From: Marivita sp. XM-24bin2
Lineage (GTDB): Bacteria; Pseudomonadota; Alphaproteobacteria; Rhodobacterales; Rhodobacteraceae
DNA length: 51,156 nt
Direction of reading: 5' to 3'
Assembly: GCA_003149565.1 (NCBI GenBank)
Contig: QCWH01000028.1
Coordinates: 1 to 51,156, forward strand
The translations under genes were made by a program, and so were the position numbers. Of the stretch, positions 1 through 51,156 are shown in pieces (the stretch's first letter is position 1; each line of letters starts with the position of its first letter). The notes under the pieces are model-generated. The model worked only from the letters and a program-made list of their open reading frames with translations, was not told where the DNA came from and ran no database searches.

Positions 1-17
1 GATCTGGAGGGCGTGGC

Positions 18-362
18 ATGAGCGACCACCGCTTCATCATCGAAATGGGAATGGGCAACGACCAATACGGCATGGATTACACCAAGGCCGCCGCCCGCGC
101 GATCGAAGACGCGATCCGCCATTCCTCGATCCCGCTTTTTGACGCCACCGGTCTGCCGCACGACCAGATGCGGGTTCAGGTGACCGTGGGCGTGGCGGAA
201 CCCGACAAGGTGGATTGTGCCGAACTCGCAAAAGGCCTGCCCCGTGGTCGCGCCACGGTGACAGCTGTCGAAGGCGGGCTGAACGTCACCAACCCCGATA
301 GTGGCGCCACGCTGGTGATCGCCACCGCCGCGGTCGAGGCCTTTTTGCGGCGACAGGGCTGA
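18..362 (+). CDS. Lin0512 family protein
   Basis: Small 114-residue soluble protein that I recognise as the Lin0512 family, a group without an assigned reaction. The N-terminus carries the family-style glycine-rich stretch (IEMGMGNDQYGMDYTKAA) followed by a helix with the RAIEDAIRHSS segment, then beta-strand-rich sequence (VQVTVGVAEP) and a C-terminal half ending in VEAFLRRQG. No signal peptide or membrane segment is visible. A GGAGGG-like ribosome site lies just before the ATG. The gene ends 62 bases before the mtnP start on the same strand, so it may belong to the same transcription unit. That would place it beside nucleoside salvage, but nothing in the sequence itself shows a function. 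Confidence 0.8.
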   Translation: MSDHRFIIEMGMGNDQYGMDYTKAAARAIEDAIRHSSIPLFDATGLPHDQMRVQVTVGVAEPDKVDCAELAKGLPRGRATVTAVEGGLNVTNPDSGATLVIATAAVEAFLRRQG

Positions 363-424
363 CCTTGCTTGATGCGCGGGGGCCCCGCTGCAACAGTGCG
401 CCCGACGATGGTACGGAGGCAACG

Positions 425-1309
425 ATGGCAAGCCGCAAACTTGGCGTTATCGGGGGATCGGGGCTTTATGCCGTGGACGGGTTGCAGGACGCCGCCTGGC
501 ACACCGTGGAAACCCCATGGGGCGCACCCTCGGATCAGCTTTACTGCGGCACGCTTGACGGGCTCGACATCGTGTTCCTCCCCCGACACGGCCGCGGTCA
601 TGTGCACAGCCCCTCCGACGTACCCTACCGCGCCAATATCGACGCGCTGAAACGGCTCGGCGTGACGGACGTGATCAGCGTCAGCGCCTGCGGGTCGTTC
701 CGAGAAGACATGGCACCGGGTGATTTCGTGATCGTGGACCAGTTCATCGACCGCACCTTTGCCCGCGCCAAAAGCTTTTTCGGCAGCGGCTGCGTGGCGC
801 ATGTGTCAGTGGCCCAGCCGGTCTGCGGCGGGCTTGGCAGCGCCTGCACCGAAGCCGCTCGCGCGGCCGGTGTCCGCGTGCATGAGGGCGGCACCTACCT
901 CGCGATGGAAGGCCCGCAGTTCTCGACACTTGCCGAGTCGAACCTCTACCGCGATCAATGGGGCTGTTCAGTGATCGGCATGACCAACATGCCCGAGGCG
1001 AAACTCGCCCGCGAGGCCGAGCTTTGTTATGCCAGCGTGGCGATGGTCACCGATTACGACTGCTGGCACCCCGGCCATGACGCGGTCGAGGTGACCGACA
1101 TCATTCGGGTCCTGACCGGCAATGCCGATGCCGCGCGGCGCATGATAAAAGCTCTGCCAGCCTTGCTGGGCACCGACCGCCCCGCCTGCCCCCAAGGCTG
1201 CGACAGGGCGTTGGAACACGCACTGATCACCGCACCCGAGGCGCGCGATCCCGAGATGATCAAAAAGCTGGACGCAGTCGCAGGCCGCGTGCTTTCTAGG
1301 CGCACATGA
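425..1309 (+). CDS. mtnP: S-methyl-5'-thioadenosine phosphorylase
   Basis: Cleaves 5'-methylthioadenosine with phosphate to adenine and 5-methylthioribose-1-phosphate, salvaging the by-product of polyamine and homoserine-lactone synthesis. The 294-residue protein has the purine phosphorylase family 2 layout: phosphate-binding VIGGSGLY near residues 7-14, FLPRHGRGH around residue 50, SVSACGSFRED, the GGTYLAMEGPQFST segment, and MTNMPEAKLAREAELCYA followed by TDYDCW. Length agrees with the roughly 280-300 residues usual for the family. The ATG at 425 follows a good GGAGG ribosome site; an upstream in-frame TTG at 365 adds only an unmatched extension. A LysE-type exporter and apt follow on the same strand, and apt would use the adenine released here. 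Guanosine- or inosine-type activity is less likely given the MTNMPE signature, but sub-specificity is inferred. Confidence 0.92.
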   Translation: MASRKLGVIGGSGLYAVDGLQDAAWHTVETPWGAPSDQLYCGTLDGLDIVFLPRHGRGHVHSPSDVPYRANIDALKRLGVTDVISVSACGSFREDMAPGDFVIVDQFIDRTFARAKSFFGSGCVAHVSVAQPVCGGLGSACTEAARAAGVRVHEGGTYLAMEGPQFSTLAESNLYRDQWGCSVIGMTNMPEAKLAREAELCYASVAMVTDYDCWHPGHDAVEVTDIIRVLTGNADAARRMIKALPALLGTDRPACPQGCDRALEHALITAPEARDPEMIKKLDAVAGRVLSRRT

Positions 1310-1326
1310 TTTAAGGCTGACCCGGT

Positions 1327-1950
1327 ATGAGCATCGACCTCTGGCTGACCTTCGTCGCCGCCTCCACCGCCCTGCTGCTGATCCCGGGCCCCACGGTTCT
1401 GCTGGTTCTCTCCTACGCACTGAGCCAGGGCAAGCGCGTCGCCATCGCCTCGGCCAGCGGCGTCGCCTTGGGCGATTTCATCGCGATGAGCCTGTCGCTC
1501 GCGGGTCTCGGCGCGCTGGTGCTGGCCTCGGCCACGCTCTTTACGGTCCTGAAATGGCTCGGCGCGATTTACCTCGTCTATCTTGGTATCAAACTGCTGC
1601 GCGCCGCCCCGGGCACCGCCTTTCCGGTGACAGAGCAGAGCGTCGAAGCGCGGTCGGTCTTTGCCCATGCCGCCCTCGTCACGGCCCTCAACCCGAAATC
1701 CATTGCTTTCTTCATTGCCTTCGTGCCGCAGTTCATCACGCCCGCCGCACCGCTTCTGCCGCAATTCGCCGTCCTGATCGCAACCTTCGTAGGCCTCGCC
1801 GCGCTCAACGCCTTTGCCTATGCGCTGGCCGCAGACCGGCTGCGCGGCTGGATCGGGCGCGAGAGCGTCATAAGCTGGCTGACCCGCGCCGGAGGTGCCA
1901 CCCTGATCGCCATGGGGGCGCTCACCGCCCTCGCCCGTCGCAGCAACTGA
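1327..1950 (+). CDS. LysE family translocator
   Basis: Inner-membrane exporter of the LysE/RhtB superfamily, 207 residues with about six hydrophobic segments. The family N-terminus is clear: a first hydrophobic helix leading to [18 protein letters not shown], then [19 protein letters not shown] mid-protein hairpin carries the diagnostic [18 protein letters not shown]. These proteins usually export amino acids or small metabolites by proton exchange; the substrate cannot be read from sequence. It sits 17 bases after mtnP and 7 bases before apt, which suggests co-transcription with methylthioadenosine salvage. Export of a salvage product is possible but is purely contextual inference. Confidence 0.88.
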
Positions 1951-1957
1951 GACCGAT

Positions 1958-2500
1958 ATGACCAACACCACAAAAACCGTCAAAGACTACATCCGCACGA
2001 TCGTCGACTTTCCGCATGAAGGGATCATGTTCCGCGATGTGACCACGCTCTTCGCCGATCCGCGGGGCTTTCGCATGGCCATTGACCAGCTTCTCCACCC
2101 CTATGCGGGTCTCCGGTTTGACAAAGTGGTGGGGCTTGAGGCGCGCGGCTTCATACTCGGCGGCGCCATCGCCCACCAACTGTCCGTCGGCTTCGTGCCG
2201 GTCCGAAAGAAGGGCAAGCTGCCCGGTGCAGTGATTTCGGAGGAGTACACGCTGGAATATGGCGAGGCGGTTGTCGAGATCCACGACGACGCCATCCAGC
2301 CAGGCGAGAAGATCCTGCTGGTCGACGACCTGCTTGCCACGGGCGGCACGGCAGAGGCCGGGCTGAAACTCATCGAACGGCTGGGCGGAGAGGTGATCGG
2401 CTGCGCCTTTATCATCGACCTGCCTGATCTTGGCGGCCGAAAAAAGCTCGAAGCGATGGGCATGGATGTGCACGCCCTCTGCGCTTTCGATGGTCTCTGA
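1958..2500 (+). CDS. apt: Adenine phosphoribosyltransferase
   Basis: Converts adenine plus PRPP to AMP and pyrophosphate in the cytosol. The 180-residue protein matches the family's usual length. It contains the N-terminal [13 protein letters not shown] segment (residues 17-29), [14 protein letters not shown] around residues 59-71, the flexible-loop EEYTLEYG (95-102), and the PRPP-binding motif [13 protein letters not shown] (119-131) with its two adjacent acidic residues. The gene begins 7 bases after the LysE-type gene, so mtnP, the exporter and apt probably form one unit: MtnP releases adenine and Apt traps it. A strong bidirectional hairpin terminator lies downstream. Confidence 0.95.
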
Positions 2501-2538
2501 CCCGCCCGCCTTCTTCTTTTTCCAAATATGCTGGGGGT

Positions 2539-2557
2539 TTGGGGGTAAAACCCCCAA
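2539..2557. repeat. G/C-tract hairpin, possible dispersed intergenic element
   Basis: Arms TTGGGGGT (2539-2546) and ACCCCCAA (2550-2557) enclose a 3-base loop. It is preceded by a pyrimidine-rich CTTCTTTTTCCAAATATG stretch beginning near 2510, directly after the apt stop codon. The combination resembles gene-end elements I associate with Rhodobacteraceae genomes. Whether it recurs in this genome cannot be seen from a single window. Confidence 0.45.
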
Positions 2558-2595
2558 GGTCGCCGGTCAAAGCCAGCGCTGCCTTTGAAGAAAAA

Positions 2596-2631
2596 GGGCG
2601 CAATCCTTCAAAGGATTGCGCCCGAATTTTT
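2596..2631. terminator. Bidirectional intrinsic terminator between apt and scoB
   Basis: A near-perfect hairpin with 13-base arms (2596-2608 and 2611-2623, GC-rich outer half) is followed on the plus strand by GAATTTTT and on the minus strand by TTTTTCTTC, so it fits termination in both directions. It lies between the convergent apt and scoB genes. A second palindrome with arms CCGAATTTT (2622-2630) and AAAATTCGG (2633-2641) overlaps its right edge and reaches to within 8 bases of the scoB stop codon. Confidence 0.85.
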
Positions 2632-2648
2632 GAAAATTCGGTCCCGTC

Positions 2649-3275
2649 TCAGACGATGGTGGCCTCGGTGGCCGCCCGCAATTCGTCCTCGGTCACGCCG
2701 TCGGCCACCTCTACGATCTTGAGACCGCCTTCGACCACGTCGAGCACGCCGAGATTGGTGATGATCCGGTCCACCACACCGGCGCCGGTCAGCGGCAGGG
2801 TGCATTCCTTCAAGAGCTTGCTGTCACCGTGCTTGTTGGTGTGGTCCATCACAACGATCACACGGCCCACACCAGCCACGAGATCCATTGCGCCGCCCAT
2901 GCCCTTGACCAACTTGCCCGGAATCATCCAGTTGGCCAGATCGCCGTTTTCGTCCACTTCCATCGCGCCAAGAATTGCCATGGCAATCTTGCCGCCGCGG
3001 ATCATGCCGAAAGAGGTGGCGCTGTCGAAATAGCTGGTGTGAGGCAGTTCGGTAATCGTTTGCTTGCCGGCATTGATCAGGTCAGGGTCTTCTTCACCCT
3101 CATAGGGGAACGGACCCATGCCCAGCATCCCGTTTTCGGATTGCAGGGTCACGGTGACACCCTCGGGGATGTAGTTTGACACCAGCGTCGGGATGCCGAT
3201 TCCCAGATTTACATACATGCCGTCCTGTAATTCCTGCGCCGCGCGTGCAGCCATCTGGTTGCGGTCCCATGCCAT
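2649..3275 (-). CDS. scoB: 3-oxoacid CoA-transferase subunit B
   Basis: Beta subunit of a family I CoA-transferase that moves CoA between acyl groups (typically succinyl-CoA to acetoacetate), as an AB heterodimer. The 208-residue protein begins [16 protein letters not shown] and shows [12 protein letters not shown], then [12 protein letters not shown] containing the glutamate that forms the gamma-glutamyl-CoA thioester in this family, followed by [17 protein letters not shown]. The ATG at 3275 has a GAAGGAA ribosome site upstream; an in-frame start 12 codons earlier looks unused. Its partner scoA lies 1.1 kb upstream on the same strand, with a LOV-domain gene between them, which is unusual because the two subunits are normally adjacent. 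The exact acyl substrate is inferred from family resemblance. Confidence 0.9.
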
Positions 3276-3319
3276 AGAGGTTGTTCCTTCGTTTTTGCGT
3301 AACTGCCGCACGGGGCGGC

Positions 3320-4390
3320 TTATGTTTTGAAATCTGTAAAGCCGACCGGCACGTCGATCATGATCACAGTGCCCGCCGCTCCACGCACGACGTTCAGCGT
3401 ACCATCGAGACCTTCGAGCAGCGATGACACCAGACGGCCTCCAACCGAGTCGATCGAGGGGAAAGACATCTTGGGCGGGATACCCACGCCATCATCCGAG
3501 ATCGACATGCGCAAACCACCAGCTGCGAGACGGTTCACCCGCAGTTCGAGGTAGCCTTGGTCCAGGCCATCAAACGCATGCTGGAAGGCGTTGGACACCA
3601 GTTCGAATGTGATCAGAGCCATCCGGATCGCCGTGTCGAGATTGACCTCAAGCGGCTCGATCAGCGACACAAAGCGGACGCCGGGGCGGCCTTCGTTGTG
3701 GGCAATGGTGTGCGAGATCCGGGAAAGCAGCGAGCCGAGGTCGATGCCGTCACGGTTCCACTGCTCGTCCGCAAGTTTCATCTCTTCATAGACGAATTGC
3801 AGGCATTCAAGCCGCCGCGGCAGCACGTCCAGCATGCGCAGCCGGCGCTTTTGGGCTTCGGGTGACAGGGATCCGTTCTGGTCGGAATCGTCCACCAGCG
3901 AACTCACGATCAGGCCCAGATCCTGATTGACCCGCGAACACACAGTGTCGAGATGAAGCCGCGTCGCATCGGACGCCCGATCCTTTTCATCGTCGCGCAG
4001 TTCTTTCTGGATCCCCAGAAAATAGACCGGTTTTCCGTAGCCATCACTGATCGGCGCGATCAGCAGACGGTTCATGAATGGCTCGCCAGTGGCGCGGTAA
4101 TTCAGGATGTCGACAGCGACATCCTCACCGGCCTCGATGGCATTTCGAATCTTTTGTACGGCAGCGGGGTCGGTGTCTGGCCCTTGCAGGAAACGGCAGT
4201 TCCGACCGATCACCCGCGAGCGTTGATACCCAGTCGTCCGTTCAAACGCGTCATTGATGTAGACGATCGGGTTGTCGTCGGAATTTGGATTTGTGATCAA
4301 CATTGCAACGCTGAGCCGGGAAAACCCGGCAAGCGCCTGACTGTCGTCAAGGACGGATGTCAGTTTTGGTTTATCAACAAGTCTTTCCAC
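3320..4390 (-). CDS. LOV-domain blue-light receptor with HATPase module lacking the usual His
   Basis: 356-residue soluble signalling protein. Residues about 23-130 form a LOV/PAS domain: [12 protein letters not shown], then GRNCRFLQG with the flavin-adduct cysteine at 65, [17 protein letters not shown], and YFLGIQKEL with the flavin-sensing glutamine. A linker and dimerisation-type helix pair (about 138-205) leads to a HisKA_2/HWE-like ATPase with N box [11 protein letters not shown] (Asn267), G box DDGVGIPP and [16 protein letters not shown]. In related kinases the phospho-acceptor His directly precedes an Arg-Val-Lys-Asn-type stretch; here the matching segment reads [10 protein letters not shown], so Ser or Cys takes its place and the nearest His is 146. 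It may therefore be a pseudokinase or use another site. It lies 23 bases after scoA and 44 before scoB on the same strand, implying co-transcription with the CoA-transferase. Confidence 0.88.
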
Positions 4391-4413
4391 GACACTCGTT
4401 TCGTTTCTTGCTA

Positions 4414-5118
4414 TCAGGCGGCCGGTCTTGGCCGCGTTGTGCGCTGTTCGATGCGCTTTTCGTGCTCACCCTGAATGATGCGATGCACATAGATGCCAGG
4501 CAGGTGAATGTGATCCGGGTCCAGCTCTCCGGGTTCGACGATTTCTTCAACTTCCATCACGCAAAGCTTGCCACACATTGCGGCTGGCGGATTGAAGTTA
4601 CGCGCGGTCTTGCGGAAAATCGCATTACCGGTCGTGTCCGCCTTCCACGCCTTGACGATGGAGAGATCGGCAAAGATGCCCTCTTCCATGATGTAGGTCT
4701 CACCGTTGAAGTCGCGGTGATCCTTGCCCTCGGCAATGACGGTGCCAACGCCGGTCTTGGTATAAAAGCCTGGAATGCCAGCACCACCAGCGCGCATCCG
4801 CTCTGCCAGTGTGCCCTGCGGGTTGAACTCAAGCTCAAGCTCCCCAGAGAGGTATTGGCGCATGAACTCGGCATTCTCGCCGACATAGGAGCTGATCATT
4901 TTCTTGACCTGCCGCGTCTGCAACAGAATGCCGATGCCGAAATCATCGACACCCGCATTGTTCGATGCAAAGGTCAGATCCTTGACGCCGCTGTCGCGGA
5001 TTGCCGCGAGCAGCAGTTCCGGAATACCGCTCAGGCCAAAACCACCGGCCGCGATCAGCATGCCATCTGTCAGAACGCCCTCAAGCGCTTCAGTTGCTGA
5101 TCCATAGACCTTTTGCAT
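4414..5118 (-). CDS. scoA: 3-oxoacid CoA-transferase subunit A
   Basis: Alpha subunit of the family I CoA-transferase, partner of scoB. The 234-residue protein starts MQKVYGSATEALEGV and carries the glycine-rich CoA-site sequence AAGGFGLSGIPELL (about 23-36), followed by TFASNNAGVDDFGIG, GENAEFMRQYLSGELELE, and GGAGIPGFYTKTGVGT. The C-terminal region contains NFNPPAAMCG and a charged tail ending in RTTRPRPAA. The ATG is preceded by a GGGGAA ribosome-binding stretch. It is the first gene of a three-gene minus-strand unit with the LOV protein and scoB. A long inverted repeat lies 70-131 bases upstream. The enzyme's role in ketone-body or acetoacetate use is the usual one for this family. Confidence 0.9.
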   Translation of the reverse strand: MQKVYGSATEALEGVLTDGMLIAAGGFGLSGIPELLLAAIRDSGVKDLTFASNNAGVDDFGIGILLQTRQVKKMISSYVGENAEFMRQYLSGELELEFNPQGTLAERMRAGGAGIPGFYTKTGVGTVIAEGKDHRDFNGETYIMEEGIFADLSIVKAWKADTTGNAIFRKTARNFNPPAAMCGKLCVMEVEEIVEPGELDPDHIHLPGIYVHRIIQGEHEKRIEQRTTRPRPAA

Positions 5119-5187
5119 CGCAATATTCCCCGCTGTTCAACGCTTCGCTGTTGTGGCGTGTCGCGCGCGACGAGTCAACGGCGCGCT

Positions 5188-5249
5188 TTGGCTGAAAGAG
5201 ATGTGTCAACTTCACGCATCATTGGCAAAGTTGACACTTTTTCAGCCAA
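5188..5249. promoter_or_regulatory. Long two-part inverted repeat upstream of scoA
   Basis: Outer arms TTGGCTGAA (5188-5196) and TTCAGCCAA (5241-5249) and inner arms GTGTCAACTT (5203-5212) and AAGTTGACAC (5228-5237) form a nested inverted repeat with a 15-base centre. It lies 34 bases beyond the topA stop and upstream of scoA. No clean U-tract follows, so it is not a typical terminator; a regulator operator or a structured leader are alternatives. Confidence 0.5.
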
Positions 5250-5282
5250 GGATTTTCTGAAAATCGTCCGGAATGGCCACTA

Positions 5283-7859
5283 TCAAGACTTCTTGGCAGC
5301 GGTCTTTTTCTTGGCAGCAGTTTTCTTGGGAGCTGCCTTTTTCTTTGTACCCTTTTCGGCGGATTTCTCTGAAATCAACGCAACCGCCATATCCATCGTC
5401 ACCGCATCGGGCTCGACATCCTTGGGCAGGGTCGCATTTACCTTTTCCCACTTCACGTAGGGCCCGTACCGGCCCTCCATGACGGCCACCATGCCACCAT
5501 CCTTGGGATGCTCGCCAAGCTCTTTCAGCGGTTTTGCAGCTGCGCCGCGCCCGCGACCGGGATTGGCACGCTTTTCGGCCAAGAGTTCGACCGCACGGTT
5601 CATGCCGATCTCGAACACCTCTTGGAATTCCTTGAGGTTTACATAAACGGGCTTTGCCTCATCCGGCAGCTGATGCATGATAAAGGGACCAAAACGGCCA
5701 AGGTTCGACTTCACCTCGCCACCATCGGGGTGCATCCCGACGACGCGTGGCAACGTCAGCAGAGTGACGGCCTTTTCAAGCGTCATATCATCCGGAGACC
5801 AACCAGGCAGGAAATCGCCCTTGGCTTTGGGCAGACTGGCGCGCGGCGGCTTCTTGTTTTCCGGCGTCGGCTCGCCGCGCTGGACATAAGGACCGAACCG
5901 ACCAGACTTCAGCCAGATCTCGTCACCCTCGTGTTCACCTAAAACGCGCTCGTCGCCTTCGGCACCCTCGCCAGCAATGGGTCGGGTATAGGTACATTCG
6001 GGATAGTTACCACACCCGACAAAACCGCCGGTCCGCGACGTCTTGAGGTGCAAGCGTCCCTGTCCGCATTTTGGGCAAATACGCGGATCACTGCCATCTT
6101 CGCGCGGCGGATACAGCTGTGGCGCCAAAGCATCGTCCAGCACATCGAGCACCTCGGTGATGCGCAGATCCGATGTCTCGGCAATTGCCGCCGAAAAATC
6201 GCGCCAGAATTTCGCGAGCAATTCTTTGTAGTCGCTTTCGCCCGCGCTGACGTGGTCCAGTTCATCCTCAAGCGCGGCCGTAAAATCATACTCCACGTAG
6301 CGTTTGAAGAAGTTGAGCAGGAAGATCGTGACGATACGGCCTTTGTCCTCGGGGATCAGACGGTTCTGTTCCTTGCGGACATATTCGCGGTCCTGGATCG
6401 TCGTGATGATGCTGGCATAGGTTGACGGACGACCGATGCCCAGCTCTTCCATCTTCTTGACCAACGTCGCCTCGGTATAGCGGGGCGGCGGTTGGGTGAA
6501 GTGTTGGTCGGGCGTGATGCTGCGTTTGTCGGCTACCTCGCCCTGCATGATCTGCGGCAGACGCTTGTCGTCATCGTCGACGACGGCATCGTCACGGCCT
6601 TCCTCGTAGACACGCAGGAACCCGTCAAAAAGCACCACCTGACCGTTGGCCCGCAGGACGACCTGACCATCTGCGCTGCCGACATCGACAGTGGTCCGTT
6701 CAAGACGGGCCGATTCCATCTGACATGCCAGCGTGCGTTTCCAGATCAGGTCGTAGAGCTTGCGCTGATCCGGCTCCGACAATTTGAGCGACTGGGCATC
6801 GCGCGACATGTCCGTGGGGCGAATACATTCATGCGCCTCTTGGGCGTTCTTGGCTTTGTTCTTGTAAATACGCGGCTGGCTTGGAACGTAATCCGCACCG
6901 TAGCGGTCTTTGATTGCGGCGCGCGCTTGATCCACGGCTTCCGGCGCCATGTCGATGCCGTCGGTTCGCATATAGGTGATGTGCCCGGCCTCATAAAGGC
7001 GCTGCGCGGCGTTCATTGTCTGACGTGCACCAAACCCGAATTTGCGGCTGGCCTCCTGCTGCAGCGTCGAGGTCATGAAAGGGGCCGACGGGTTACGCGA
7101 GGCGGGTTTCGCCTCGACAGACTGAACCGTCAGGTCACGGCTGGTGATCGCCTGAACGGCGAGTTCAGCCTGTGTTTCGTTCTCGATATCATAGCGGTCG
7201 AGCTTTTTGCCTGCGAGGACCGTCAAACGTGCTTCGTATTCCTGCCCACGCGGTGTGGAGAGCAGCGCCTTCACAGACCAGTATTCACGGGGCTTGAACG
7301 CCTCGATCTCCATTTCCCGCTCAACGATCAATCGCAAACACACCGACTGCACGCGGCCAGCGCTGCGCGCTCCGGGCAGTTTGCGCCAGAGCACAGGAGA
7401 CAGGTTGAAGCCCACAAGGTAGTCGAGGGCGCGGCGGGCGAGATATGCCTCAACCAAAGGCGCATCGATGTCGCGCGGGTTGGCCATAGCCTCGGTCACC
7501 GCCTGCTTGGTGATCGCGTTGAACGTCACACGTTTGACATCTGTCGATTTCTTGATCGCGCGGCGTTTGGTAAGCGCCTCTTTCAAATGCCACGAAATCG
7601 CCTCGCCTTCGCGATCAGGGTCCGTGGCGAGAATGATCGCATCATCGGATTTGAGCGCTTCGGCAATTGCGGCCACATGCTTGCGGGAGTCGGACGCGAC
7701 CTCCCATTTCATGTCAAAGCCGTTTTCCGTGTCCACCGAGCCGTCTTTTGGTGGCAGGTCTCGGACGTGGCCGTATGACGCCAGAACCGTGTAGTCAGAT
7801 CCCAGATATTTGTTGATCGTTTTGGCTTTTGCCGGGGATTCGACAACGACAACTGGCAT
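5283..7859 (-). CDS. topA: DNA topoisomerase I
   Basis: Type IA topoisomerase that relaxes negative supercoils. The 858-residue protein begins with the TOPRIM domain (VVVESPAKAKTINKYLG, then ATDPDREGEAISWH at about 78-91). The catalytic tyrosine is in ITYMRTDG (Tyr296). One C4 zinc-finger-type repeat is clear around ICPKCGQGRLHL with the second cysteine pair in VGCGNYPECTYT. It is followed by topoisomerase C-terminal repeats of the GRFGPYVQ and GRYGPYVK type and a lysine/alanine-rich tail, which is usual for alphaproteobacterial TopA. The start is placed at the ATG before PVVVVESPAK, after a GGAAGGG ribosome site; an upstream in-frame extension has no family similarity. dprA lies further upstream on the same strand, a frequent arrangement in alphaproteobacteria. 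Confidence 0.96.
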   Translation of the reverse strand: MPVVVVESPAKAKTINKYLGSDYTVLASYGHVRDLPPKDGSVDTENGFDMKWEVASDSRKHVAAIAEALKSDDAIILATDPDREGEAISWHLKEALTKRRAIKKSTDVKRVTFNAITKQAVTEAMANPRDIDAPLVEAYLARRALDYLVGFNLSPVLWRKLPGARSAGRVQSVCLRLIVEREMEIEAFKPREYWSVKALLSTPRGQEYEARLTVLAGKKLDRYDIENETQAELAVQAITSRDLTVQSVEAKPASRNPSAPFMTSTLQQEASRKFGFGARQTMNAAQRLYEAGHITYMRTDGIDMAPEAVDQARAAIKDRYGADYVPSQPRIYKNKAKNAQEAHECIRPTDMSRDAQSLKLSEPDQRKLYDLIWKRTLACQMESARLERTTVDVGSADGQVVLRANGQVVLFDGFLRVYEEGRDDAVVDDDDKRLPQIMQGEVADKRSITPDQHFTQPPPRYTEATLVKKMEELGIGRPSTYASIITTIQDREYVRKEQNRLIPEDKGRIVTIFLLNFFKRYVEYDFTAALEDELDHVSAGESDYKELLAKFWRDFSAAIAETSDLRITEVLDVLDDALAPQLYPPREDGSDPRICPKCGQGRLHLKTSRTGGFVGCGNYPECTYTRPIAGEGAEGDERVLGEHEGDEIWLKSGRFGPYVQRGEPTPENKKPPRASLPKAKGDFLPGWSPDDMTLEKAVTLLTLPRVVGMHPDGGEVKSNLGRFGPFIMHQLPDEAKPVYVNLKEFQEVFEIGMNRAVELLAEKRANPGRGRGAAAKPLKELGEHPKDGGMVAVMEGRYGPYVKWEKVNATLPKDVEPDAVTMDMAVALISEKSAEKGTKKKAAPKKTAAKKKTAAKKS

Positions 7860-8039
7860 GAAAAAACGACCCTTCCGAATAGGTTTCAGCGCTGGTTCCT
7901 GGCTGCATATGGCCGGGCAGCATGTGGTGTGCAAGCCGCAATTGTCAATTCATGGGATCGCGGGACGAGAGCAGGCGAGGCAGGATCAGTGGCGCTCGAT
8001 ACCGTGAGCAAGGCTGCGCAGGCTGGGAGTTTTAAAGGC

Positions 8040-8075
8040 ACAAACAGCCCAAATCGCATGGCTTGGGCTGTTTGT
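8040..8075 (-). terminator. Hairpin terminator after the small lipoprotein gene
   Basis: A perfect 13-base inverted repeat with arms ACAAACAGCCCAA (8040-8052) and TTGGGCTGTTTGT (8063-8075) is followed on the minus strand by GCCTTTAAAA. It lies about 50 bases downstream of the small lipoprotein gene's stop codon. The T-run is short, so termination strength is uncertain. The rest of 7860-8124 shows no gene. Confidence 0.6.
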
Positions 8076-8124
8076 GATTTCTATAGTTACATGGGCCATT
8101 TGTCGGCCCATTGGATGGCCGAGT

Positions 8125-8286
8125 TCAGCCGTCAACCGAGGTCGAGAGATCATCGTTATCGGCCGGCGAGATAATGCCCGTGTCATCCGCTGGCATCGCT
8201 TGGCCTTGGGTGCCTGTGACATTTTCACAGGCTGTCAGGGTCAATGCGGACAAACCGAAAAGCGCGAAGGCGAATTTGTGAAACAT
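8125..8286 (-). CDS. Small putative lipoprotein (53 aa)
   Basis: A 53-codon gene. It starts MFHKFAFALFGLSALTLTAC, a compact signal peptide ending in a lipobox (LTAC, Cys20), so the mature protein would be only 34 residues, acidic and serine/threonine-rich (PADDTGIISPADNDDLSTS). A strong AGGAAAGG ribosome site sits 9 bases before the ATG. The reading frame, lipobox, ribosome site and a downstream hairpin all agree, which supports a real gene despite its size. It lies between dprA and topA on the same strand. I do not recognise a family; small entericidin-like lipoproteins are one loose comparison, unproven. Confidence 0.72.
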   Translation of the reverse strand: MFHKFAFALFGLSALTLTACENVTGTQGQAMPADDTGIISPADNDDLSTSVDG

Positions 8287-8383
8287 GAGTTCAAACCTTT
8301 CCTGTTGGATTCATGAAACCGATGTGGTCCCACGGTTTAACGCGTTTGCTTCGGCATGTGTTCCATCTAACAGCAATGTTTGC

Positions 8384-9529
8384 TCAGGCGCGCAGAGCGA
8401 TGAGCCCTCCTGCCTCGCGTGTGATACGGCCTGTCAGTTCAAGATCGGTCAGCGCTGGCGAGACAATTTTCGAACTTGATCCCAGATCGCGGATTAGCTG
8501 GTCTTCGCCCAAGGGGGATGGCCCAAGCCGATCGAGGATTTGTTGGTGGAGGCGCGCAGTGTCGGCCAATGACCGTTTGGGATCCGCACCTTGCTTTTGA
8601 CCGCTCCGCGGCAGTTCGGGGGCCCTATCAACCAGCGGGGACAAAGCCTCGATCACGTCCTCAACATTTCGGACGAGGCGTGCGCCGTCGCGCAGCAGGA
8701 TATTACAGCCACTGGCGCGGGCATCGAACGGGTGTCCGGGGACGGCCATCACGTCGCGCCCCTGATCGAGGGCTGTTCGGGCTGTGATCAGCGAACCGGA
8801 TTTCGCTGCGGCCTCTACAACAATCACAGCACGGGACAGGCCAGAGATAATGCGATTGCGTGCGGGAAAATGACGCGCCTGAGGCTGAAGCCCGATTGGC
8901 TGTTCACTGAGCCGTGCCCCACCTTGCGCCACGATGTCTTCCGCGAGCTTGCTGTTTTCGGATGGATAGAGCACGTCTACGCCTCCGCCGAGCACCGCAA
9001 TTGTTCCGGTCCTGAGTGCTGCGATATGTGCCGCTGTGTCGATCCCCCGCGCCATGCCCGACGTGATCACATAGCCTGCCTCGGCCAAGCCGGATACCAA
9101 GGCGCGAGCCATGCGACCGCCAAGGGATGAAGCATTGCGCGCACCGACAAGCGCGATTTGCGGTTTGTTGAGGATATTGGTGTCCCCAAGAACCCAAAGC
9201 AAGGGTGGCGCATCTTCAAGGTCGAGCAACGCCTCTGGATAGGCATCACTGCCGCGCGCAATGAGCCGCGCGCCAGCGGCTTCTCCGGCGGCCAATTCAG
9301 CGCGCACCACCGCTTCCGGGCAGATTTGATAGGCATCAACTCCTGCAGCTTTGGCGATTTCTGGCAAATGTTCCAGCGCCAATGAGGCGCTGCCATACTC
9401 GCCCATCAGCCGATAAAACGTGCTGATCCCGACGCGGCGAGAGCGCAAGAGACGAAGCCAGTCAAACCTTTGGTCTTCCGTGGTGGGTGGGATTGGGGGG
9501 TGAGTGGAAGAATTGTGTTCCAAAGCCAT
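8384..9529 (-). CDS. dprA: DNA-processing protein DprA
   Basis: Loads RecA on incoming single-stranded DNA during natural transformation; widely kept even in species not known to be competent. The 381-residue protein has an N-terminal helix-hairpin/SAM-like region (DWLRLLRSRRVGISTFYRLM), then the Rossmann-like DprA core: LLWVLGDTNIL, IALVGARNASSLGGRMARAL, and the characteristic YVITSGMARGIDTAAH (about 155-170). SGSLITARTALDQGRDVMAVPG follows. The C-terminal 70 residues look like the winged-helix DprA extension (LGPSPLGEDQLIRDLG). tldD lies upstream on the same strand, separated by a strong stem-loop. Confidence 0.95.
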   Translation of the reverse strand: MALEHNSSTHPPIPPTTEDQRFDWLRLLRSRRVGISTFYRLMGEYGSASLALEHLPEIAKAAGVDAYQICPEAVVRAELAAGEAAGARLIARGSDAYPEALLDLEDAPPLLWVLGDTNILNKPQIALVGARNASSLGGRMARALVSGLAEAGYVITSGMARGIDTAAHIAALRTGTIAVLGGGVDVLYPSENSKLAEDIVAQGGARLSEQPIGLQPQARHFPARNRIISGLSRAVIVVEAAAKSGSLITARTALDQGRDVMAVPGHPFDARASGCNILLRDGARLVRNVEDVIEALSPLVDRAPELPRSGQKQGADPKRSLADTARLHQQILDRLGPSPLGEDQLIRDLGSSSKIVSPALTDLELTGRITREAGGLIALRA

Positions 9530-9594
9530 CCTGCCTCCGTCCGCTTGCAGGATCAGGGATAGGCCGTCACTGGTTAATCAGTGGTGAATGCAAT

Positions 9595-9623
9595 CAGGCC
9601 GCGCAGAAAAAATGCGCGGCCTG
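9595..9623. other. 11-bp stem-loop between tldD and dprA
   Basis: Perfect arms CAGGCCGCGCA (9595-9605) and TGCGCGGCCTG (9613-9623) enclose the loop GAAAAAA. It sits between the tldD stop codon and the dprA start, both on the minus strand. There is no U-run after the stem, so it may be a weak terminator, an RNA-processing or stability element, or part of the dprA leader. Confidence 0.5.
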
Positions 9624-9657
9624 TCCCGTAGCTGTCTGTTTTCACGCTGTTCTTTTT

Positions 9658-11079
9658 TTACGCCTGAGCGCCGCCAACAGTCAGACCGCCGATCATGACG
9701 GTGGGCTGGCCCACCCCGACAGGCACCCATTGGCCCTGTTTGCCGCAATTTCCCATACCCGGATCGAGTGCCATGTCGTTGCCCAACGCCCGAATCTGCT
9801 GGAGCGCGGTGGCCCCGTCGCCGATCAGCGTGGCTCCTTTGACCGGAGCGCCCACCTTGCCGTCTTTTACGCGGTAAGCCTCGGTGCAGGAGAACACAAA
9901 CTTGCCGTTTGTGATGTCAACCTGCCCGCCGCCAAAGCCGACAGCCCAGATGCCATCCTTGAGATCGGCCACGATATCGCCGGGATTGGCATTGCCGCCC
10001 AGCATATAGGTATTGGTCATGCGTGGCATTGGGATGTGCGCATAGCTTTCGCGCCGCCCATTGCCGGTCGGGGCCACGCCCATGAGTCGCGCGTTCTGGC
10101 GGTCCTGCATGTAACCAACCAGTTTCCCGTCTTCTATCAGCACGTTCTTGCCCGACGGTGTGCCTTCGTCATCCACGGTGATCGAGCCCCGCCGGTCGGG
10201 GATGGTGCCATCGTCGAGAACCGTCACGCCCTTGGCCGCGACCTGCTGACCCATAAGTCCGGCGAAGGCCGAACTGCCTTTTCGATTAAAATCGCCCTCG
10301 AGGCCGTGACCCACCGCCTCGTGGAGCAGGATACCCGGCCAGCCCGGGCCTAGCACGATGTCCATCACGCCTGCAGGTGCCGGCACCGCATCAAGATTGA
10401 CGAGTGCAATGCGCAACGCCTCGCGCGCTTTGTCCTGCCAATCCGCCGGGTCCAGCAAGCCGTCCAGCAACACCCGCCCGCCGCCGCCTGCCGTCCCCGA
10501 TTCTCGGCGGCCGTTCTCTTCGACGATGACGCTGACATTCACGCGAGTCATTGGTCGTGTGTCGGACACCAACGTGCCTTCGGGGCGCAGGATGGCAACC
10601 TCTTGCAACGATGCCGCAATCGTCGCGCTGACCTGAACCACGCGTGGGTCCAGATCGCGGGCGTAGGCGTCGATTTCCCGCAAAGTCTCAACCTTCACCG
10701 GGAAGCTGTGCCCGGCGATGGGGTCGGCGTCGGTGTAAAGCTTGGTATTCGTGCTCGCAGGTCTGTCGGCCAGAGTGCCTCCCCCCTCACCCACAGCCAG
10801 CCGCGCGGTTTCCACCGCCCGTTTGACCGCCGATTCGGAGATATCTGTGGAATGCGCATAACCGGCCACCTCACCGCGTACAGCGCGCAGGCCGAATCCC
10901 TCGGATGCATCATAACTGGCGGTTTTCACGCGGCCGTCGTCAAAGACCAGCACTTCGGACCGACGACGTTCAAGGAATAGCTCCCCATCGTCTGCCCCCG
11001 CCACAGCCTCTTTCAACAGCGCCAAGGCGCGGTCCTGATCAAGATGTGTGTCGAATGGTTGGAAAGACGTGTCGGTCAT
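9658..11079 (-). CDS. tldD: Metalloprotease TldD
   Basis: One half of the TldD/TldE zinc metalloprotease, which degrades unfolded peptides and matures some modified peptides. The 473-residue protein has the U62 family layout and the zinc motif HEAVGHGLEGDF (His253, Glu254, His258), matching the HEXXXH arrangement known for TldD. N-terminal sequence FLERRRSEVLVFDDGRVK and the C-terminal FVFSCTEAYRVKDGKVG with GPGMGNCGKQGQWVPV are also typical. The partner tldE/pmbA is not in the window. It is transcribed divergently from the cytochrome oxidase operon, and a perfect FNR-type box lies 20 bases before its start codon. Confidence 0.95.
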   Translation of the reverse strand: MTDTSFQPFDTHLDQDRALALLKEAVAGADDGELFLERRRSEVLVFDDGRVKTASYDASEGFGLRAVRGEVAGYAHSTDISESAVKRAVETARLAVGEGGGTLADRPASTNTKLYTDADPIAGHSFPVKVETLREIDAYARDLDPRVVQVSATIAASLQEVAILRPEGTLVSDTRPMTRVNVSVIVEENGRRESGTAGGGGRVLLDGLLDPADWQDKAREALRIALVNLDAVPAPAGVMDIVLGPGWPGILLHEAVGHGLEGDFNRKGSSAFAGLMGQQVAAKGVTVLDDGTIPDRRGSITVDDEGTPSGKNVLIEDGKLVGYMQDRQNARLMGVAPTGNGRRESYAHIPMPRMTNTYMLGGNANPGDIVADLKDGIWAVGFGGGQVDITNGKFVFSCTEAYRVKDGKVGAPVKGATLIGDGATALQQIRALGNDMALDPGMGNCGKQGQWVPVGVGQPTVMIGGLTVGGAQA

Positions 11080-11099
11080 GAAACCCCCAGAGGTGTGAT

Positions 11100-11113
11100 T
11101 TGATCCAGATCAA
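11100..11113. promoter_or_regulatory. FNR/FnrL-type binding site
   Basis: TTGATCCAGATCAA is an exact match to the FNR-family consensus TTGAT-N4-ATCAA. It lies in the 188-base divergent region between tldD (start 11079) and ctaC (start 11268). FnrL/FnrP-type regulators control respiratory genes in Rhodobacteraceae. Which of the two genes is controlled, and in which direction, is not shown by sequence; closeness to tldD and functional fit to ctaC point different ways. Confidence 0.65.
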
Positions 11114-11267
11114 AGAAAGCGCGTTTTTGCCGCAAGCAAGCTTCTTTAACTGATGCACAGAATATGGTTTTAACCGCTCCCAAGACAACGGGAGGATTGT
11201 GTCGGCATCCGCCAGATACTGCCTGCCTTTGCATTTTGACAGAACACGCAACCGATCAGGGTAAGAC

Positions 11268-12146
11268 ATGCAACTCAAATCTTTGCTCTTGGGTCTGGCC
11301 ACCACCTTCGCCGCCGCACCGGCGTTTGCCCAGCAGACGCTTGAAACAATCGGCGTTCCGGTGGACCGGGGCACAGGCTTTCAACCCGCGGCAACCGAAC
11401 TGGCACGCGACCTTCAGTGGCTTGACGGGATGATCCTCATCATCATCACCGCCATCGTGCTTTTTGTGACGGCGCTGCTGGCCTACTGCATCGTGCGCTA
11501 CAACAAGCGTGCGAACCCGAACCCCTCCAGCTTTACCCACAACACACCGCTCGAGATTGCGTGGACTGTTGGCCCGATCCTGATTCTCGTTTTCATCGGC
11601 GCGTTCTCGTTGCCGGTATTGTTCAAGCAGCAGGAAATCCCCGAAGGCGACCTGACCATCAAGGTCACCGGGTATCAGTGGTACTGGGGATATGAATACG
11701 TCGGCGAAGACCTCGCCTATGACGGCTACATGATCGGTTCGCCCTTCACCGGTGGCGACAACCGCCTGACGCCGGAGGTCGAAGCTCAACTGACCGAAGC
11801 CGGCTACCAGAAGGAAGACTTCCTGCTGGCAACCGATACGGCCGTGGTCGTGCCGGTGGGCAAGACCGTCGTGATGCAGGTGACCGGCGCCGACGTGATT
11901 CACTCGTGGACGATCCCGGCCTTCGGTGTGAAGCAGGATGCGGTTCCCGGTCGTCTGGCGGAACTGTGGTTCACCGCCGAGAAGGAAGGCGTGTATTTTG
12001 GGCAGTGTTCCGAGCTTTGCGGCCTGGCGCACGCCTACATGCCGATCACCGTCAAAGTGGTGAGCGAAGAGGCCTATGACGCATGGCTCGAAGCGTCGAA
12101 GAACGAAGGCGGCTATGTCGATGTCCGCACGGTTCTGACCAACTAA
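11268..12146 (+). CDS. ctaC: Cytochrome c oxidase subunit II
   Basis: Carries the CuA centre that takes electrons from cytochrome c in the aa3-type oxidase. The 292-residue precursor has a signal peptide (cleavage near AFAQ, residues 19-22), two membrane helices at about 52-75 and 96-116, then the QWYWGYEY aromatic patch (137-144) and a periplasmic cupredoxin domain. All CuA ligands are present: His212, Cys247, Glu249, Cys251, His255 and Met258, with the spacing known from Paracoccus. The first gene of the operon ctaC-ctaB-small ORF-ctaG-ctaE; subunit I (ctaD) is not in the window, as is common in this group. An FNR-type box lies 155 bases upstream. Confidence 0.97.
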
Positions 12147-12221
12147 GACCAATCGGCGCACGCGTCCATCGCGTGCGCCCCCCTGACCGGCCCCCACTGA
12201 CCCAACGCAGTTGAGACACAC

Positions 12222-13163
12222 GTGACCGATACAAGCATCAACACGACATCGCATGGTGCCCAGAACGAGGCGCAGTTCAGCGATTATTTCGCGCTTCTCA
12301 AGCCGCGTGTCATGACACTTGTCGTGTTCACCGCCTTTGTCGGGTTGCTGGCAGCACCAAACGCCGTGCACCCGTTCATCGGCTTCTGCGCAATCCTGTT
12401 CATCGCCATCGGTGGCGGAGCGTCTGGCGCGCTGAACATGTGGTGGGATGCCGATATCGACGCCGTGATGAAGCGCACCCAGCGCCGCCCGATCCCTGCG
12501 GGCAAGGTCACTGGCGACGAGGCGTTTGCCATTGGCGTCGCGCTGTCCGTATTTTCGGTTGTATTCCTGGGCCTTGCGACCAATTGGGTCGCCGCTGGCC
12601 TCTTGGCCTTCACCATTTTCTTCTACGTCGTGATCTACACGATGTGGCTCAAGCGCTGGACGCCGCAGAACATCGTTATCGGTGGCGCGGCAGGTGCTTT
12701 CCCTCCGATGATCGGCTGGGCGGCTGCCACCGGCGGTGTGAGCGTTGAGTCGATTCTGATGTTCTGCCTGACCTTCATGTGGACGCCGCCGCATTTCTGG
12801 GCACTGGCGCTCTTTATGCGCAAAGACTACGACAATGCCGACGTACCGATGCTGACTGTGACCCACGGTCGCCGCGCGACACGGGTTCACATCCTTGTCT
12901 ACACTGTGCTGCTGGCGATCCTTGCGGTGGCCGCTGGCTTCACCTCAATCGGTGGCCCGGTCTACATCGCGACGTCCGTTGTGTTGAACGCGATGTTCCT
13001 TCGTGGCGCGATCCGGATTTGGCGCCGGGACGAGGAGATGTCCGAAGAAGACAACTTCCTCGCCGAGCGCAAGTTTTTCAAACTGTCCCTGCTTTATCTT
13101 TTCGCGCATTTCGGCGCGATCCTGATCGAGGCCGGACTGGACAAGATCGGAGTTTGGGCATGA
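12222..13163 (+). CDS. ctaB: Protoheme IX farnesyltransferase
   Basis: Membrane prenyltransferase that attaches farnesyl to heme b to make heme O, the precursor of heme A for the oxidase. The 313-residue protein has about nine hydrophobic segments and the UbiA-type aspartate-rich site NMWWDADIDAVMKRTQRRPI (about residues 71-90), with the second conserved stretch YTMWLKRWTPQNIVIGG and LFMRKDYDNADVPML. The start is a GTG at 12222; the ribosome site is weak. Its stop codon overlaps the ATG of the next small gene (ATGA), indicating translational coupling. Confidence 0.95.
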   Translation: MTDTSINTTSHGAQNEAQFSDYFALLKPRVMTLVVFTAFVGLLAAPNAVHPFIGFCAILFIAIGGGASGALNMWWDADIDAVMKRTQRRPIPAGKVTGDEAFAIGVALSVFSVVFLGLATNWVAAGLLAFTIFFYVVIYTMWLKRWTPQNIVIGGAAGAFPPMIGWAAATGGVSVESILMFCLTFMWTPPHFWALALFMRKDYDNADVPMLTVTHGRRATRVHILVYTVLLAILAVAAGFTSIGGPVYIATSVVLNAMFLRGAIRIWRRDEEMSEEDNFLAERKFFKLSLLYLFAHFGAILIEAGLDKIGVWA

Positions 13164-13324
13164 GCCTGTCCAAACAACACGAACTGCACGAGCGCCGCTA
13201 TGGCCGCAATGTCGGCGTTGGCCTCGTTCTCGTTGGCCTGATCGCCATTGTCTTTGGCCTGACGGTCGTAAAAGTCACACGCGGAGACTATGAAACTCCG
13301 GCAACCACTACGGTGACCGAATGA
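13160..13324 (+). CDS. Small single-span membrane protein of the oxidase operon
   Basis: A 54-residue protein with a charged N-terminus (MSLSKQHELHERRYGRN), one membrane helix (about VGVGLVLVGLIAIVFGLTVV) and a short polar tail. It overlaps ctaB at its start and ctaG at its end by four bases each (ATGA), so it is translated as part of the operon. Rhodobacteraceae oxidase operons often hold a small gene at this position, sometimes labelled CoxF-like; I cannot assign a role beyond probable assembly or small-subunit function. The size and double overlap make automated omission likely. Confidence 0.8.
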   Translation: MSLSKQHELHERRYGRNVGVGLVLVGLIAIVFGLTVVKVTRGDYETPATTTVTE

Positions 13325-13908
13325 AACCGCTGGATCCGAAAAAGAAGACAGCCCTTCAGGGCGTGGCCGTTGTTGTGGTGATGGGAGCGTTGGCCTGGGC
13401 CTCGGTTCCTCTCTATGACTGGTTCTGCCGAGTGACCGGTTTTGGCGGCACCACAAATGTCGCCGATGCCAACAGCGTTGAGGTTGTAGATCGCACCATT
13501 AAAGTGAGGTTCGATGCCTCGCTCGAACGCGGCATGCCTTGGGAATTCAAGCCAATGCAGCTCGAGGTGGAGCTCCGTCTTGGCGAAGAGGGTCTGGCCT
13601 TCTACGAGGCTTACAACCCCACCGACCGCCCGATTGCCGGCACAGCTAGCTACAATGTCGCGCCTTATGGCGCTGGCCTTTATTTCTCGAAGATCGCCTG
13701 TTTCTGCTTTGAAGAGCAGATCTTGATGCCCGGTGAGCGCGTGGAGATGCCCGTGAGCTTCTTCGTCGATCCCGATATCATGAACGACACTGACGCGAAA
13801 TTCGCGAAACACATCACCCTGTCCTACACGTTCCACGAGATCGATCTGCCCGAAGAAACGCAGGCGATGCTCGACGCGGAACAGTCGGACAGCGGTTCTC
13901 TGAACTAA
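13321..13908 (+). CDS. ctaG: Cytochrome c oxidase assembly protein CtaG/Cox11
   Basis: Copper chaperone that delivers CuB to subunit I. The 195-residue protein has an N-terminal membrane anchor (about 13-33), a cysteine at LYDWFCRVTGFGG (Cys36), and the immunoglobulin-like periplasmic domain with the copper-binding pair in KIACFCFEEQ (Cys127, Cys129). MPVSFFVDPDI and the ITLSYTFHEI strand near the C-terminus are typical. It overlaps the preceding small gene by four bases and is followed 24 bases later by ctaE. Confidence 0.96.
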   Translation: MKPLDPKKKTALQGVAVVVVMGALAWASVPLYDWFCRVTGFGGTTNVADANSVEVVDRTIKVRFDASLERGMPWEFKPMQLEVELRLGEEGLAFYEAYNPTDRPIAGTASYNVAPYGAGLYFSKIACFCFEEQILMPGERVEMPVSFFVDPDIMNDTDAKFAKHITLSYTFHEIDLPEETQAMLDAEQSDSGSLN

Positions 13909-13932
13909 CGCCTATAGCCACGAGGGACCAAA

Positions 13933-14733
13933 ATGGCGCACGCAAAAGATCATGACTACCACATCCTGAACCCCTCCGTCTGGCCGTTCTTCGGCGCGGT
14001 TGCGGGCTTCGTGATGCTCTTCGGGGCCGTGCTTTGGATGCACGACAGCGGCCCCTGGATGTTCCTTATCGGTTTTGTCGGCGTGCTTTATGTCATGTTC
14101 GGCTGGTGGGCCGATGTGGTTGCCGAAAGCCAAGTGGGCGATCACACGCCTGTCGTGCGCATCGGTTTGAAATACGGCTTCATCCTGTTCATCATGTCCG
14201 AAGTCATGTTCTTCGCCGCATGGTTCTGGAGCTTCTTCAAGCACGCGCTCTATCCGATGGGACCGGACAGCCCGGCCATCGACGGTGTCTGGCCGCCGGT
14301 GGGCATCGAAACCTTCGACCCGTGGCACCTGCCGCTGATCAACACGCTTATCCTTCTCTGCTCCGGGGCTGCGGCAACATGGGCGCACCACGCGCTCGTG
14401 CACGAGGACAACCGGGAAGACATGAAGTGGGGTCTGATCATAGCCATCGCACTGGGCGCGATCTTCACCGTGCTTCAGGTGTATGAATACACCCATGCAG
14501 GCTTTGGCTTTGCCGGCAACATCTACGGCGCCAACTTCTTCATGGCGACCGGCTTTCACGGTGCACACGTGGTGATCGGAACCATCTTCCTGTTTGTGTG
14601 TCTGCTGCGCCTGATGCGCGGTCACTTCACACAGGAAAAGCATATCGGCTTTGAGGCCGCGGCTTGGTACTGGCACTTCGTTGACGTGGTGTGGCTGTTC
14701 CTGTTTGCCGCCGTCTACGTCTGGGGTCAGTAA
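13933..14733 (+). CDS. ctaE: Cytochrome c oxidase subunit III
   Basis: Integral membrane subunit of aa3 oxidase with seven predicted helices, 266 residues. Recognisable segments are [18 protein letters not shown] at the N-terminus, [20 protein letters not shown], the histidine-rich loop [19 protein letters not shown], and the C-terminal [19 protein letters not shown] that ends the family. It is the last gene of the operon: a strong hairpin terminator lies 56 bases after the stop codon and before the SURF1 gene. Confidence 0.97.
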
Positions 14734-14788
14734 CCTGCCCCGAGACTGGCGTTCCGGCTTGAACCGGCACGACCAACAAGGATAAAGC

Positions 14789-14816
14789 AAGGCGCGCCGG
14801 ATCGGCGCGCCTTTGT
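14789..14816 (+). terminator. Intrinsic terminator after ctaE
   Basis: Arms AAGGCGCGCC (14789-14798) and GGCGCGCCTT (14804-14813) enclose a 5-base loop and run into TTTG. It separates the ctaC-ctaE operon from the SURF1 gene, which begins 20 bases later, so read-through or a separate promoter must supply SURF1. Confidence 0.75.
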
Positions 14817-14835
14817 CACTCTCAGGAGCCTCCTC

Positions 14836-15513
14836 TTGTCCCGCATCACTCTGCCTCTTGTCACCGGTCTGATCGGCACCGCGATCCTGCTGTGGCTCGG
14901 CACATGGCAGATGCAGAGGCTTGAGTGGAAGCGCGGAATCCTGACTGAAATCGAAAGCCGGATCGGCGGCAATCCCGCGCCCCTGCCAGTCACTGGCGAC
15001 CCGGACCGCGACAGATATCAACCCGTACGGTTGAACGGTACGATTGAACCCAACGAACTGTACGTTCTGGTGTCGCGCAAGCGCGTCGGTGCCGGATACC
15101 TTGTGATATCTCCCTTCGTGACAGAAGACGGGCGACGCATTCTCGTCGACCGTGGGTTCATCCCCGTCGAAGAACGCGACATCACACGCGACGGTGGCGA
15201 AAAAGACATAATAGGCAATCTGCACTGGCCGGATGACCGCACGTCCTCGACCCCTGAGAACGACGTTGACGGAAACATATGGTTCGCCCGTGACATCGAA
15301 GCAATGTCCGGCGTGCTCAACACGGAGCCGCTGCTGGTGATTGCCCGCAACATATCACCTTCTGATCCGGGTGTGACGCCCCTGCCAGTGGACACCAGCG
15401 GCATTCCGAACGATCACCTGCAATACGCAATCACCTGGTATTCGCTGGCCGTTGTGTGGCTGATCGGAACCATCGCGCTGGTATGGCGCTTGAGACAGAC
15501 GAGGGAAGGCTGA
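14836..15513 (+). CDS. SURF1 family protein
   Basis: Assembly factor for heme-copper oxidases, thought to bind heme A. The 225-residue protein has the family topology: an N-terminal membrane helix followed by the TWQMQRLEWKRGIL signature, a periplasmic domain with RNDxYxPV-like and RILVDRGFIPVEER sequence, and a second helix near the C-terminus preceded by NDHLQYAITWYSLA. The start codon is TTG, with AGGAG eight bases upstream. It follows the oxidase operon terminator closely and ends 6 bases before thrC. Confidence 0.9.
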   Translation: MSRITLPLVTGLIGTAILLWLGTWQMQRLEWKRGILTEIESRIGGNPAPLPVTGDPDRDRYQPVRLNGTIEPNELYVLVSRKRVGAGYLVISPFVTEDGRRILVDRGFIPVEERDITRDGGEKDIIGNLHWPDDRTSSTPENDVDGNIWFARDIEAMSGVLNTEPLLVIARNISPSDPGVTPLPVDTSGIPNDHLQYAITWYSLAVVWLIGTIALVWRLRQTREG

Positions 15514-15519
15514 AGCCTG

Positions 15520-16908
15520 ATGCAGTATATATCGACACGCGGCAAAGCTCCGGCGCTTGGATTTGAAGACACGATGCTGTCTGGCCTCGCCCGTGATGGC
15601 GGACTTTATGTGCCTGAAACGATCCCGACGCTGAGCGCCGAGGACATCCGCGCGATGCACGGGCTGTCCTATGAAGAGATCGCCTTCCGCGTGATGCGGC
15701 CCTTTGTCGGCGACGCGTTCACCGACGAGGTTTTTGCCGATCTGATCGCCAAGGCCTATGCCAGTTTCGGCCACGATGCCCGCGCGCCACTCGTGCAGCT
15801 CGGATCGGGGCATTTCCTGCTCGAACTGTTCCACGGGCCCACGCTCGCCTTCAAGGACTTCGCGATGCAGCTTATCGGGCAGATGTTCGAAGAGGCGCTG
15901 ACCCGTCGGGGCGACCGCGTGACCATCGTCGGCGCGACCTCGGGCGACACCGGCTCTGCCGCGATTGAGGCGTTCCGGGGGCTGGATGCGGTCGATGTGT
16001 TCATTCTTTACCCGCATGGCCGGGTGTCCGAGGTGCAGCGCCGCCAGATGACCACACCGGTGGAATCGAATGTCCACGCCCTGGCGCTGGACGGCACGTT
16101 TGACGACTGTCAGGCGCGGCTGAAGGACATGTTCAACCATTTCGACTTCCGCGACGACGTCAAACTTGCAGGCGTGAACTCGATCAACTGGGGTCGTGTG
16201 CTGGCACAGGTGGTCTATTACTTCTCGTCCGCTGTCAGCTTGGGCGCACCGGACCGCAATGTCAGCTTTACCGTGCCCACTGGCAACTACGGCGATATCT
16301 TCGCTGGCTATATTGCCAAGCGCATGGGCCTGCCGATTGACCGGCTGGTCGTGGCCACCAACCAGAACGACATCCTGCATCGCTGCCTGACCACAGGAGG
16401 TTATGTGACCGACAGCGTCACTCCGTCGATCAGCCCGTCGATGGACATTCAGGTGTCCTCGAACTTCGAACGAGCGCTCTTTGACGCCTACAACCGCGAT
16501 GGCAATGCCGTGGCGCAACTGATGGACGAACTCAAAGCCGGTGGTTTCCATGTCAGCCAAGGCGCTATGCAGGTGCTGCGCGACCATTACGACAGCGGGC
16601 GCGTGTCTGAGGACGAAACACTCACGATGATCGCCCACGCCCATGCCCATATGGGCGAACTGCTCTGCCCGCATTCGGCTATCGGCGTTCAGGTGGCCGA
16701 AGCCCAGCGCGATCCGAATGTGCCGATGATCACGCTTGCCACCGCACATCCGGCGAAATTCCCCGACGCTGTGGAAAAAGCCAGCGGGATCCGCCCGCCC
16801 CTGCCCGAGCGAATGGCCGACCTCTTCGACCGCGAGGAACGCGTGACACGCGTGCCCAACGACCTCGACCAACTTGAAACCCTCATCAAAGATCGGATCG
16901 CCTCTTGA
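15520..16908 (+). CDS. thrC: Threonine synthase
   Basis: PLP enzyme converting O-phosphohomoserine to threonine. The 462-residue length fits the longer class of bacterial threonine synthase. The PLP lysine lies in HGPTLAFKDFAMQL (Lys112), the phosphate-binding stretch is GATSGDTGSAAIEAF, and NSINWGRVLAQVVYYF plus VPTGNYGDIFAGYIAKRMG are family hallmarks. N-terminal MQYISTRGKAPALGFED is typical. Its last codon overlaps the TTG start of the M16 peptidase gene, so the two are translationally coupled despite unrelated functions, an arrangement frequent in Rhodobacteraceae. Confidence 0.96.
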   Translation: MQYISTRGKAPALGFEDTMLSGLARDGGLYVPETIPTLSAEDIRAMHGLSYEEIAFRVMRPFVGDAFTDEVFADLIAKAYASFGHDARAPLVQLGSGHFLLELFHGPTLAFKDFAMQLIGQMFEEALTRRGDRVTIVGATSGDTGSAAIEAFRGLDAVDVFILYPHGRVSEVQRRQMTTPVESNVHALALDGTFDDCQARLKDMFNHFDFRDDVKLAGVNSINWGRVLAQVVYYFSSAVSLGAPDRNVSFTVPTGNYGDIFAGYIAKRMGLPIDRLVVATNQNDILHRCLTTGGYVTDSVTPSISPSMDIQVSSNFERALFDAYNRDGNAVAQLMDELKAGGFHVSQGAMQVLRDHYDSGRVSEDETLTMIAHAHAHMGELLCPHSAIGVQVAEAQRDPNVPMITLATAHPAKFPDAVEKASGIRPPLPERMADLFDREERVTRVPNDLDQLETLIKDRIAS

Positions 16909-18167
16909 CCGTCCAGACCGCCACACTTCCCAACGGCTTCCGCATCGTGACCGAGCACATGCCCGGTCTGGAGAGTGCTGCCATCGGCATCTGGGTTACC
17001 GCAGGTGCACGCCACGAGCGGCCCGAACAGAACGGTATCGCGCATTTTCTTGAACACATGGCGTTCAAGGGCACCGAGACCCGGTCAGCATTGCAAATCG
17101 CCGAGGCCATTGAGGACGTCGGCGGGTATATCAACGCATATACCTCGCGCGAGGTAACAGCATACTACGCCCGTGTGCTGCGCAACGATGTCGGCCTTGC
17201 AATGGATGTGGTCGCAGATATCCTGCGCAACCCGGTCTTCGACCCGAAGGAGATTGAGGTCGAGCGCCATGTGATCCTGCAGGAAATCGGACAGGCCGCC
17301 GACACGCCGGATGATATCATCTTCGACTGGCTGCAAGAAAAGGCTTATCCCGATCAGGCCTTGGGCCGGACAATTCTTGGTGAGACTGACCGGGTGTCGG
17401 GATTTTCCAAGGACGATCTCGCCACCTTTGTGTCAGAGCATTACGGCCCAGATCAGATGATCCTGTCCTCAGCGGGCGCGGTGGATCACGACGCGGTTGT
17501 GGCTCAGGCGGAAGCGTTGTTTGGTGATTTGCCGAGCCGGCCCGCCCTGATCGCAGACGCAGCCAAGTTTCATGGTGGCGAAAGCCGCCGCGAAAAAGAC
17601 CTGGAGCAGGCGCATCTTGCACTGGCGTTTGAATCACCCGGGTATCGCGATCCGAATTTCTATGCCGCGCAGGTCTATTCCGTGGCCCTTGGAGGCGGCA
17701 TGTCGAGCCGTCTGTTCCAAGAGATTCGCGAAAAGCGCGGGCTTTGCTACACGATCTTTGCGCAAAGCGGCGCTTATTCCGATACGGGCATGACAACGAT
17801 CTATGCGGGCACCAGTGGTGACGAGATCCGGGATTTGACCGATCTCACAATAGACGAAATGAAGCGCGCAGCGGAAGATATGTCTCCAGCCGAAGTGGCA
17901 CGTGCGCGGGCGCAGATGAAGGCCGGGTTGCTGATGGGGTTGGAAAGCCCGTCGTCGCGCACGGAACGGTTGGCCCGAATGATCCAGATATGGGGTGAGG
18001 TCCCGTCGCTTGAAGACACCGTGTCGCGCATCGACAGTGTGACCACCGGCGATGTCCGAGCGTTTGCGGATCATCTGGTGACACAGGCACCTGCGGCGAT
18101 GGCGCTTTACGGACCGGTCGGAACCGCTCCGGACCTGGCGAGCCTGTCACAACGCCGCGTGGCCTGA
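16905..18167 (+). CDS. M16 family zinc metallopeptidase (processing-peptidase-like)
   Basis: 420-residue member of the pitrilysin/M16B family, related to the mitochondrial processing peptidase beta subunit. The inverted zinc motif HFLEH is at 47-51 within GIAHFLEHMAFKGT, and the family sequence VGGYINAYTSREVTAYYARVL follows at about 70-90 (quoted as its first and last parts: VGGYINAYTSREV and TAYYARVL). The C-terminal half carries GGGMSSRLFQEIREKRGL, the usual non-catalytic domain hallmark. No signal peptide is seen, suggesting cytosolic or peripheral action. The TTG start at 16905 overlaps the thrC stop and leads directly into the expected ATLPNGFRIVTE beginning. Physiological substrate is not known. 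Confidence 0.92.
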   Translation: MTVQTATLPNGFRIVTEHMPGLESAAIGIWVTAGARHERPEQNGIAHFLEHMAFKGTETRSALQIAEAIEDVGGYINAYTSREVTAYYARVLRNDVGLAMDVVADILRNPVFDPKEIEVERHVILQEIGQAADTPDDIIFDWLQEKAYPDQALGRTILGETDRVSGFSKDDLATFVSEHYGPDQMILSSAGAVDHDAVVAQAEALFGDLPSRPALIADAAKFHGGESRREKDLEQAHLALAFESPGYRDPNFYAAQVYSVALGGGMSSRLFQEIREKRGLCYTIFAQSGAYSDTGMTTIYAGTSGDEIRDLTDLTIDEMKRAAEDMSPAEVARARAQMKAGLLMGLESPSSRTERLARMIQIWGEVPSLEDTVSRIDSVTTGDVRAFADHLVTQAPAAMALYGPVGTAPDLASLSQRRVA

Positions 18168-18751
18168 TGCTCGGTCTGCGGCGCAAGCTTCGGCTTGATA
18201 CCGAGCGGATGGTGCTGCGTCCGCCGATCCACAGCGATTTCAACCCGTGGAGCGCGCTGCGACGTGACAGCGAGGGATTTCTGGCCAAATGGGAGCCCAG
18301 CTGGGCCGAAGATCACCTTACACGCCGCGCCTTTACCAATCGCGTCTACTGGGCCAACCGCGCCATCGGAAGCGGTTCCGCCGTGCCGCTTTTTTTGCTG
18401 CGCCGGAGCGACGATATGCTGCTGGGCGCAATCACGCTCGACAATATAAGACGTGGCCCTGCACAAGCGGGCACGCTGGGCTATTGGATCGGTGAGCCAT
18501 TTGCCCGGCAAGGCTATATGCGGGAGGCGATTGACGCGGTCGTGCATTATGCCTTCGATCGCCTCGATCTGAGCCGGATCGAGGCGGCTTGCCTGCCCGA
18601 AAACACAGCATCGCGTGGTTTGCTGGAAAAGGCAGGCTTCAAATATGAGGGCGTTGCCCAGAGCTATCTTCAAATCGATGGGCGCTGGCGCACTCATGTC
18701 CTTTACGCGGCCCTGCGCCTGGATCGGCGCGGGCGTACCGACGTGGGCTGA
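18167..18751 (+). CDS. GNAT family N-acetyltransferase (RimJ/RimL type)
   Basis: 194-residue acetyltransferase. It shows the RimJ/L-like opening TERMVLRPP, an N-terminal motif LLGAITLDNIRRGPAQAGTLGYWIGEPFA region, then the acetyl-CoA site RQGYMREAIDAVVHYAFDRL and the terminal ENTASRGLLEKAGFKYEG. RimJ/RimL relatives acetylate ribosomal-protein N-termini, but this broad family also modifies small amines, so the substrate is open. The ATG overlaps the M16 peptidase stop codon (TGATG), so it is probably in the same operon as thrC and the peptidase. Confidence 0.88.
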   Translation: MLGLRRKLRLDTERMVLRPPIHSDFNPWSALRRDSEGFLAKWEPSWAEDHLTRRAFTNRVYWANRAIGSGSAVPLFLLRRSDDMLLGAITLDNIRRGPAQAGTLGYWIGEPFARQGYMREAIDAVVHYAFDRLDLSRIEAACLPENTASRGLLEKAGFKYEGVAQSYLQIDGRWRTHVLYAALRLDRRGRTDVG

Positions 18752-18865
18752 AGCACCAGCTTTCCAAAGCTCTTGGCCAAGCCGCCTCAAAGCGGCTTTG
18801 GCCCGCGCTCAATTTCTCTGGATAGGCGACTTGTGCGTGCTACCTTCCCGGCAGGAGGTCAAGAC

Positions 18866-19702
18866 ATGCGTTTAAAGCCACTCTTGATGGCGCTGGCCAT
18901 CGCAACCCTTGGCAGCACGGTATTTGCGCAAGAGGCCCGACGGCCCAGCCACTGCCTCGCCATTGCCGACGCAACTCCGGGCGCGGCCTATATCCAGAAA
19001 GCGTCATGGACCGAAGTGGTGCCGGAATATTCGGTGCGCATCAACTATGTCGCTCATGCAACCTTTCTGTTGCAGACACCGGGCGGTTTGGACGTGGCGA
19101 CAGATTTCACCGGCTTCCTGGGTAACACAACCCTGATCCCTGATGTTGTCACGATGAACCACGCACATGACACGCACTGGACTGCCAATCCTGACCCCGC
19201 CATTCCGCATGTTCTGCCCGGCTGGGGACCGTTCGGCGAAGGCATCGAGCATCATCTTGATCTTGGTGAAATGCTCGTGCGGAACGTCTCGACCGACATC
19301 CGGTCACAATTCGGCGGGCGCGAGGACAATGGCAATTCGATCTTTATCTTCGAGGTTGAAGGGTTATGCATCGGCCATCTGGGTCACCTGCATCACGAAC
19401 CGAATGAACAGCAATACGCAGCAATCGGACGGCTCGACGTCGTCATGGTACCCGTCGATGGCGGCTATACCCTTCCACGCGAAGTCATGGTGCGGATCGT
19501 CGACAGATTGAGGTCCAGCATCGTGATCCCGATGCACTGGTTCTCGGGCTTCGCACTGGAGGCCTTTTTGGAAGAAGTGCAGGACAGTTTCCTCATCGAT
19601 CGCCGAGACAGTTCTTTCCTCGAAGTGTCATTGCGCGACCTGCCATCCCGTCCTACGGTTGTGGTCCTGCGTCCCGAATGGCTTCGCGACGCACAGAACT
19701 GA
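18866..19702 (+). CDS. Exported MBL-fold metallohydrolase
   Basis: 278-residue metallo-beta-lactamase-fold protein with a signal peptide (MRLKPLLMALAIATLGSTVF, cleavage near AQE at 22-23), so it probably acts in the periplasm. The metal motif MNHAHDTH (His99, His101, Asp102, His104) and the later GHLGHLHH and IPMHWF histidines fit the UlaG/YcfS-like branch that hydrolyses lactones or phosphodiesters. The start is the ATG at 18866, preceded by a strong GGAGG; an upstream in-frame ATG at 18773 would place the signal peptide internally. It is 115 bases after the acetyltransferase gene and 19 before an FAD-linked oxidase. Substrate unknown. Confidence 0.85.
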   Translation: MRLKPLLMALAIATLGSTVFAQEARRPSHCLAIADATPGAAYIQKASWTEVVPEYSVRINYVAHATFLLQTPGGLDVATDFTGFLGNTTLIPDVVTMNHAHDTHWTANPDPAIPHVLPGWGPFGEGIEHHLDLGEMLVRNVSTDIRSQFGGREDNGNSIFIFEVEGLCIGHLGHLHHEPNEQQYAAIGRLDVVMVPVDGGYTLPREVMVRIVDRLRSSIVIPMHWFSGFALEAFLEEVQDSFLIDRRDSSFLEVSLRDLPSRPTVVVLRPEWLRDAQN

Positions 19703-19721
19703 TTCACTCGGAGATTTAGTC

Positions 19722-21143
19722 ATGCCTCGCGACTCTGCCGATAGCGGCTTTATCGACGCCCTGTCGCACCACTTTCCCGCGGATATGTTTTCCCGCGCCG
19801 AGCAATCGTATCTCGAAGAGCCCCGTGGCCGATTTCAGGGCGCACAGGGGTACGTTGCCCGGCCGCGCTCGACCAAAGAGGTCTCTGCACTGGTCAAAGC
19901 CTGTGGAGAGGCTGGCGTCGGGATTGTGCCCTATGGCGGCGGCACCGGATTGGTTGCCGGTCAGATCGCTCCGGAGACAGAGCCGGACATGCCGCTGATC
20001 CTGTCGATGGAACGCATGACGGAGATCCGCGCTGTTTATCCACAGGAGAACGTGTTGATCGCGGAAGCAGGTGCGATTCTCGCGAATATTCAGGCGGCCG
20101 CTGAAGAGGTTGATCGGTTGTTTCCCCTTTCACTGGCATCCGAAGGCTCTGCACGGATTGGTGGGGTGCTGGGCACCAATGCCGGTGGCGTCAACGTTCT
20201 GCGCTATGGAAACACACGCGATCTTTGTCTGGGGTTGGAGGTTGTCCTTCCGGATGGCTCGATCTGGAATGGTTTGAAGCGGCTACGGAAAGACAACACA
20301 GGCTATGACCTGCGTAACCTGATAATCGGATCCGAGGGCACGCTTGGTGTCATCACAGGCGCATCGCTGAAACTGTTCCCGCGCCCGGCCAGCATCGGCA
20401 CCGCGGTGTTTGTGATCCGCGACGCCGAGGCAGCGCTTGATCTGCTGTCTCTGGCAAAGTCTCAACTGGGGGAAAGCATCAGTGCCTTTGAACTGATGCA
20501 CAGGACAGGCCTCGATTTCCTGTCACAGACCCTGCCTGATGTGCGCAAGCCGTTCGGTGACCACCATCCAGAATGGATGATCCTGATGGATATTGGGTTG
20601 CCCAAGGGTCTCGACCCGCAGGACGCTTTGGAAACGCTCTTTATCTCTGCAGAGGCCGAAGGTTTGGTCTCGGACGCCGTGATCGCGCAATCAGAGACCC
20701 AGCGCGATGAATTCTGGTCCGTGCGCGAACAGATCCCCGAAGCCAATCGTCGGATTGGCGCCGTCTCGAGTCACGATGTCTCGGTACCGCTTGGAGAATT
20801 GCCCGCCTTCATCGCACGCGTGCGTCAGGCGATTGCGCAGGTGGGCGACTTTCGGATCAACTGTTTCGGTCATGTCGGTGACGGCAACCTGCACTTCAAT
20901 GTCTTCCCGCCAGAAGGCAAATCTCGCGATCTGTTCCTTGACGAGACCAAACAGATCAAACGGCTCGTGCATGATATTGCAATCGACCTCGGCGGAACGT
21001 TCAGTGCGGAACACGGTGTTGGTCGCGCCAAAAAGGCCGATCTGGCACGCTACGGCGATCCTGCCAAACTGGCGGCCATGCGCGCGATCAAGGATGCGCT
21101 TGATCCAAAGGGCATCATGAACCCCGGTGCCGTCTTAACGTGA
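19722..21143 (+). CDS. FAD-binding oxidase, GlcD / D-lactate dehydrogenase type
   Basis: 473-residue flavoprotein of the VAO/PCMH family. The FAD pyrophosphate motif is IVPYGGGTGLVAGQ (about 67-80), with LASEGSARIGGVLGTNAGG and the LRKDNTGYDLRNLIIGSEG segment typical of GlcD and D-lactate dehydrogenases. The C-terminal FAD-oxidase domain includes CFGHVGDGNLHFNVFPP and the ending TFSAEHGVGRAKKADLARYG. It probably oxidises a 2-hydroxyacid and passes electrons to an acceptor. The start at 19722 is chosen because the family alignment begins at this point and the upstream extension lies inside the neighbouring gene. Its 3' end overlaps the convergent lytic transglycosylase by 9 bases. Confidence 0.9.
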   Translation: MPRDSADSGFIDALSHHFPADMFSRAEQSYLEEPRGRFQGAQGYVARPRSTKEVSALVKACGEAGVGIVPYGGGTGLVAGQIAPETEPDMPLILSMERMTEIRAVYPQENVLIAEAGAILANIQAAAEEVDRLFPLSLASEGSARIGGVLGTNAGGVNVLRYGNTRDLCLGLEVVLPDGSIWNGLKRLRKDNTGYDLRNLIIGSEGTLGVITGASLKLFPRPASIGTAVFVIRDAEAALDLLSLAKSQLGESISAFELMHRTGLDFLSQTLPDVRKPFGDHHPEWMILMDIGLPKGLDPQDALETLFISAEAEGLVSDAVIAQSETQRDEFWSVREQIPEANRRIGAVSSHDVSVPLGELPAFIARVRQAIAQVGDFRINCFGHVGDGNLHFNVFPPEGKSRDLFLDETKQIKRLVHDIAIDLGGTFSAEHGVGRAKKADLARYGDPAKLAAMRAIKDALDPKGIMNPGAVLT

Positions 21144-21944
21144 CGCCACGCGGAACACGCACCCATCGGTAACAAGCTGCGGCGGCGTGAGGCACAGCCC
21201 TTTCGCCGTCTGGAACGCCTGCAACACTTTCGGCACGTAGGCGCGGGTTTCGGCGTAATCCGGCACGCCGTTTGACCGGACAACGGCGTTTTCACCAGCA
21301 TTGTAGCCCGCCAACGCAAGAATGACGTCATTGTCGAATTTCTCCATGAGAAAATCGAGAAACGCGACACCGCCCTTGATGTTCTGCGCCGGAGAAAAGC
21401 TGTTGGACACACCAAAGCGTTCTGCCGTTGCAGGCATAAGTTGCATCAATCCCTGGGCACCCACTGAGCTTTGCGCATCAACGCGGCCTGCCGATTCAAC
21501 CGAAATTACCGCCAGCGCCAAAGCCGGGGAGACACGCGTGCCCACGGTATGGAGCAAGATGTCTTTGCCATGAAGCTCTGCGATGGATTGCAAGTCCTGA
21601 AGGCGCGGCCCCGGCACACCCTGCCCGGATGGCGGGTTGGACAGTCGGGTTAAAGCCGGTTCCAGCCTTCCCGGCCCCTGCGCATCCATTGATGGAGAGA
21701 TATCACGCCAAAACCACGCGAGCGTCTCTGTCCCCGGCGCGCGGGGTTGCGGAACCGCTACCGGCGCAGCAGATGGCAAACTGGGCACCTGAGGCGCAAT
21801 CTGGACAGTGATCCGTTTCTTGACCCCCGAAGAGGGCGGTTTGACCCGCTTTGCTGAGAATTCGGGGAACGGCGGTGGGTCAGCGGCAACGCTGCCCAAA
21901 CTGAGGCTCATGGCGACCAGCACCATGATAAACGACCGTTTCAT
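21135..21944 (-). CDS. Lytic transglycosylase (SLT domain)
   Basis: 269-residue exported muramidase-like enzyme. A signal peptide (MKRSFIMVLVAMSLSLGSVA) is followed by a proline-rich linker and a C-terminal SLT domain with the catalytic glutamate in AVISVESAGR, then SSVGAQGLMQLMPATAERFGV and LALAGYNAGENAV. It cleaves peptidoglycan glycan strands to 1,6-anhydro products. The start at 21944 has a GCAGGAG ribosome site. It is transcribed away from the tad locus whose promoter region lies upstream, so a role in opening the wall for the pilus is an attractive but unproven idea. Confidence 0.9.
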   Translation of the reverse strand: MKRSFIMVLVAMSLSLGSVAADPPPFPEFSAKRVKPPSSGVKKRITVQIAPQVPSLPSAAPVAVPQPRAPGTETLAWFWRDISPSMDAQGPGRLEPALTRLSNPPSGQGVPGPRLQDLQSIAELHGKDILLHTVGTRVSPALALAVISVESAGRVDAQSSVGAQGLMQLMPATAERFGVSNSFSPAQNIKGGVAFLDFLMEKFDNDVILALAGYNAGENAVVRSNGVPDYAETRAYVPKVLQAFQTAKGLCLTPPQLVTDGCVFRVASR

Positions 21945-22300
21945 ATACAGGCTCCTGCTCGATGCCCATTTTTGTTGATTTAGACTATGACACAATCTCG
22001 GATTGAAGGCCATTTCGTTTCTCAATCCAGGCCAATCTCGAAGATTCGGCGGGTGAATCGCGCAGCGCCCCAAAAGAATCTGCAAAAAAATGAAAATTAA
22101 TATCATTATTTTTCATATGCTTAGCACATTTTTCATAGGTTTCGAAGCAAGCTGCAAAATCGGACCAATGCTGTCAAACTGCTGCCCCAATCCGGCGACT
22201 ATAACAGGTCATCCAAGACGGGATGGAGCGAATGAGAGAGCGCTCAACACAAAGTCCTGAGCTTGGCCAACGTGAGCAAACTAGGACTATGGAGATCAAA
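21945..22300. other. Gene-free divergent region upstream of the tad locus
   Basis: A 356-base stretch between the lytic transglycosylase and the first pilin gene. No convincing gene is seen. It is notably AT-rich around 22080-22140 compared with its surroundings. It contains an inverted TGAAAA/TTTTCA pair and a TTTTTCATA direct repeat, so it probably holds the promoter and regulator sites for the pilin operon and the divergent gene. Confidence 0.6.
22090..22137. repeat. TTTTTCATA direct repeats with inverted copy
   Basis: TTTTTCATA occurs at 22109-22117 and again at 22129-22137, exactly 20 bases apart (about two helical turns), and an inverted ATGAAAA lies at 22090-22096. This spacing is what cooperatively binding regulators often need. 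The element sits in the AT-rich part of the region upstream of the pilin genes. Confidence 0.45.
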
Positions 22301-22498
22301 ATGATCAAATTCATCAAAAACTTCCGCAAAGACGAAGACGGTGCTGTGACAGTTGACTGGGTCGTTCTGACCGCTGCTGTTGTTGGCCTGGCCATCGCAG
22401 CCTACGGCACCATCCAGACAAACACCGACGCCGTTCTGACATCGACCGGTGGCGCGGTTCTGGGCGCGCAAGACTGGCTGCCGGCAGCTGCTGACTAA
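22301..22498 (+). CDS. flp: Flp-type pilin (type IVb)
   Basis: 65-residue prepilin, the main subunit of a Tad pilus. It has a short basic leader MIKFIKNFRKDEDG and a predicted cleavage after Gly14, giving mature AVTVDWVVLTAAVVGLAIAA. In classic Flp pilins mature residues 5 and 6 are Glu-Tyr; here they are Asp-Trp, a form I associate with Rhodobacteraceae. The hydrophobic stretch runs to about residue 35 and the C-terminus is polar (GAQDWLPAAAD). The ATG at 22301 has GGAG six bases upstream; an in-frame start 26 codons earlier is not favoured. A strong terminator follows. Confidence 0.88.
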   Translation: MIKFIKNFRKDEDGAVTVDWVVLTAAVVGLAIAAYGTIQTNTDAVLTSTGGAVLGAQDWLPAAAD

Positions 22499-22503
22499 TT
22501 TTG

Positions 22504-22517
22504 TTGATCTTCATCAA
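22504..22517. promoter_or_regulatory. FNR-consensus palindrome between the two pilin genes
   Basis: TTGATCTTCATCAA matches TTGAT-N4-ATCAA. It starts 5 bases after the flp stop codon, precedes the flp terminator, and is 59 bases before the second pilin-like gene. It may be a real FnrL site for the downstream genes or merely a stable 7-base-arm hairpin at the mRNA end; position right after a stop codon argues for caution. Confidence 0.35.
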
Positions 22518-22523
22518 CGGAGA

Positions 22524-22551
22524 AAGGCGCGCATATTAGCGCGCCTTTTTT
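22524..22551 (+). terminator. Intrinsic terminator after flp
   Basis: Arms AAGGCGCGC (22524-22532) and GCGCGCCTT (22539-22547) with a 6-base loop run into six T residues (22546-22551). Placing a strong terminator after the major pilin gene would let flp mRNA be made in excess over the assembly genes, as is common in pilus loci. Confidence 0.88.
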
Positions 22552-22575
22552 CTTGCCTGAACGAAAGAAGATATC

Positions 22576-22764
22576 GTGACCTTTTTTTCCTTCAGACACG
22601 TCCCCAAGGATAAGCAAGCCGCTATGACCGTCGACTGGTTGCTTTTCACAGCGACAGCGATTGGACTTGCGATCGGTGGCATGACGATGCTGCAAACAAA
22701 CGCATCGAGGGTGTCAGACGCCTCGAGCGAAGCCTCGGAAGAAGACTGGCCGCTTCGACAGTAG
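22576..22764 (+). CDS. Second pilin-like protein
   Basis: 62-residue protein resembling the upstream Flp pilin: a basic leader (MTFFSFRHVPKDKQA), then AMTVDWLLFTATAIGLAIGG, which parallels the mature start of the first pilin including the Asp-Trp pair. The residue before the predicted cut is Ala rather than Gly. The start is GTG at 22576 with a GAAAGAAG ribosome site. The polar tail (SDASSEASEEDWPLRQ) again ends near a Trp. It may be a minor pilin, a decayed paralogue, or a protein not cut by the peptidase. It lies between the flp terminator and cpaB. Confidence 0.75.
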   Translation: MTFFSFRHVPKDKQAAMTVDWLLFTATAIGLAIGGMTMLQTNASRVSDASSEASEEDWPLRQ

Positions 22765-22939
22765 ACGTCTCTAAGCCTTCTGAGCGCCGCGGTGCTATCT
22801 CGGCGCACAAGCGCCAAACACAACTCCCCACTTTCGCCACAATCCGTCCAACAGCGAGACACAATGGACGGCTATTCAGAACACTGAACCATGTTTCAGC
22901 ACGCGTCACGTGCATCCCGGAAGCATGTAAGGAGGCAAA

Positions 22940-23797
22940 ATGCGCATCGTTTTTGGACTTGTTCTTATCGCGGGTCTCGCTCTGGCGGGTTTCGCGGTCT
23001 ACATGGCGCAAAATTATATCGGCGCTTACCAAACGGCACTCGAACAGGAGCGCAGTAAAGTCACCGCCAGCGTTCCGGTGCAGGAGATTTTTGTTGCAAC
23101 CCGGGCCATCGACTATGGCGAATTGATCTCGGATGAGGACATCGCCTTGATGCCCTGGCCAAAACAAACGCTCCCGGACCAGTTCTTTGACGCCGCAAAT
23201 CCGTTGAACGAGGCTGGCGCCGAATTGCGCGTTGCGTTGCGCCCGATTGAAAAGAACGAGGCAATGATGGCCACGAAAGTCAGCGAACCTGGCGCGGATG
23301 CAGGCCTGACATCTCGTCTGGAGCGCGGACAGCGTGCCTTTGCAATTAAGGTTGACGTCGCATCGGGTGTTTCGGGCTTTCTGCGCCCCACCGACCGTGT
23401 TGACGTTTATTGGACGGGTCGCGTGAGAAGCAACGACCCGAACATGCCAAATGGAGAGGTCACAAAGTTGATTGAAACCGGCGTCAAGCTGATAGCAATC
23501 GACCAGACATCGCAGACCGAAACCGCCGAGACCACCATCGCACGAACAGTGACCGTTGCGGCAAGCCCACAACAGGTGGCATCGCTGGCCCAAGCGCAGT
23601 CCACTGGACGACTCTCACTTTCGCTTATGGGACGCAATGACGACACGGTTGCGGATGTGATCGAGGTTGACCAACGGTCGCTTCTTGGGCTCGAAGAGAA
23701 AAAAGATGTAGAAAAGCCTCACTCCATCCAAGTGTGCACGATCCGCACACGCCGGGGTGGGGAGGTCGTGGATATGCCCATCCCTTGTACAAACTAA
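22940..23797 (+). CDS. cpaB: Flp pilus assembly protein CpaB/RcpC
   Basis: 285-residue periplasmic component of the Tad pilus. An N-terminal signal anchor (MRIVFGLVLIAGLALAGFAV) precedes an SAF domain (VFVATRAIDYGELISDEDI-like sequence at about 53-72) and the CpaB/RcpC region with VDVASGVSGFLRPTDRVDVYW, which matches the family. It is thought to bind peptidoglycan and stabilise the secretin. A strong AAGGAGG precedes the ATG. A hairpin terminator lies 50 bases downstream, before cpaC, so expression of the following genes may be partly independent. Confidence 0.9.
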   Translation: MRIVFGLVLIAGLALAGFAVYMAQNYIGAYQTALEQERSKVTASVPVQEIFVATRAIDYGELISDEDIALMPWPKQTLPDQFFDAANPLNEAGAELRVALRPIEKNEAMMATKVSEPGADAGLTSRLERGQRAFAIKVDVASGVSGFLRPTDRVDVYWTGRVRSNDPNMPNGEVTKLIETGVKLIAIDQTSQTETAETTIARTVTVAASPQQVASLAQAQSTGRLSLSLMGRNDDTVADVIEVDQRSLLGLEEKKDVEKPHSIQVCTIRTRRGGEVVDMPIPCTN

Positions 23798-23846
23798 CTA
23801 TGGGTGCACCGCATGTGGTGCGGTCCGAGCACACACCATCTTGGGC

Positions 23847-23872
23847 AGGCGCAACATTATGTTGCGCCTTTT
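23847..23872 (+). terminator. Intrinsic terminator between cpaB and cpaC
   Basis: Arms GGCGCAAC (23848-23855) and GTTGCGCC (23861-23868) enclose a 5-base loop and are followed by TTTT. It lies in the 195-base gap between cpaB and cpaC, dividing the tad locus into transcription sections. Confidence 0.75.
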
Positions 23873-23992
23873 CCACATGAAACACCCCTGTGAACTCATT
23901 GATTCTTGCAAAAAAAGCCGAGTTGGCGCAGCTTGACGATAATATCGGGCGAAAAGACCCAATCTAGAGGCGTGATCGGAAAGGCAGGTCAC

Positions 23993-25414
23993 ATGAATAC
24001 GAGTAGTCCCTTCAAGGCCGTCCTGTTGGGCGCGGTTCTTGCTATTTCTCCGATCGCGCAAACAGCGTTTGCTGAAACTCTGCGTGTCATTCGGACCAAT
24101 ACTGAATCGAAACTGAACGTTCCGATGAACCGAGCGGTTGTGGTTGAAAGCGAGGTTCCCTTCGCGGAATTGAGCATCGCAAACCCCTCGATTGCGGACA
24201 TTTCGTCCCTGTCGGACAGAAGCATCTACGTGCTGGGTAAAACGCCCGGCACGACTACATTGACGATCCTCGACGGCAACGGGCAGTTGATCACGAATGT
24301 CGACGTCCGGGTCGCGCCAGATCTGACCGAGTTCAAGGAGCGTCTGCGTCAGATCCTCCCGAACGAAAAAATCGAAGTTCGCACTGCGAATGACGGCATT
24401 GTTCTATCGGGCACCGTTTCCAGCACGATACGCATGCAGCGGGCGCTTGATCTGGCAACACGCTACGCACCAGAGAGGGTCTCAAATCTGATGACCGTTG
24501 GCGGCGTCCAACAGGTTATGCTCAAGGTTCGCTTTGCTGAAATGCAGCGCTCTGTCTCAAAATCGTTGCAAGCCTCCTTGGCAACTGGCGGCTCCGTGCT
24601 GGACGGCGACCTTGGATTGGAACTGGGAACAGGCAACGCAGCACCGACCGCTGGCGTTGACTCGGTTGCTGACAAACTTGGGCCGGGCGCGGGATCGCAA
24701 GGGGCGATCCTCTTTGGTTTTAACGCTGGCGGTCTTGAAGTCGGCATCCTGCTCGAAGCGCTTGAAGCCAAAGGTGTCGTACGCACGCTTGCGGAACCCA
24801 ATCTGACCTCATTGTCCGGACAGGAAGCCACTTTCCTTGCAGGTGGTGAGTATCCCGTACCGGTCGCTCAGGAAGACGGCGCCATTTCGGTGGAATTCAA
24901 GCCATTCGGCGTCGAGCTCAACTTCATCCCCCGTGTTTTGGATGAAGACCTGATCAACCTCGAACTTGAAGCGGCGGTTTCGTCGATCGACCCAAGCAGC
25001 GGCATCGACATCGGTTCGATCCGGATCGACGGCTTTACGCGTCGCGAAACCACAACGACAGTTGAATTGCGCGACGGTGAAAGCTTTGCCATTGCAGGTC
25101 TGCTTCAGGACGATTTCCGTGACCTGAACAGCCAGGTTCCGTGGTTGGGCGATATACCGGTTCTTGGAGCGCTGTTCAGAAGCGCTGAGTACCAGCGCGA
25201 ACAGTCTGAGTTGGTCATCATCATCACGCCGCATCTCGTGACCCCCACCCGGGGCGAAGCGTTGGCCTTGCCGACCGATCGTGTCCGTCCGCCCAGCGAG
25301 AAAGACCTGTTTCTCTTTGGCCGCGTTGCAAACGACTCGCGCACTCTCCGGGGTGCAGCAGGCGAGGTGGCAAAGCAGGATTTCAGCGGCTCTTATGGTT
25401 ATGTGATGGATTAA
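23993..25414 (+). CDS. cpaC: Tad pilus secretin CpaC/RcpA
   Basis: 473-residue outer-membrane secretin through which the pilus leaves the cell. Signal peptide ends near AFAETL (25-30). The N-terminal half has the BON/N-domain-like segments with NPSIADISSLSDRSIYVLGK and GTTTLTILD, and the C-terminal half is the secretin core with VGGVQQVMLKVRFAEMQR, LSGQEATFLAGGEYPVPV, VELNFIPRVL, and the closing LGDIPVLGALFRS. The start at 23993 follows AAGGCAGG and gives the cleavable leader; a longer in-frame start at 23906 would bury it. The next gene starts 5 bases after the stop. Confidence 0.93.
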   Translation: MNTSSPFKAVLLGAVLAISPIAQTAFAETLRVIRTNTESKLNVPMNRAVVVESEVPFAELSIANPSIADISSLSDRSIYVLGKTPGTTTLTILDGNGQLITNVDVRVAPDLTEFKERLRQILPNEKIEVRTANDGIVLSGTVSSTIRMQRALDLATRYAPERVSNLMTVGGVQQVMLKVRFAEMQRSVSKSLQASLATGGSVLDGDLGLELGTGNAAPTAGVDSVADKLGPGAGSQGAILFGFNAGGLEVGILLEALEAKGVVRTLAEPNLTSLSGQEATFLAGGEYPVPVAQEDGAISVEFKPFGVELNFIPRVLDEDLINLELEAAVSSIDPSSGIDIGSIRIDGFTRRETTTTVELRDGESFAIAGLLQDDFRDLNSQVPWLGDIPVLGALFRSAEYQREQSELVIIITPHLVTPTRGEALALPTDRVRPPSEKDLFLFGRVANDSRTLRGAAGEVAKQDFSGSYGYVMD

Positions 25415-25418
25415 GGCG

Positions 25419-26093
25419 ATGGCAGTTCAAAAAAATCTACGCATTCCGATGGTCCTGACGGGGCTGGCGTTCTTGGCTGCCTGCGCAAGCAGCGATCCGG
25501 TCTACAGCGCGTTCAACCGTGAGGCTGGCGCGCTTCTAGACACCGGCAATTTTGGCAACGCGACCATGAACAACGTTCAGATCATGAATGGCGAAAAACG
25601 CTACACTTACGATCTGTCGCAACGGTTTGCGAGCGAAGTCATGACGACCGTCAACTTTGCATTCAACAGCTCTGTTCTGGACAGCGGTGCCCGCGACACC
25701 TTGCGCGAGCAAGCGAATTGGATACGGCAATTCCCCGAAGTGCGATTCCGCGTCTACGGCCATACGGATGCAGTGGGCAGCGAAGCTTACAACAAGCGGC
25801 TCGGCCTCAATCGCGCCCATGCAGTTGTAAATTTCCTCGCCTCGCAGGGGATCAGCAAGTCACGGCTTGAGGCGGTTGTGTCCTTCGGAGAGACCCAACC
25901 CCTGATCGTTACGGAGGGCCGCGAGCGCCGAAATCGTCGGACGGTGACTGAGGTTTCAGGATTTGTCAGTTCACATCCCTCGGTGCTCGAAGGCAGATAT
26001 GCCGAAATCATTTATCGCGAGTATGTCAACAGCGCTGTTCCCGCGACGGCTCTGACTGGCATCAAGGGAAGTGACTTCCAAGCATCACAATAA
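25419..26093 (+). CDS. OmpA-family lipoprotein of the tad locus
   Basis: 224-residue lipoprotein with a signal peptide and lipobox LAAC (Cys22), then a linker and a C-terminal OmpA-type peptidoglycan-binding domain: VNFAFNSSVLDSGARDTL, VRFRVYGHTDAVGS, NKRLGLNRAHAVVNFL and the closing RERRNRRT, where the Asp and Arg of the TD-LS-RA-like pattern (HTDAVG and RAHAV) are kept. It occupies the place where many tad loci have cpaD, directly after the secretin. It probably anchors the secretin to the wall, which is inference from domain and position. Confidence 0.88.
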   Translation: MAVQKNLRIPMVLTGLAFLAACASSDPVYSAFNREAGALLDTGNFGNATMNNVQIMNGEKRYTYDLSQRFASEVMTTVNFAFNSSVLDSGARDTLREQANWIRQFPEVRFRVYGHTDAVGSEAYNKRLGLNRAHAVVNFLASQGISKSRLEAVVSFGETQPLIVTEGRERRNRRTVTEVSGFVSSHPSVLEGRYAEIIYREYVNSAVPATALTGIKGSDFQASQ

Positions 26094-26158
26094 TGGCAAG
26101 GCCCGGGCACGGGCCACGCCATCGGCCTGAAATACCGTACAATTTCGGTATTTCGGCC
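26093..26158 (+). other. Tandem hairpins between the OmpA-like gene and cpaE
   Basis: First hairpin: ATGGC-AA-GGCCC (26093-26104) pairs with GGGCC-AC-GCCAT (26111-26122). Second: GGCC-T-GAAATACCG (26124-26137) pairs with CGGTATTTCGGCC (26146-26158). No U-run follows either, so they may stabilise the upstream mRNA end or attenuate into cpaE rather than end transcription. The remaining bases to 26287 show nothing else clear. Confidence 0.5.
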
Positions 26159-26287
26159 CCAATGTCGCCAAGTTTTCCACCGACTTTCTAACTCTAGCAG
26201 TCCTTCCCGACCGACTCGGGATTGGCGCGCTGGATGTGTGCTGCACGCCACTGACAGGCGCCGCGAAGTTAGAGGAAACGAGGCAAA

Positions 26288-27526
26288 ATGACGAGTATCC
26301 TTCCAAGCACCCCGCAACCGGCGCCGCTTGTCGCGTGCACGATCAGCCGGGATGTTCAGGAATTCGACCTTCTGATCGAAGACATGGAAGCCGTGTTGGG
26401 TGAAGCCTGGGGTGATCTTGGGTTCACAGAAGCCATGCATTTCTTCACGCAGGAAGAAGGCGAAACGCTTGAATTTGTGGCCCTGGCAATCGACGAGCAA
26501 GACGAAGGCAATGTCGACCAGCTTTCTGCAGTTATCGCCGCCGCAAAGGCCCGCAACATCAAGGTGGTTCTGATTGCACATGATGTAACGCCTTCAGCGT
26601 TGCACCATCTTCTGCGCCAAGGTGCGGACGAATTTGTCCCCTACCCTCTTCCCGAGGGCGAGCTTGCAGCCGCCATCGAACGGATGCGCGCCCCGGAAAT
26701 GCCAACGGTCGCTGCGCGCGAAAGATCGGATGTGACTTTGTCCAGCGACGGGGATGGTGTGATCATTGCCGTGCAAGGTATGGCAGGCGGCTGCGGCGCA
26801 AGCACCTTTGCCACCAATCTTGCTTGGGAACTCGCCACCGTCACAAAGGACAAACCTCCGCGCGTCTGCATCATTGACCTTGGCCTGCAATTTGGTGCCG
26901 TATCCACGTATCTAGATGTCCAACGGCGCGAAGCCGTGCTGGAACTGCTGTCTGACATTGAGTCGATGGATGACGACACTTTTGGCCAGGCGATTGTGAC
27001 ATACGAAGAAAAGCTGCATGTTTTCACCTCGCCAGCTGATCTTCCGCCTCTTGATATCGTCGGTCAGACCGAGGTGCAGGCCCTGCTCGATATGGCCGCG
27101 CGTCACTTCGATTTTGTCGTGGTCGATATGCCACCAAGCCTGGTTCAGTGGTCAGAGACCGTTCTCTGCGCCGCACAGGTGTATTTCGCCATCATCGAAC
27201 TCGATATGCGCTCGGCGCAGAATACCTATCGGCTCAAGCGCGCGCTGCAGGCAGAGGATCTGCCCTTCGACAAAATTCGCTTTGTTCTGAACCGGGCGCC
27301 GAAATTCACAGATCTTCAAGGCAAAAGCCGCCTGAAACGGATGCAGGAAAGCCTTGATATCTCTGTCGACCTGCACTTTCCGGACGGTGGTAAAGCCGTG
27401 GCGGAATCCGGTGACCACGGTCAGCCCCTCGCCTTGCAGCAACCCAAGAATGCGCTGCGCAAGGAAATCGCCAAGCTGGCGCAGTCGCTTTACGAAGTAG
27501 GCCGCGCAGATGCTGAAGCTGCCTAA
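26288..27526 (+). CDS. cpaE: Tad pilus localisation ATPase CpaE/TadZ
   Basis: 412-residue MinD/ParA-like protein that places the Tad machine in the cell. An N-terminal receiver-like domain (about 15-130) is followed by the ATPase domain starting GVIIAVQGMAGGCGASTFAT. The P-loop reads GMAGGCGAS, so the lysine residues of the usual KGGxGKT are absent, as is typical of TadZ/CpaE proteins. Other MinD-like parts remain: VCIIDLGLQFGAVSTYLD, FDFVVVDMPPSLVQW, and VLNRAPKF. It precedes cpaF by 11 bases, with AAGGAG between them. Confidence 0.9.
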   Translation: MTSILPSTPQPAPLVACTISRDVQEFDLLIEDMEAVLGEAWGDLGFTEAMHFFTQEEGETLEFVALAIDEQDEGNVDQLSAVIAAAKARNIKVVLIAHDVTPSALHHLLRQGADEFVPYPLPEGELAAAIERMRAPEMPTVAARERSDVTLSSDGDGVIIAVQGMAGGCGASTFATNLAWELATVTKDKPPRVCIIDLGLQFGAVSTYLDVQRREAVLELLSDIESMDDDTFGQAIVTYEEKLHVFTSPADLPPLDIVGQTEVQALLDMAARHFDFVVVDMPPSLVQWSETVLCAAQVYFAIIELDMRSAQNTYRLKRALQAEDLPFDKIRFVLNRAPKFTDLQGKSRLKRMQESLDISVDLHFPDGGKAVAESGDHGQPLALQQPKNALRKEIAKLAQSLYEVGRADAEAA

Positions 27527-27537
27527 GGAGAACACGG

Positions 27538-28980
27538 ATGTTTTCGCGTTACAAAAAGTCAGCTGTTGAAATTGCGCCCCCGGCCAACAAGCCGGAGCCC
27601 AAAGTCGAAACGCCGGCAAATTCGCCCAATGCCACAAAATCATTGCGTAAAGTGCCGCCGAAGAAAGCCGCGACTGCGGAGATGGCGGACAAGGACAAGA
27701 AGCGCAAAGAACGGCTGAGCGATATCAAGCTCGAATTGCACCGCGCGCTTCTGGACAACCTCAACCTGGCCGCTTTGGATCAGGCGACCGAGGCGCAGTT
27801 GAAAGAAGAAATCAGCGCGATCACCACGGAGAGCCTCCAAGAAAAGGGGATGGTCCTTAACCGCGAAGAGCGGCAGGCGCTGAACCAGGAACTTTACGAT
27901 GAGGTGAAGGGACTTGGGCCCCTTGAAACGCTTCTCAAGGACGAGACCGTCAGCGATATTCTCGTCAACGGTCCACACCAGATTTTCGTCGAACGCAGCG
28001 GTAAACTGCAACTGAGTGATGTGACCTTCAAAGACGAAAAGCACCTGATGCGGATCATCGACAAGATCGTGTCCGCCGTGGGTCGCCGGGTCGATGAATC
28101 GAACCCTTACGTGGACGCCCGTTTGCAGGACGGATCGCGTTTCAACGCAATGGTGCCGCCAATTGCGGTGGATGGCAGCCTTGTCTCCATTCGTAAGTTC
28201 AAGACCGACAAACTGAGCATCGACGATCTGGTGGCCTTTGGTGCCTTCACCGAGGAAATGGCCGTCTACCTGCAGGCAGCTGTGGCGACGCGTCTGAACA
28301 TCATCGTGTCGGGCGGTACGGGTTCCGGTAAGACGACCACGCTTAACGCACTGTCGTCCTTCATCGACGACAGCGAACGGATCCTGACCATCGAGGATAC
28401 GGCGGAACTTCAACTCCAGCAGACCCATGTGGGCCGGATGGAAAGCCGTCCACCAAACGTTGAAGGCAAAGGTGCGGTCACACCGCGCGACTGTCTTAAA
28501 AACGCCCTTCGTATGCGTCCTGACCGGATCATCGTGGGGGAAACGCGTGGCGAGGAAGTGATCGACATGTTGCAGGCCATGAACACGGGCCACGACGGGT
28601 CGATGACCACAATCCACGCCAACTCTGCCCGCGACGGTGTGAGCCGTCTGGAAAACATGATCGCGATGGCCGGGATCGAGATGCCGCTGAAAGCGATGCG
28701 CTCGCAGATCTCATCGGCTGTGAACCTGATCGTGCAGGCCTCGCGTCTGCAGGACGGCTCGCGCCGCATGACCTCGATCACCGAGATCACCGGGATGGAA
28801 GGCGAAGTGATCTCCATGCAGGAGATCTTCCGCTTCCAGCGCGTCGGCCTGACGCCGGAGAACAAGATCATCGGTCATTTCACCGCGACCGGTGTGCGGT
28901 CCAACTATGCCGAACGCTTCAAGATGTGGGGCTACGACCTGCCCCCGTCGATCTATGAACCCTTCAACGGGAACCACTGA
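27538..28980 (+). CDS. cpaF: Tad pilus ATPase CpaF/TadA
   Basis: 480-residue secretion ATPase that powers pilus assembly and possibly retraction. A basic, lysine-rich N-terminal region (about 1-60) leads into the GSPII E-type core with [39 protein letters not shown], Walker [14 protein letters not shown] (258-270), the Asp box [12 protein letters not shown], Walker [18 protein letters not shown] and the His box [18 protein letters not shown]. It is 3 bases before tadB. Length and motifs match the family. Confidence 0.97.
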
Positions 28981-28982
28981 CT

Positions 28983-29951
28983 ATGACACTCAGCGCAGAA
29001 CCAATCGTCTACGGGCTTATTTTTATTGCCGTTCTGGTGCTCGTCGAAGGCGTCTATCTGGTCGCATTCGGTAAATCGATCAGCCTGAATAAACGTGTAA
29101 ACCGACGCCTTGAGATGCTCGACAAAGGCTCGAAGCGTGATGAGGTTCTTGCCAAACTCCGCAAGGAGATGGACCAGCACATGACCTCTCGTGGTCTGCC
29201 GCTCTATTCCATCCTGGCAGACCGGGCGCAAAAGGCCGCGATTGCCTTTACACCACAACAGCTGATCATGGTGATGATCGGCGTCAGCATTGTGGCTTTC
29301 GTCGGCTTGACGGTTGGAACCGAAGCCGAGTTGCCGGTACGTGCCGTCATGGGGTTGGCTATGGGCGTTGGCGGTGTGTTTTTCTGGATCAACAGCAAAG
29401 CCAAGAAACGCATCAGCATGATCGAAGAGCAATTGCCCGATGCGGTCGAATTGATGGTGCGATCCCTGCGCGTCGGCCATCCGTTTTCCTCGGCGATTTC
29501 CATTGTGTCCAAGGAAATCAAAGACCCGCTCGCCACCGAATTCGGACTGATCGCGGACGAGTCCAGCTATGGTCGTGACATCGGTGATGCTCTCAAGAGC
29601 ATGGCCGAGCGCCTCGACATGCAGGATTTGCGCTTTCTCGCCGTTGCCGTTTCCATCCAGCAGCAGTCAGGTGGCAACTTGGCTGAGATCCTCGAAGGCC
29701 TGGCCAAGGTGATCCGCGCCCGTTTCCGCCTGTTCCGCCGGGTGAAAGCCATCACTGCCGAGGCCCAGTGGTCAGGCAAGTTCCTGTCGGGTTTCCCAGT
29801 TGGCGCATTGATCGTCATCCAGTTGACCGATCCGAACTACTACGACGAGGTGATCGACCATCCGTGGTTCATCCCGGCATGTTTCATCGTTGGGGCGTTC
29901 CTCGTTCTCAATCTGATCGTGATGCGCGCTCTCGTGAATATCAAAGTCTGA
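28983..29951 (+). CDS. tadB: Tad pilus inner-membrane protein TadB
   Basis: 322-residue type II secretion F-domain membrane protein forming part of the pilus platform. It has an N-terminal helix (about 8-27), a cytosolic portion, helices near 92-135, and the T2SSF stretch with LPDAVELMVRSLRVGHPFSSAI, DLRFLAVAVSIQQQSGGNLAEI and RVKAITAEAQWSGKFL, then two C-terminal helices. It sits between cpaF and tadC, 3 and 10 bases away, so it is translated from the same message. Confidence 0.94.
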   Translation: MTLSAEPIVYGLIFIAVLVLVEGVYLVAFGKSISLNKRVNRRLEMLDKGSKRDEVLAKLRKEMDQHMTSRGLPLYSILADRAQKAAIAFTPQQLIMVMIGVSIVAFVGLTVGTEAELPVRAVMGLAMGVGGVFFWINSKAKKRISMIEEQLPDAVELMVRSLRVGHPFSSAISIVSKEIKDPLATEFGLIADESSYGRDIGDALKSMAERLDMQDLRFLAVAVSIQQQSGGNLAEILEGLAKVIRARFRLFRRVKAITAEAQWSGKFLSGFPVGALIVIQLTDPNYYDEVIDHPWFIPACFIVGAFLVLNLIVMRALVNIKV

Positions 29952-29961
29952 GGTCCGGACC

Positions 29962-30945
29962 ATGCAAGCCTTCAACCAATTCGCCTATAATTTGCTGGGA
30001 CCGGCCGGCCCGATGATTCTCATCGCGGGCCTCGGTGTGCTGTTGCTGATCCTCGCGATCCCAATGTTCTTCTTGTCACGCTCCAACCCGATGGACCGTC
30101 TCGACATGTCGTCCGGGCGCCACAAGGTTGACGCAGAAACCCGCGCCGTGCTGCGGGAAAAGCAAAAAAATCAGAAACTCAACAAATACGCGCAGTTTCT
30201 GGAACCGCAGGATGCGAAGGAACTCTCCGACGTCCGGCTGAAGCTGCTGCAGGCCGGGTATCGGACCAAGGACGCCGTACAAATCTATTACTTTGCTCAA
30301 TTTGCCTTGGGCCTTGGCGGATTGCTGATCGGTCTCGCCTATTTTTTCCTGATCCTTGATCCGTCGACTGCATCGACCCAACAGACGGTGATGTACACAT
30401 TGGGGCCCGGAGCGGCAGGATACATGTTCCCCAAGTATTGGATCACCAGTCGTGTCCAGAAGCGTCAGGAAGAAATCGAAGGCGGTTTCCCAGACAGTCT
30501 CGACATGATGCTGGTCTGCGTCGAAGCTGGTCAATCGATGGATCAGGCCATTGTCCGCGTGAGCAATGAGTTGCGTGCGTCCTACCCCAGTCTCGCGGAT
30601 GAATTCGAACTGGTGAGCTACGAGATGAAGGCTGGTAAAGACAAATCCGCTGTGCTCAACGATATGGGAGAACGCTGCGGTGTTCAGGACGTGATGTCTT
30701 TTGTCACGGTTTTGAACCAGAGCCAAAGCTTCGGCACCCCGATCTCGGATGCCCTTCGGGTCTATGCGGCAGAAATGCGCGACAAGCGCGTGATGCGCGC
30801 CGAGGAAAAAGCAAACAAGTTGCCAACGAAAATGACTTTGACCACAATGATGCTTACGGTGCCGCCGCTGTTGATCATCCTAGTGGGTCCTTCGGTTGTT
30901 GGCATTTCGGATCTCGGAAGCATCGGGAGCACGATGGGGCAATGA
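29962..30945 (+). CDS. tadC: Tad pilus inner-membrane protein TadC
   Basis: 327-residue T2SSF-domain partner of TadB. N-terminal helix at about 16-36, then hydrophobic helices near 109-150, and the F-domain with FPDSLDMMLVCVEAGQSMDQ and DVMSFVTVLNQSQSFGTPISDALRVY, ending in the paired KLPTKMTLTTMMLTVPPLLI helix. Its stop overlaps the ATG of the next gene (ATGA), indicating coupling to the first TPR lipoprotein. Confidence 0.94.
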   Translation: MQAFNQFAYNLLGPAGPMILIAGLGVLLLILAIPMFFLSRSNPMDRLDMSSGRHKVDAETRAVLREKQKNQKLNKYAQFLEPQDAKELSDVRLKLLQAGYRTKDAVQIYYFAQFALGLGGLLIGLAYFFLILDPSTASTQQTVMYTLGPGAAGYMFPKYWITSRVQKRQEEIEGGFPDSLDMMLVCVEAGQSMDQAIVRVSNELRASYPSLADEFELVSYEMKAGKDKSAVLNDMGERCGVQDVMSFVTVLNQSQSFGTPISDALRVYAAEMRDKRVMRAEEKANKLPTKMTLTTMMLTVPPLLIILVGPSVVGISDLGSIGSTMGQ

Positions 30946-31502
30946 CTCTAGGCCGTTTCTGGCCCGCCTTCTTTCTGATCGGACTGGCCGCCTGTTCACC
31001 GGGCGGCTTTTCCACGTCTGACGACGCTGTCTTTGCACCAAGCGTCGACCCACGAGGCGCGGCCGTAGATCAACTCACCGTAGGCCATCGCCTCATGGCA
31101 GCAGGAGAGTTCGAGCTGGCCCTAAGCTCCTTCAGCCTCGCCGCTGCGGAACAAGGACTGACGCCGGAAGTGTTGCTGTCTCTTGGGTCGGCCAACCTCG
31201 CGCTTGGTCGTCTCAATCAGGCGGAGGGGCTCTTGAGGCGTGCCACCAAAGACGATCCCGACACACCGGACGCGTGGAATAATCTGGGCGTGGTGCTGAT
31301 CGAAAAAGGCGAAGCTGCAGAAGCCGCACAGGTCTTTCGCAGAGCCTTTGCGCTCGACAATGGCCAAAGTGTTGCAATTCGCGACAATCTTCGCTTGGCT
31401 CTCGCAAAAATGGATAATTCGCAGTATGATGGCGAAATAGAACAAGAATACAAACTCGTGCGGCGCGGTAGCAGTGACTTTCTTATCCGGCCGACACAGT
31501 AA
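30942..31502 (+). CDS. TPR lipoprotein TadD-like (first copy)
   Basis: 186-residue lipoprotein: signal peptide with lipobox LAAC (Cys18), then tetratricopeptide repeats (about 55-150; AAGEFELALSSFSLAAAEQG, TPEVLLSLGSANLALGRLNQ, TPDAWNNLGVVLIEKGEAAE). TadD acts as a pilotin-like factor for the secretin in tad systems. It overlaps tadC and is followed 27 bases later by a second TPR lipoprotein, so this locus carries two TadD-like genes. Confidence 0.85.
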   Translation: MTLGRFWPAFFLIGLAACSPGGFSTSDDAVFAPSVDPRGAAVDQLTVGHRLMAAGEFELALSSFSLAAAEQGLTPEVLLSLGSANLALGRLNQAEGLLRRATKDDPDTPDAWNNLGVVLIEKGEAAEAAQVFRRAFALDNGQSVAIRDNLRLALAKMDNSQYDGEIEQEYKLVRRGSSDFLIRPTQ

Positions 31503-31529
31503 TGAGGCAGAGCAGTAAAGGACGCAAAA

Positions 31530-32390
31530 ATGCGCCATCCCTTTATCCTGACCCTGTGTGTGACAGGGGCTTTTGCACTTTCCGGGTGCGAGCGAGGCAT
31601 TGATACCGAGGCAGTCGACCGAGAGTTTCAAGGCGTCAATGTCATCGATGGCACGAACCTCAATGAAGTGATGCTATCGGTTTCAGACCCCAACGAAGCG
31701 GTTGCCTATTTCCAACGTGCCAGTGCGTCGGAACCTGAGCGGATTGATCTCACGCGGGGCCTTGCTCTTTCGTTGATCCGCGCAAAACGCCACACAGAAG
31801 GCGTCGCCGCATGGGCCCGGGTGGTCGAGAATGAAGAGGCGACGAACACGGACCGCGTTGAACTGGCGGACGCGCTGATCCGCAACAACGAATGGGAGCG
31901 CGCCGAAACCGTTCTGAATTCCATTCCGCCCACCCATGAGACGTATAAGCGCTACAGGCTTGAAGCGATGATTGCTGACAGCAAGAAGCAGTGGGATAAA
32001 GCCGACAGCTTTTACGAAACCGCGGTGGGCCTGACGACGACACCCGCATCGGTCATGAACAATTGGGGCTTTTCCAAGCTCACGCGCGGCGATTATTCTG
32101 GTGCCGAGCGGCTGTTCACCGAGGCGATCCGGAACGACCAGTCGCTCTTCACCGCCAAAAACAACCTGGTGCTGGCACGCGGCGCTCAGGGCAACTATGT
32201 CCTGCCTGTTGTTCCGATGACCCAGATCGAACGCGCCGAGTTGCTGCACACGATGGGTCTGACAGCGATAAAACGTGGCGATGTCGTCACAGGTAAAGGG
32301 CTCTTGCGCGAGTCCATCGATACGCACCCGCAGCATTTCGAAGCCGCCGCCCGCAGTCTGGAAGCGCTTGAATCCAGTGTCGTAAACTGA
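31530..32390 (+). CDS. TPR lipoprotein TadD-like (second copy)
   Basis: 286-residue lipoprotein with lipobox LSGC (Cys20) and several TPR-like helical pairs, including NEAVAYFQRASASEPERIDL, LALSLIRAKRHTEGVAAWAR, ASVMNNWGFSKLTRGDYSGA and LFTEAIRNDQSLFTAKNNL. It is longer than the first copy and better matches TadD proper. The prepilin peptidase gene begins 8 bases later. Which of the two is the functional pilotin cannot be told from sequence. Confidence 0.87.
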   Translation: MRHPFILTLCVTGAFALSGCERGIDTEAVDREFQGVNVIDGTNLNEVMLSVSDPNEAVAYFQRASASEPERIDLTRGLALSLIRAKRHTEGVAAWARVVENEEATNTDRVELADALIRNNEWERAETVLNSIPPTHETYKRYRLEAMIADSKKQWDKADSFYETAVGLTTTPASVMNNWGFSKLTRGDYSGAERLFTEAIRNDQSLFTAKNNLVLARGAQGNYVLPVVPMTQIERAELLHTMGLTAIKRGDVVTGKGLLRESIDTHPQHFEAAARSLEALESSVVN

Positions 32391-32398
32391 GCCGCGGT

Positions 32399-32890
32399 AT
32401 GGATATCTCGGCGTTTTCGGCTTTGGTGTTTTTGCCTTTTGTGCTTCCTTTGTGTGTCTACGTGACCTTCTCGGACATGCGCGACATGCGCATTCCGAAC
32501 CAAATCGTCGTGGCCTTGTTCGTGGTCTTCGCAGTGGTTGGGCTGTTCGCCCTCCCCTTCGAAGACTACCTCTGGCGCTATGTTCATCTAATTGTGGTTC
32601 TGGTTGCAGGAATCGCGTTGAACGCCGGCGGCGCGATGGGCGCAGGTGATGCGAAATTTGCCGCTGCTGCTGCGCCATTTATTCATGTCGGCGATCTGCG
32701 TCTGCTGATGGCGCTTTTTGCAGCAAATATTTTGGCAGCCTTTGTCGCGCACCGCATCGGCAAGCACACGGCATTGCGCAAGATTGCCCCACATTGGGAA
32801 AGCTGGACCAACCCGAAATTCCCAATGGGACTGACGCTTGGCGGCACACTCGCGATTTACCTGGGTCTTGGCGTCTGGTTCGGCCGGTAA
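32399..32890 (+). CDS. cpaA: Prepilin peptidase CpaA/TadV
   Basis: 163-residue membrane aspartic peptidase that trims Flp prepilins. It has about five hydrophobic segments and both catalytic aspartates: Asp26 in FSDMRDMRIPN and Asp84 in the GAGD motif (GAMGAGDAKF). Length matches the short TadV/CpaA class, which lacks the methyltransferase domain. It should cleave the first pilin after Gly14; whether it cuts the second pilin-like protein, which has Ala there, is a question. Confidence 0.92.
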   Translation: MDISAFSALVFLPFVLPLCVYVTFSDMRDMRIPNQIVVALFVVFAVVGLFALPFEDYLWRYVHLIVVLVAGIALNAGGAMGAGDAKFAAAAAPFIHVGDLRLLMALFAANILAAFVAHRIGKHTALRKIAPHWESWTNPKFPMGLTLGGTLAIYLGLGVWFGR

Positions 32891-32986
32891 ACTGCCAACA
32901 ACCTGTCCAGCCCTAGCCCTTCTGTTGCCACATTGGCCAAGCAGGTTGAGTCCAATTGATCTTGGCAATCCGATCCGGGGCTATCG

Positions 32987-34291
32987 ATGAACATGCAAAC
33001 CAGCGCCGTCATGGCGCCGCCGCCGCCCAAGCGCTTGGAAGAGATGCATTTGCAGCCGGTCATGATGCGCGACATCATGCTGAAGACGATGTTCCGCAAG
33101 AACGTGTCGACCGCAACCGCCATTGCACAAAGCGTTTGCCTGCCGGTGCCAATCGCGCAGGAACTCATCGACTATGCGCGCGGGCAGCTTCTTCTAGAGG
33201 CGACCGGGACCCTTAACGCCAACAACGGTTCTGAAATGGGCTATCAGCTCACCGATGCTGGCAAGGCACGTGCCCTCGATGCATTGGCACAATCTGAATA
33301 TTATGGCGCAATGCCTGTCCCTTTGGCCGTGTATTCGGAACAGGTAAAGCGGCAGTCCATCCGAAACATCCATATCTCGCGTGACCAGTTGACCAATGCA
33401 ATGGGGCATCTGATCCTGCCGCCGGACCTGCTGAACAATCTCGGCCCGGCCGTGGGGTCTGGACGCTCCATTCTGATGTACGGTCCGCCGGGGAACGGGA
33501 AATCGTCCATCTCGAACGGTATCCGTGACGCGATGGGCGACAAGATCTACATCCCGCATGCGATCGAATATGCAGGACAGGTGATCACGGTCTATGACCC
33601 GATTGTTCACAGCGCTGCGGAAACCGCCGGAGCGTCGACGGGACTGCGTCTGACCAATCGCTTTGACACGCGCTACGTCCTCTGCGCACGTCCAACTGTG
33701 ATTACAGGCGGCGAACTGTCACTCGACATGTTGGACCTCGTCTATAACCCGACGGCGCGGACGTATCAGGCGCCGCTGCAACTGAAGTCCACCGGTGGTA
33801 TCTTCATCGTGGACGACCTTGGCCGTCAGGCGGAACCGCCGCAGAAGCTGGTCAACCGTTGGATCGTTCCTTTGGAAGAAGCGCGAGATATCCTTGCCCT
33901 TCAGTCGGGCGAAAAGTTCGAAGTGCCCTTCGACACGCTGGTAATCTTCTCGACCAACTTCCACCCGAACGAGATCTTCGACCAGGCCGCGCTGCGCCGG
34001 ATCTTTTTCAAGATCAAGATCGACGGACCGGACCAGCAGAATTTCCTCAAGATCTTCTCGTTGGTGGCGAAGAAGAAGAAGATGCAACTTTGCGAGAAAT
34101 CGCTGATTCATCTTCTCAAGAACAAGTATCCAACGATCAAAAATGTCTACGCGAACTATCAGCCGGTATTCCTGATCGACCAGATGATCGCGGTCTGCGA
34201 CTTTGAGGGCTGGCCCTACAAGATGACGCCGGAACTTATAGATCGGGCCTGGGCCAACATGTTCGTCAAGGACGAAAAGATCGTCAAATAA
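32987..34291 (+). CDS. Tad-linked AAA ATPase with N-terminal winged-helix-like region
   Basis: 434-residue cytosolic ATPase. Residues about 20-115 look like a helical/winged-helix domain (MMRDIMLKTMFRKNVSTATA, IAQELIDYARGQLLLEATGT, YQLTDAGKARALDALAQSEY). An AAA core follows with Walker A GPPGNGKSS (166-174), a Walker B-like GGIFIVDDLGRQ (about 268-279), sensor 1 Asn in VIFSTNFHPNEIFDQ, and an arginine pair in ALRRIFFKIKI. No signal peptide or membrane segment. It begins 96 bases after cpaA on the same strand. I have seen such ATPases beside alphaproteobacterial tad loci but know no assigned function; a role in regulating or remodelling the pilus machine is inference. Confidence 0.82.
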   Translation: MNMQTSAVMAPPPPKRLEEMHLQPVMMRDIMLKTMFRKNVSTATAIAQSVCLPVPIAQELIDYARGQLLLEATGTLNANNGSEMGYQLTDAGKARALDALAQSEYYGAMPVPLAVYSEQVKRQSIRNIHISRDQLTNAMGHLILPPDLLNNLGPAVGSGRSILMYGPPGNGKSSISNGIRDAMGDKIYIPHAIEYAGQVITVYDPIVHSAAETAGASTGLRLTNRFDTRYVLCARPTVITGGELSLDMLDLVYNPTARTYQAPLQLKSTGGIFIVDDLGRQAEPPQKLVNRWIVPLEEARDILALQSGEKFEVPFDTLVIFSTNFHPNEIFDQAALRRIFFKIKIDGPDQQNFLKIFSLVAKKKKMQLCEKSLIHLLKNKYPTIKNVYANYQPVFLIDQMIAVCDFEGWPYKMTPELIDRAWANMFVKDEKIVK

Positions 34292-34302
34292 GGGCTTCGG
34301 TC

Positions 34303-34347
34303 CGATTTTCATCTGACTGAAAATCGCGGACGCGGTCACGCGTCCGC
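34303..34347. other. Tandem hairpins after the AAA ATPase gene
   Basis: CGATTTTCA (34303-34311) pairs with TGAAAATCG (34318-34326), and GCGGACGCG (34326-34334) pairs with CGCGTCCGC (34339-34347) around a GTCA loop. There is no clear U-run. They probably mark the 3' end of the tad transcript by protecting or ending it. Confidence 0.5.
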
Positions 34348-34437
34348 ATCCCGGAACAACGACACGCGATGCCGCGCAAAAAACGCACGATTAGCCCTTG
34401 ACGCCACGCGGCGTCGCTCGTACTCACGCGGCGGTCT

Positions 34438-34514
<77 letters not shown>

Positions 34515-34636
34515 CTTCCCCCATGTGAGATGTGGTTTTGATTTACCACAAGCGCGTCGGCGCTTTGCCCCTTCTGTCGGGTTTTGCGTCGGAAAGGGGA
34601 CAGACGGGACATGTTGAAACACTCTATTCCGGCGAC

Positions 34637-35584
34637 ATGACACGCGCGATACCAATTGCCCCTCCTTCTGACCGCATCCTCGCCGGCGTTGCGCTGATGC
34701 TGGGTTTCTGCATCACAGCCCCTTTGCTCGACGTTGCGGCAAAGCTGGCCTCAAGCAGCGTACCGGTGGGTCAGATCACTGTTGCTCGTTTTATCGTACA
34801 ATGTGTGTTGATGCTCCCCGTCGTCTTGCTGATGCGCGTGTCATTGCACGTTCCGCGACGACATTGGTTTGCCCTGTCTCTGCGCGCGGGTTTGTTATTG
34901 CTCTCGACATTCTGTTTCATCGCAGCCATTCGGGTCATGCCGCTAGCCGATGCATTGGCGATTGTCTTCGTGGCGCCGTTTATCGTGCTGCTCGTGGGAA
35001 AGTTTTACCTCAGCGAAGAGGTCGGGCCACGCCGCGTTGGCGCAGCCTTGGTTGGCTTTGTCGGAGTGTTGTTTGTCATCCAGCCCAGCTTTTCAGCTTT
35101 TGGTATGGTGGCCCTCTTCCCCTTGGGTACAGCGGTGGGTTTTGCTTTCTACATCCTTGTCACGCGGGGACTGTCTCGAAGCATGCACCCTGTCACACTC
35201 CAATTCCACACAGGCCTGGTTGCCAGTGCTTTCTGCCTTCCAATCATCCTTTTGGCACAAGGTTCGGGATCCGATTTGCTTGATCCCGTGTGGCCCAAAG
35301 GGATCGTTTGGCTGTGGCTCTTCGGCGTCGGATTTTTCGCAACGGTCAGTCACATGATGATGACCTATGCGCTCTCTCTGGCCCCATCGGCAACACTGGC
35401 GCCCCTGCAATATATGGAACTTCCCGTTGCAACCCTGCTCGGCTACCTCGTTTTCGGTGATTTCCCAAATGCGCTGACCCTGACAGGCATTGCAATCGTC
35501 ATCGGCGCCGGGCTCTACATGATCCACCGCGAACGGGTGACCGCACACAAACTGGTCACAGAGCGCGCAGCACCTCCGATCTGA
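34637..35584 (+). CDS. DMT family (EamA) transporter
   Basis: 315-residue inner-membrane protein with about ten helices in two EamA repeats. The first repeat includes PLLDVAAKLASSSVPVGQIT and VARFIVQCVLMLPVVL, then ALSLRAGLLLLSTFCFIAAI and MPLADALAIVFVAPFIVLL. The second includes FFATVSHMMMTYALSLAPSA and LAPLQYMELPVATLLGYLVF. The start at 34637 opens into the expected first helix; upstream in-frame starts overlap the region just after the tRNA and lack support. These carriers move metabolites or drugs; no substrate can be named. It is convergent with the interrupted membrane gene. Confidence 0.87.
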   Translation: MTRAIPIAPPSDRILAGVALMLGFCITAPLLDVAAKLASSSVPVGQITVARFIVQCVLMLPVVLLMRVSLHVPRRHWFALSLRAGLLLLSTFCFIAAIRVMPLADALAIVFVAPFIVLLVGKFYLSEEVGPRRVGAALVGFVGVLFVIQPSFSAFGMVALFPLGTAVGFAFYILVTRGLSRSMHPVTLQFHTGLVASAFCLPIILLAQGSGSDLLDPVWPKGIVWLWLFGVGFFATVSHMMMTYALSLAPSATLAPLQYMELPVATLLGYLVFGDFPNALTLTGIAIVIGAGLYMIHRERVTAHKLVTERAAPPI

Positions 35585-35610
35585 CAAATTGAGAGGCGGT
35601 AACGTTCCGG

Positions 35611-35964
35611 CTAGGGCTCTCCAAACGGCGTAGCAAAGGCGACAACGCTAGTAAGCCATGAACAGTGGCCACCGACGAGGATCAGGCTACAGGCCCAGAG
35701 CACGTCGAGATCGAACCAGCTTCGGAACAGAAGCTACAGACCCAACCAGTGATAGACGGCAAACGCAAACACGCTTCCAGCGAAGGTCATGGCAAAGGTG
35801 TGCGCCACAGCGACAAGGGCTGCCGTCGATGCATTGCCCGCCATCGGAGCCGCAGCCGCAGCGCGGCCCACATCCGTTTCGATCGTGCGACACATCCCGA
35901 GATGGATGGGCACAAGCATCAGCCCTGCCCCATGCGCCACCATCGCCACCAAGGGTCGGGACAT
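35611..35964 (-). pseudogene. Small membrane-protein gene interrupted by an in-frame TAG
   Basis: The frame opens at an ATG (35964) with a strong AAGGGGAG ribosome site, 25 bases after the acyl-CoA ligase gene on the same strand. It encodes 76 residues with two hydrophobic helices (LVAMVAHGAGLMLVPIHLG and TFAMTFAGSVFAFAVYHWLG) and meets TAG at 35734-35736. The same frame then stays open for 40 more codons, beginning LLFRSWFDLDVLWACSLILV, which looks like the natural continuation: Rhodobacteraceae have small membrane proteins with VYxWLGL followed by RxWxNLDxxWA. The gene is therefore probably broken by one nonsense change. A genuinely short product or a sequencing error cannot be excluded. 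Confidence 0.58.
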
Positions 35965-35989
35965 AAACTCCCCTTGGCCTGCAAAGAAA

Positions 35990-37624
35990 TTAAGCCTCTT
36001 CAAACGAACGCGCCTGATCGCGCAAAACGTATTTCTGGATTTTACCGGTGGATGTGCGTGGGATCGGCGCAAAGATGAAACGGCCTGGCACCTTGTAATG
36101 CGCAAGATGCTCGCGGCACCACGCACGCAAAGTGTCCGGATCAGCCTCTCTACCTTCGGCCAGTTCCACAAAGGCGCAGGGTGTTTCTCCCCATTTCTCA
36201 TGCGGCATGGCGACCACCGCCGCAACGGCCACCGCGTCATGCCTATAGAGAACCTCTTCCACTTCGATGGAAGAAATATTCTCACCACCGGAAATAATGA
36301 CGTCTTTGGATCGGTCCTTTAGCTGAATATAGCCATCCGGATAGACAACGCCGAGATCTCCGGAATGGAACCAACCGCCTTTGAACGCCTGTTCCGTCGC
36401 GTTGGGATTGCGAAAATACCCCTTCATCACGACGTTACCACGGAACATGACCTCGCCCATCGTTTCGCCGTCATTCGGCACGGGCTGCATTGTTTCAGGG
36501 TCAAGTACAGCCAAACCTTCAAGCGGCAGGTACCGGACGCCTTGTCTTGACTTCAGCCGCGCCTGTTCGCCGCGCGGCAGGTCTGACCATTCCGCATGCC
36601 AGTCATTGACCACGGCCGGCCCGTAGGTTTCGGTCAAACCATAGAGATGTGTAACATCGAACCCAGCCGATTGCATGTCGGCCAGCAGCTTCTCAGGCGG
36701 CGGTGCCGCAGCGGTAAAGAACTGAACCGACTGCTCCAGGTTCCGCTTCACGTCATCGGGTGCAGAAATCATAAGCGACATCACAATCGGGGCACCGCAC
36801 AGGTGAGTGACACCTTCATCTGCAAGCGCAGCCCAGATCGGCTCTGCCCGAACCTGCCGCAGGCAGACATGGGTGCCAATGATGGCCGACAGCGTCCAGG
36901 GGAAGCACCAGCCATTACAGTGAAACATCGGCAGGGTCCAAAGATAGACCGCGTGCTTGGCCATCGACGCCGTCAGCGCATTGCCTTGCGCCAAAAGATA
37001 AGCGCCGCGGTGATGCGTGACGACACCTTTCGGATCGCCAGTCGTTCCTGATGTATAGCTGATTGCGATAGCGTCCCATTCATCTTCGGGTCTCACCCAA
37101 TCGAACGCCGGATCGCCAGTTTGTACAAATGCTTCGAAGTCGGTGGCATCGGTCGACGCACGTGCGCCATCGAACTCCGGATCGTCATAGACAATGATAG
37201 ACGGTGTGACGGAACAGAGTGGCAAAGCGTCCAGCAGAAGCGGCAAAAACTCGGCGTCAACGATCACAAGCTTTGACATGGCATGATCAAGCTGAAACGC
37301 GATGATTGCAGCGTCGAGCCGCGTGTTGATGGCATGCAGCACCGCTCCGCTCATCGGCACGCCGTAGTGGCACTCCAGCATCGCGGGCGTGTTGGCCAGC
37401 AGAACAGAGACGGTGTCACCCCGTCCAATCCCGCTCTGTGCCAGGGCAGATGCCAACTGCAGCGACCGGTTGTAGAAATCTGAGTAGCTGCGGCGCAGAT
37501 TGCCATGCACAATTGCCGTGTGATCTGGGAAGGCCAGCGCCGCGCGCTCAAGAAAGCCCAAAGGCGTCAGCGGCTGGTAGTTCGCCGGGTTGCGGTCCAG
37601 ACCAGTGTTGTACGGGTTCGCCAT
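35990..37624 (-). CDS. AMP-forming acyl-CoA ligase
   Basis: 544-residue ANL-superfamily enzyme that activates a carboxylic acid with ATP and CoA. Motifs: YTSGTTGDPKGVVTHH P-loop, YGLTETYGPAVV, the hinge region GYIQLKDRSKDVIISGGENI, and the C-terminal catalytic lysine in RTSTGKIQKYVLR. It starts MANPYNTGLDRNPANYQPLT, typical of a group of medium/aryl-type ligases including some assigned to methylmercaptopropionate activation (DmdB-like) in roseobacters. The position 3 bases after a crotonase-family gene in the DmdA-family operon favours a role in the same pathway, but the acid used is inferred. Confidence 0.87.
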   Translation of the reverse strand: MANPYNTGLDRNPANYQPLTPLGFLERAALAFPDHTAIVHGNLRRSYSDFYNRSLQLASALAQSGIGRGDTVSVLLANTPAMLECHYGVPMSGAVLHAINTRLDAAIIAFQLDHAMSKLVIVDAEFLPLLLDALPLCSVTPSIIVYDDPEFDGARASTDATDFEAFVQTGDPAFDWVRPEDEWDAIAISYTSGTTGDPKGVVTHHRGAYLLAQGNALTASMAKHAVYLWTLPMFHCNGWCFPWTLSAIIGTHVCLRQVRAEPIWAALADEGVTHLCGAPIVMSLMISAPDDVKRNLEQSVQFFTAAAPPPEKLLADMQSAGFDVTHLYGLTETYGPAVVNDWHAEWSDLPRGEQARLKSRQGVRYLPLEGLAVLDPETMQPVPNDGETMGEVMFRGNVVMKGYFRNPNATEQAFKGGWFHSGDLGVVYPDGYIQLKDRSKDVIISGGENISSIEVEEVLYRHDAVAVAAVVAMPHEKWGETPCAFVELAEGREADPDTLRAWCREHLAHYKVPGRFIFAPIPRTSTGKIQKYVLRDQARSFEEA

Positions 37625-37627
37625 CGC

Positions 37628-38422
37628 TTAGGCATCCTGCCATTGGGGAGCGCGTTTTCCGATAAAGGCTCCGATGCCTTCTTCCGCATCACGCGCCAGC
37701 ATGTTGTCGACCATGACCTTGGTAGCGTAGGAATAGGCCTCGGCCAAAGGCATTTCGGTCTGCGCGTAATATGCCCGCTTGCCCGTCGCCAATGTCATAG
37801 AAGATTTCGACGCGATTTTGCGCGCCATCTCCATCACCGCATTGCGAAGGTTTTCCACTGGAACAGCGCGGTTTACCAATCCGATCTCGGCCGCCCGCTC
37901 CGCCGGTGTCATGTCCCCGGTAAGCAGCATCTCCATAGCGTGCTTGTTGGCCACATTGCGGGAAAGCGCCACCATCGGCGTCGAACAGAACAGCCCAATA
38001 TGCACGCCCGGAGTGCTGAATTTCGCGCTATCGGCCGCGATGGCAAGATCACAGCTCGCGACCAACTGACACCCGGCGGCGGTCGCAATGCCGGTCACTT
38101 CCGCGATCACTGGTTTGGGGCAATCCACAATACTTTGCATCACTGCGGAGCACTGAGTCAGGATGCGCGTGAAATACGCGCGGCCCCGATCGTCCCCTGC
38201 GCGGCCCGCTGTCATTTCCTTAAGGTCATGCCCCGCGCAGAAAGCAGGTCCGTCCGCAGCCAGAACGATAACCCGTACAGCCGGATCCGCGCCTGCATCT
38301 GCAAAGGCCTCGCCCAGCGCAGTGAGCATGGCTTCAGACAAGGCATTTCGCCGGGCTGGATCATTCAAAGTCAGCCGCAGGATGCCATCGGCATCCAGAT
38401 CACGCAAAAGGATAGAGCTCAT
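37628..38422 (-). CDS. Crotonase-family protein lacking both usual catalytic Glu residues
   Basis: 264-residue enoyl-CoA hydratase/isomerase-fold protein. The oxyanion-hole sequence FCAGHDLKEM (61-70) and GIATAAGCQLVASCDLAIA (111-129) are clear. In standard hydratases Glu residues sit 20 apart in the GGCE and LPE motifs; here the matching positions are Gln119 (AGCQL) and Gly139 (STPGV). A normal water-adding reaction is therefore doubtful. The sequence is closer to ECHDC3-like relatives than to DmdD, which keeps both Glu. It is 9 bases after the OsmC gene and 3 before the ligase gene. Confidence 0.88.
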   Translation of the reverse strand: MSSILLRDLDADGILRLTLNDPARRNALSEAMLTALGEAFADAGADPAVRVIVLAADGPAFCAGHDLKEMTAGRAGDDRGRAYFTRILTQCSAVMQSIVDCPKPVIAEVTGIATAAGCQLVASCDLAIAADSAKFSTPGVHIGLFCSTPMVALSRNVANKHAMEMLLTGDMTPAERAAEIGLVNRAVPVENLRNAVMEMARKIASKSSMTLATGKRAYYAQTEMPLAEAYSYATKVMVDNMLARDAEEGIGAFIGKRAPQWQDA

Positions 38423-38431
38423 ATCAAGCCT

Positions 38432-38881
38432 TCAGAAGATGTTGATTTCCACGCTGTCAGCCAGCGAGTTCGCGATAAAGCAATACCGATGTGCCCGGTC
38501 CTGCATCTGTGCCATCATCTCGTCTGTAACGGCAAACCCTGGATCGAAGCGCACAACCGGGTGCAGGTCGATCCGAGTCACTGACATTTGCCCGCGTGGG
38601 TTTTTGCCGAGATGGGCAACCGCATGATCACTGTAACCCGCGACCGGCCAGCCGGCTTTGGCCGCCAACGCCAGAAACGTCATCATGTGGCAGCTCGACA
38701 AGGCAGAGGCGAGCGCCTGCTCGGGATTGGTGTGGTCCGGATCACCGCCCCAATCAGGGGCGGCGTCCACGTCGATGTCGTAACGGGTGCCATAAGTCAC
38801 CCGATGCGCGGCAGAATACTGGCCCGGCTGCAAAGCAGGACCGCTCCGCTGCCAGTGCAGGTCAATTGCGAGGTCAGACAT
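38432..38881 (-). CDS. OsmC/Ohr family protein
   Basis: 149-residue protein with the two peroxidase-type cysteines of the OsmC/Ohr family: LSSCHMMTFLALAAKAG (Cys about 64) and HRYCFIANSL (Cys about 134). The N-terminal half has the strand-rich YGTRYDIDVDAAPDWGGDP and TNPEQALASAL signature. Members reduce organic hydroperoxides with thiols. It is 9 bases after the DmdA-family gene and 9 before the crotonase, so it is an integral operon member; a link to thiol or sulfur-radical protection is conjecture. Confidence 0.9.
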   Translation of the reverse strand: MSDLAIDLHWQRSGPALQPGQYSAAHRVTYGTRYDIDVDAAPDWGGDPDHTNPEQALASALSSCHMMTFLALAAKAGWPVAGYSDHAVAHLGKNPRGQMSVTRIDLHPVVRFDPGFAVTDEMMAQMQDRAHRYCFIANSLADSVEINIF

Positions 38882-38890
38882 GATTATGCC

Positions 38891-40030
38891 TTATGCCGCA
38901 GCCAGCGATTTCTTCGGGTCGTAGAACGGACGTTCAACAACCGTTGCCACAGTGGGGCCGGATGGCAGTACCACTTCGACCTGCATGCCGACATGCGCAT
39001 GCTCGGTGGCCACCATCGCAAGGGCAATATTGCGCTCCAGACGCGGGGAGTAGACGGCAGAGGTGACCTTGCCGATTTCTTCCCCACCGGCGTTGATCCG
39101 CCAGAAGGTCGTGTTCGGCCCCTTGAGCGGGTCTGCCTCGATAATCAAACCAACCTGCATGCGAGAGACACCCTCTTCGCTGATCTTCCGTAAAGCAGCC
39201 TTGCCAATGAAATCTGCGTCCATATCGAGGTTGACCAGACGACCCAGGCCCAGCTCGTAGGGGTTGGTGTGGATATCCGCATCCGCATGGTAGGACAGCA
39301 TCCCGCCTTCAATGCGGCGGATCGACGATGTGTGACCGGGCTTGAGACCGAATTCCATCCCGACCGCCATGATGCGTTCCCACAGTGCATCGCCATACGC
39401 GCTGTCACGCAAATAAAGCTCATACCCGAGTTCGCTCGACCAACCAGTACGCGATACGATCAACGGAATACCGTCAAGGTTCACTTCACGCAGCCAGTAA
39501 TATTTGAGGTCCATGATGTCGTCGCCAAACAGCGCGCACATGATTTCGCCGGATTTCGGACCCTGCAGCTGCAAAGGGGATACATCAGGCTCGCAAATCT
39601 GAACATCGAGACCAGAATGCACTGCAACGCCCTGCGCCCAGAGCAGGATGTCGCTATCGGCTAGGGAGATCCAGAAATGGTTTTCGGCCAGTCGGAGCAG
39701 GATCGGGTCGTTGAGAATCCCGCCTTCGGCGTTGGTGATCAGGATATATTTGCATTGTCCCACTGCCATCTTGGACAGATCGCGCGGGGTCAACATCTGC
39801 ACGAACTTTGCAGCATCCGGTCCAGTGATCTCAACCTGGCGTTCAACAGCGACATCACATAGGATCGCGTCGTTCACGAGGTTCCAGAAATTCTGCTCTG
39901 GGTCGCCAAAATCGCGCGGGATATACATATGATTATAAACGGAAAATCCTTGTGCTCCCCAGCGAACCGTCGCGTCGAAATAGGGGGATTTCCGGATTTG
40001 CGTGCCAAAGCCAAACTCGTCTGCATGCAT
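38891..40030 (-). CDS. DmdA/GcvT-family tetrahydrofolate-dependent demethylase
   Basis: 379-residue protein of the glycine cleavage T-protein fold. Features shared with dimethylsulfoniopropionate demethylase DmdA are YNHMYIPRDFG, CDVAVERQVEITGPDA, MLTPRDLSKMAVGQCKYI, FWISLADSDILLWAQGVA, VSPLQLQGPKSG and SRTGWSSELGYELYLRD. DmdA moves a methyl group from DMSP to tetrahydrofolate, giving methylmercaptopropionate. This belongs to a clade differing from well-studied DmdA (RKSPYFDATVRWGAQGF N-terminus), so the methyl donor could be DMSP or another methylated amine or sulfonium. The start at 40030 is preceded by CAGGGA. It heads the operon and is transcribed in the same direction as the Lrp-type regulator upstream. 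Confidence 0.82.
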   Translation of the reverse strand: MHADEFGFGTQIRKSPYFDATVRWGAQGFSVYNHMYIPRDFGDPEQNFWNLVNDAILCDVAVERQVEITGPDAAKFVQMLTPRDLSKMAVGQCKYILITNAEGGILNDPILLRLAENHFWISLADSDILLWAQGVAVHSGLDVQICEPDVSPLQLQGPKSGEIMCALFGDDIMDLKYYWLREVNLDGIPLIVSRTGWSSELGYELYLRDSAYGDALWERIMAVGMEFGLKPGHTSSIRRIEGGMLSYHADADIHTNPYELGLGRLVNLDMDADFIGKAALRKISEEGVSRMQVGLIIEADPLKGPNTTFWRINAGGEEIGKVTSAVYSPRLERNIALAMVATEHAHVGMQVEVVLPSGPTVATVVERPFYDPKKSLAAA

Positions 40031-40096
40031 GTTGTGCGTCCCTGTTGATACCCGGGCTGGCGGCCCGGAACACGATTGATGATGACGGCTATTTAG

Positions 40097-40112
40097 TGCG
40101 TCAAATGACGTA
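40097..40112. promoter_or_regulatory. Palindrome upstream of the DmdA-family operon
   Basis: TGCGTCA (40097-40103) and TGACGTA (40106-40112) form a near-perfect inverted repeat with a 2-base centre, 67-82 bases before the operon's first start codon. It lies between the Lrp-family gene and the DmdA-family gene, a sensible place for the regulator's operator. No experimental link is visible. Confidence 0.4.
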
Positions 40113-40170
40113 GGTGCAGACTGAAGTTTGACCAAAACGCGGACTGTTCAGGCTGATTTTTGCCAGAGGT

Positions 40171-40674
40171 TCAGACCGTTCGGTCCCGTTGGGTCACTTG
40201 GGCCAGCTTTGCGATGTTCGGACGCGCCGCTTTGACCACGCGAGTCGTGAAGTAGGTCATGTACCGATCGACCCCAAGCTCCGCATCCAGCATGTCCTGC
40301 ATCAGCTCGTGAAAGGCGGACAAATTGGTGCAGACGGTCTTCATTACGTAATCCATCCCACCTCCCGTCGCGACACAGTCGATGATCTCGTCATGGCGCA
40401 TCACCCAGGATTCAAAACGATCAAAATCGGCTTTTCGGTGGTGGGTCAGAGAAACAGTGACGGTCACTTGGGTGAAATCACAAAGCCGGTTGAGAGCGAT
40501 GTCAGCATGAAACCCCCGGATGAAGCCGGCCGCCTTCAATCGATCAAGGCGGGCCCAACAAGGTGTGGCCGAGATATTGACGATCTCTGAAAGCTTGGTC
40601 TTGCTTAATTGCCCATGCTGCTGGATCGCGGACAGGATACGGATATCCGTGGCATCAAATCCAATTTTCTTCAT
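40171..40674 (-). CDS. Lrp/AsnC family transcriptional regulator
   Basis: 167-residue regulator. N-terminal helix-turn-helix (about 7-58: TDIRILSAIQQHGQLSKTKL, SEIVNISATPCWARLDRLKA, GFIRGFHADI) and C-terminal ligand-binding RAM domain with VTVSLTHHRKADFDRFESWV, CVATGGGMDYVMKTVC and DMLDAELGVDRYMTYFTTRV. The start is the ATG before KKIGFDATD, the normal family beginning; a longer frame starting at 40851 is unlikely. It is upstream of the DmdA-family operon on the same strand and divergent from paaA. It probably senses a substrate of the operon. Confidence 0.93.
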   Translation of the reverse strand: MKKIGFDATDIRILSAIQQHGQLSKTKLSEIVNISATPCWARLDRLKAAGFIRGFHADIALNRLCDFTQVTVTVSLTHHRKADFDRFESWVMRHDEIIDCVATGGGMDYVMKTVCTNLSAFHELMQDMLDAELGVDRYMTYFTTRVVKAARPNIAKLAQVTQRDRTV

Positions 40675-40957
40675 CGGTTTGTGACTTTCCAGTGAGAATG
40701 CCAGACCAGAGGCGGGACGGCCTCTTTGCACTTTGGACTTCCGATATAGCGTGACGGTCAGAGAAAACGGCGTCTTTTTGCGACGCAGACTATTCCGTAG
40801 ACGGCGCATCGTGGTCTCCAGCACTGTGCAATGCTCAAATGCGTTACGCAACTGATGTAAGATTGAAATTTTTGTAACATTTCATTTGTCGTAGGCGCAT
40901 TCTTGGCGTAAACGTACCGGCAAAGGTGCTTTTTCCATCTGACGCGAGGCTCCCACC

Positions 40958-41935
40958 ATGTACGCCCAAATGGTCAAATCCGAATCGACGCAGGACGCCC
41001 CCGAAAAGCTCGCGGCGTTTCAGGCCCGTATCGACGCCGGTGAAAAGATCGAACCCAAAGACTGGATGCCCGAAGGTTATCGCAAAACCCTGATCCGCCA
41101 GATCGGCCAGCACGCCCATTCCGAAATTGTCGGGCAACTTCCCGAAGGCAACTGGATCACCCGCGCGCCGACGCTCGAACGCAAGGCGATCCTACTGGCC
41201 AAAGTGCAGGACGAAGCGGGGCACGGCCTCTACCTCTACTGCGCTGCCGAAACGCTGGCGGTGAGCCGGGACGAACTGACCGAAATGCTGCTCGATGGTC
41301 GCATGAAATACTCGTCGATCTTCAACTATCCGACGCTCACATGGGCGGACATGGGTGCGGTCGGCTGGCTGGTTGATGGTGCGGCGATCATGAATCAGGT
41401 TCCACTGCAACGGACATCCTATGGCCCCTATTCCCGCGCGATGATCCGCATCTGCAAGGAAGAGTCGTTTCACCAGCGGCAGGGCTATCACATCATGATG
41501 AAGATGGCCCAAGGCACTCCTGCGCAGAAAAAGATGGCGCAGGATGCGCTCAATCGCTTCTGGTATCCATCGCTGATGATGTTCGGCCCGTCCGACAAGG
41601 ACTCCGTGCATTCCGCGCAATCTATGAAATGGAAGATCAAGATGAACACCAACGACGAGCTGCGTCAGAAGTTCGTCGATCAGACCGTGCCGCAAGCCGA
41701 GTTCCTTGGCCTGACCGTGCCGGATGACACCCTGCGTTGGAATGAAGACAAAGGCGGATACGATTTCGCAGAACCGGATTGGTCCGAGTTCTTTGACGTC
41801 ATCCAGGGCAATGGCCCCTGCAACACTGAACGCCTCGCGGCGCGCAACAAGGCCTGGGACGAAGGAGCCTGGGTGCGCGAAGGGTTGATGGCGCATGCCG
41901 CCAAGAAACGCGCGGCGAAACTGGCCGCGGAATAG
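40958..41935 (+). CDS. paaA: Phenylacetyl-CoA epoxidase subunit PaaA
   Basis: 325-residue catalytic subunit of the di-iron monooxygenase that converts phenylacetyl-CoA to its 1,2-epoxide. The ferritin-like iron-ligand pairs are in [17 protein letters not shown] and [13 protein letters not shown]. Other family features are [60 protein letters not shown] and the helical C-terminus. It is the first gene of paaABCDE. The 283-base region upstream is shared with the Lrp-family gene and holds no other gene. A PaaX site was not recognised there. Confidence 0.96.
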
Positions 41936-42003
41936 CTCATCGGCCCTGGCGGGCATCTTCGCGAGGCGAGCCAGAAGGCTTGAGGAACGGTCGGAGGACA
42001 GAC

Positions 42004-42288
42004 ATGAAAAATGAATGGCCCCTTTGGGAAGTTTTCATCCGAGGTCAGCACGGGCTGAACCACCGCCATGTTGGCAGCCTGCACGCGCCTGATGCTGAAA
42101 TGGCGCTCAAGAACGCGCGGGATGTCTACACCCGCCGCAACGAAGGTGTCAGCATCTGGGTGGTCGAAGCGGCGCATATCACAGCGTCGTCGCCCTCGGA
42201 CAAGGGCCCGCTTTACGAGCCGTCGGAAAGCAAGGTCTACCGCCACCCGACCTTCTTCGACATTCCTGACGAAGCGGGACACATGTGA
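42004..42288 (+). CDS. paaB: Phenylacetyl-CoA epoxidase subunit PaaB
   Basis: 94-residue subunit thought to bridge the PaaA-PaaC complexes. It starts MKNEWPLWEVFIRGQHGLNH and contains VGSLHAPDAEMALKNARDVY and TRRNEGVSIWVVEAAHITAS, all typical. The ATG at 42004 follows GGAGGACAG; an upstream in-frame start at 41980 is not favoured. It overlaps the paaC start region (TGATG). Confidence 0.95.
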   Translation: MKNEWPLWEVFIRGQHGLNHRHVGSLHAPDAEMALKNARDVYTRRNEGVSIWVVEAAHITASSPSDKGPLYEPSESKVYRHPTFFDIPDEAGHM

Positions 42289-43049
42289 TGACCGACCAGT
42301 CCGCCCTGTTCGAATACCTCCTGCGCCTGGGGGACAACACTTTGGTGCTAGGCCACCGGGTCAGCGAATGGTGCGGCCATGCGCCTGTGCTGGAGGAAGA
42401 CATTGCTCTGGCAAACTCCGCATTGGACCTTATCGGCCAGACGCAAATGTGGCTCGGCCTTGCCGGAGAGGTCGAAGGCGCCGGGCGCTCTGCCGATGAT
42501 CTCGCGATGCTCCGCGACGTCTGGGATTTCCGCAACCTGCTGCTGGTCGAACAGCCGAACGGTGACTTTGGTCAGACCCTGATGCGGCAATGCCTGTTCG
42601 ATGCGTTCCACCTCGAATTGCTGACCGACCTGACCCGCGCCTCCGACGACCGCATCGCGGCCATCGCCGCGAAAGCGCTGAAGGAAGTGACCTACCACCT
42701 CGACCGTTCCTCCGAGACTGTGATCGGCCTTAGCGACGGAACCGAGGAAAGCCATCGGCGGATGCAGGCCGCGCTCGACCTGCTCTGGCCCTATGTCGGC
42801 GAGATGTTCACGCCCGATGCCGTGGACAACGCCATGCACGCCGCCGGGATCGCCCCTGATCTGACCGCGCTGCGCACCCGCTTCGACACGCGGATCGACG
42901 CCATTCTGGCCGAGGCGACGCTGACCAAACCCGACAGCACCTATGCCCAGTCGGGCGGCAAGACCGGGTTCCGCCATTCAGAACATCTGGGCCACATGCT
43001 GACCCAGATGCAGTGGCTCCAGCGCGCCTATCCGGGTGCGACCTGGTGA
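42288..43049 (+). CDS. paaC: Phenylacetyl-CoA epoxidase subunit PaaC
   Basis: 253-residue structural partner of PaaA, a ferritin-like fold without the iron site. Features: LLRLGDNTLVLGHRVSEWCG, HAPVLEEDIALANSALDLIG, RNLLLVEQPNGDFGQTLMRQ, FDAFHLELLTDLTRASD and the C-terminal FRHSEHLGHMLTQMQWLQRA. The ATG at 42288 overlaps the paaB stop; a GTG one codon upstream is possible. It ends one base before paaD. Confidence 0.95.
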   Translation: MTDQSALFEYLLRLGDNTLVLGHRVSEWCGHAPVLEEDIALANSALDLIGQTQMWLGLAGEVEGAGRSADDLAMLRDVWDFRNLLLVEQPNGDFGQTLMRQCLFDAFHLELLTDLTRASDDRIAAIAAKALKEVTYHLDRSSETVIGLSDGTEESHRRMQAALDLLWPYVGEMFTPDAVDNAMHAAGIAPDLTALRTRFDTRIDAILAEATLTKPDSTYAQSGGKTGFRHSEHLGHMLTQMQWLQRAYPGATW

Positions 43050-43050
43050 C

Positions 43051-43509
43051 ATGACACCCGACCTGCCCACTATCTGGCACTGGCTCGATGAGGTGCCGGA
43101 TCCCGAGATCCCGGTGATCTCGGTTGTCGATCTCGGTATCGTGCGCGACGTGGCCTGGCAGGGTGACACGCTCGAAGTGGCTGTGACCCCGACCTATTCA
43201 GGCTGCCCCGCCACATCTGTGATCGCGATGGATATCGAAACTGCTCTGTACGATCGGGGTATCCGAAACGTACGGATCAAGACCCAGATCGCCCCACCCT
43301 GGACGACCGACTGGCTGTCCGACAAGGGCCGCGCCAAGCTTGCCGACTACGGCATCGCGCCGCCCTCGCCCGCCGGTGGCCCCGACACCTGCCCGCGCTG
43401 CGGCGGCACGCACCTCACGCGGATCAGCCAGTTCGGCTCCACCCCGTGCAAGGCGCATTGGCGGTGTGACGACTGTCTTGAGCCGTTCGACTATTTCAAA
43501 TGTATCTGA
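43051..43509 (+). CDS. paaD: Phenylacetate degradation protein PaaD
   Basis: 152-residue protein of the MIP18/SufT-related group needed for epoxidase maturation, probably in iron-sulfur assembly. N-terminal part: WLDEVPDPEIPVISVVDLGI and VTPTYSGCPATSVIAMDIE. C-terminal part is a cysteine-rich zinc- or FeS-binding region: CPRCGGTH, STPCKAHWRCDDC and FDYFKCI. The ATG at 43051 is 1 base after the paaC stop. Confidence 0.94.
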   Translation: MTPDLPTIWHWLDEVPDPEIPVISVVDLGIVRDVAWQGDTLEVAVTPTYSGCPATSVIAMDIETALYDRGIRNVRIKTQIAPPWTTDWLSDKGRAKLADYGIAPPSPAGGPDTCPRCGGTHLTRISQFGSTPCKAHWRCDDCLEPFDYFKCI

Positions 43510-43524
43510 CCTTAAGGCCCTGAT

Positions 43525-44589
43525 ATGGCGCGTTTCTATCCCCTGACCGTCACCGCTGTCGAAAAGACAACCCGCGATGCGGTTGTGATCACGCTCGAAG
43601 CCCGCGACGGGGGCAACTTCACCTTCACCCAAGGCCAATACCTGACCTTCAAGCGGGATTTCGACGGCACCGAAATCCGCCGTTCCTATTCCATTTGTTC
43701 GGGAGCCAATGAAGGCGTGCTGCGCGTCGGCATCAAGAAAGTTGCGGACGGCGCGTTTTCGCAATGGGCCAACACCGATCTGCAGCCGGGCATGACCCTC
43801 GACGCGATGGAGCCGATGGGCAAGTTCAACACGCCCATCGAACCGGACAAGGCCAAGACCTACCTTGCCTTTGCGGGTGGATCGGGGATCACGCCCGTTC
43901 TGTCGATCCTGAAAACCGTGCTGGCGGCAGAGCCGAAATCGCAGGTCACGCTGGTCTATGCCAATCGCAGCGTCAGCACGATCATGTTCCGGGAAGAGTT
44001 GGAAGACCTCAAGAACCTCTACATGGGGCGCGTCACCATCATCCATATTCTGGAAACCGACGCACAGGACATCGACCTGTTCCAGGGCCGCGTCGATGGT
44101 GAAAAATGTGCTGCCTTGTTCACGCATTGGATCCACATCGAAAGCGTCGATACCGCGTTCATCTGCGGCCCGGAGCCGATGATGAAAGCCATCGCGAAGG
44201 CGCTTGGCGACCACGGGTTGAGCAAGAAGCAGATCAAGTTCGAGCTTTTCGCCAGCGCCCAGACCGGGCGGCTGAAACGGCGTACCAAAGCCGCCGATGG
44301 CGCGGCCACGGACGCGATTGCAGCGCGCATCACCCTCGACGGCATGACTCGCAGTTTCGAGATGGGCCGCGATATGACCATCCTTGAAGCCGCGCTCGAC
44401 AATGCGCTGGACGCGCCCCATGCCTGCCGCGCCGGGGTGTGTTCGACCTGCAAGTGCAAAGTGCTCGAAGGCGAAGTGGATATGGTCGCCAACCACGCGC
44501 TCGAGGATTACGAGGTCGCGGCAGGTTACGTCCTGTCCTGCCAGTCCTACCCGATCACCAAGCGCGTTGTGGTCGATTACGACCAGTAG
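43525..44589 (+). CDS. paaE: Phenylacetyl-CoA epoxidase reductase PaaE
   Basis: 354-residue reductase feeding NADPH electrons to PaaA. A ferredoxin-reductase module has the FAD motif RRSYSICSGANEGVLRVGIK and NADP motif FAGGSGITPVLSILK. The C-terminal plant-type [2Fe-2S] domain carries cysteines in HACRAGVCSTCKC and the last in YVLSCQSYP. Final gene of the plus-strand paaABCDE cluster; paaK converges on it with a 3-base gap. Confidence 0.96.
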   Translation: MARFYPLTVTAVEKTTRDAVVITLEARDGGNFTFTQGQYLTFKRDFDGTEIRRSYSICSGANEGVLRVGIKKVADGAFSQWANTDLQPGMTLDAMEPMGKFNTPIEPDKAKTYLAFAGGSGITPVLSILKTVLAAEPKSQVTLVYANRSVSTIMFREELEDLKNLYMGRVTIIHILETDAQDIDLFQGRVDGEKCAALFTHWIHIESVDTAFICGPEPMMKAIAKALGDHGLSKKQIKFELFASAQTGRLKRRTKAADGAATDAIAARITLDGMTRSFEMGRDMTILEAALDNALDAPHACRAGVCSTCKCKVLEGEVDMVANHALEDYEVAAGYVLSCQSYPITKRVVVDYDQ

Positions 44590-44592
44590 CCG

Positions 44593-45903
44593 TCAGCCGG
44601 GATTGCGCTTGTCCACAACGCGCACCGCCTTGCCCTGAGAGCGCGCCACAGAACCCGGATCGCCCACTTCAACCTCGGTCGAGATACCGATGTGATCCTT
44701 GATCCGCTTGACCAGCATCCGCGTCGCTGCCGTGCGGGACAACTCGTCCGCCGCATCGGGCGTGGCCTCGACCAGCACCCGCATCGCGTCCATCCGGCCT
44801 GCGGTGTAAAGCTCGATCTGGAAATACGGAGCCAAACCACCGGTCGCCATGACCTCTTCCTCGATCTGGGTCGGAAACACGTTTACGCCGCGCAGGATCA
44901 TCATGTCATCGCTGCGGCCCGTGACCTTTTCCATTCGCCGCATTGACCGCGCGGTGCCCGGCAAAAGCCGCGTCAGATCGCGGGTGCGGTAACGAATGAC
45001 GGGCATGCCTTCCTTGGTGATCGTGGTGAAGACCAACTCCCCCTTTTCGCCATCGGGCAGCACATTCCCGGTCTCGGGGTTGATGATCTCGGGATAGAAG
45101 TGATCCTCCCAGATGTGCAGCCCATCCTTGGTTTCCACACATTCGTTTGCCACGCCCGGCCCGATCACCTCGGACAGGCCGTAAATGTCAACCGCGTGCA
45201 TGTCGAACGCCTGTTCAATCTCTTGCCGCATCGCGTTGGTCCACGGCTCCGCGCCGAAGACTCCGACCTCCAAAGAGGTCTCGCGCGGGTCCAGCCCCGC
45301 TTTGTGGAACGCCTCAAGGATGTTGAGGATGTAGGACGGCGTGACCATGATCCCTTTGGGCTGAAAATCGGTGATCAGGCCGACCTGCTTTTCGGTCTGC
45401 CCTCCACCCATCGGCACCACCGTCCCGCCCAGCTTTTCCACCCCGTAATGCGCGCCCAGCCCGCCAGTGAACAGGCCGTAGCCATAGGCCACATGCACCA
45501 TGTCTCCGGCACGCAGACCCGACGCCCGGAGCGACCGCGCGACCACGCTTGCCCACATGTCGATGTCGTTCTTCGTGTAGCCGACGACCGTGGGCTTGCC
45601 GGTGGTGCCAGAGGACGCATGGATACGGGCGATCTGTTCGCGCGGCACAGCAAAAAGGCCAAAAGGGTAATTGTCCCGCAAGTCGGATTTCAGGGTGAAG
45701 GGAAATTTTGCCAGATCGGACAGGTCGTGCAGATCATCCGGATGCACCCCCGCCGCCTCGAACTTGGCGCGGTACATCGGCACGTTGTCATAGGCATGCC
45801 GCAGCGACCAGCGCAGACGGTCCAGTTGCAGAGCGCGGATCTCGTCAATGGATGCGGTTTCTATCCGGTCGAGATCACCCGGTTTCGGTGACAAATCTTT
45901 CAT
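44593..45903 (-). CDS. paaK: Phenylacetate-CoA ligase
   Basis: 436-residue AMP-forming ligase that makes phenylacetyl-CoA, the first step of the pathway. Motifs: HASSGTTGKPTVVGYTKNDI, YGLSEVIGPGVANEC, RYRTRDLTRLLPG and the C-terminal SDDMMILRGVNVFPTQIEEE. The start at 45903 (MKDLSPKPGDLD) fits the family; the upstream extension lies in paaI. It is 16 bases after paaI, on the same strand, so the two form one minus-strand unit. Confidence 0.95.
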   Translation of the reverse strand: MKDLSPKPGDLDRIETASIDEIRALQLDRLRWSLRHAYDNVPMYRAKFEAAGVHPDDLHDLSDLAKFPFTLKSDLRDNYPFGLFAVPREQIARIHASSGTTGKPTVVGYTKNDIDMWASVVARSLRASGLRAGDMVHVAYGYGLFTGGLGAHYGVEKLGGTVVPMGGGQTEKQVGLITDFQPKGIMVTPSYILNILEAFHKAGLDPRETSLEVGVFGAEPWTNAMRQEIEQAFDMHAVDIYGLSEVIGPGVANECVETKDGLHIWEDHFYPEIINPETGNVLPDGEKGELVFTTITKEGMPVIRYRTRDLTRLLPGTARSMRRMEKVTGRSDDMMILRGVNVFPTQIEEEVMATGGLAPYFQIELYTAGRMDAMRVLVEATPDAADELSRTAATRMLVKRIKDHIGISTEVEVGDPGSVARSQGKAVRVVDKRNPG

Positions 45904-45919
45904 GTGCCCAGCGCCTCCC

Positions 45920-46348
45920 CTACGCTTCGTCGAACACCGTGCCCTTGATCGACCGCGACAGTCCACGGAACTCGGCAATCAGCACACCGGCCTGATTGGT
46001 CACCTGTACATCGGTGATGCCGCTGCGCCCGGTCAGTGAAATCTCGGTCGCTGTGGCGCGCAGGCGATCCCCCAAACGGCCCGAGGCGATGTAGGTGATC
46101 GAATTGTGCTGCGCGACTGTGACCTGATTGCGGCTGTTGCAGGCAAAGGCAAAGGCGCTGTCGGCCAGGGTAAAAATCACACCGCCATGACACATCCCGT
46201 GCCCGTTGCAGTGGTGTTTCTTCACGGTCAGCTCCATGACCGCTTCGCCTTCCGCGATATGAGTCAGTTCCATCCCCATCCATTGCGAGGCATGGTCTTG
46301 TAGGCACATTTTCTGGGCCGATTTTTGGGCGCGTTCGTCCGGTGTCAT
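45920..46348 (-). CDS. paaI: Acyl-CoA thioesterase PaaI
   Basis: 142-residue hotdog-fold thioesterase that releases CoA from aryl-acetyl-CoA intermediates when the pathway stalls. The family core is HHCNGHGMCHGGVIFTLADS with FAFACNSRNQ, and the closing VQVTNQAGVLIAEFRGLS. The ATG at 46348 (MTPDERAQKSAQ) is chosen because family members begin this way; a TTG 12 codons upstream (46384) is the alternative, and neither has a clear ribosome site. It is divergent from paaZ, 64 bases away. Confidence 0.92.
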   Translation of the reverse strand: MTPDERAQKSAQKMCLQDHASQWMGMELTHIAEGEAVMELTVKKHHCNGHGMCHGGVIFTLADSAFAFACNSRNQVTVAQHNSITYIASGRLGDRLRATATEISLTGRSGITDVQVTNQAGVLIAEFRGLSRSIKGTVFDEA

Positions 46349-46412
46349 GGACGCGACGCTTGCATGAAGTTCGCGCACGGTCAAATACTTAGACAGGGAA
46401 AAGGGGATCGCG

Positions 46413-48467
46413 ATGACAGTTCAGGAAGTGCAGAGTTTCATTGCGGGCGCTTGGCTGAGCCCCGACAGCAGCGCGCGGAACATTCGGGATGCCGTGACCG
46501 GCGATGTGATCGCGCGCGCGGGCCGTGCGCAGGTCGATGCAGGGGCGATGATCGACCATGCTCTGACCGTCGGCGCGCCTGCCCTGCGGGCCATGACGTT
46601 CCATGATCGCGCCCGGATGCTCAAGGCGCTGGCGCTTTTTCTGCAAGAGCGCAAGCAGGTTCTCTATGATCTCAGCTTTTCGACCGGGGCCACGCAAAAG
46701 GATAACCTTATCGATGTGGATGGCGGGATCGGGACGATGCTTGTCATCGCCTCCAAAGGTCGGCGCGAGATGCCGGACGGGCATGTCTATCTCGATGGCG
46801 GGATCGAGCAGTTGTCGCGGAAGGGCAGTTTTGTGGGCCAGCATGTCTGCACCCCGTTGCAGGGTGTGGCGGTGCATATCAACGCGTTCAACTTCCCGGT
46901 CTGGGGCATGCTGGAAAAGCTGGCCCCGACCCTGTTGGCGGGTGTCCCGGCGATCGTGAAACCGGCGACGACAACCTGCTATGTGACCGAAGCCTGTGTG
47001 CGGTTGATGCTGGAAAGCGGAATTTTACCAAATGGTACACTTCAGCTTGTAACCGGCGGTTTGGGCGATCTGCTGGATCACCTCGGCCCTCAGGATGTGG
47101 TCAGCTTCACCGGCTCTGCCGACACAGCCGTCACCCTTCGCAGCGCGCCGAACCTGCTGCGCAACTCGGTGCGGTTCGTGGCGGAACAGGACAGTCTGAA
47201 TGCCTCGATCCTTGGCCCGGACGCGCTCCCCGGCACGCCGGAGTTCGATTTGTTCGTCAAGGAAGTGCACCGCGAGATGACCACGAAGGCGGGGCAGAAA
47301 TGCACCGCCATCCGCCGGATCATCGCACCGCAGGCGCAGGTCGATGCTGTGATCGGCGCGGTGTCTGACCGTCTGCGGGACACGGTGATCGGCGACCCAC
47401 GCGATCCGGCGACCCGCATGGGGGCGTTGGTGTCGGATGGTCAGCGGCGGGATGTTCTGGCGAAATGCGCAACTCTGGAGGCCGAGGCAGAACGGGTGTT
47501 TGGCGATCCTGACGCTTTTGCGGTGCAAGGGGCAGACGCGCAGAAAGGCGCGTTTCTTCCTCCGATGCTGTACCATTGCGCCGACCCCGACGCGGCCCCC
47601 CATGTGCATGACACCGAGGCATTCGGCCCGGTGGCGACCGTCATGGGCTACCGCGATTTGGCCCACGCGATTGCGCTGGTGAACCGTGGCGCCGGCAGCC
47701 TTGTGGCGTCGGTCATCACCCATGATCCAGAGGTCGCACGCGAGGTGGTGATTGGTGCGGGTGCCTATCATGGGCGGCTCTATTTCAACAACCGCGACAG
47801 CATGGCCGAGGCAACGGGCCACGGCTCCCCCCTGCCCCATATGGTCCATGGTGGTCCCGGTCGCGCAGGTGGTGGTGAGGAACTCGGCGGCGTGCGCGGA
47901 GTGCTGCACTATATGCAGCGCACTGCCGTTCAGGGCAGCCCGGATATCATCAAGGCCGTAACGGGTGAATGGGTGCCGGGCGCGGCCACGTCGCAAGGCC
48001 CGGCGCATCCGTTCCGACGCAGCTTTGACGAGGTGCAGATCGGGGAAACGCTGCACACGGCAGAGCGCGAAGTGACGATGGAGGACATAGAACACTTCGC
48101 CACCTTCACCGGTGACACGTTCTATGCCCACATGGACGAGGACGCAGCCAAGCGAAACCCGTTCTTCCCCGGTCGGGTGGCACATGGCTATCTGCTACTG
48201 AGTTTTGCCGCTGGTCTGTTCGTCGACCCGGACGAAGGCCCGGTGCTGGCCAATACCGGTCTCGACAATCTACGCTTTCAGAAACCCGTGAGCGCCGGGG
48301 ACCGGATCAAGGTGCAACTGACAGTCAAGAAGAAGACAAAGCGTACACCTGATTACGGGGAGGTGCGCTGGCATTTGATCCTGCGCAACCAAGACGATGA
48401 GCCTGTTGCAGAATATGAACTGCTGACGATGAACGCGTATCAGCAAACAGCTGACAGCTTGGCCTGA
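46413..48467 (+). CDS. paaZ: Bifunctional ring-opening hydratase/aldehyde dehydrogenase PaaZ
   Basis: 684-residue enzyme that hydrolytically opens oxepin-CoA and oxidises the resulting aldehyde. The N-terminal aldehyde dehydrogenase domain (about 1-520) has the catalytic cysteine in [13 protein letters not shown] and the Glu in [12 protein letters not shown]. The C-terminal MaoC/hotdog hydratase domain (about 545-684) has [20 protein letters not shown] and [20 protein letters not shown], with the catalytic Asp/His in GDTFYAHMD and HGYL. Both domains look complete. AAAAGGGG precedes the ATG. Confidence 0.95.
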
Positions 48468-48493
48468 GGGGTTTCGCAGCGTATCGGTGGGCC

Positions 48494-49288
48494 ATGACCG
48501 ACGCCGATTTTGAAGAACTCACCCTTAAGGCTCTGGGATCATCCACGCCACGCGTGTGGTCCTTTTTGGTGACCATGTTCGGCGATCTGGCTTTGGCTCC
48601 AGAGGCCCGCCTGAGCGGCGCAACCGTAAATGCCCTTACGGCTGCTATCGGGATCAAACCCGAAGCCACCCGCGTCGCCCTGCATCGCTTGCGCAAGGAA
48701 GGCTGGATCGAGAGCCACCGAAGCGGACGACAAACCCGGTACGGGCTGACATCTCATGGTAGATCGGAAACCAAAGCCGCCTGGCCGCGTGTCTATGGCA
48801 CATCCAGTTCTGATCACCCGGTATATTTCGTTTTGGAGAACCCTTCAGAACCCGTTGATCAAGCAAGATTTCCGCAATCCGCTGCGACTGTTCAAATCGG
48901 TCCGCGCAGCTTTGTGACGACGGCTAGAGCAACCGACGAGCATCAACTTCATGTCCCGCTCGATTCAAACGGTCCGCTACCCGATTGGATTTCGGAAAAG
49001 CTGTGCCCGCCAGAGCTTCAGTCTGCGTCACAGGACCTTTCCCGTCGCTTCGAATACGTTCTGCGCCGGTCTGATTTTGGCGCGTTGAGCCTTTTGCAGC
49101 TCGTAGCTCTGAGGGTCGTTGTTGTGCACGAATGGCGGCGTCTGATCCTGCGCAGTTCCGCTTTTCCTGAATACATCATGCCGCATGGCTGGAAAGGCCC
49201 AGACTGCCGGGATGCCTTCGCCACACTTCTTGATCACCTGCCGGTTCCAAATTTGTCCACGCTTGATCAGGATCTGGAGACTGGGTAG
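48494..49288 (+). CDS. paaX: PaaX family transcriptional regulator
   Basis: 264-residue repressor-type protein of the phenylacetic acid pathway. An N-terminal winged helix (about 15-85: STPRVWSFLVTMFGDLALAP, GATVNALTAAIGIKPEATRV, ALHRLRKEGWIESHRSGRQT) is followed by the PaaX central and C-terminal domains (FEYVLRRSDFGALSLLQLVA, VVHEWRRLILRSSAFPEY and LPHGWKGPDCRD-like sequence). PaaX responds to phenylacetyl-CoA in known cases. It is 26 bases after paaZ. Confidence 0.92.
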   Translation: MTDADFEELTLKALGSSTPRVWSFLVTMFGDLALAPEARLSGATVNALTAAIGIKPEATRVALHRLRKEGWIESHRSGRQTRYGLTSHGRSETKAAWPRVYGTSSSDHPVYFVLENPSEPVDQARFPQSAATVQIGPRSFVTTARATDEHQLHVPLDSNGPLPDWISEKLCPPELQSASQDLSRRFEYVLRRSDFGALSLLQLVALRVVVVHEWRRLILRSSAFPEYIMPHGWKGPDCRDAFATLLDHLPVPNLSTLDQDLETG

Positions 49289-49485
49289 CCAACGGGAGCG
49301 CGCAGTTTTTCGCGGATGAGGCGAGTGGCAGATTGCAAGTGCCTAAGAACTTGGCATTTCGACCAAGCATGGCCGTGCGCAGCAAGAAATCTTTCAGCGA
49401 ATACTTTTTATCCGACAAGTTTTTCTAAACGCTTGGGAAAACGCTACGCTAAGCGTATCGTGCGGGGATTCTATTTGGTGGGACT

Positions 49486-50778
49486 ATGTTTGATCTGCTG
49501 ATCAAAGAGGCATTTTTGCCGGACGGGCGCGGCCCTGTGAACATCGCGATCAAGGACGGCAAGATTGCCGCAATTGGTCAGAATATCTCTGAAGACGCTG
49601 GCGAGGTGATCGACGCCAAGCAACAGCTTGTGTCGCCTCCTTTTGTCGATCCGCATTTCCACATGGACGCCACGCTGAGCCTTGGCCTGCCGCGCTTGAA
49701 CCAGTCGGGCACACTGCTGGAAGGCATCGCGCTTTGGGGCGAATTGAAACCGATGCTGACGGTCGAGGCCGTGGTCGAGCGGGCATTGAGATACTGCGAT
49801 CTGGCCGTCGCGCAGGGGCTCTTGTCGATCAGAACCCATGTCGATGTAAGTACGGCTCCGCTGACGGGTGTCGAAGCGCTGCTTGAGGTCCGCAAGACCG
49901 TTGCCCCCTATATCGACCTGCAACTCGTGGCCTTTCCGCAGGACGGCCTGTTTCGCGCCCCGGGGGCCGAGGAAAACCTGCTGCGCGCACTGGATATGGG
50001 TGTTGATGTGGTGGGCGGTATTCCGCATTTCGAGCGCACGATGGAAGATGGCGCGCGGTCGGTGAAGCGCCTCTGCGAGATCGCAGCAGATCGCGGACTG
50101 CCCGTAGACCTGCATTGTGACGAAAGCGATGATCCGATGTCGCGCCATGTCGAAACGCTGGCGGCGGAAACCACGCGTCTGGGTCTGGGTGGGCGCGTTG
50201 TTGCGAGCCACGTGACCGCGATGCATTCCTATGACAATTACTACGCCTCCAAGCTGATCCCGCTGATCGCGGAATCGGGGATGCATGTGGTGCCCAATCC
50301 GCTGATCAACATCACGCTTCAGGGGCGGTCGGACACCTATCCGCGCCGCCGGGGCCTGACCCGCGTGCAGGAACTGCGCGCGGCTGGGGTGAACGTGGCC
50401 TTCGGTCAGGATTGCACGATGGATCCGTGGTATCCTCTGGGCTCTGCCGACATGCTCGAAGTGGCGCATATGGGGGTGCATGCCGTTCCTATGACCTCTC
50501 GCGAGGCGATGGCCTGGGCGTTCCATTCCGTCACGATGGGCGGTGCGGCGACCATGGGCCTGCCCGACCCGACGCTGCGCGAAGGGGGTCCCGCGAACAT
50601 GGTTCTGCTGCAAGCCCGCGATCCGATCGAGGCGGTGCGCCTCAAGGCGACACGTCTGGCGGTGATCAAAGGCGGCAAGGTTCTGTCGCGCACCGCACCG
50701 CGCATTGCACAGCTTTCGCTGGAGGGACGTCCCGACAGCGTAAACCCGGCGGACTATGCCCCGCCGCAAAACACATAA
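49486..50778 (+). CDS. Amidohydrolase, cytosine-deaminase type
   Basis: 430-residue metal-dependent deaminase of the CodA-like branch. Metal ligands: PHFHMD (His57, His59), DLHCDESDD, VASHVTAMHSYD and the catalytic-region FGQDCTMDPWYPLGSADML, which parallels the GHDDVFDPWYPLG signature of cytosine deaminase. N-terminal MFDLLIKEAFLPDGRGPVNI and the final GGPANMVLLQARDP fit the family. Cytosine or a related N-heterocycle is the likely substrate, but isoguanine or other analogues are possible. It is followed 27 bases later by a BMP-type transport gene. The ribosome site is weak. Confidence 0.86.
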   Translation: MFDLLIKEAFLPDGRGPVNIAIKDGKIAAIGQNISEDAGEVIDAKQQLVSPPFVDPHFHMDATLSLGLPRLNQSGTLLEGIALWGELKPMLTVEAVVERALRYCDLAVAQGLLSIRTHVDVSTAPLTGVEALLEVRKTVAPYIDLQLVAFPQDGLFRAPGAEENLLRALDMGVDVVGGIPHFERTMEDGARSVKRLCEIAADRGLPVDLHCDESDDPMSRHVETLAAETTRLGLGGRVVASHVTAMHSYDNYYASKLIPLIAESGMHVVPNPLINITLQGRSDTYPRRRGLTRVQELRAAGVNVAFGQDCTMDPWYPLGSADMLEVAHMGVHAVPMTSREAMAWAFHSVTMGGAATMGLPDPTLREGGPANMVLLQARDPIEAVRLKATRLAVIKGGKVLSRTAPRIAQLSLEGRPDSVNPADYAPPQNT

Positions 50779-50805
50779 TCTAAACCCAACGCAGAGGATG
50801 CTGCC

Positions 50806-51156
50806 ATGACCCTGAACACGACCCGTCGAAGCCTGCTTGTCGGCGCTGCCGCAACACTGGCCCTGCCCGCCTATATCCGCCGCGTGAATGCGCAGACCGT
50901 CGTCAAGGTTGCTGGCGTCCACGCCTCGCCGGTCGAAAACGCTTGGAACAGCCGGATTCACCTTGCGATGCAGCAGGCCGCCGAAGCCGGGCTGATCGAA
51001 TACGAATTCTCCGAAGGTGTAGCCGCGACCGACTACCCCCGCGCGATGCGGGAATACGCGGAAAGCGGTGTGCAGCTGGTATGGGGCGAGTCGTATGCCG
51101 TCGAACGTGAAGCCCGCGAAGTCGCTGCGGATTATCCCGAAACAGCGTTCCTCATG
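50806..51156 (+). CDS. BMP-family ABC transporter substrate-binding protein (partial)
   Basis: The first 117 residues of an exported solute-binding protein; the 3' end is outside the window. It has a Tat-like signal (TRRSLLVGAAATLALPAYI) with twin arginines at 7-8, then VVKVAGVHASPVENAWNSRI and YAESGVQLVWGESYAVEREA, resembling the basic membrane lipoprotein (BMP/Med) family that binds nucleosides or purines. AGAGGA precedes the ATG. The pairing with a cytosine-deaminase-like gene suggests uptake and use of a nucleobase or nucleoside. Confidence 0.82.
   Translation, partial: MTLNTTRRSLLVGAAATLALPAYIRRVNAQTVVKVAGVHASPVENAWNSRIHLAMQQAAEAGLIEYEFSEGVAATDYPRAMREYAESGVQLVWGESYAVEREAREVAADYPETAFLM

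Follow-up and report, generated by a model that had tools for sequence, protein, structure and literature searches.

The closest described counterpart of the gene considered here is LdaP of D. shibae, the renamed Dshi_1135, a protein of 338 amino acids that carries Cys61 and has Arg148 in place of the kinase histidine. As presented in the available text of PMC10890935, LdaP shows an FMN photocycle, requires its cysteine, does not autophosphorylate, binds PpsR in the dark and acts as an antirepressor of the photosynthesis gene cluster. Dshi_1135 by itself restored pigment on complementation (PMC10890935), from which we infer that the mutant phenotype was no polar effect on scoB. In D. shibae, bchF and ppaA are divergent and associated with four potential PpsR sites, and the accessible portion of the same paper contains no mention of the sco neighbours of Dshi_1135. 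Repression by PpsR/CrtJ is likewise relieved by a photoreceptor or cofactor protein in the case of AppA (BLUF) and PpaA/AerR (B12), although these use sensor domains other than LOV; AppA is absent from D. shibae (PMC10890935). Among the active kinases, EL346 autophosphorylates on His142 (PMC10890935), and a subgroup of EL346-like LOV-HKs without the phospho-acceptor His has already been noted (PMC10359499, in the text available). In the literature found, including two later papers, LdaP is described only for D. shibae as far as the available parts of those texts extend.

The window analyzed here is a contig of 51,156 nucleotides from Marivita sp. XM-24bin2 (QCWH01000028.1), where positions 3320..4390 of the minus strand hold a single ORF of 356 aa with a GTG start. 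A preliminary description of this DNA, made without database searches, had proposed an intact LOV domain, retained ATPase boxes and loss of the kinase histidine, and all three are borne out. In HMMER profile searches the predicted protein matched PAS_9 (PAS/LOV; E 1.5e-19) and, above cut-off, HATPase_c (E 1.1e-6), while HisKA_2 and HWE_HK gave no match in a search from which most matches above E ~0.1 were dropped. The LOV domain (~residues 26-131; 3998..4315, minus strand) contains GRNCRFLQG with the photoactive Cys65, which is invariant in 33/33 rows of alignment A1, and the CA/HATPase domain (~residues 216-350; 3341..3745, minus strand) keeps the N, G1 and G2 ATP-binding boxes. EL346 (PDB 4r3a) is the best solved relative (236 bits over residues 23-350) and differs at the H-box: its VQHRVKNHL pairs with VCSRVNQDL of the Marivita protein (residues 150-158; 3917..3943, minus strand), which places Ser152 at the position of His142 and Asp157 instead of the last H of HRVKNH, so that the K, N and H residues of the motif are lost too. 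Of the features of an HWE/HisKA_2 kinase the protein thus has the three ATP-binding boxes and lacks the H-box His. His146, named earlier as a possible conserved His at the phospho-acceptor site, lies six residues upstream of Ser152 and is not conserved. An AlphaFold2 model (mean pLDDT 80.6) has well-predicted LOV and ATPase parts linked by two helices, 141-165 and 177-209, with pLDDT mostly 60-80, and Ser152 sits in the first of these.

Relatives were collected in 295 genera of the family as well as on public genome contigs; the family scan scored about six candidates per genome and made loci for the best 30, so copies can be missed. The 12 loci closest to the window are 81-94% identical, and 10 of them are titled Marivita. 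Once aligned with MAFFT, the 75 rows, which contain near-copies (L010/L057, L012/L066, L072/L076 and many Marivita), show His in the H-box column in 19 cases and another residue in 56 (Asn 22, Ser 20, Asp 5, Ala 4, Glu 2, and Arg, Thr and Gly one each). Ten paralogues of the genus that keep the His, including one from the window genome itself, show EIQHRVKNHL at this site, and the loss is therefore no alignment artefact. In the tree the 56 His-less proteins make up a single branch nested among the His-intact proteins, the nearest outside row being L018, which is His-intact and sco-linked; loss of the His maps to one event. In a repeat without the H-box columns this branch has a support of 90/84 and is not starred. 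A starred set of 29 rows in the first tree contains the Marivita rows together with L008, which at 338 aa, with C61 and R148 and in scoA-LOV-scoB order on the His-less branch, matches the published Dshi_1135 in length and in both residues. The HisKA_2 Pfam model fails to separate the two groups, as 19 of the 33 A1 members match it while 7 A1 rows are His-intact.

Compared with LdaP, the Marivita protein shares the LOV-DHpL-CA architecture, the Cys motif and the replaced phospho-acceptor His; it groups on the same branch as L008 and sits in the same scoA-LOV-scoB locus, in a genome with ppsR, photosynthesis genes and PpsR-type sites at bchF. It differs in being ~54% identical to L008 and in having Ser rather than Arg at the His site, and whereas PpsR binding and derepression come from D. 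shibae (PMC10890935, in its available text), in Marivita such a function is predicted. We put a probability of about 0.86 on the gene being the Marivita LdaP orthologue, that is, a dark-binding, light-releasing antirepressor of PpsR whose sco locus is probably historical.

The HATPase boxes, which persist among the His-less rows apart from L019, could instead mean that the protein is an active kinase working through another residue, or a functionless kinase in decay, and one member of the clade, the sco-linked L019 (G230), indeed has no HATPase match at E<=0.01 beside an intact LOV motif, in a genome with reaction-centre genes. If L019 still works, ATP binding would be dispensable there. Against such a kinase, 19/19 His-intact rows have the same H, K, N and H residues in HRVKNH, whereas the His-less clade has substitutions there: the first three positions are variable, and the fourth holds Asp in 41 of the 42 rows compared (14 of the 56, being near-copies, extra Marivita or degenerate, were left out of this comparison). 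As for decay, 13/13 Marivita copies compared have 356 codons, and the median dN/dS among these 13 is 0.068 for the LOV domain, 0.139 for the linker/DHp and 0.051 for the CA domain, beside 0.025 for the neighbouring scoA and 0.078 for scoB (the scoB maximum of 2.4 is an outlier, probably from unaligned match starts). Because the medians by domain lie at 0.051-0.139, the Marivita LOV gene, which reads as a dead kinase by motif, is not in decay. With the absence of autophosphorylation in LdaP as reported in the available text of PMC10890935, we regard a working or decaying kinase as extremely unlikely.

On the minus strand the gene order is topA (named by eye), scoA, the LOV gene and scoB. The statement that the gene is sandwiched with short gaps between scoA and scoB proved correct: scoA (3-oxoacid CoA-transferase subunit A; 4414..5118, minus strand) and scoB (subunit B; 2649..3311, minus strand) match TIGR02429 and TIGR02428, respectively, above cut-off, and the gaps are 23 bp on the scoA side and 8 bp on the scoB side, or 44 bp if scoB begins at the ATG at 3275, its likely real start. 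A terminator scan of the coding strand found one strong site, a terminator-like hairpin after scoB with a 12-pair stem and a T run (2596..2623, minus strand; a consensus match) at the end of the putative scoA-ldaP-scoB operon, and one weak site inside the LOV gene (3472-3486), but none in either gap. The topA-scoA intergenic region (5119..5283, minus strand) contains a CGTTGACT box, found upstream of scoA in 14/14 Marivita loci (window, L033-L044, L079); 9/14 also have both half-sites, TGTCAA and TTGACA, of an inverted repeat there. Counted from the start of one half-site to that of the other, their distance is 27 bp, and they directly precede the box, with a spacing that differs from that of the TGT-N12-ACA site of PpsR. 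A canonical PpsR site driving scoA in the window was considered and rejected, as there is no TGT-N12-ACA in the 260 bp upstream of the window copy and such sites are not enriched in the window (6, vs. 7.3 expected from shuffles). Elsewhere, 5 of 60 loci have one such site each upstream of scoA (L005, L042, L044, L053 and L068). The site in L068 (TGTCAGCCGTGATTGACA) is a good PpsR-type site 72 bp upstream of scoA, and as a candidate site it would make the LOV operon a possible target of PpsR in some species.

The preliminary description had also asked for a survey of this synteny, and the scoA-LOV-scoB arrangement was found in many genera, not in this one genome only. Among the matches listed in our literature search (titles and starts of abstracts) there was no description of the arrangement, and a passage search of PMC12148442 found nothing on it. 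The LOV gene lies between scoA and scoB for 51 of the 56 His-less and 8 of the 19 His-intact proteins; a ninth His-intact protein, L024, has scoA as neighbour and is located at a contig end. The His-less copies not seen between the two genes are L013, L065, L072, L073 and L076, of which L065 begins at a contig edge and has no scoB after it. Because the His-less branch nests among His-intact proteins, some of them sco-linked and with L018 the nearest, the scoA|scoB address is probably older than the loss of the His.

The same shared address, with its operon-like spacing and terminator-free gaps, is what favours a role of the LOV protein in ketone/acetoacetate use, on which it would act or with which it would be co-made, as put forward in the preliminary description; light-dependent contact with the ScoAB transferase would be one such route. 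Other tenants of the junction speak against it. The listed matches included 97 scoA places, 92 of them with scoB; in these 92 pairs, which include 12 LOV-bearing ones added on purpose, the two genes were <100 bp apart in 67, had the LOV gene between them in 12 and showed other gaps of 130-3300 bp in 13. In other genera the insert is a GSCFA gene (by Pfam in L089 and judged by eye in a further five genera), a gene for a GH9 enzyme, for a TOD1/MUCI70-like glycosyltransferase or for a YCII protein, or an 82-aa ORF (L084-L096). The junction is thus a recurrent insertion place that tolerates unrelated passengers, which weakens the argument from neighbourhood. Moreover, reaction-centre genes are present in the genomes of all five (5/5) His-less copies for which no position between the two sco genes was seen, and a Marivita without such genes has retained scoAB and lost most of the LOV gene. 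This remnant, in G307 (L079, ~4001-4132; L161), is an in-frame fusion of approximately the first 24 and the last 19 codons (43 in total) between intact scoA and scoB. G349, 99% complete and probably the same as G307, has no reaction-centre gene, and G307 is also without PpsR. Finally, LdaP is an antirepressor of PpsR, and the co-purification table for it in the available text of PMC10890935 (Table 2, 16 rows) has no CoA-transferase subunit. A functional tie to ketone or acetoacetate use is accordingly highly unlikely, and of the original interpretation it is the suggestion of an action other than His phosphorylation that stands.

The orthology with LdaP would lead one to expect the His-less proteins to go together with photosynthesis genes and PpsR, and they do. 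Presence was read from profile searches of genomes, with reaction-centre genes scored by PF00124, which is present in 122/295 genera. Reaction-centre genes occur in 13/13 His-less genera (one of them, G230, counted by the degenerate L019) compared with 109/282 other genera (Fisher p 7e-6), 2/9 His-intact sco-linked genera (p 2e-4) and 7/17 His-intact family-sample loci (p 0.001), where the genera do not count as independent cases, since the tree has a single event of His loss. Because of this single event, the tie between His loss and phototrophy rests on one origin, and an independent-pairs test had one pair only. PpsR was above cut-off in 12/13 His-less genera, the miss being G264 (77% complete); G159, a His-intact sco-linked genus (89% complete), has PpsR only and no reaction-centre gene. 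By rows, 53 of the 54 His-less rows of known status are in genomes with reaction-centre genes, with L024, L029 (PpsR present, no reaction-centre gene detected), L047 and L048 left out of the count. Among the 43 genomes underlying the contig loci, reaction-centre genes are present in all but G299 and G307, hence in 41, and PpsR is present in 40; for the 41 His-less ones, a count that drops the Erythrobacter L075 and the remnant L079, the numbers are 40 and 39. One intact His-less copy, L037 in G299 (probably the same as G348, 87% complete), is in a genome with neither a reaction-centre gene nor PpsR. Two Marinovum-like MAGs with identical LOV proteins (L010/L057) have puf and the His-less LOV gene without PpsR at threshold, which may reflect an incomplete bin or another target.

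A scan of 17 genomes of the genus found both the LOV gene and reaction-centre genes in 12, the LOV gene only in 1 (G348), reaction-centre genes only in 2 and neither in 2 (G349, 99% complete, and G350, 87% complete). The two with reaction-centre genes only are G344, which has no scoA at E 1e-60, and G347, in which scoA and scoB touch. From this pattern (both 12, LOV only 1, reaction-centre only 2), phototrophy seems less dependent on the LOV gene than the LOV gene is on phototrophy, though the within-genus association is by itself not significant (12/13 vs. 2/4, p 0.12).

As a pseudokinase or ATPase-type regulator, the protein might have a partner elsewhere, in the general stress response (PhyR/NepR), for instance, or in a sigma factor. 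It is remotely similar to the SpoIIAB model (E 0.00055) and to PhyK (E 8.6e-5), with scores well below the cut-off in both cases, and for a SpoIIAB/RsbW-type anti-sigma factor the TIGR01925 score is 19.8 bits where the cut-off is 135. NepR is present in the window genome and in 9/13 His-less genera, and the available text of PMC10890935 lists RpoD and subunits of RNA polymerase among the proteins that co-purify with LdaP. On the other hand, NepR was found in 12/12 His-intact genomes vs. 9/13 His-less ones (p 0.096), and PpsR is the defined target of the published orthologue (PMC10890935, in the same text). The general stress response as a universal target was set aside, as NepR was not found in three His-less genomes that are at least 96% complete (G148, G179 and G139). 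A partner other than PpsR is thus very improbable.

In the window genome, pufLM and ppsR are both on contig C46. A stretch of 209 bp where bchF begins (L097 16849-17057) holds three TGT-N12-ACA sites. The last of them overlaps the listed ORF by 6 bp, but this ORF probably starts further downstream; the divergent ORF beside bchF is ppaA-like by eye and position. With these three, TGT-N12-ACA occurs 7 times in 19 kb, against ~3.5 expected.

For distance comparisons 36 PpsR genes were gathered and 27 used, all from His-less genomes; four His-intact rows and L019 were dropped, as were L013, L065, L072 and L073, which have no scoA/scoB pair in the locus. Distances between PpsR proteins correlate with those between LOV proteins when ScoAB, a slow-evolving and hence weak control for ancestry, is taken into account (partial r 0.55, reached by 0/2000 label permutations). 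Divided by domain, the partial r given ScoAB in the 27 genomes is 0.56 for the DHp, 0.57 for the CA and 0.19 for the LOV domain, and by rank the same test is weaker (0.43, 0.42 and 0.12, respectively). When groups are left out, the CA value (0.45-0.75) stays above that of the LOV domain (0.18-0.39), but without Jannaschia the DHp signal drops to 0.25, below the LOV domain at 0.29. The LOV protein also tracks ScoAB given PpsR (0.40). We take these values as a hint, a lead and not a proof, that the dead-kinase module co-evolves with PpsR; the pattern fits a light-sensing LOV domain joined to what would be a PpsR-binding pseudokinase module.

A mechanism for the Marivita LdaP orthologue can be proposed along these lines. 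The LOV domain would bind FMN and, under blue light, couple it to Cys65 as a cysteinyl-flavin adduct. Since the phospho-acceptor His is gone, the usual autophosphorylation would be impossible, and the DHp-like/CA module would serve as a protein-binding output instead of a kinase; we infer that the DHp/CA surface is the contact for PpsR. In the dark the LdaP-like protein would bind PpsR and lift repression of the bacteriochlorophyll, carotenoid and puf genes, and in blue light it would release PpsR, which would then shut the photosynthesis genes down. This dark-on polarity is carried over to Marivita by analogy with D. shibae. A point against this reading is that PpsR peptides were co-purified with LdaP in the light as well as in the dark (PMC10890935, Table 2). 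The position between scoA and scoB would supply shared transcription and is probably historical, the ancestor presumably having been a His-intact LOV kinase already located there. A further proposal, which we offer tentatively and consider rather doubtful, is that a one-time loss of the phospho-acceptor was followed by rebuilding of the kinase module as a PpsR-docking, nucleotide-binding antirepressor that reads both light and ATP/ADP; purifying selection on the ATP pocket is about as strong as on the LOV domain, so such a switch may read the two together.

LdaP itself is already known, and what is added here is the clade-wide pattern and the hint of co-evolution between the dead-kinase module and PpsR. 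The orthology would extend LdaP to a clade with Marivita, Lutimaribacter, Jannaschia, Tateyamaria, Roseobacter and relatives, and offers a possible reason for the absence of the catalytic His in a subgroup of LOV kinases. It also suggests a rule of recognition, in which a protein without the H-box His (usually reading xRVxxDL) encoded in scoA-LOV-scoB order would be a likely blue-light control of photosynthesis. The clade may further represent a sensor kinase that became a protein-protein switch through a change mapping to one branch, for which Asp157, Leu206, Asp208 and Ala338-Ala339, conserved among the His-less proteins and not in the kinases, are candidate contact residues. The genomes of the genus keep, in addition, a second, His-intact LOV kinase (L002; L114-L122), and in the window's own genome this gene (L002, G000:C17:18446-19426) is located away from sco, near ferredoxin-reductase-like and enoyl-ACP-reductase-like genes (named by eye).
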